Under the pieces are notes generated by a model, which had not been told where the DNA came from, made no database searches, and worked only from the letters and a program-made list of their open reading frames with translations. From Acanthamoeba castellanii str. Neff (lineage: Eukaryota > Discosea > Longamoebia > Acanthamoebidae): a stretch of DNA of 36,841 bases. Below are positions 1 to 36,841 of the stretch, piece by piece. Positions within the stretch are counted from its first letter, which is position 1; each line of letters starts with the position of its first letter. The translations under genes were made by a program, and so were the position numbers. The stretch spans positions 63,332 to 100,172 of the forward strand of contig NW_004457323.1 of the NCBI RefSeq assembly GCF_000313135.1, given 5' to 3'.

Positions 1-3000
1 CACCCCTGCAGCAGCAGCGGCAGGAGCTGGAGGGAGCCAGTGCCGCGGCCGAGGGCGCGGGGGCGGCCCTGCGCACCCACTGGACGTTCGCGCCCACGTT
101 CGACGTGCGCGAGATGACTCGGCTGCTCGACCACGACAACCACGACATGCGCCAGCGCTTCAGGGCCTTCGCCAAGCACCCACTCTTCCTCGTCCAGAAC
201 AACATCCCCCTCGACAAAGAGCGGGAGGTCGCCCTCCAACGTACGTACACACATCTTTTCCCACAGAACAACAACACTTGGGTCCAATCCATTTTCTATT
301 CTTGAGAAAATAGACAAGCCCTGAAGCTGGTGGTTGTCGTGGTCGAGCAGCCGGGAATAACAAAGGCCTTGTGGGGGGGGGGCGAGCAGGTCTGCAGCTG
401 ATCTGCGACAGCGACTTCCTCTCCGTGACCGACTTCAGCAGCAACCCCAAGCGCATCTTTGCGGCGCACGAGCTCACGGGCCTCGTCGATGGCTCCACCG
501 CCACCAAGATGACCGTTCAGGTACCGTAGAGAGAGAGAGAGAGAGAGAGAGATCTATATACACAGACACGCCCGTCTCGTCCGCTGGGCAACAAAGGCAC
601 GGCAATTGGTGCCTCCACCCACTCACCCACTACCCACCCACCCAACCACCACCGCAACAGTTCAACCTCTTTGGCGGGACTGTCTTGAAGCTGGGCACCG
701 AGAGGCACCACAAGCTGCTGCTCAAGGGCATCGACTCTCTCAAGGACATCGGATGCTTTGCCCTCACCGAACTCGGTACTTACTACTTACTACTTACCTG
801 CTACTACCTGCTACTGCTGCTGCTGCTGCTACTGCTGCTACTCTATCCGCCTTCACCACTTCAGCCCCCCCCCGCGACCGTGTGGCCCGTCAGCTCTAAC
901 GTGGTCCCCTACCGCACACCTGTTCTTGCTTCTTGCTTCGCCCTTTGCGGTGCAGGGTACGGCAACAACGCCGTGGAAATGAGGACCACCGGTACCGCAC
1001 CCCCCCCCCCTCTTCTCCCTCCTTTTGTTAAGGCACCGGCACCACCCATGCCTTCCGCCTGTTCGAGGTGTCGTGCCTGCCACTGTGCGCGCACGTGTTA
1101 TGTAGTACTACATTAGTACTAATGATTACTATTTCTACTATTTCTATTTCATGATCGTCATCGTTTCCTGCACGACGACCAGCCGAGTACGACGCAGCGA
1201 CGGACGAGTTCATCATCAACACGCCCTCCGTGCTGGCGCAGAAGTACTGGATCACCAACTCGGCCATCCACGCCAAGTGGGCGGTCGTGTTCGCGCGCCT
1301 CCTCATCCACGGCCAGGACTACGGCGTGCACGCCTTCCTCACCCGCATCCGCAACGACGACCACTCCGTGTGCAAGTACGACACCTCGCTCGCGCTGCTA
1401 TACCCCCCCTCCCTTCCACCCACCCACCTCATTTCGCCGGCCCGTTGCGCCCAGGGGTGTGCGGGTGGAGGACATGGGCCGCAAGATGGGCATGAACGGT
1501 GTCGACAACGGCAAGCTCTGGTTCGACCACGTGCGCGTTCCGCGGCTCAACCTCCTCGACGCCCACTCGCAGGTGGCCAAGGGCGGCGCCTTCACCTCCT
1601 CCATCAAGAGCGCGCGCGGCCGCTTCCTCACCGTGGCCGACCAGCTCCTGGTACCACACACACACACACACACACTTCTCTCCCCTCCACGCACACGCAC
1701 ACGCACACGCACACGCACCCCTGCCCTCTATCCCTTTCCGTTTTACGCACCAGACTCGCTCATCCCTGGATCTCTCTCTCTCTGTGTGTGTGTGTGTCGC
1801 TGTGTTTCTCGCGCGTGGGCGTAGAGCGGGCGCATTTGTATCGCGTCGATGCTGATCGGGGGCTCCAAGACCTCCCTCCTCATTGCCATCCGCTACGCCT
1901 CCTCCCGCCTGGCCGTGGGTCCCACCGGCAAGAGGTGCACGTCTCCTCCTCTGCTACGAGTACGCGTGTCGTGCGTGCCGTGTGCGGCATTCGCACACCA
2001 CCGATCACGCTCACACTCACGCGTGTTGATGATGATGATGCGTCGTGTGTGTCGTGTGTCGTGTGTGTGTCGCGTGTTTCCGTTCAGTGATACGCCCATT
2101 CTGGCCTACCAGCTGCAGCAGCGCGCGCTGATGCCCCTGCTGGCCACCACCTACGCCTTCAACTTTGGGCTGGACTACGTGAAGGACTACTTTGAGCGCA
2201 CCACCGTGGGCGACCTCAAGGGCGACGCCATGGCGTCCAAGTGGCTCGTCATCCTCTGCTGCGCCCTCAAGCCCGTCGTGACGTGGAACGCCAATGAGGT
2301 CAGCCTCGTCTGCCGCGAGCGCTGCGGAGGACAGGGTATGCCCTCACCCCCTCCCTCACCCCCCTACCGCAACAACTCCCGCCCCGCCCCGCCCCGCCCC
2401 AATCCAACGATACCGATGGTCTCCCTGCGCCTTCCCCGCCCCTCAGGCTATCTGGCGTGCAACCGGTTCTCCGACGCCGTGGGAGGCGCGCACGCCGGCA
2501 TGACGGCAGAGGGCGACAACGCGGTCCTCATGCAGAAGGTGGCCAAGGAGCTCCTCGACATGCTCCGCGCCGGACAGGTCAACCCTCGCTCCCGCGACGA
2601 CTCCATCAAGCAGGTACACCCCCCCCCAACCCTTTGGCAGCGTGCGGTGCGTCGTCATGCGTCGTTCCTCACCGCCGCCGCAGGACCTGAGGAGCCTGGA
2701 GTACCTGGGCTACCTGTTCGACCTCCGCTTTGGGCAGCGCCTGCTGGGCCTGGCCACCTCTCTGCAGCGCCAGCTGGGCGCGGGCCAGCCCCTGTTCGAC
2801 GTGTGGATGAAGCAGGAGAGCGACGCCATCCAGGCCACCGCCAAGGCCTACGCCGAGCACGGTACGACCTGCCCCCCCCTCGCTTTGCTTCCCCACCCGC
2901 CTGCAATCTCTCTCTCTCTCTCTTGCCCCCCTCCCTCCCGAGTACGCTGGTGGTGGTGGTGGTGGTGGTGGTGGTGGTGGTGGTGGTGGTGGTGGTGGTG

Positions 3001-3568
3001 GTGGTGGTGGCTGTGTGGTACGGGGGATGTACGCTATTTACGTCGTCGTTGTCGTCGTTGGCACTCTGCGTGTGGCCCATGCAGTGACCATCGGCCGGTT
3101 TGGCAAGAACGTGGGCAGCAGCGGGCCGGCGCTGCAGCCCATCCTGGCGGACCTGTACCGCCTGTACGCCCTCACCAGCATCGAGAAGGACCTGCCCTGG
3201 TTCCTCTGCCACGGCATCCTCACCATCGGCCAAGGTACCGGGCTCACTTGCGTGGCGTCATCGTCATCATCATCATCATCCACGTCACCGTCATCATGGG
3301 CGATGATTCTAAGCACCTGTGCGCACGCTCTCGCGGCTCCTCCTCGTCGTCGTGGTCGTGGTCGTGGTCGTGCGCAGGGAGGGAGGTGGGCGACGCCGTG
3401 CGTGCCCTGTGCTCGGCCCTGGCGCCCCAGGCGCTCCACCTGACCGACGCCTTTGGCATCCCCGACTACGTGGTGCAGGCGCCCATCGCCCTCGACTGGC
3501 AAAAGTACAACCTCGTCGACAACAAGGGCGAGTGCGTGGACTACCTCAAGGAGGAGTTCCGCCTCTGA
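1..3568 (+). CDS. ACOX: Acyl-CoA oxidase, 5' partial
   Basis: FAD enzyme of peroxisomal beta-oxidation: it oxidises acyl-CoA to trans-2-enoyl-CoA and passes electrons to O2, giving H2O2. Twelve exons fit: <1-240, 390-520, 661-775, 956-991, 1183-1375, 1455-1650, 1825-1934, 2088-2335, 2447-2613, 2684-2861, 3085-3234, 3378-3568. They give 650 residues, open to the left edge, so the true start lies outside. Seen: CFALTEL followed by [12 protein letters not shown] (flavin/substrate region of the acyl-CoA dehydrogenase fold), [19 protein letters not shown], and [12 protein letters not shown] followed by [11 protein letters not shown], whose Glu matches the family's catalytic base. The length suits a nearly complete oxidase. 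The C-terminus is EEFRL, which is not a canonical PTS1 (SKL-like), so import may use an N-terminal signal outside the window or a partner. Several introns carry C-tracts just after GTAC donors. Family assignment is firm; chain-length preference cannot be read. Confidence 0.93.
2948..3010. repeat. (TGG)21 microsatellite in an ACOX intron
   Basis: An uninterrupted run of TGG triplets lies in the 2862-3084 intron of the acyl-CoA oxidase gene. The sense strand of the intron is therefore G-rich upstream of its acceptor, and the same intron has a C-run just after its donor. Confidence 0.95.
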
Positions 3569-3937
3569 GCTGCTGCTGCTGCTGTCCCGCGTGGCCGCCA
3601 CCACCACGCGCCCTACCCACCACCACCCTCACAAGCCCACGCCCTTCCCCCGCACGCGCGGGCACAGCATACAATAAATAACGAATATATATTTATAGCG
3701 ACACGTTGCTCTGTGCGGACCTGTGGACGTCAAGGCTGTAGCAGTCACAGTAGCAGTACTTGGAGCAGTAATAGTAGTGGTACACACCGCAGGCGCCGTT
3801 GGCCGCTTAGCCCTGGGGACTGGCAGGCGGCTCCTGGTGGCGGATATATTTCTCTGCGGCCATTCAACACACACACACGCACACCACAGCCACGCCAACG
3901 TGAGACGTGAAGCCGTGGGGGCGGCGGTGGGGATTTC
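3569..3937. other. Convergent 3' intergenic region ACOX / RhoGEF
   Basis: This 369-base stretch separates two converging stop codons. It holds the ACOX 3' UTR with an AATAAA, and a short (CA)n tract near 3870-3885. I see no supported ORF, RNA gene or repeat element in it. No AATAAA was recognised for the minus-strand gene. Confidence 0.7.
3673..3678 (+). terminator. AATAAA poly(A) signal of ACOX
   Basis: A canonical AATAAA lies about 105 bases after the ACOX stop, followed by AT-rich sequence. It is the only good polyadenylation hexamer for this gene in the interval. Confidence 0.6.
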
Positions 3938-6900
3938 TTATCCCCAGGAGAGAGGAGGAGAGGGGGAGGTACCGACGGTACCGACGGCAGAGGGCACGCG
4001 CCGATGGCCGCGCAGGAGGTTGGGGAGGTGGGCCAGGGCGGCGTTCACTTCGTCCACCCACGAGGCCTTCTCCTCCTCGCTTCCCGCCTGCAGCGTGAGC
4101 TTGTCCTGGCCCGCCTCGCGTCCCACCACCGAGAAGCCGAATGGCACTGCCCCAGCAACAAACAAACCTGACAGTCAGCCGCAAAGAAGTAGAACACACA
4201 CACACACACACAACCACCACCACCAGGCACAGGAGCTAAATAAATAAATAAATAAATCAATGTACCAGACTTTTCGTCCCACACGAGGAGGCCGGCGAGG
4301 GGGATCTTGGGGCTCTTGGGGGTGTAGACGGCGGCGGGGTCCTTGCCCTTCTTGACGGCGAGTACGATGATGTCGTTGAAGAGGATCACGGTGCAGTTCT
4401 TGATGGACGCGCTGCCGTAGGTGACCTTCACAAAAACGCCCTCCCGGATGAACTTCCTCGTGGCCTCCACCAGTTTGAGCGCCTGCACGTGCGCGCGCGT
4501 GAGCCGTGGGACTTGGCCGCAGCCGCAGCAGCCGAAGGGTGGGGGGGGGCGTACGGGCTGTTCCTTGGTGTCGAGGAACTGGCGCTGGAGGAGGAGGAGC
4601 TTGTTGAGGTTGTCGTTGCGCTGCTTCTGGTTGTTGATGGTGGTCACCACCTCGTGCAGGCCGTCGAGGCACTTGCGCAGGTTGGCGTAGTCAGGATGGG
4701 TCTCGGGCGTGTGCTTGAGGAGCTGCTGGAAGAACAGCGGATACCGCGTCAGTCGCTGCATGGGCTTGATGAGGAAGCTCTCCAGATCGAGCCGGTTGAT
4801 GTCCGGCAGGTCCCGCATCTCCTCCAGCAGCTGGTGCAGCTCCGGCTTGGCATCCTTGAGCTCCTTCAGACGCGTACCGGCCTGCGTCTGGTTGGAGCAG
4901 TACTGCGTGTAGAGCCGCAAGTACTCGATCTGCGCGGCACCACACACGACACACGACACACGACACACGCAACACGTGCGTACACACGACACACGACACA
5001 CGACACACGACACACGACACACGACACACGACACACGACACACGACACACGACACACGACACACGACACACGACACACACGACACACGACACATGACACA
5101 CGACACACGACACACGTGGGCGTAAGTAGTCTCGCGGTGGCCGGCAGAGCCGAGCCGCGCGTCGTGTCGTGTCGTCGTGTGGTGTGGTATCGTGTCGTGT
5201 CGTGTCGTGTCGTGTGTACGCACGAAGGAGAGGAATCGTTCGCCGACGTTGGAATGCTCGGTGGGCAGCCTGTCGAGCCCCTCCATGGAGTCAAACAGGG
5301 TGCGGTTGAGGTTCCGGATCTGGTCCACGTTGGAGAAGATCGCCGCGATGTCCGGCCCCTCCACCAGCCCGTTCTCCCTCAGCCTCCGCATGTACTGCTA
5401 CTCTCCCCGCACACGCACACGCACACGCACACGCACGCGAGCGTTGGCGAGATGAGCGGGTCTGGAGAAGGAGGAGGAGGAGGGGGTAATCATGGTGCGG
5501 CATACCTCGACGATGATTTCGAGGTCCTTGACGTACTTCTTCTCTGTCTTGACGAGCTCCTTGACGACCTCCTCGCGCATGTCGACCTTCCTGCGTTCGC
5601 CGCTGCCCGCGTGGTCGATGCCGCTCCCGTCAATCTCCCCGCCTGACTTGCGGGCGCGGCCGACGTCGTCCTCCTCGGCCTCGGCCTCCGGGTCCTCCTC
5701 CTCCTCGTCGTCCCCATCACCGCCGCCGCTGCCGCGGAGGAGGTCCTCGCGGCTGCCGCCCTTGCCCCCGGCGCCCCCCGGCTTGGCGTCGAACGAGACC
5801 GCCCGCGAAAGCGTGCGCTGGTCCCCGTCCTCCGACGATGACGGCGGCCGGTCATTGCGCACGATCGATATCTCCTCCTTCTTCGGCGTCTTCACCCTGC
5901 CACCGTTGGTCATTGGTCGTTAGTGTCATGCGTGTGGTGTGGTATCGTGTCGTGTCGTGTCGTTGGTCGTGTCGTTGGTCGTGTCGTGTGTGCGAATCGA
6001 TTCAAGTGGGGCGCCAAGTTAGGGTGGTGGTACCGGAGGGACTTCTTGGCGTTCTTGGCGGCCTTGAGGAGGCCGGAGTCGTCGCGGGAGGAGTCCTTGT
6101 CCTTGTCCTTGTTGGGTGGGCCCTTCTTGGCCTGCTGCTCCCGCTCCCGCTGCTCTCGCTCCTCGCGGAGCTCCTTGGCCTTCTCGCTCTGGAAGTCGAA
6201 CTTCTTGAGGTTGCGGGTGATGTCCTGCCAGCTCTTCTTCTTCTCGAGCCGCGCCATCATCGTGCGGGGCGACAACAACAACTGCTGCTGGACTGCCGGC
6301 TGCTCCCTCTCGTCCTCCTCGTCCTCCTCGTCCTCTTCATCTTCATCTTCGTCCTCTTCATCGTCGTCGTTGTTGTCGGGCTGCTGCTGCTCCCGGCCCC
6401 GCCTGGCCGAGATGTCGTCGCGATTGACGAGCTCGACGGCCGGTCCCTCCATGAGCACCGACCACCGGATTTTGTCGAGCCTCTTCACCGCGCCCCGCCT
6501 CGCCCCGCCCGCTGCCGCCGCCTTGGCCCCGCGGGCGGCCTCGGCCTCGACATTGGCGCTCTGCTCGCCCTCGCCCGCCCTCGCCCCGCCGGCGGCCGCC
6601 GTAGAGGCGCGCGGGGAGGCCGCGTCCTCGTTTTCGCCGCCCACCACGACCACCACCTTGGCGGCAGCGGCGGCAACGGCGGGATGTCGGCCCGCCGGCC
6701 TGTCCTTGTCCTGCTCTCTCGCGGCTTCCGCCTCTCCGCTGTCGCTGCCGCCGCCGCCGCCGGCGGCTGTCTGGTCGTCTCCAGGGCCGCCGCGCTCGAT
6801 GGCCGTTCCGGTCTTTTCGCTCGAGGCCCGCTTGCCGCCGCTCTCGCCCGTCCGATCCCTCTCACGAATGCCACTTCCTGGGCTACTGCACGATGCACAC

Positions 6901-9900
6901 ACAACGACCAACGACACACGAACACGTGCGGTGCGAGAAGACGGATCAGCCGTGTGCCCAGTGGCAGCAGCAGCAGCAGCAGCAGCACTGTGAGGATATC
7001 TGTATATATATACCCGAGAGTAGTTGGGGAGGCGAGGATGAGAGAGCGGGAGCCACCGGGTGTGCGGGCGAGGGACTCCTTGAGCTTGAGGGCGTGCTGG
7101 AAGGAGATGCGCTCGAAGAGCTCCAGGGCCTGGTCGGACTTGAAGTCGTAGATCTCCGGACACTTGGCGCCCGTCGTCGCGATGTAGTTGAAGTGCATCC
7201 CCTTGACCCCTTCGCGGTGGCCCCAGTTCTTGATCTGCGTGAACGTGTGGGCCATGATCACCTCCTGCGCACACGCCACACGCCACATACGTATGACACG
7301 CACGTCAGATCTCTCACGACCGCCGGGCAGCAGAAACTTTTCATTCGATGGAAGATGGGGAGCTAGCTCGCTAGCGAGGAGAACCTGAGAGTTGGAGTCG
7401 AGGACGGTGATTCCCTCCCCGTCGAGCACGACCACGACGGCCCTCTTCCGTTCGGAGGCCTTCAGCTTCTTGATGCGGGGCGCTCGCCCCGGCTTGCACT
7501 TGCCCTGCGCCCATCTCTGCAGGAAGGCCGGACGAGGGAAGAGCGCCGGGTCATCATCATCGTCACCACCAACACCACCACCAGCAGCAGCCACCACCAC
7601 CACCAGCCACCACCACCAGCAGCCACCACATCGTCGCCGTCGTCATCTCCGCAGTGGCGGGAGCGGGGGGTGGGGTACCTGGGCCAGGTATTTCTGCGGG
7701 GCGACGAGGTCCACCTCCTTGATGGCGATCGGGCCGGAGGGTACCTGCGACCCTCCGCCTCCTCCGCCTCCTCCTCCTCCTCCTATTCCCGTCGAAGGGG
7801 CACCGCCGCTGGCTCGCGAGCTGCTGCTGCTTGTCGTAGTCGAGGTGGTGGTAGCGGCGACGGCGGCGGCGCTGACGTTGGTATTGACCTTGAGGCCCAG
7901 GCTGCTTCCGCCGCTGCCAGGCCTGCTGCCTCCCGAGCTGGAGTTGCGGCCGCTCGACATAGACGACGAGGAGCGGGGCGAGGGCGAGGGCGACGCCACT
8001 CGCGACCCGGCGGGCGACGAGGGCGAGGAGCGAGGGGTGATGACGGAGCGCGACGGAGCGCCCGAGATCGAATGGCGCGTGGCTGCGCGCGGGCGCGTGA
8101 CTGTCGGGGAACTGCCCGAGTTGGCGGTGAGCGGGGCCGGCTGCGGGACCGCGGTGCTGCTGCCACCGCTGCTTCGGAAGAGCGAGCGGCGGGAGATGGA
8201 CGGGAGCGAGGTGCTCCGCCCGCGCTCGCCCATGGAGCGGAGGGTCGGCTTCGAGGAGGACCCGCCGGATGATCGCGGTGCCGGAATGGCGGTTTCCTCC
8301 TTGGACGTCGTCGGCGACCACTCCAGCACCCGCCGCAACGACCTGCCCTCCGGCGTCGCCGCAGGGGCCAGCGGCTGCTCGGCACCGGCCACGGTGGACT
8401 TCTCCTTCTCCTTCTCCTTCTCCTTGTCCTTGTCCTTGTCCTTCTCCTTTTCCTTCTCCTTGTCCTTTTCCTTGTCCTTGTACTTGTCCTTGTCCTTGTC
8501 CTTCTCCTTCTCCTTCTCCTTCTCCTTGATTTCCTTTTTGGTGGGCTTGGTGGTGGTGTTGTCGTCGCGCTCGTCGTCGTTCTTGTCGCGGTGGGGGAAG
8601 AGCAGCCCCTGGAGGGCGCGCAGGGTGTCCTCGCGCTTGCTCTCCGACGACGAGGAGGCGGCCGCGGCGGCGTCGCGGGTCGGGTGGCTGAGGTCGCCGT
8701 CCTCCTTGCTCTTGTGGAGGGCGTCGAGGAAGCGGTTGGGCTCGCCGCGCCGGATGACCTCGCTCATGGCGCTCTTGCTCTCGCTCCGCGCCGAGGTCGG
8801 GCTCGGGCTGGAGCCCTTCTTCCAGAAGCTCAGGTTCTGCAGGATGTTGGTCGAGAACGACCCCTTCCGCTCCCGCAGCGTGCCGCCGTCCGGCTGCCCC
8901 GAACGCGGCGACAGCGACGACGGCCCCGGCCCCGGCCCCGCCTGCTCCGCGCCCGCTGCCGGGCTGCGCGGACTCGTGGCAAAGTACGAAAACGAGGAGG
9001 CCGGCGGCGAGAAGGCCGAGGAGGGCGAGGAAGAGGTGGAGGAGGCCGGCGGCGTGACGTGGAGGAGGCTCGGGCTCAGCCCGGAGCTGGGCGAGCGGCG
9101 GTGAGCCAGCGACGACGAGGTGGGGCTCTGCGGAGATCTCTTGTCGGCTCCGTCCGAGCCGGCCTCCGCCAGGCCGCCGCCCGCCGAGAGGGACTTGGCG
9201 GGGATGGGCGGCACCGCCTTGACCGCCGCCGCCGCATCAGGGCCGCCGGCGGGCGGGGGCTGCAGGCGCATCCAGCCGTCGATGCGGCCGGCCGTCACGG
9301 TCACGCGCGAAGGCCGAGGCGGCGGCACCCGCTTGACGGGCGCGGAGGCGCCCGACGGCGACTGCACGTCTGCTGCTGGTTGCTGCGGCTGCTGCTGCTG
9401 AGTAGCGGTGGCCCCGGCGGGCGAGGCCGGCGGTGAGGCCCGGGCCTGTTCGGGCGACGGGGACTCCTCGCCCTCCGACTGGTGGGCAACTCCTGACGAG
9501 GCGGCGGTGTCGCCCGCCGCCGTACAGAGAAGACCCCGCGACGGCGGTGTGGGCGATTGCACCGGGTGCGGGCGCGTGCGCGGCGGCACCTTTGGCCCGC
9601 CAGCCTCCTCTTTCCCGCCCTGAACGCGGCACGCGGCACACACGACACACGACACAACAGCACAACACGCACAAATGAGCACCGCTCGAGCGGAGGAGGA
9701 GGAGCAGATGAGAGAGAGAAGAGCAGAGCAGAGCAGAGCAGAGACCAGGGCGCAAGTGCGCGAGGGTGAGATCTCGACGATACCTCGGCGGCAGGAGGCG
9801 AGGAGGCCCCGGGGCTGGTAGTGGTGGTGCTGCTGATGGTGCCCGCGGTGGTGGCGGTATTGTGGGGCGGCTGCGGCTGCTGCTGCGGACGGTGATGGTG

Positions 9901-10450
9901 GGAGTTGATGGCCGGGGGGTTGGGGAGCGGCAGCGGCCGCGAGCGGTTGGAGGTGGAGGGGGAGACCGGCAGCGACGCGCGCGTGTGAGAAAGGGGTCCA
10001 GGCCGGCTCTCGCGCGACGGCACCGGCGGCGGCGGCGCCCCACGCAGCCGGTTGGCCGCTGCTGGTCCCGCGTCGGGGCTGACCGCGCCGCTGGTGGGTG
10101 GGCCTGGTGGTGTGCGCTGGGGCGACCATTGGGCCAGGCCCGTCGGAGGCGGGAGCTTACGCCCGCTGCTCTCCCCCGCCCCGGTGGCAGTAGCAGCCGG
10201 TGGTGCAGGTGCGGGGGCGCCTGTGGGTCGCCGAAGTGTGATGCCCCCCTGCGGGCTGGCATTGTTGCTGGCGCCGCCCACGTTTTTGGACCCCGGCCTG
10301 TCGTTTTACGGATTTATGGATTATTGTTACAGACTAAAAATATTCCCCCCCCCAACGCTGCGTGGAACCCAACCCAACCAAAGAAACACAATACTCTAGT
10401 ACTAATCATAAACGCGCCGAAGATGTAGAAGGAAAGGCGTACGAGTCCAT
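3938..10450 (-). CDS. Large RhoGEF with FERM-F3/PTB-like domain and DH-PH
   Basis: Guanine-nucleotide exchange factor for Rho/Rac GTPases. Exons on the minus strand: 10450-10443, 10297-9784, 9619-7679, 7516-7385, 7264-7014, 6885-6034, 5896-5506, 5394-5224, 4929-4555, 4482-4266, 4146-3938; 5,061 nt, 1,686 residues. Residues 1-800 are Pro/Ser/Ala-rich disorder with a Lys-Glu/Lys-Asp block near 538-581. Near 808-935 is a PH-fold F3/PTB-like domain (VVVVLDGEGITVLD, then FTQIKNWG, then a QALELFERI helix). An acidic run sits near 1117-1143. The DH domain (about 1340-1545) shows KKYVKDLEIIVE and FLIKPMQRLTRYPLFFQQLLKHT, the conserved helix that contacts the GTPase; PH follows (about 1546-1665, ending in EEEKASWVDEVNAAL). 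The start is an inferred 8-base coding exon (ATGGACTC); the next exon has an in-frame upstream stop and no ATG. One donor is GTTCTC. Target GTPase unknown. Confidence 0.88.
4941..5117. repeat. (GACACAC)n heptamer satellite in a RhoGEF intron
   Basis: Tandem 7-bp units, with a few 6- or 9-bp variants, fill most of the 5223-4930 intron of the minus-strand RhoGEF. In the transcript the tract reads GTGTGTC repeats, directly upstream of the acceptor at 4930. A partly complementary CA-type tract (5161-5220) lies next to the donor of the same intron. Confidence 0.95.
5161..5220. repeat. (GTGTC)n tract, donor side of the same intron
   Basis: Plus-strand GTGTC/CGTGT pentamers immediately follow the donor of the 5223-4930 intron on its sense strand, where they read as CA-rich repeats. 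A 32-base part (5177-5208) is identical to 5932-5963 in the next upstream intron of the same gene. Confidence 0.9.
5932..5963. repeat. Second copy of a 32-bp intronic repeat
   Basis: By direct reading this matches 5177-5208 base for base. Both copies include GTGTGGTGTGGTATCG followed by GTGTC units. This copy lies in the 6033-5897 intron of the RhoGEF. Confidence 0.85.
8399..8531 (-). repeat. Coding Lys-Glu / Lys-Asp dipeptide repeat
   Basis: A purine-rich hexanucleotide repeat on the minus strand encodes about 44 residues of alternating KE, KD and one KY inside the long third exon of the RhoGEF. Dense mixed charge of this kind can form a single alpha helix or a disordered spacer. Confidence 0.9.
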
Positions 10451-10788
10451 GCTGTATCGTCCTTTTGTTGGGCTCCTCTTGCCCCTGTAAAGCGGCAAAA
10501 CGCGGCGTTCGCTTTCTTCTCTTACTCCAGTCGCCTAATTAATTCGTGGTTCCTGCCCAGTTTTTGCCCGACAACGCCAGCGGGAAATAGCAAAGGAAAT
10601 TGTGGTTTCTCGACACAGTTCCGTTGCGCAAAAAGGCGCCAAAAGATGAGGGCGTTTGCGTTGCTGTGGTAGAGGGGTGCGAGGACTCCACAACTCCACA
10701 CCATAACACAAGAAGAAACGAGAGCAGGACACGACCACCACTGCGTCCAACACCGCACCCCAATCCGCTCCTCCCCAAAAGCAGAAAA
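10451..10788. promoter_or_regulatory. Shared bidirectional promoter, RhoGEF / RasGEF
   Basis: This 338-base stretch separates the divergent start codons of the minus-strand RhoGEF (ATG at 10450) and the plus-strand RasGEF (ATG at 10789). It contains an AT-rich TAATTAATTC near 10537 and no supported ORF. Both 5' UTRs and promoters must lie here unless upstream noncoding exons overlap the neighbour. No TATA box can be assigned with confidence. Confidence 0.6.
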
Positions 10789-12390
10789 ATGCAACAGAGC
10801 CAGCTGCGGCGCCTGTTCGACGGCGCACCGCCTGCGCCTACTTCTCCTTCTACTACTTCTTCTATTACTTCGATTCCCGTGGTGGTGGTGGGCCACGAGG
10901 AGCCGCCGTCCGGTCTGGAAGCCCTCAAGAACAAGCATGTGCGGGACAAGGGCACCCGCCTCCACCGCGACTCGGTGGACGACCTCGCCCTCCTCTCCCT
11001 CCTCACGAGCGCCTCCACCTCCTCCTCAGACACGTGCGGCGGCGCGCCATCCGCCGCAGAAGCAGCTGCTGGCGTGGGCCTGGGCAAGGAGAACCGCCGC
11101 TCGTCGTCGGTGCGCACACAGCGGGTGAGCTCCGCCGTCCACCGGGACACCACCCCGCACAAACGCAAGAGCCGCGGGAGCGCCATAAGGTCGCCCTCCG
11201 TCGCCCCGCGCCAGCCCCTCACCCCCTCCACCCATCACCACCACCAGCACAAGCCGCAGCCCACCGGTGGTGGCGAGGCCGCCGCCGCATACGAGGCGTG
11301 CGACGTCGAGAGGCCGACCAAGGTCAAGGCCAAGCAGCAGCAGCCGCACACGCCGCCGGTGGCGGGCGAGCGGCGGGTGCGACGGCGGCCGAAGAAGAGC
11401 CCTGCCGTGTCGAACGAGGACCTCCGACGCGAGATCGCCGGCACCCTCCGCTCTCACCTCGGCGGCGGCGATGTCTCTCCCGCGGCGGCGGCGGCCACGC
11501 CCAAGCGCAAGGCCAGCAGCCTGGCCGGCGTCGAGCGCAACCGCCTCGGCTACGCCCATCCCCCATCTTCTTCTTCCTCCTCCACCTCTTCGTCGTCGCG
11601 TGGCGCCGGTCCGCTGTCGGCGTCGTCCGGGTGCGTGCGACTCAGGAGCCAGCGGTCGCTCGATGGGCTGCTGGGCCAGCCCCTCCGGCTGCGCGCCCCG
11701 TGTGGACCCGTCGAAGGCGAGCACGGCCGCCTCCACCACCTCCGCCTGCAGCTGCACGTGCCCCGCCTCGACGTCGAACGAGCCGACCACGACAACGATG
11801 ACGACGGTGAGTGGGAGGCGTGCGACGAACAGCCTGCGAAGCTCAACGGGCGTGCCACCTTCATCGAGACGGCGGCCAAGGGCCGCGAGGCTGGCCTGCG
11901 CTTCATCGCCCTCCACCCGCGCTCCGGTCTGCCACAGAGCGACGCCGCCCAGCAGCAGCAGCAGGCTGAGGCGCCCCACGTGGCGGTGGGCGCGGGGCGA
12001 CGAAGGCGATCGCGATCGCTCACGGACGTGCGTAAGGCCCTGCGCGAGGGAAGCGACTCTGCCTCCTCCACTTACCTCGCGCCTCACGGAACCGACGGCA
12101 AGGAGCGGGCGCGCCGCAAGAAGGCCGGCCGCCGCCGCTCCTCCCTCATGAAGGTCTTTGACTCACTTCGCAACAAGCTTGCCGGCCCCGGTACGGCGAC
12201 TCTTCTCGGTCTTGTTGCCCTGCAACTCCCTTTTGGCTTCTTTGGTTACGTGATAGACAGCTGATCAATCATTGGTGCTCCTGGACTATAGAGGACAGCG
12301 AGGAGGACGGCGAGACGCAGCAGCAGCCGCCACACGAGGAACGTACCGACGCATCGTCGGGCAAGCACAGCCACAAGCAACAGCGGCAGC

Positions 12391-12430
<40 letters not shown>

Positions 12431-14496
12431 ATCGGCTCTTTCCGAGGAGACTGCGGGAGGGCTTCGCCTGGCGTGCCCCACTTCCTTCAACCAACTCCTG
12501 GCCCGTACGCGCCCCACCCCCTAGTCCCCTTCACGTGGTTGGCGGCCCAACTAACCGGATTTCAATCTCGGACGTGGGGTTACACTGTGGGCGCGTTGTT
12601 GCATTGCAACAGAGGGCGGCACGCTGCCGGGGGTGGTGGCGGGGAGCGTGTTCGCGAACTGGGACGCGCACCAGAACCGCTTGGAGGACCCGGGCCTCGT
12701 GGGCAGCCTGGTGCTGGCCGTGCGGCACTGGGGCTTCACCCCGGAGCACCTCTTCACCGCCTTCCTCGAGGCCTACTACTTCCCGCCTCTCCTCTCCGCG
12801 CCGGCCTCCCGCTCTCTCTACACACCGGCCGCCCCCGCTCTCTTGCCCTTCCGGTACGCCCCCCCCCAACCCACACCGTGTGTGTGTTGTGTGTGTTGTG
12901 TCGTGTGATCGTGCGTGCCATGTCAGCTGATTGAACCATCCGGAATGTGTCCAGGCGGAAGCTGGCGAGCTTCCTGGTGGAGTGGGTGGACGTTGCCTAC
13001 GAGGCCGACTTTAGCGGGCGTGCGCTCGGGCAGAAGCTGAAGGTGCTGGTCAACGAGGTCATGGTACGGCACGGCCTCAAGGACGAGGCCAACGCCGTGC
13101 GCAACCGCATCTGGGCGTCCTCCATCCGCCACCCGCGCTCCCTGACCGCGGCCCTCCGGTTGCGATCCCCGTCCACCGCGGGTGCACCCTCCTCACCGGG
13201 GTACCACCCCGCCGCCGCCACGGTTCAGCCCACGGCCACGACCGCCGTCGCCGCCCCTGGCGCGGAGCGACTGGCCAGAGCCGTGAAAGGCGGCAAGGCC
13301 GAAGTCGCCACTCCCTCGCAGTCCTCGCGGCAGCTCCGACCGCAGGCGTCGGTGCTGGTCCGCACGGCTCCGGCCACTCCGTCGTCGTCGACGTCGCAGC
13401 AGACCCAGGCGCGGATGGGGCGTGTGGCGTCGGAGCGCATGATTGAGCGTATTCCGACCAGCGGCAAGGTGAAGCCCATGAACGTGCTCCAGGTGCGGTC
13501 GCGGGTGATCGCGCAACAGCTGACGCGAATCGACTACGAGCTGCTGGGCAAGGTCGACCTGCGCGAGTTCACCGACATGGCCTTCACCAAGCCCGAGCTC
13601 AGCCCCAACATCAACCTCCTCATCGAGCAGTGCAACAAGATCTCCTACTGGGTGTGCTCGCAGGTGCTCATCCTCAAGAAGTTCAGCCACCAGGTCAAGG
13701 CCCTCCGCAAGTTCATCAACATCGCCTATGTACGTGAGCCGTCTCCCACCCAAAGCAGCAGAGAAGGATATGCAAGCTGATACGATGATATGTATGTCTC
13801 TGTGTGTATGTGTGTGATATATGTGTGTATATATATATATATATATGGGGGGTGGTCGGGTGGGGACGAGTGCAGAAGTGCCTCAAGATGGGCAACTTTG
13901 CGTCGCTGATGGCGCTGTCGCTGGGCCTCAACCTGTCGCCCCTCACGCGGCTGGAGGAGCTGTGGGAGGAGGCCTACCGGGACGGCAAGTGTGCGGCCAA
14001 GATGCGCAAGGTCAACACGTTCCTACCGCTCGTCGGCAACTGCAAGGAGTACCGCGAGGTGCTCGCCAGGCACATGGAGCGCCTGGCCCGCCTCGACGAG
14101 GCCACCCGCAGCGGCGTCGACGCGCCGGCGGCAGCACCACCAGCGTCCCCGCGCCAGCAGCAGCAGAGGGAGGAGCACGAGCCGCCGGCGGAGGAGGCAG
14201 AGGGCGAGGAGCAGCAGGTGCGGTATCCGCTGATCCCGTTCCTGGCGGTCTACATGAAGGACCTCACCTTCATCAACGACGGCAACTCGCACCTCATGCG
14301 CGGCGGCCACCTCAACGTGGACAAGATGCTGCGGTGGGGCCGCATCCTGCGCGAGATCCAGCTGCTCCAGCGCCAGCCCTGCCCCATCGAGGTGGACGAG
14401 CTCGTCCACAACCTCCTCATCAACATCAACTTCATCAGCGAGGAGACCCTCTGGAACATCTCCTCCTCCCTCAAACTCCAGCACTCCCGCGACTGA
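10789..14496 (+). CDS. Ras guanine-nucleotide exchange factor (RasGEF_N + CDC25)
   Basis: Activates Ras-family GTPases by GDP release. Exons 10789-12190, 12292-12504, 12613-12853, 12955-13729, 13876-14496 join in phase to 1,083 residues. The first 530 residues are disordered, rich in Pro, Ser, Ala and Arg, with a polyglutamine run near 493-513. RasGEF_N is about 540-650 (GGTLPGVVAGSVFANWDAH, then HWGFTPEHLFTAFLEAYYFP, then RKLASFLVEWVDVAYEADF). The CDC25 catalytic domain starts near 793 and runs to the C-terminus: LREFTDMAFTK, CNKISYWVCSQVLILKKFSH, KCLKMGNFASLMALSLGLN, and YPLIPFLAVYMKDLTFINDG, a conserved catalytic-core block. A disordered insert of about 40 residues (14098-14220) interrupts the catalytic domain before that block. 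The start is the first ATG of the open exon, after AAAA. It diverges from the RhoGEF. The Ras target is unknown. Confidence 0.93.
12393..12429 (+). repeat. CAG tract encoding polyglutamine in the RasGEF
   Basis: A nearly pure CAG run in the second exon encodes about a dozen consecutive Gln, extended upstream by mixed Gln/Arg codons. Confidence 0.95.
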
Positions 14497-14872
14497 GCCT
14501 GATGTGTCGCTACCCCCCCCCCAAACACGTGCAGCTCTCACACACATTCATAACAAACGTACATACACATATATATTGCATTATTTTGGTCCCGGTGATG
14601 CTGTTCACCCTGTGTGTGCGGTGGTGGTGGTGAGGTGGTGGGGGGGACGTTGTGGGAGGGGGGACGGGTGTGGTTATGGCGGAGGACTCAAAAATCGGTA
14701 ATTACAACTACGCGGGGGGTAGGTCCTCGGCCTCATCGTGAGGACCCTCTGTGCCTCCACACCATCAGCTGGGTGGACCCTCCTGCAGTCTGCGCCTCCA
14801 GTGCCGCGAGTGCACGCCTCTAAGAGTCTTCTCTCTCCGTGTCTCTCTGTCTGCGCTTCTCCCAACGAGTGC
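14497..14872. other. Convergent 3' intergenic region RasGEF / WD40
   Basis: This 376-base gap lies between two converging stops. It holds a C-run just after the RasGEF stop (about 14513-14522), an AT-rich patch near 14570, and a G-rich patch 14613-14672. No AATAAA, ORF or RNA gene could be supported. Confidence 0.65.
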
Positions 14873-15988
14873 TCAGGCTCTGTGCACACAAGCCGAAGAA
14901 TGAAGCGGTGGTAAGTTGCAGCTTGTTCGCAGTGGTCGGTTGGTGGTGGGTGCGTACGGGTATTCGTTGCCGTTGTTGAGGGCGCGACACGTGGCGCTGC
15001 TGCTGCTGCTGTTCCGCATGCCGCGCAGGGCCACCGAAAAGGTCCGCTGCCCGATGGTGTTCCCCGCCAGCTTGCCCAGCGGCGACAACGAGGGCGCACT
15101 CTCCGCCTTCTTGCCGAACGGCGCCGCCCCCGACACCGTGTTGCGCCGCTGCGGCACCGAATCCTCCGCCTCCAGCTCCTATGTTGTACGCCGAACAACA
15201 ACAACAACAGCAACAGCAGCAGCAGCAACAACCAACAACCAACAACCACCAAGACGAAAAAGACAGGAGAGGCATCAGCCACCGTAGGAAACGCGCGGAG
15301 GGTGGGTAAGATGGGGGTAGGTAGGCGTACCTCGCTGAGCGGGTTGTCCGGGTCGGCGTCCGAGTATTCCCACACGCGGATGGTGCCGTCGTCGCCCGCC
15401 GAGTAGAGGGTGCCGCCCTTGAAGGAGATGGCGTTCACGCTGCCCTCGTGGCCCCGCAGCACGTTCATGCACTGGCCCAGCTTGATGCTCCACTCCCGGA
15501 TGGTGCCGTCGGCGGAAGCCGTAAACAGGCGGTCGCCGTACATCTTGAAGACCCGGATACGCGCCGAATGGCCCTCAAAGACATTCACGCTGGCCTTCGT
15601 GTCAGCACCAGCCACAACAACCACAACATCCATCACAACAACCATCACAATCACAATCACAACCACAACCACCACACCCAATTTAACATCATTGTCGGAT
15701 GGAGCATGTACAATTTGCCGGACTGGAGGGAGATCATCTTGAGGCTGTCGTCGGCGAGGCCCGCCTTCTCGGAGTTGATGCCGAAGAGGTGGTTGCCCTT
15801 GATCTTGAAGGACGTGAGGGACGTCTCCACGTTCATGACCTGTATGCATTCGCCCTTCTTGGGGTTCCACACCCGGACCGTCTTGTCGCGCGATGACGAG
15901 TAGAGGAGGCCGTTGTAGGTGCGGCAGCAGTACACCCACGCCGTGTGGCCCTTGAACGTCTTCAAGCACTTACCCAGCTGCTCAGAGG

Positions 15989-16031
<43 letters not shown>

Positions 16032-17277
16032 ACGCACACCACGCACACCACCACACCATCAGCGACCGTCCGAGGCTTGGGTTGGTGATTGGGGTGGGGG
16101 AGTGTGCAGGCGGTACGGCGTACCTTGGGGTTCCAGGACTTGATGGTGAGGTCGGTGGAGGCGGTGTACATGATGCCGTTATCGTAGAAGAGGGAGGTGA
16201 TGGCCTCCTTGTGGCCCTTGAACACGTTGCGGTGCTTCTTGGTCAGCTCCACCTCGGGTCCGTTCTTGGTGCGCCCCATGTAGACCGCAGCCGTGCGCAC
16301 CCCGGGCGCCGCCTGCCGCGAGGCTGAGTCACCGAAGAACTTGGACAGGTTCTTTGTCCTGCAGCAGCCACCAGCGAGTGTGGTTGGTGGTGATGGACGT
16401 GGTGGTTGTCAGATGGGGGTGGTGCGGGGTTGGGGTGGGTGGTGCGGGGTGTAGGGTGTACTTGGCCTGCTCCATGCTGGTGTCCCAGGCCATGACGGTG
16501 CCGTCCATGGAGGCTGTGTAGAGGATGTCGTCCTCGATGGTGTAGTCGTTGATCGTTTTCTTGTGGCCCGCGTAGGTGATGTAGCTGTTCGTGTTCTGCT
16601 CCCANNNNNNNNNNNNNNNNNNNNNNNNNNNNNNNNNNNNNNNNNNNNNNNNNNNNNNNNNNNNNNNNNNNNNNNNNNNNNNNNNNNNNNNNNNNNNNNN
16701 NNNNNNNNNNNNNNNNNNNNNNNNNNNNNNNNNNNNNNNNNNNNNNNNNNNNNNNNNNNNNNNNNNNNNNNNNNNNNNNNNNNNNNNNNNNNNNNNNNNN
16801 NNNNNNNNNNNNNNNNNNNNNNNNNNNNNNNNNNNNNNNNNNNNNNTTTGGGGGGGGGGGCGGTAATGAAAGTGCGTACGGTGGTGCTCCAGGCGATGAC
16901 GGTGTTGTTGCGGGTGTTGATGAAGATGGCCTGGGGCTCCAGCTGTACCGACCGCGCCTGCACGGGCTTGGACTGCGAGTCCAGCTCTCCCGTCTGCGTG
17001 CGGCACACACACATCCAACAACAACAACCGTCGGCGACGACCGTTAGATTGGTGGAGGGGGGGGGCAAACAGAGGGGAGGCGAGGACGTACGTCGAGGTC
17101 GTAGACGCGTACGCAGCCGTCGGCCTCGCAGGTGTAGAGCTTTTCGTCGGGGGTGACCATCATGAACTCGATGGACTGGCCCTGGTTCATGAACACACTG
17201 CCCTGGACGGCCTGCCGCACCGGGCTGTCCTCCCCCTCTTCCTCCGAACTCGACCCCTTCTTCTTGGAGCGCTTCAT
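14873..17277 (-). CDS. WD40-repeat protein, interrupted by a sequence gap
   Basis: Scaffold-type beta-propeller protein of unknown partner. Visible exons: 17277-17092, 16993-16880, [gap 16605-16846], 16604-16462, 16358-16124, 15977-15712 (an acceptor 3 bases earlier is equally possible), 15589-15331, 15178-14873; phases agree outside the gap. WD units seen: DEKLYTCEADGCVRVYDLD; AIFINTRNNTVIAWS; GHKKTINDYTIEDDILYTAS ending MAWD; FKGHKEAITSLFYDNGIMY ending IKSWNPK; FKGHTAWVYCCRTYNGLLY ending VRVWNPK; FEGHSARIRVFKMYGDRLF ending IREWS; LRGHEGSVNAISFKGGTLY ending IRVWEY. That is at least seven blades, and one exon probably lies inside the gap. The N-terminus is short, basic then acidic (MKRSKKK, EEEGEDS); the C-terminal 100 residues are Ser-rich and not WD. 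I do not recognise a specific orthologue. Confidence 0.85.
15990..16031. repeat. (CA)n microsatellite in a WD40-gene intron
   Basis: About 20 CA dinucleotides lie directly upstream (on the minus strand) of the acceptor for the exon starting at 15977. In the transcript the tract reads (UG)n. Confidence 0.95.
16605..16846. other. Assembly gap (N)
   Basis: These 242 undetermined bases lie inside the WD40 gene. The right flank (16847-16879 on the minus strand) is intron with a long C-run; the left flank is already coding. The missing piece therefore contains an acceptor and part or all of at least one exon. Confidence 0.98.
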
Positions 17278-17770
17278 TTCAGGCTTCTCTTTATGGCTTC
17301 GTCGAGTCTCTCTCTCTCTCTCCCTACCTCCTCTTGGTTCCTCCTCTTGGTTCACTTCACTCTCCCGCCCTTTTCTTCTCAGCAGCAGCAGCGGCGGCGG
17401 CGGCAGATGGTGAGAGAAGAGGAGTGCGCAAAACGGGGTCGCCCAGCAGATGACCGCCACGTTGTCCGGGGCGACGCGCGTGCTGTTGACCGAAAGGGCA
17501 GCGCACCGCCTTTTTTTAGGGCACCTACCAGATCGGGACACTCGCGGTCTCGTGAGGCGACGCTGCTGCTGCTGAGGCGGAAGTGGAGGGAGAGGGGCGT
17601 GCATTCAAAACGTTCGTAGCAGGTGATGGTGGTGGCGGTGGTGGTGGGTAGGCGAACTAGTAGTGGTGAACTCAGGTCTTTTGAACCGGGAGGGTCGCAG
17701 GTCATACAATGGAGGGGAGCTCCGTTCCGCCGATGGCTTGAGCGGAAGAGAACAGTTGCACGAGGCACGA
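17278..17770. other. Intergenic region coronin (3') / WD40 (5')
   Basis: This 493-base interval separates two tandem minus-strand genes. It should contain the coronin 3' UTR and the promoter and 5' UTR of the WD40 gene. A purine-rich stretch on the minus strand precedes the WD40 ATG, and a CTG run lies near 17566. No AATAAA, conserved ORF or RNA gene was found. Confidence 0.6.
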
Positions 17771-20643
17771 TCAGTCCATGTCGGCGGGCTTGAGGGAGAC
17801 CTTGTTGCCAGAGTTGCCGGAGGCACCCCCGAACCAGGAGTCGGCCGTGTAGGCAGGTTGCCCGTCCCACGTGTCGGGGAACTAGACACACACGACACAC
17901 AGGACACACACAGGACCGCAACCACACATCGATTAGCACCACCGCACGACACGATAGTGGGGGGGGAGGGCGGCATCTGAAGCGGTCTGTGAGTGGGAAA
18001 AGTGCGCACCAGGTCGTCCTGGAAGAAGTCCTTGTTGAGGCGGGGCACCATGAAGGAGATGGGGATCACCTCCCTGCCCGACAGCTTGTAGAACCTCGCT
18101 GGACTCACGCACACACGCACCATGCCATAGCCAGACTGAGCGCGCAGGCCCTGAAGGACGTTGGGGCGGGGGGGGGCTCTGCAGAGAAGGACTCGTACCA
18201 ATCTCGCACTCCTTGACGTTGAGGCCGTGCTTGGGCACGCACGTGATGCCGGCCGCCGGCTTGTTCGACTGTTTGGTGGTGGGTGGTGGTGAGGGGATAG
18301 CGCACAGTCAGGCGAGACTCGTTTTTCACCGAAGCGGAGGGGCCACCCACGTGTGGATTAGAGGGAGGGGGGGGGGGAATAGATGGAATGTAGGTGGGTA
18401 CGTGCCTTGTACTCGACGAGCGGGTTGAGGAAGGGCGCCGAGTCGGTGAGCTCGAAGGTGCGCATGAGGCCGTCGCCCTTGCCCGAGAGGAACAGCACGC
18501 CCGTGTCGGCGTCGTACACCGGCAGCAGCATCCTGTCGCACACAACCGCCGCCGCCACCACCGCAAGCGCGATGAGCCCAACCATGGCCCTCATGCCCGT
18601 CGACACCGCCGCGGAGACGAGATGGGGGTACGTACGCGGGAGAGACGTCGAGCTTCTGGGTGACGAGCGGCTGGGCAAAGTTACGGGGATCCCACACGCG
18701 GATCTGCACCACCAGCCACCAGCCACCAGCCACCATGAGGAGGAGGAGGAGGAGGATGTGCGTGGTAATACCCCCCCTTCCCGGTCACTGTGTCGCAGGG
18801 GGGAGGGAGGATGGGTGGTGCGACGTACCTCCCTCTCGCTCTGGCGGGTGAAGCCGGTGGTGAGGATCTGGCCGAGGGGACCCAGCCACTGGACACGCCC
18901 GCCCTTGGTTCCCTCGTGGGCCGCCACCTCCTGCCAGCAGCAGCCAGCAGCAGCAGCAGCAGCAGGTGCATGGTGAGCGAGTATTTCGCGCGCGCGCACA
19001 CACTCAGTACGTCAGGGAGAGAAGAAGGTCGCGGTCGCGGTCGCGGTCGGGGTGGTGGGATGCGTACCGACACGACGGCCTTGCCGCGGGGGTCGAAGAT
19101 GCGCAGCTTCTTGTCTGCATGCACGCACGTGGGTGGGTGGGTGGGTGGGTGGTTGACGAAGATGAGCACACACCACTCGTAGCGTGCGGGTGGTGGTGGT
19201 GGTGGTGGTGGGTGAGGTGCGGTGGGGGCGCATGTGCGTACCCTTGCAGAAGGTGGCGAGCTGGGAGCCGTCGGGGTTCCAGGTCAGGGACGTGATCTGG
19301 TCCCGGTGATCGGTCAGCACCACGCGCTCGCCCGCCGACTCGACGTCCCTGCCCCAATGGTGGTGAGAAACTTGTGGGAGATCATAACGGAAGGATTGGA
19401 GGAGTGTGGCGGGTGGTGGCTGGCGGGTGGTGGCTGGCGGGTGGTGAGTTGTGAACGAACCACAGGCGGACGGTCTTGTCGGCACCGACGGTCACGAGCA
19501 CGCCCTCGGCCAGCGGGTGGAAGTCGATCAACCTGCACCCGCGTGGTGGACGCACGGTGAGACGAAGGAAGAGTCGCGTCATCGACTGAAAGCGGGGGCA
19601 AGGGTGGTGGTCGTGGTGGTGGTGGTGGTGGCCGGAGTACATACACGAGGCGAGTGGCGTGTCCGCCGGCAAAGGTCTGCACGGGGGTGGTGATGTCCGC
19701 CGTGAGGCCTCCCTCGGGGAAGCGCCACAGGTGGGCTGCATTCACCCATTCCACCGCCGCGACACGACACGACCAACGACCAACGACACGGCACGCAGGT
19801 GAGTGAGCGTAGAGTATTGGAGGGCGAGCCGAGTCGTGGAGGAAGGAGGCGGGAGCGGGGTACCCTTGGCGTCCTGCGTGGCGGTGGCCACGAGGTGGTC
19901 GTCGAACGGGTGGAAGGCGAACGCGTTCACCGAGGCCTCGTCGTCCTATGCCATGCAATGCCAGCCACCAGCCACCACCAGCAAGCCGCAGCCGCCGCCG
20001 CCGCCGGGTAAGCACGAGGCCGGAAAGGCGCGCAAAGCTGGAGGAGGTGGAGGTGGAGAGTGCGTACCTGGACGATGAGGGGCAGGTTGTCGCGGTCGAC
20101 GGCGCCGGGCGTGGCGAGGGGCACCACGCACAGAGTGCCAGGCGTGGCCCACGGTACCGCGAAGTAGCGGCCATTGGCTGCTCTCACCACCAGGCAACAA
20201 CAAATAACAATTTTTAAAACCATAAATATCGTCAGTCGGCTGTTCCGTTCTACACGCCCCCCCCCCTCGCACGCGTTTGAAGCGGTGGTGCGAAGGAAAA
20301 GGAGAACGCGTTTTCTTATTTCTTGTGACAGATGGGGGGGAGGCCTCGTACCGCGAATAAGATCGGCGTCGGGAGCAGGCGAGCTGCACAGAAAAAAGGA
20401 GTACCACGAGGTCAGACGAACGAACGCCCCACCACGACCCTCGCGAGTGTCAACAGCTTTGGTGGGGGGCTTTACCCGACGTTGACGTTGTTGAAGCAGT
20501 TGCGCTGCTGCTCGTCCTTGCCGAAGAGGTGGCGGTACTTGCTCGCTACGCGCACGAGAACAGAGTTGAGTGCGGTGCGATACCAGAGCACGTGAGGCGG
20601 TTGGAGGGGGGGGGTATTGAATACCTCTGATCTTGGTGGTCAT
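17771..20643 (-). CDS. CORO: Coronin, short form without C-terminal coiled coil
   Basis: Actin-binding WD40 protein of the cell cortex, regulating Arp2/3-driven actin turnover in phagocytosis and motility. Fifteen exons: 20643-20625, 20545-20476, 20383-20352, 20180-20068, 19945-19864, 19735-19645, 19532-19461, 19348-19242, 19114-19068, 18930-18829, 18703-18636, 18532-18406, 18268-18199, 18098-18010, 17881-17771; 1,200 nt, 399 residues. Diagnostic blocks: IRASKYRHLFGK at the N-terminus, VNAFAFHPFDDHLVATATQD, HLWRFPEGG, WDPRNFAQPLVTQKLD, LLPVYDADTGVLFLSGKGDG, FYKLSGREVIPISFMVPR and FPDTWDGQPAYTADSWFGG. The chain stops at KVSLKPADMD, where other coronins go on into a unique linker and a trimerising coiled coil. 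The intron after 18406 needs a GC donor (AAG then GCACGT). Family assignment is firm. Confidence 0.95.
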
Positions 20644-20785
20644 GGTGAGTGATGTGATTATGTTTGTTCGTGTGGCGTTGTTCAACTCTCGTTATTGCAT
20701 GCCACGCATTCCGACGGCACAAAGGGAAAAGGCCAGGAAAAAGAGAAAACCGGCAGTAGCCGGCAAATCGATCTTACACACCGCA
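20644..20785. promoter_or_regulatory. Compact bidirectional promoter, coronin / ZCCHC10-like
   Basis: Only 142 bases separate the divergent start codons at 20643 (minus) and 20786 (plus). Both genes begin with tiny coding exons (19 and 9 bases). No TATA box or named site is evident. Confidence 0.6.
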
Positions 20786-22352
20786 ATGGGAGACGTACGT
20801 GGATTGGCGCTGTGTAGTGAAGGCTTGGCACTGTACTAACGTCTCTTCTGGGCAGCGCGGAGCACCTGGATCGGGAGGACCCAGTAAATGGGCTCTCCGA
20901 AAGGAGGCCAAGCGCCAGATGTACGCCCTCAGCACGGAGAAGGCGCCCACGATCCGCCCCCTGGGTGTCCGGTATCCCCACCTCCCCAATCTTTTCATTT
21001 GCGGGCGCAACGCGCACATCTTTTCACGGCAGAACCTCACTGCCGCTGGGTTATCTTCACGTGTTGATCGCAGAGGCAAGTCGCGCGCGCCGGCCAACTA
21101 CCAGTGCCAGAAGTGCCTCAACTACGGGCACTACACCTACGAGTGTTCGGGCTCGGCTGTGTACATGAAGCGTCCGTCCCGCAGCGAGGTCATTCGCGAC
21201 CCCTCGCTCCACCCTTCCTACACGCTCGACGTCCCGCCTCCCGAGCTGCCCGAGTACGTGTTTCCGCCCTCTTCGCGCCCGTGTGTGTCGTGTGTGTGTG
21301 CGTGCGCGCCATCCAGCCGTCTCACTACGTGGGGTATCGGTTTGTGTGCGATGGTGATGCGCAGCGCCACGAAGCAGATCCAAGCGGAGGTGGCCAAGTG
21401 GAAGGAGGCCAGAGACAAGAAGAAGAGAAAGGAGGAGAGGAAGCACAGGAAGAAGAGGAAGCGCGATGACAGGTACGCAGCGCCCGTTCTCTGCATTTCG
21501 TTCGACGCGTGTTTTTCCCCTTTGTTTTAACAAACATTCTTTTTCGGTGGCGTGTGCAGTTCCTCGTCCGACTCCTCGTCCGATTCATCGTCAGACTCCG
21601 ACAGCAGCAGCGACAGCGACAGCTCGTCCGACTCGTCTGATTCTTCATCGGACTCAGACTCTTCCTCAGATTCGTCGTCCTCGCCCTCGGACTCAAGCGA
21701 TAGGTACCAACGTCCTTACCTCTCCACGCCGGCTCCGTGTGCGTGTGCGGTGAGATGCGTGCGCGTGCGTGCGTGTACGTGGCACAGTGTATGTGTGGCG
21801 TCCCCTTACCAGACTTGGCTTGTGGCGGTGGTGGGCCGGAGCAGCGAGAGCGAGAGCAGCGGAGATGACCGGCGCGCGAAGAAAGCCAAGAGCAGGGATC
21901 ATAAGAAGGACGTCGACAAGGATGACGGCGCCAAGGGCGACAGGCAATCCTCGCGAGGCCGCTCCCACCGCGACGACGACGAGCGCTCGCCCTCCCCCAA
22001 GCGCGCCCGCGAGGCCGAAAACGGGGAAGCCAAGAGAAGCCACCGCGCCAGCCGCGACCGGCGCTCGCGTTCCCGCACCCCTCCGCGTCGCGACGAGGGC
22101 TCCCCCGCGAGAGCTGATTCGAGGGAGCGGGAGCGCGGGCGGGACAGGGACGAGCACCACGACCGCGACCGCGGTGGAAGGGACCGAGGCAGGGAAGACA
22201 CGAGGGACCGGGACAGGTCCGCCCACAGAGGCAGAGACGACCGGGACAGCGAGAGAGGCAGAGAAAGGAGGCGGAGCAGAGAGAGGGAAGACAGAGGCAG
22301 AGAGAGGGACAGAGAGTGGGGGAGGGACGACGACCGTCGCCACAGGCGCTGA
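20786..22352 (+). CDS. ZCCHC10: ZCCHC10-like zinc-knuckle protein with Ser/Asp and RS/RD tail
   Basis: Probable nuclear RNA-associated protein. Exons 20786-20794, 20856-20971, 21074-21253, 21365-21472, 21560-21703, 21845-22352 join to 354 residues. The core is a CCHC knuckle, CQKCLNYGHYTYEC (C-x2-C-x4-H-x4-C), followed by a MKRPSRS stretch, as in animal ZCCHC10 (GHWTYEC then HRPSR). After it come a Lys/Arg-rich helix (KWKEARDKKKRKEER), a Ser/Asp run encoded by 21560-21703, and about 170 residues of RS, RD and RE dipeptides typical of splicing-speckle proteins. The first coding exon is just ATG GGA GAC; its intron has a perfect TACTAAC branch site at 20834. The stop is 123 bases before the TAF8 start. 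The knuckle assignment is strong; a role in splicing is inferred from the tail. Confidence 0.88.
20834..20840 (+). other. Consensus branch-point TACTAAC
   Basis: A perfect yeast-type branch sequence lies 15 bases before the acceptor AG at 20854-20855, in the first intron (20795-20855) of the ZCCHC10-like gene. It supports the choice of the 9-base first exon. Confidence 0.7.
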
Positions 22353-22475
22353 AGGTAGGACGACCATGAACGGGTGCTCTACGAAAAGAAATGCAGGAGA
22401 AAATCGATTTTCTATCTTGGCCAAAAGATTGGCTGCCGTCTTTTGCATTGGTTTGTGGATTGTTTCGATCGACGG
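22353..22475 (+). promoter_or_regulatory. 123-bp tandem intergenic region, ZCCHC10-like / TAF8
   Basis: This holds the 3' UTR of the upstream gene and the promoter and 5' UTR of TAF8. No AATAAA is seen. An in-frame extension of the TAF8 ORF reaches back to 22374, but it only adds residues upstream of the histone fold. Confidence 0.5.
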
Positions 22476-24099
22476 ATGGGAGAGGCAGGCTTTGCTCGGG
22501 AGTGTGCGCGTGTGGGGGTGGCTGGCATCGCTCAGCAGGTGGGCTTTTCAGGGGTGCAGGCCACGGCCGCCGATACCCTCGCCAACATTCTACACAAATG
22601 TATGCCCTTACCCCCTCCCCAAAGATTCTCACTGCTCTGCAGAAGGGATGCAAACCATCAATGGTGCATACACAGACATCGAAGAGGTGGGGCACAGGGC
22701 GCACCTGTACGCCGAGTTGGCGGGGCGCATAGAGGCCAACTTCAACGACGTACGACTCACCTTTGACGAGCTGGGCCTCGACTTACGAGAGCTCTCGCAC
22801 TACTCGGCCACCCTCGACGAAACGCCCTTCCCCAAAGGCACCCGCGCCCCTCTACACCCTCCTTCTTCCCTCGGTCTCTCTTGTGCTGACGTGTCGCGGT
22901 GTCGCGGCGGTGGTGGTGGTGGAGCAGCCATGCCAGAGTGGCCGGTGAAGAAAAAGAAAGGGCGGGCGGCACCTGGGCTGAAGGACCCCGAGGAACCGCT
23001 GCCGCCGCACATTCCCCCGTTCCTGCCGGCCTTCCCCAGCAAGCACGCCTACATCGCCAGCCCGGCCTACCAGGAGCGCCTCGAGGTATACTTTCTATGC
23101 GTGCCCTGTCTCGCCCGCTGATGGCCATGGCCGGGGGCAACGATGAATGAAGCTCACGGCTCACCTGCCACGCCCGTGACGTGCAGGACGCCACGGAGGT
23201 GCGGCGGCTACGCAGCAAACGCAGGAGGCAGGTCGAAGCTGCCGTCACGCGGTTGGCCGACCACATCGCGATCGCCCCCATCACCACCTACGACCACGCC
23301 GGTACCACAGCTACCCCCCCCCCTCCCCCCACAACTGCCTTTTCTTCCGTACCCCATGGGGAGGAGCAACTGCTGACATTCCATTGCTTCGCCCGGTGGT
23401 CCCGTCTGCCAGACAATCCGTTCCTGCAGCGACCAACGGTCTTGCCGTCGCAGCAGGCCGCCTTTGACTTTGGCGGTTCGTTCTCTCCTCCATCCCGGCC
23501 GGAAGACTTTAAACTAACGGGGGGGAGGGGGGCGACGTGGACAGGCGAGGAAGGGGAGGGAACCTTTGCCGCGCCGAGCCCACTCGAGCCCACCTCGCGC
23601 CACGTGGCGGCGTCCTACGCCACGTACGGCCGCTTCTCTCCTCTCCACGGACCACTGACACGGAAACCTGCGAGGCCTGACCGGTGTTGGCTGGTGGTGG
23701 CGGCTGGTGGTGGCTGGTGGGAATGTGCAGATTGAAGACGGAAGAGCTCAAGGAGGAGGAAAAAGAGAAGCGCGTGCTGCTGAGGAAGAAGATGAAGACC
23801 CAGAGCCACCTGGACGACACGCCCGACAAGGTACCACTCTCACCCGTGAAAGAAAGGGATACCCCCCCTCTGAAGATCCAAGACCTCTCGTGACACGTTG
23901 GTCCCTCCCTTGTGTTGCGGTACCACAACAGGCCAAGAAGAAGGCCAAGTGGGAGAAGATCCTGGCCCTCACCCACGACGCGCCCGTCGAGTCCCTCAAC
24001 GACGCCGGTGCGCCCGACCGCGCCTTCTCCCCACGCGGCGAAAGGTCGCCCATGCCGCCAGGCCGCCACGCCCGCTTCGACGACGACTTCTCCCCGTGA
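22476..24099 (+). CDS. TAF8: TFIID subunit TAF8
   Basis: Subunit of the general transcription factor TFIID; in other species its histone fold pairs with TAF10. Exons 22476-22599, 22676-22873 (or 22837), 22928-23085, 23187-23301, 23413-23475, 23545-23623, 23731-23830, 23932-24099; about 334 residues (322 with the shorter exon 2). The bromodomain-associated histone fold spans about residues 5-85 (GIAQQVGFSGVQATAADTLA, then YIEEVGHRAHLYAELAGR). The TAF8 C-terminal signature follows: PPHIPPFLPAFPSKHAYIAS, then a basic helix RSKRRRQVEAAVTRLADHI and NPFL. The tail has a charged helix (LKEEEKEKRVLLRKKMK). The exon 2 end is ambiguous: a GT donor at 22874 or a GC donor (AAAG then GCACCC) at 22838 both keep phase. 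The ATG at 22476 is chosen because the fold begins right after it. Confidence 0.9.
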
Positions 24100-24209
24100 G
24101 CGCGACCGGCCCAACAAAGAGCTGCCTCCTCATCGTGGAGCAGAGGAGTGGGGGCAATTACACATCATTCGCTTTTTTTTTCATGGCACAACCATGGCAC
24201 CATTTGCAT

Positions 24210-27200
24210 TCACAGGGTGTCCGAGCTGCGGGGGCCGCTCGCGGGGAAAGCACCGGACACAGGGCGCGGAGGAACGGCGGGCGGCGCACCGGCAAGAAGA
24301 GGGAACGGGTCTGGTGCCAGACACGCACGCACGCCATTCATTGCACGGGGTGAGGAGCGTTGGTTGGTTGGTTGGTTGTGAGCACCGGTGTAGCAAGGCA
24401 GGAGGCGCGTACCGCTGCTCGGCGCCGACTCGGGCTTGGAGGGGCGGGCGGGCACCGGCGGAGGACGCGACGGGGCCGGGGCCGGCGGTAGATCGGGGAG
24501 GGGCTTCTTCGCGGGCGGCGAAGAGGAAAGGGCGCGAGCGCTCCCGCCCTCCTTGTCGTCGTCGTTGTCATCGTCGTCGTGGTGGTGGAGTGCGACGGGC
24601 AGGGGCTGGGAGAACAGCTGCACGGGCGGCGCCTGCTGCAGCACCTGCAGGTGGGGAAAGGGCGACACGTGCGCCGTGGGCTGCTGCGGGAGAGGAGGCA
24701 GCGGCCCCGACGAGCGTGGTGAAGGTCCCGACGCCGCAGTGTCGCTGGTTGGTGGGGGCGCGGGCAAGGCCGCCGAGGGAGCCGCCGCGGAGGAAGAGGC
24801 TCCGGCGGAGGCGGCGGGGGGCGGAGGCAGCGGGTTGCTGGGGCGCGGGAGGGGCTTGTGCCTGTCGGCGGCCTTTCCGCCCATCACCTCGACGACGGGC
24901 ATCGGGGCGGGCGCCGACGAGAGCTGGCGAGGTCGCGCGGGCAGGACGGGTGCGCTGGTGGACACCTCCCCGCCCTTCTTCAGCATCGGCTCCTTGCCCG
25001 AGGTCTTGTGGCCAGCGCCGCCCTGAGAACGTGTGCCAGGAGAGGCAGTGTTGGCGTCGAGACTCATCGAGCAGGGGGGGGGGCTCACGCACGCGCGCAG
25101 TGCGGCGGTGATTTGGCGTGTGGGGGGGGGTGTACTGGTGGTACGTACCGTTGCGGAGTCGCCGTTGCCGTGGGCGGCCGAGTCTGCGAGGGGCAGCAGC
25201 ATGGTGGTGATCCTCTCCAGGGCCTTCCGATCGGGGTGGTCGGCACCCGTGCAGCCCAGCAGCTCCTGCGCGCAGATCGTGTGAGGCCAACACGACAAAC
25301 ACACGACACACACACACCACACACACGACACACACACACGACACACGACACACGACACACGACACACGACACACGACACACGACACACGACACACGACAC
25401 ACGACACGGACAAGCAATCAATGAATCGAGAGGGGGGGAGGGCGTGTTACCTTGAGGAGGGCGGCGTAGAGGAAGGAGCGGAGGGCGGGCTTGCGCAGGA
25501 TTTCGCTGAGGTCGTCCTCGCCGCTGGCGTCGCGGTCGTTGAGGTAGGCCCCGAATCGGCGGTTGGACTGGCGCAGGCGGGCGATGGTGGCCACGTAGCT
25601 CTCCACCCGCGACGAGAACTCCATCTCTATCGCCACGAACTCCGTCTGCAACACAACACACAACACACAACACGGCACACAACACGGCACACGGCACGAC
25701 ACACACACACAACACGGCACACGGCACACAACACGTACGAGTGTCAGTGACGGACCTCCCAGAAGCGACTGGGGATTGGGGGAATTAGGGAGGGGATCGA
25801 TACGAGCTGTAGGAAGACCTGGACGACGGTGCGCTCGAGGGGCGGAAGGCCGTCCCACTTCTCCAGCTTGGCCTCGAGGTCCTGCCACGATTGCGCGTGT
25901 CGTGTCGTGTCGTGTCGTGGTATTTTATAGCCACGGGGAGGTGAGTGAACTCAGCGCGCGGGGTTGAGGAGGAGAGAAGAGGCATATAATAGATAAATTA
26001 GATAACAGATAAATATGATATTCATATACCTTGACGATCTTGTGGTGGTAGTTGTAGATGACCATGACCCGCCCGAACATTTCGTGCAGCTCCGTGAGCT
26101 CCAGGAACATGTCCTCGCTGTAGAGCTTGATGAAGGGCTGCAGGCTGTCGATGAAGCTGCGCTCCGAATCCAGGATGCTCTGCACCACCGCCTTCCGCCG
26201 ATCTGTACCCGCCCACCCAAACGACCCGTTACAGCCTTGTGTGACCGCCCCTTGGGCTGGTGTGTGTGTGTGTGTGTGTCGTCATGTGTGTCATACCCTC
26301 GACGACGGGCGGGGATCCAGGCGCAGTGGGCTCCTTCGCGTCGCTGCTGGCCGTCGCCTCCGGCACGGCTCCCGTGGTACGCTTCTTGGTCCTGGACGCC
26401 GATGCGATGCGCCGGTTAATCCATGGCCGGCGGCGGGGCCGATGAACTAGGAGGAGGAGGCGGTGTGGTGGTGGTGGTGGTGGTGGTGGTGGTGGTGGTG
26501 TGGGTACCGTGGGATGGTGATGTAGCGTCGGTTGGGCATGACGGTCTTCTCGATGAGGATGTTGGTGAGCTTGTTGAGGATGAGGTTGTTGAGCTTGGGG
26601 AAGTTGCGGATCTGGCGCTTGTCCCCGCCCACCACGCTCTCCAGTCGGATGTCCATCACCGGCACCGAGTAGAAGCTCACCGAGAACCGCTCCGCCGGCC
26701 ACGGCGCGCAATGGATGTGCATCTACCGCCGGTACCACACATCGCACACACGCACGCCGCACACGCACGTCAATGACCACACGAGATTGTGACAAAGCGG
26801 GGTGTGTCGGAACGCACCTTACCGGTGAGGGAGTGGAGGGTGGCGGTGATGCAGAACGGGATGCAGGTCTTCTGGGTGACCCACACGTTGCCGGTGAACT
26901 TGACGAACGCGGGCCTGTCCTCGCCCCGGTAGTCCAGCACCAGGTCGATGCCCTGCACAACACACACACACAACAACAACACACAACACACACATTGTGG
27001 TGAATGTTCGTCCGCATACGCGACGAATGGGGTGTTGGGGTGGCGTTTGGGGGGGGGAGGGTCCTGTACCAATTCACCGGAGCGTCGCTGGGGCAGGATC
27101 TTGATGCCGGACATCTTGGGCACGAAGTCGCCCAGGCTCAGGTCCACCACATCAATCCGCTCCTGCGGGTGGTGTGCGTAAGTTACTTTGCGTTGGCTGC

Positions 27201-28611
27201 GCTGCTGCCAAGCGCGGAGAACGACAGTGAATCGAGCGAAAGAGTGTAAATTTGCGCACCAGGAAGCCGGCGAGCTTCTTTTCGGCGAGCTTGGCCTTCA
27301 TCTTGGTCTCCAGGAACGTTTTGATGACCACCACCAGCTCCTCGGAATTCCTGAAAGGCGGACCCTTGTCAGCCCACCACACAGCGTAGCAAGAGGTGTC
27401 GCGCGCGTGAGTGTGTCGTGTGTGTGTGTGTGTGTGTGTACCTGAAGTTAAACCAGAAGCGCGAGGTGAGAGCATTAATCCATTCGGCACTCTCGATCTT
27501 CAGGAACTCGTTCGCCGTTTCCTCGGCCGTGCTCTCGCCCACCGCAGTAGAGCCCGCCGCAGATTGGCCTGCTGGCGGGGGGTCACTAAATGTGCCGCGT
27601 GTCGTGTGCGCACGTGCGTGCAGAGAGCACGAGGCTTGAAAGTAGGCGATCGCGTACCCGAGGCGTTGCCCTCCGACGCGGCGTTCGTCGCCGTCGTCCC
27701 AACCACAGGCTCGCTAGACCTGCGAGTCAGCAGCCACCACCCCAAATTTGTTTAAAACAATTTAAGACAAGACATAACAAATAACAAAACAACATGAAAT
27801 AAAAAACGATAGAAAAGGGGGGTACGGGAGGCAGGCAGGTGGTACGTGGAGGGAATGGATGACGACGACAACGACGCAGCCGAGGCAGAGGACGAGGTCG
27901 GCCCCGATGACGAGGGCAGCGACGGCATCGAGCGCGGAGAGATGACAGGCGCCGCAGCGCTGCCCTCGAGGCTCCCCTGCACAATTGGTCAGGCGAGGGC
28001 ATCGCACAGCACAGGAGGTGGAGCCAAAAGAGAGAGAAGAGGAAGAGTACCGAAGTGTAGCGGGCGCCAGCCGAAAGGGCGCTGTGCCAGAGCGTGGCGT
28101 ACTCGGCAGTGTCGGCGATCACGTAGATGTGGTCCAGGCCCGCCGTCAGCTCGCTCGCCCTGTGTTCGTCCCACACACGTCAACATATGTATAATTATAA
28201 TAATAATAATAATAATGAGAAAATCAAAGACAAGGGCAGGGTACCTGCGGGAGAGCTTGACGGCGTTCTTGGGCCGCTGGACGATCTCGGCAGTGCACCC
28301 GCGCAGGTCCACCTCCCACCTCTCATTGGCCGCGAAGATCTTCGCAAGAAAAATAGAAGAATAGAAAAATAGTGTTGCGGTTGGTTGATCACGAGCTCTC
28401 CGGAGCGGGCGGGCATTGGGGGGGGGGCTACCTTCTCGGTGTTGTAGGTGGCGAAGACCAGGGATTTGGCCGTGGCGAATCGCTTTTGCACCTGCTTGGG
28501 GTCGTCCTCCCGCTGGATGCGCACCCACCCGTGTGTGCCCTCCGTGGTCACCGTGGGCTGGCCACCACCACCACCAGACACGTGAGAAACCACCGGTGGG
28601 GCTCGGTCACA

Positions 28612-28642
<31 letters not shown>

Positions 28643-30285
28643 GCTTTACCTTGTAGCCGCGCAGTTCCTGGAAGGCGCTCTTCATGCGCTCCTTGCGCGA
28701 CATAAGGCTCGTAGCCGCTTCCAGCGGTCCGCTCTGTGTGCGGGTTGCATCCGACACCAATCCCAGTTGGCGACCAATCAGCAAACCACGCACGACACAC
28801 GACACACGACACACGACACACGGCATGCGCAGGCACAGGTACCCTGCTCTGAGGCTTTTCGGCAATGCTCTCGTACGGCTCGCAGATCTTGAGGAGCGAG
28901 TGGTACCTGCAATGCCGTGGGCGGATTACGACTCGCACCATCAGCCTGAGTGAAAAAAGAATCCAGAAACCTGCGGCTGCTGGGAACGCTGCGCACCATC
29001 TGAGCTGCACGGTCTCGGATTGGGTGATGAGGTAGATGTAGTCGGACTTGTCGGCCACCTTGCGGTTGGTGTGGCTGATCTCCACCGCGTACGTCAACTG
29101 ATGACCATTATTACACCATGCATGCCACGCACCAAACACCACCGCCACCACGTGGTGAGCCAAGCCGAGCCAAGCGCAGACAACGACACCAGCAACCACG
29201 CGTGGGAGGGGGGCAAGGGGCACACCTTGTTCTTTTCATCGTCCATGGTGCGCACCAGGCACCCATCGAGTCCGATCACCTCGTACTCATCCAGGGCGTC
29301 TCCCTCCTGGCCACGATGTGCGGCACGCGGCGAGTCATGCGTGATGCGAGTGGAAAACAATAATAATATATAATAATATAATATTATTTTAATAAATAAT
29401 AAAGGCAAATGGGTAAAGGAAAGGGAGGAGGTACGCGCGGGCCGTGGTAGAGGTCGGTGTCGCGCACGAAGGCGTAGCAGGCCTTGCGCGTCTTGCGCTT
29501 GCCCGCCATCTGGAGGCTGATCCACCCGGCCACCAGACAGCCGCCCATCCCGCCCACCTGCCCGCTACCGCCCTCCTCCTCTCCGTCCTCGTGTTCGCCC
29601 TGTCACCGCCCAAACAGAAGACACACACGCACACGCACACACATACGACACACGACACGACACACACGACACACACATGACACACGGGTCTTAGCTACGT
29701 AGAATGGAAGGTGAGAAAGCGATGAGGTGGGGGTTGCGTTTGGTACGTCGATGTCGGCGTGCGGGGTGGAAGGAGACGAGGGGTCGGCGGACGCGAGGGG
29801 CATGGTGGGCGGGCGAGTGCGTGGCGCGTTGACGCCGGGCGTGTACTGCGCGGCCTGTCGCATGAGCTCGGCGTGGTCGCCGTTGATCTGCGCGTCGAGA
29901 GGGGGCGGCTCGAATGGCACGTCGCCCCGCTCTACGGCTTCGCTATACTCCCTGCTCCGTTCCGCCGCTCTACACCGAGTGCACACGACCACGCCATAAA
30001 GCGAAAATAAATGATAAATGATAAATGTTTTGAATTAATAAATACACAATCAATGGTTAATGATTTGAATTGCAAAGAAAGATGAAAAGGATGTCGCTAC
30101 GCCAAAAGCACAAGCCGGGCAACCCGGCAGCGTGGGGTGCGAGGGGGGGGGTACGCATGGCGAGACTGAAGCTGGGACTCTTCGACGCGGCTCAGAAGGT
30201 GTACGCCGACGTAGGCGGCAATAGCGAGGGACACAATAGCGCCCAGCAAAAAGGAGCCGGCCAGCAGCCACAGCAGCCCCAGCAT
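24210..30285 (-). CDS. Membrane-anchored PH-PH-SMP-RhoGEF (DH) fusion protein
   Basis: Combines a lipid-transfer SMP domain with a Rho exchange domain. Exons: 30285-30155, 29969-29747, 29599-29435, 29306-29226, 29097-28997, 28906-28843, 28733-28650, 28557-28432, 28339-28245, 28159-28051, 27976-27846, 27719-27658, 27568-27442, 27350-27260, 27162-27070, 26952-26818, 26722-26508, 26391-26297, 26202-26030, 25881-25804, 25645-25451, 25265-25149, 25022-24413, 24310-24210; 3,402 nt, 1,133 residues, all phases agree. N-terminal membrane helix about 2-29 (LLAGSFLLGAIVSLAIAAYV). PH-like 1 about 130-240 (GWISLQMAGKRKTRKACYAF). PH-like 2 about 290-392 (GWVRIQREDDPKQVQKRF). SMP about 482-678 (ESAEWINALTSRFWFNF to VMPNRRYITIP). 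DH about 711-897 (VQSILDSERSFIDSLQPFIK; LRKPALRSFLYAALLKELLG). Pro-rich tail. No PH follows the DH. Topology and membrane site are inferred from Nvj2/TEX2 relatives. Confidence 0.85.
25290..25409. repeat. (GACACAC)n heptamer satellite in the SMP-RhoGEF gene
   Basis: The same 7-bp unit as at 4941-5117, here in the 25450-25266 intron. In the transcript it reads GTGTGTC and lies just upstream of the acceptor. Shorter copies occur in other introns of this gene (about 28797-28822, 29640-29690). Confidence 0.93.
26466..26501. repeat. (TGG)n microsatellite in the SMP-RhoGEF gene
   Basis: About twelve TGG units on the plus strand lie in the 26507-26392 intron that joins the SMP-coding exon to the linker before the DH domain. 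In the transcript the tract is CCA repeats next to the donor. Confidence 0.93.
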
Positions 30286-30438
30286 CTCGTGTTGTGCTCT
30301 CGTTCTCTTGTGCTTTTGATTTTTGTCGACCAACACATTTTTCCTTGCTGAAAATACTCTAAAATCACCGCAAATAACTTCGTAGAAATTCTATCGTCTG
30401 CCCATTGTCAAGAACAGATCCAACAGATTCAGCAGCAG
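30286..30438. promoter_or_regulatory. Compact bidirectional promoter, SMP-RhoGEF / UNG
   Basis: The 153 bases between the divergent ATGs at 30285 (minus) and 30439 (plus) are AT-richer than their surroundings. No canonical TATA box is clear. An in-frame GTG upstream of the SMP-RhoGEF ATG is not taken as a start. Confidence 0.55.
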
Positions 30439-32217
30439 ATGGACATTCAACGGTACTGTCTACTTCTCCAGTTTTTCAGCTCGAGCAGTATCTACAACAA
30501 GCCTTGGTGGTGGGGGCAATAGGTCATGGGCTAAGAACAAGGGCGTGGTGCAGTCTGGCCCGGCCAAACAGCTCCTGCTCTTGTCGCTGTTGCACAAGAA
30601 TGGGCGCTTGTCTCGATCTCAGCTCACCACGCTCAAGGTGCGAGTAGTGCCTCGTGATATCACCACCCGCTACAAAAGAACAGCCAGAGAGATGATGCTG
30701 ACCTCACCCCCCCCACACAAAGGATCTGGTGGTGGAGCGGAACGATAGCGTGGGGTACGTGGTGCAGGTGTTTGAGCTCATGGACGACGATTTCGACGAG
30801 CTCGAGGACAACCTCAAGCACCTGTGCAAATGTACGTCGTCGGCGTAGTAGTAGTGGCCACTACTCGAACGGACCCTCTAACGAACGACTCACGCGCGGT
30901 GCCACTGCAGACGAGGAGGAGAGGCGGGCAGAGGAGGGAACCGTGGCCAGACCATCGATGGCCGCTGCCCACCAGGGAGGAGGCGCCTTCTCGTTTGCCT
31001 CGTCGTCGCCGCCGCCGGCTGGCCAGTTCGCTCTGTCGGCAGAAGCAGGAGGCCTCACCGAACTTGGCTGGTTGCGACACCTGGGTCCCGAGTTCGCGAA
31101 GGTGCGCCGAGTCTTTCACACGACACACGACACACACGACACACACACACACACACAATCCGTGTTACGACAAACTCACTACATATGCGTGTGTGCGGTT
31201 GCCAGCCCTACTTCCGCAGCCTTCTGGCATCGGTCGCTGCCGAGCGGCAAGCGCACACGGTCTACCCTCCGGAGGAGAGCGTCTACAGCGCTTTCAATTA
31301 CACTCCACTCGACCAGGTGCGTTCGTCGCTGTCCGGATCGGCTCCCACTCCGGCGCGTCGTGCTGACCACGCCACAACACACGACACACACGACACACAC
31401 AGGTGAAGGTGGTGATCCTGGGTCAGGACCCGTACTTCAACGAGAACCAGGCCCACGGCCTCTCCTTCTCGGTGACCCGGGGCGTGGCGGTGCCGCCCTC
31501 CCTCAAGAAGATCTACGCCGAGCTCGAGCGCAGCATCCCCGGCTGGCGGCGCCCCAACCACGGCTGCCTCACCGAGTGGGCGCAGCGCGGCGTCCTGCTC
31601 CTCAACGCCACGTACACCCTCCTTTGCCGCACCTCATGATTCGTTCATGGAATTCGCCGCACGGCTGATTCATTCGACTCATGCTGGTGGTGATGCTGAA
31701 CATGACCAGGTTGACCGTGCGGGCCGGCATTGCCAACTCGCACGCCAAGTTCGGATGGCAGACGTTCACGGACGAGGTCATCAAGTAAGTACCTGCCTTC
31801 TGTCCGCCATCTCGTGCTGTTCTTTCTTCTTCTTCTCGTTTTTGGCTTTGCGCTGATCCGGCCGCATTGTGCGCACGCCAGGGTGTTGAACAGGGAGTGC
31901 GAGGGAGTGGTGTACCTGCTGTGGGGCGAGTACGCGCAGAAGAAGGGCCGCCTCGTCGACGAGTCCCGCCACCGCGTGCTCCGCGGGCCGCACCCGTCCC
32001 CTCTGGTACGTACCAGCCAGCACGACCCTTGCCCTGTGGCGGCACAGACACAGGCACTCCACGGGCGGATGGGCCTCGTCATCACCGGACACGAGCACTC
32101 ACCCGGTGGCTCGTCCTGCAGGCTCGCGGGTTCGAGGGCTGCAACCACTTCGTTCAGTGCAATGAGCTTCTGCGCCAGCTGGGCAAGACTCCCATCGACT
32201 GGTCCCTGTCGCCCTGA
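30439..32217 (+). CDS. UNG: Uracil-DNA glycosylase with N-terminal extension
   Basis: Family-1 enzyme that excises uracil from DNA to start base-excision repair. Exons 30439-30452, 30523-30637, 30723-30831, 30911-31101, 31206-31316, 31403-31611, 31710-31784, 31882-32005, 32122-32217; 347 residues. Motif A reads [18 protein letters not shown]: the catalytic Asp is kept, but the usual His after Tyr is Phe. The Pro-rich loop ([11 protein letters not shown]), the uracil-binding Asn ([13 protein letters not shown]) and motif B (HPSPL) are present, but the loop after HPSPL reaches the RGFEGC segment two residues sooner than in human UNG. Residues 1-115 are an unusual extension: [12 protein letters not shown], a Leu-rich helix pair, an acidic block ([12 protein letters not shown]), then a Gly/Ser/Ala linker. 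The first coding exon is 14 bases; the other nearby acceptor in phase would make a 19-base intron. Confidence 0.93.
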
Positions 32218-32261
32218 TCACCAGCCGACCTCTCGAGCGAGAGAGCTCTGCGGGACCCCAA

Positions 32262-32288
32262 CAACCACGGCAACCACGGCAACCACGG
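32262..32288 (+). repeat. Three tandem 9-bp units in the UNG 3' UTR
   Basis: Three exact copies of CAACCACGG lie 45 bases after the UNG stop. Confidence 0.9.
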
Positions 32289-32357
32289 CAAGGAGAACAA
32301 TGTATCTCTTCTTGTGTTAATACTACTTATTTACAACAAGCGAAGCAGGCAGGCTCG

Positions 32358-35300
32358 TCATTCCGACGCCACGAAGCCCCACACCTCCACGGAGAGTACG
32401 CTGAACTCCTCCCTGTGCGCACACAGCGTGAGGGGCAAGATGGTGCTGTGTGTGTTGTGTGTGTTGTGTGTGTTGTGTGTGTTGTGTGTGTGTGTGTGTG
32501 TGTGTTGTGTAGGAGGCACACGCACGTGGAAGCCAGCGGGGCGTTAGCAAAGGTGTCGCACGTCTGGGAGCTGCCCCCGCTGAAGTCGTCGTTGAGCCAC
32601 AAGCCCATCGTCCCGCTTCCTCTGCGCAGTTCAACGACCCACCGTTGGTGATCAGTTCGAGTCAAACAACAACAATACAAATAATGCCGGTACCCGCCCA
32701 CGGAGAGGAAGTCCTCGCCCGAGAGCTGGACGAAGTTGTTGGCTCCCGTCCACAGATAGAATGCCTTCTTCGGGTAGAGCTGCGCATGGCACACACACGA
32801 CACGACACACACGATTCCTTGTCAGCACATAGCATACAGCAATAGAACAGGCGGCTGTGTTCGTGTGGAGCACCAAGCTACAGCAACATGTACCATGTAC
32901 AAAAATGAGTTTCCGGTGCCGTAGTACTTATCCGACACCTGCCACGACTCGCTGCAGAAGGCGCCGAATATCTGATTGATCCGTACGCGTAAGCGCACAC
33001 AGATCCAATGGAGTGGGCATGGATGGTGGTGGGTGGGGCTGGTTACGTGGTGCATTGAATCTTCGACGATCATCACCGTCGGTCCCTTGTTGCGTGCGCG
33101 GGTGTAGAACGTGTTGAGTGACACGCCGTGCTTGTCGGAACTGCCCACCACCCACCCGGGTGACGAGAAAACAGATCAATCAGCCCCCAATCGATCGATC
33201 ACCAATGTGCCACCAACCGGCCCAGAACCAAACCTGTAGACGAGCTTCCAGTCGCAGCTTCGCTCTCGAGCGGGCAGCATGTTTTGAATCTGCGATTTGA
33301 AGTGTGAGAAAAGAGTCGACGGTGAAAAAGGAAACAACAGCGATGGCCGGCCGTACCGCGCGGATGTCGTCGATGAGAAGAAGGGACGACGGCCCCTCGT
33401 GGAGTACGGGGTCAGCTGCCGAGCCGGCGGACTCGGCCGGCAGCATCATCGACCTGACGCCGATCGCAATCACACACACATACACACACACCACACACAC
33501 ACACACACACTTGACTGTCAACGGCCGATGATGGAGGGAGTGCGACGTGATCGATCGCGTGGGGGGGGGGGCTAGTACCGTCGTGGGAGGGAGGCGCCGG
33601 CCTTTTGCCGTCGGTTGTGCGAGAGGGCGTTCCCGGCCTTGTGCTTCTCCATGGCCGCGCTCAGCTTTTGCACCAGCGCTTGGCTCCTGTAAGTTGCAAA
33701 ATGTATTCGCCACGTCAGCTCCGTTCTAACTCCACAAACTAACTAACTTTTGGGGCACCAAGTGGCCTGCACCAACCAGGACCTTCGGGGGGGGGTGAAC
33801 TAATCGATCGATAGATGGAAAATAGTAAAAAGATGCCCGTACTTGCCCGAGAAGTATTGGGCGACTGCATATTTGGGTCCTCTGCTCGTGGCATGGCCGG
33901 CACTCTCTGCCTCCCCACCGGGGTTCATCTCCCTCCGCCGCCAGTTGCAACTTTAAATTTGTCTTTTTTCCTCGCCATTTTCTCGATTTTCTCTGCAATA
34001 ACAATAAAAAACGAAAACGATAGCGAAAGAGCGAGCGACTGCTGGGGCGGGGTACCGTTGACGCGACACCTGGAAGTAGAGGATCTTGCCGTTGACCACC
34101 TTGCCCTCGCTCTTCTTGTGGCCTTGCTTCACTTTCTGTTTCACGCACACCTGCACGTACGTATCCGACGACAGGCACTGCGCCGTGGCGAGCTCCGTCT
34201 CCTCTGCGTAGAGAATGAGCAAAAAGCTGACTGGGTGAGTAACAACAACAACAGCAACAGCGCCAGACGTCTTCGGTCCTGGCCGATCATGAAAGGTACC
34301 ACAGCAGTCGTAGATGTCGCGGATGGAGATGTTGAGCTGATAGTGAAGAAACCTGGTTTGCGTGCAATGCTAAAGTTAACTAACTTTGTTCGGACGTCGC
34401 TCGCCAGAAAGAGAGCGGGAGGGTTGGCCGGAGAAGTAGCGCACCCTTTCTTTTGGACCGCGAGATCGCTCGGGGAGGGCTGAAAGATGAATCGCCACGA
34501 CGTCACCACCAGGATGCCCAGCACCTACTCCCGCACCCGCCCACCCACCAGTAAGCAACCAAAAACGAAAGCGAATCGCGAATTGATACTCACTCGAGTG
34601 ATGTAGCGCACGTACGTGATCGGTACCCTGGCAGTACTTGACGCGCTCGTCGCGGTAGACGTCGAGATTGGCCTGGGTGGCCTCCAGGAGGAGGCGATCC
34701 CGCTGGCTTGTGGCGTCCTTGCTGCTGCTGCGCTGCTGCTGCCGCTGCTGTAGCTCAACGACCGGCCCATCATGCTGCTCTGCTCACGTTTGGCGTGGAG
34801 GAGAAGCTCTGGTTCCACGATGTCTGGACGTTGGTTGTTTTTTTACAACGAGAACAACACGACACGCGCGTGTGCCACGAGCGAGTGAGGTCATAAGAGG
34901 ATCATAGAAGAATATGATGATGATGGTGATGAAGAAGAAGGAAGGACTGACTTACCGGCGCTCTTGGAAAGGTCGAGGAGCGTGCCCCGCCCGAATGGGG
35001 CGCGTGAGGGAGCAGGCCTCCTCTCGTCCAGGCTGTTGCTCCTGGCCGCACGCACACACCCGCACGCACCGCACGCACAACAGACAGGTTAGGCGAGCGC
35101 TCGGCGGTATGGCGTCCGTCGATAAACAACAGCAACAGCGGCACACACCTGCGTTCGGAGCTATCGACCATGATGTCGGTGGCACCGTCGCCTTTGGTCT
35201 CGGTGTCTTCTGGCAAGTGGTGCGCCACATGCGCAACACGCACACAAGGGCGGTGGTTAGGCCAAGCGTCAGCGCAGCAGTTCCCCCCCCCCGTGTGTTG

Positions 35301-35697
35301 TCGTGGCGTGGTACCTCTCTGCTGCTGTGCTCGCTCGAGCGAGGGCGAAGCGCGCACGTACAGAATCTGGCCTGTTCGTACGTGGCTCCACTTGTTCAAC
35401 CGGTTAATCTGCAACACCGACCAGCGCAGTAATATATTATTACCATCATTATCATTGGCAATATTGTCATACTTGCACAGCAGAAACAAGAAAATTAAAA
35501 AAAAATTGTAAATGTAAGTGTAGGATGCGAGGCGGTGCCTTCATAAGATCGGACAGTTCCATCTTGTGGCGCATGGCCACGGAGGCGAGGGTATCGCCAT
35601 GGCTGAAGAAGTGGCTGCTGTACTGCCGTCGCTGGGCATGCAACCCCTCCGCCACAAGATTCTCGCTCTCCTGGCTCTTTGGTTCAGGTTCGTCCAT
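32358..35697 (-). CDS. OXR1: OXR1/NCOA7-like protein: LysM, GRAM-like, TLDc
   Basis: TLDc proteins protect against oxidative stress and bind the vacuolar ATPase. Exons: 35697-35539, 35408-35315, 35209-35149, 35041-34956, 34779-34616, 34524-34459 (or -34396), 34336-34300, 34203-34056, 33950-33843, 33686-33579, 33453-33357, 33289-33234, 33140-33047, 32971-32894, 32779-32694, 32621-32526, 32412-32358; about 530 (or 551) residues. LysM about 30-75 (HGDTLASVAMRHKMELSDLM, INRLNKW). GRAM-like block about 180-230 (GILVVTSWRFIFQP; NISIRDIYDC). TLDc about 376-530: DWKLVYSSDKHGVSLNTFY, IFGAFCSESWQVSDKYYGTG, FYLWTGANN, GLWLNDDFSGGSSQTCDTF, EEFSVLSVEVWGF. The first intron uses a GC donor (AAG then GCACCG), needed to keep LysM in frame. 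Weak points are the exon 6 end and the AAAG acceptor before 33950. Confidence 0.87.
32447..32510. repeat. GTTGTGTGT-type repeat in the OXR1-like gene
   Basis: Spaced GTTGTGTGT units merging into (GT)n lie in the last intron (32525-32413) of the OXR1-like gene. In the transcript they read as CA/ACAAC repeats. Confidence 0.9.
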
Positions 35698-35880
35698 GCT
35701 CGCACAGGTGGTGTTTTGTCAGATTGTTGTAGTGTTGCTTTTTCGCTCGCTTTATCCAGGTTCAAGGCTCGTTGTTTTGCTTTTGTTTGTCTTTTCTTTG
35801 TGTTTCTTTGTTTCTTTGTGCGACACTCTTTTTTTGTGCCGATCAAGTTCAGTGGAACAGAACGTGGTGCAAAATTGAGG

Positions 35881-35903
35881 TGCCAGTAGGCGGCCTACTG
35901 GCA
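35881..35903. repeat. Perfect 10-bp inverted repeat over a stop codon
   Basis: TGCCAGTAGG and its exact reverse complement flank a 3-base CGG loop. The minus-strand stop codon of the rightmost gene (35897-35895) falls in one arm. On RNA this is a stable stem-loop at the 3' end of the coding region. Confidence 0.85.
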
Positions 35904-36841
35904 CTGTTGAAGGGCTTGAAAATTGGCCAGCGCGATGAGCGACATAGCGTGCGTCATGGCTGGGGAGGACCAGTACGGCCAGGGAGAGTTAGGGTCGTTG
36001 AAGCCTGCCCAACCAAGATCACCACATCATCATGAGCTGCTCCGCTGAAAGGCCGGTGTCGTCAGGTGGAGCAAGGGTGGTACCGGGGAATTCCTTTGGT
36101 GTGGAGTAGCCCCACCACTTGAGATCGATGAACTTCTCGTACGTCTTGAGCGGCGACACGCCCCGCATGGCGTACACGAGGTTGAACCCAGAGTCCATGT
36201 CCAGGTCGGTGGTCGTGAGCGGGTTGAGGTATGTGCCATTCCTTGCGCCATGGAACCAAGACGCACATCAGCAAATATATCTCTGAAATATAATATATAT
36301 AATATATGTATATATAGAGAGAGAGTTCCATTGCCCCAGCAGTAGGGTTTGTACCGGTAGAACGAATACGTTCCAGGATAGGCAAATGGGAAGGTAGAAT
36401 CGCCCTATTGAGTGGGTTTGTTAAATGAATAAATCGAAGAGTGTTTTCGTTTCAGTGGTAGGGGTGTGAGTACCTTTTCCGAGCCCGAGAAGAAGGCGTT
36501 GCCAAGCGAGAACTGCCCGGATAGCAGGTAGGTACGGAGGTATGTGACACCGCCGTACACCAGGGGCTGAACCGATGCTGGGATGTTCTTGGCCCATCGC
36601 AGTTTGCACGACGAATCGCTGCTGAGAGCCACACATATGGTGGGTGAGACGGGTGATATCGAGAATTCATCCATGGCGCATTGGGTGAATGCATACGTGG
36701 CGGGCACGCTCCACACATCGATGAGCGTGTTGATGGCCAGTGCGGTGCTGAACATGCGGTCCTCCCCTCGCTCCACACCGTTGTAGTCACCAAGAAAGTC
36801 ATCCCTGAAAGAGATGATGTGTGCTGTGAGTGGACAGGTAA
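35895..36841 (-). CDS. Unrecognised protein, C-terminal part
   Basis: I do not recognise the family. Exons on the minus strand: 36804-36474, 36404-36355, 36241-36084, 36004-35895; bases 36805-36841 look like intron ending in TTTCAG. Phases agree and give about 216 C-terminal residues. Visible: GVERGEDRMFSTALAINTL, LVYGGVTYLRTYLLSGQF, then FPFAYPGTYSFYRNGTY, LDMDSGFNLVYAMRGV, LKWWGYSTPKEFPG and a last helix SLIALANFQALQQCQ. The mix of aromatic-Gly segments and amphipathic helices could suit an alpha/alpha-toroid or a secreted enzyme, but this is a guess. NGTY is a possible N-glycosylation site, and the four cysteines could form disulfides. The gene lies 197 bases upstream of the OXR1-like start in the same orientation. 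Confidence 0.75.

Follow-up and report, generated by a model that had tools for sequence, protein, structure and literature searches.

Does this stretch of Acanthamoeba castellanii str. Neff encode one protein that joins an SMP lipid-transfer domain to a DH domain and, if so, what would the DH part do there? The window, i.e., the whole stretch of DNA analysed, spans 36,841 nt (NW_004457323.1, positions 63,332-100,172; GCF_000313135.1), and all coordinates below are those of the window. We rebuilt from GT..AG sites a coding region of 24 exons on the minus strand (24210..30285), as are all parts of this gene described here. The spliced exons total 3,402 nt, including the stop codon, and encode 1,133 amino acids. 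The rebuild matched all coordinates and totals of the 24-exon, 3,402-nt model proposed in an earlier sequence-only reading, including the end of exon 17 (26508) and the starts of exons 18 (26391) and 19 (26202). It is not independent of that model, because the splice sites were chosen by eye with the model already known. Independent support is given, at the level of the protein sequence, by the related protein P0001, which must be intron-free and agrees with the spliced model over all 23 exon joints. Residues 679-712, covering exon 18 (26297..26391, the short SMP-to-DH linker) and the SMP-DH join, are identical in P0001 at 34 of 34 positions. The locus is one gene, with SMP and DH in frame.

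Exon 1 (30155..30285, residues 1-43) encodes a putative hydrophobic anchor. Its strongly hydrophobic stretch, approximately residues 2-31, aligns in P0001 and P0002; the maximal Kyte-Doolittle value over 19 residues was 2.35, at residue 4, and segments starting beyond residue 45 reached 1.2 at most. The first PH domain (exons 3-6, 28843..29599, residues 143-242) scored 23.3 bits with the Pfam PH profile on the spliced protein, slightly under the cut-off of 25.1, which was exceeded in the relatives (37.4 bits in P0002 and 33.5 bits in Balamuthia). A PH domain thus precedes the SMP domain, on the strength of the orthologues above the cut-off. A second PH-like region (exons 8-10, 28051..28557, residues ~284-392) corresponds to the part of the protein where the Balamuthia PH aligns, and in P0002 the PH profile matched two stretches at E ≤ 1. 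The SMP/MMM1 lipid-transfer domain follows in exons 13-17 (26508..27568, residues ~479-678). The profile PF10296 matched it with 37.0 bits (cut-off 21.9) in two stretches, the better one at residues 481-556. Searches against PDB sequences matched Mmm1 (5yk6) with E-values of 0.0042 for the window piece, 0.001 for P0002 and 3.1e-10 for Balamuthia, and Foldseek matched the predicted SMP region to 5yk6 and 5yk7.

The DH-fold domain is encoded by exons 19-22 (25149..26202, residues ~710-897). On the spliced protein, the Pfam RhoGEF profile scored 73.2 bits at residues 715-880 (cut-off 27.6). When the last SMP exon and the DH exons were scanned together, RhoGEF scored 76.7 bits and MMM1 19.8 bits, the latter slightly under its cut-off. 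The SMP and DH domains that the sequence-only reading placed at residues 482-678 and 711-897 were both matched on the spliced protein by profiles above their cut-offs. The two predicted structural models are of low confidence (mean pLDDT of 37.0 and 40.8), and that of P0001 was used for the DH fold only. In this model, Foldseek and VIA-align supported the DH fold: the top Foldseek match was the DH domain of Bcr, which came second with VIA-align, tied with the first, in rows spanning the DH region only. Four PxxPx[RK] motifs lie in the proline-rich tail (exons 23-24, 24210..25022), at residues 922, 1085, 1088 and 1111. The last of them, PAVPPR, is also found in P0001 and P0002 and is absent from Balamuthia. 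The proposed order of helix, two PH-like regions, SMP, DH and proline-rich tail is thus present in frame, the second PH-like region being its weakest assignment.

We found three relatives with the same succession of SMP and DH: P0001 (99%), P0002 (73%) and a Balamuthia gene (46% identity over 53% of the queried region). The search scored only candidates sharing most words, so it is not proof of absence elsewhere. At the sequence level, the SMP-DH join is conserved among these relatives, and the order that the earlier reading suggested seeking in other Acanthamoeba genomes was kept in all three relatives. Since Balamuthia and the lineage of the window share the join, it has been maintained for a long time. 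No N-terminal anchor, first PH or proline-rich tail is present in the Balamuthia protein as annotated. Its record is entitled 'ERMES complex subunit mmm1, variant 2', a name that seems to have been carried over from the match to SMP. The database assigns PF26547 to all three relatives, and this family was absent from our local Pfam scan. A wider search for homologues, by alignment (scoring only candidates sharing most words) and with the Balamuthia SMP, gave no new protein. Within the genome, P0001 gave 24 matches, 23 to this gene and a weak one to another RhoGEF locus, and the Balamuthia SMP piece matched this gene only; no second copy was found with these two queries. Genome searches with PF10296, PF17047 and PF23065 gave no match, which is uninformative on the absence of these families because exons were searched singly and PF10296 missed this gene too. 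An Rfam scan of the window gave no match. The window also carries a RhoGEF gene with a canonical DH, at about 4633-5568.

Several residues expected of an exchange factor are replaced in the DH domain. In the alignments, Ser718 (codon at 26177..26179, counted from the start of exon 19) takes the place of the conserved glutamate of CR1. This residue is also serine in P0001 and P0002 and is threonine in Balamuthia; the glutamate is retained at 33 of the 33 other DH starts read in the same genome. The CR3 motif P-x-Q-R-x-x-K/R-Y reads P-A-L-R-S-F-L-Y, with both the Gln and the Lys/Arg positions replaced, the latter, before the Tyr, by Leu852 (25469..25471, counted from exon 21). At the other DH loci of the genome P-x-Q-R is found in 22 of 23, and K/R precedes the Tyr in 20, being missing in three. 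The DH-PH tandem is the usual arrangement in this family. Downstream of the DH, Pfam reported no PH in the window protein (E ≤ 10) or in P0001, P0002 and P0003 (E ≤ 1), in a scan that placed the best stretch per family only and left the second PH stretch of P0002 without placement. A study of intersectin describes its CR1 glutamate as crucial for complex formation and exchange (PMC2892021), and the DH of Bcr is termed a pseudo-GEF in PMC5727386. From the residue changes we infer a loss of exchange activity.

How should the joined domains be interpreted? That two adjacent genes were wrongly joined is highly improbable. Retention of intron 17 would yield a short, stop-terminated SMP end (PRYPHHH...TASSS), but the intron-free P0001 matches every joint and both P0002 and Balamuthia have the same order. 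A separate start for the DH part, which would have spoken for two genes, has no usable candidate nearby: exon 18 has no ATG, going upstream in the frame of exon 19 a stop is reached before any ATG, and a start at the first in-frame ATG of exon 19 would remove the first 30 residues of the DH. Separate SMP and DH genes were rejected on these grounds. We also find it quite doubtful that the DH part is a decaying, now functionless remnant of an old fusion. Judging from the alignments, it does change faster than the SMP (125/187 identical residues to P0002, vs 172/198 for SMP). The Balamuthia DH is more eroded than that of the window, with 30.6 bits near the cut-off of 27.6, and the predicted Balamuthia model had no significant fold match (the best being p115-RhoGEF, E = 0.17). 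Yet, all three lineages keep the DH part open and in frame, it aligns without gaps to P0001 (182/185 identical) and P0002 (119/185), and its fold is kept in the P0001 model.

The sequence-only reading expected the DH to activate Rho GTPases, with local Rho/Rac and actin being switched on at ER contact sites by lipid transfer or by the formation of contacts. The clear match and fold of the domain fit an active RhoGEF, as do the 'SE' of CR1, present in all three lineages, and the SH3-type motifs of the tail; the CR3 Lys is not universal either, since the ECT2 row of the alignment lacks both this Lys and the Tyr. Yet, substitutions affect the Glu of CR1 and, in CR3, both the Gln and the Lys/Arg positions, the PH match after the DH is missing, and CR3 and helix 6 are poorly conserved to Balamuthia (identity is lowest in helices 5 and 6, with 6/28 and 5/25, vs 14/31 in helix 1). 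These changes make direct Rho activation by the DH part less likely, and we regard the active exchange factor as an unlikely explanation. Some GTPase binding or exchange might persist, because the domain keeps its fold and a RhoGEF match of 73 bits. Alternatively, the DH could have been converted into a sensor that binds Rho/Rac without exchange and gates PH tethering or SMP lipid flow, such that cortical Rho would steer lipid supply in amoebae; we consider this quite improbable. The explanation we favour, and hold to be probable as a whole, is a lipid-transfer protein of the Nvj2/TEX2 kind with a C-terminal pseudo-GEF docking arm, encoded by one gene. The N-terminal helix would anchor the protein in a membrane, probably the ER; recognition of phosphoinositides on the opposite membrane would probably fall to the PH-like domains, and the SMP domain would move lipid between the two membranes. 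The DH-fold domain has retained its fold and lost residues that normal nucleotide exchange requires. Together with the tail and its putative SH3-binding motifs, it would most likely work as an arm for docking, through weak binding of Rho-family GTPases or binding of actin/endocytic SH3 proteins, and so connect contact site and cell cortex. With these catalytic residues lost, the contact site would sense Rho or SH3 proteins, or dock on them, in place of activating Rho.

Among known systems, Mmm1 of ERMES shares the SMP domain and is the closest solved sequence. Mmm1 is not known to have a PH or DH, and the presence of both sets the window protein apart from it. The domain order agrees with the Nvj2/TEX2 label: anchor, PH and SMP are common to both, whereas the window protein adds the second PH-like region, the C-terminal DH fold and the proline-rich tail. 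Bcr shares the DH fold and the loss of catalytic residues; unlike the window protein, its DH is followed by a PH and it has no lipid-transfer domain. Lipid-binding and DH domains also meet in the Sec14-DH-PH proteins (such as Dbl, Dbs, Trio), which differ in having a Sec14/CRAL-TRIO fold together with a DH-PH tandem and are not known to contain an SMP. STARD8/12/13 (the DLC family) are not known to have a membrane anchor. They combine lipid-transfer and Rho-regulator domains in a single protein, according to PMC6156432, with START and RhoGAP where the window protein has SMP and DH. PMC9692390 lists TEX2 (HT008) as an ER protein with PH, SMP and a pair of helices at the N-terminus. VPS13C resembles the window protein as a lipid transporter with a DH-like bundle, formerly named DH-L for its distant likeness to DH (PMC9303930). 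However, it is a bridge-like transporter without SMP, and its bundle precedes a PH and has been likened to ATG2_C, whereas the window DH matches RhoGEF at 73 bits. The same paper contains both 'SMP domain' and 'DH domain', but treats PDZD8 and VPS13C apart. In agreement with the sequence-only reading, we found no protein combining SMP and DH among the papers listed by our searches of the open-licence literature; joins of lipid transfer with a Rho regulator were known before, as START with RhoGAP. A contact site that docks on or listens to Rho or SH3 proteins would be a different idea from Rho activation at the contact site, and a testable one.

The gene encoding an SMP (lipid-transfer) and a DH (RhoGEF) domain occupies positions 30285 to 24210 of the window, on the minus strand. 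We rebuilt its exon model by eye from GT..AG introns, with the model of the sequence-only reading already known, and all coordinates of that reading were matched: 24 exons and 3,402 nt including the stop, encoding 1,133 aa. The two proposed domains were found by Pfam profiles in the same spliced protein, RhoGEF at residues 715–880 (73.2 bits, cut-off 27.6) and MMM1, the SMP profile, with its best stretch at 481–556 (37.0 bits, cut-off 21.9). Among solved structures, the SMP is nearest in sequence to Mmm1 (5yk6), and the DH to ECT2, Tiam1 and kalirin. The N-terminus lies under a sharp hydrophobic peak, and a PH match at 143–242 scored slightly under the cut-off (23.3 bits, cut-off 25.1). The proline-rich tail contains PxxPx[RK] motifs, which are ligands of SH3 domains.

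Residues 475–900 were searched against 5.8 billion proteins. This gave three relatives, each with MMM1 and RhoGEF domains in its database listing: P0001 (1,120 aa, 99% identity over the queried region, longest contig 4,523 nt), P0002 (993 aa, 73% identity, contig 4,083 nt), and P0003 of Balamuthia mandrillaris, the nearest named relative found (973 aa, 46% identity over 53% of the queried region, 118-kb contig). Two PH stretches at E ≤ 1 were found in P0002, whose match of 37.4 bits exceeded the cut-off, as did that of P0003 (33.5 bits); the match of P0001 stayed under it (24.3 bits). The final tail motif, PAVPPR, is common to the window protein, P0001 and P0002; P0003 has no tail, and a long Ser/Pro-rich linker separates its SMP and DH. 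As annotated, P0003 begins shortly before the second PH, without the anchor and first PH, under the name “ERMES complex subunit mmm1, variant 2”. Its gene model may be incomplete at the 5' end and its name misleading.

The claim that SMP and DH are joined in one gene is borne out by P0001. Its open frame measures 3.36 kb and lies on a contig of 4.5 kb, whereas the window gene spans 6,076 nt from start to stop codon; judging from these lengths, P0001 must derive from a spliced, intron-free source. Its alignment agrees with our model at 23 of the 23 joints, and the two proteins are identical at residues 679–712 (exon 18 and the SMP-DH join). P0001 represents a different strain: over the whole alignment, 1,069 of 1,139 columns match, and the tail contains gaps. 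A separate start for the DH, named earlier as evidence against the fusion, had no usable candidate nearby: exon 18 contains no ATG, the frame of exon 19 meets a stop 27 codons upstream with no ATG before it, and the first in-frame ATG within exon 19 would remove 30 residues from the DH start. The frame of exon 18 can be entered without a stop from an ATG at 27017, but this codon lies within intron 15 and its use would require a different reading frame for the SMP exons. No second copy of the gene was found in genome searches, whose match counts are lower bounds.

The glutamate of conserved region CR1 and the lysine of CR3 are described as important for exchange (PMC5727386), and intersectin is reported to depend critically on this glutamate both in binding Cdc42 and in exchange (PMC2892021). 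When Tiam1, kalirin and ECT2 are aligned with the window protein, their glutamate falls opposite its Ser718; the position is occupied by Ser in P0002 and by Thr in the Balamuthia protein. This change is common to all relatives found, and is thus no sequencing error. The CR3 motif is P-x-Q-R-x-x-K-Y in Tiam1 and kalirin, P-A-L-R-S-F-L-Y in the window protein, A-A-L-R-S-F-F-Y in P0002 and P-L-S-H-M-R-L-Y in Balamuthia; ECT2 has P-V-Q-R-L-P-S-V, without Lys and Tyr. We take the Tiam1 residues to be E1047, K1195 and N1232, consistent with the numbering of its structure entry; the counterpart of N1232 appears to be Ala889, in an uncertain register.

The 38.4-Mb assembly (250 contigs) contains at least 197 RhoGEF matches at E ≤ 1, counted as exons and not as genes; the Dbl-family set is large for a 38-Mb genome. 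The CR1 glutamate was present in all 33 matches that start at model position 1 or 2 among the part of these 197 that was listed (28 fetched sequences and loci L001, L002, L003, L019 and L027). For CR3, a scan anchored on the motif Pro and Tyr covered the 23 of 30 RhoGEF loci (L001–L030) with a match extending that far: P-x-Q-R occurred in 22 (all except L025), and Lys or Arg preceded Tyr in 20 (all except L004, L013 and L025). Hence, the changes are particular to the window protein and not a species-wide habit. The window itself encodes a canonical RhoGEF domain at 4633–5568 (ORF 4048–5397, minus strand, 122 bits for the second half), around 19 kb from the gene studied here, with the CR1 glutamate and P-x-Q-R intact, which is suited as a positive control. 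A RasGEF domain over two open frames at 12935–14493 (plus strand, 58.7 and 68.1 bits) brings the GEF-type genes of the window to three. WD40 repeats (14677–15969, minus), an acyl-CoA oxidase C-alpha1 domain (1825–3084, plus) and a CCHC zinc knuckle (20760–21527, plus) also passed their Pfam cut-offs.

The activating model of the sequence-only reading, in which the DH is a working RhoGEF, would fit the score of the RhoGEF profile and the divergent CR3 of ECT2; given the altered CR1 and CR3 positions, we consider it unlikely. The window protein is most likely a predicted ER-anchored lipid-transfer protein of the Nvj2/TEX2 order with its DH converted to a putative binding module.

The literature search pairing SMP with RhoGEF or DH returned no paper on a protein having both, in line with the earlier claim that none had been described. 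The combination is nevertheless present in database domain lists: it is undiscussed so far as searched, yet not unseen. Among the papers listed, PMC9303930 alone contains both terms, but it treats PDZD8 and VPS13C separately where it mentions them, the latter having a helical bundle formerly named DH-L. Entamoeba is reported to lack any SMP proteins (PMC6156432). A precedent for the converted DH is that of Bcr, which was inactive as a GEF according to PMC5727386 and is classed there with six further Dbl-family “pseudo-GEFs” without key residues. In worms, endosomes are reported to be kept clear of PI(4,5)P2 by the SMP proteins PDZD-8 and TEX-2, and to attract actomyosin when these proteins are lost (PMC8523718); the idea that SMP proteins are linked to the actin cortex thus has some footing. 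A known parallel to the SMP-DH fusion is provided by the START-RhoGAP proteins (PMC6156432).
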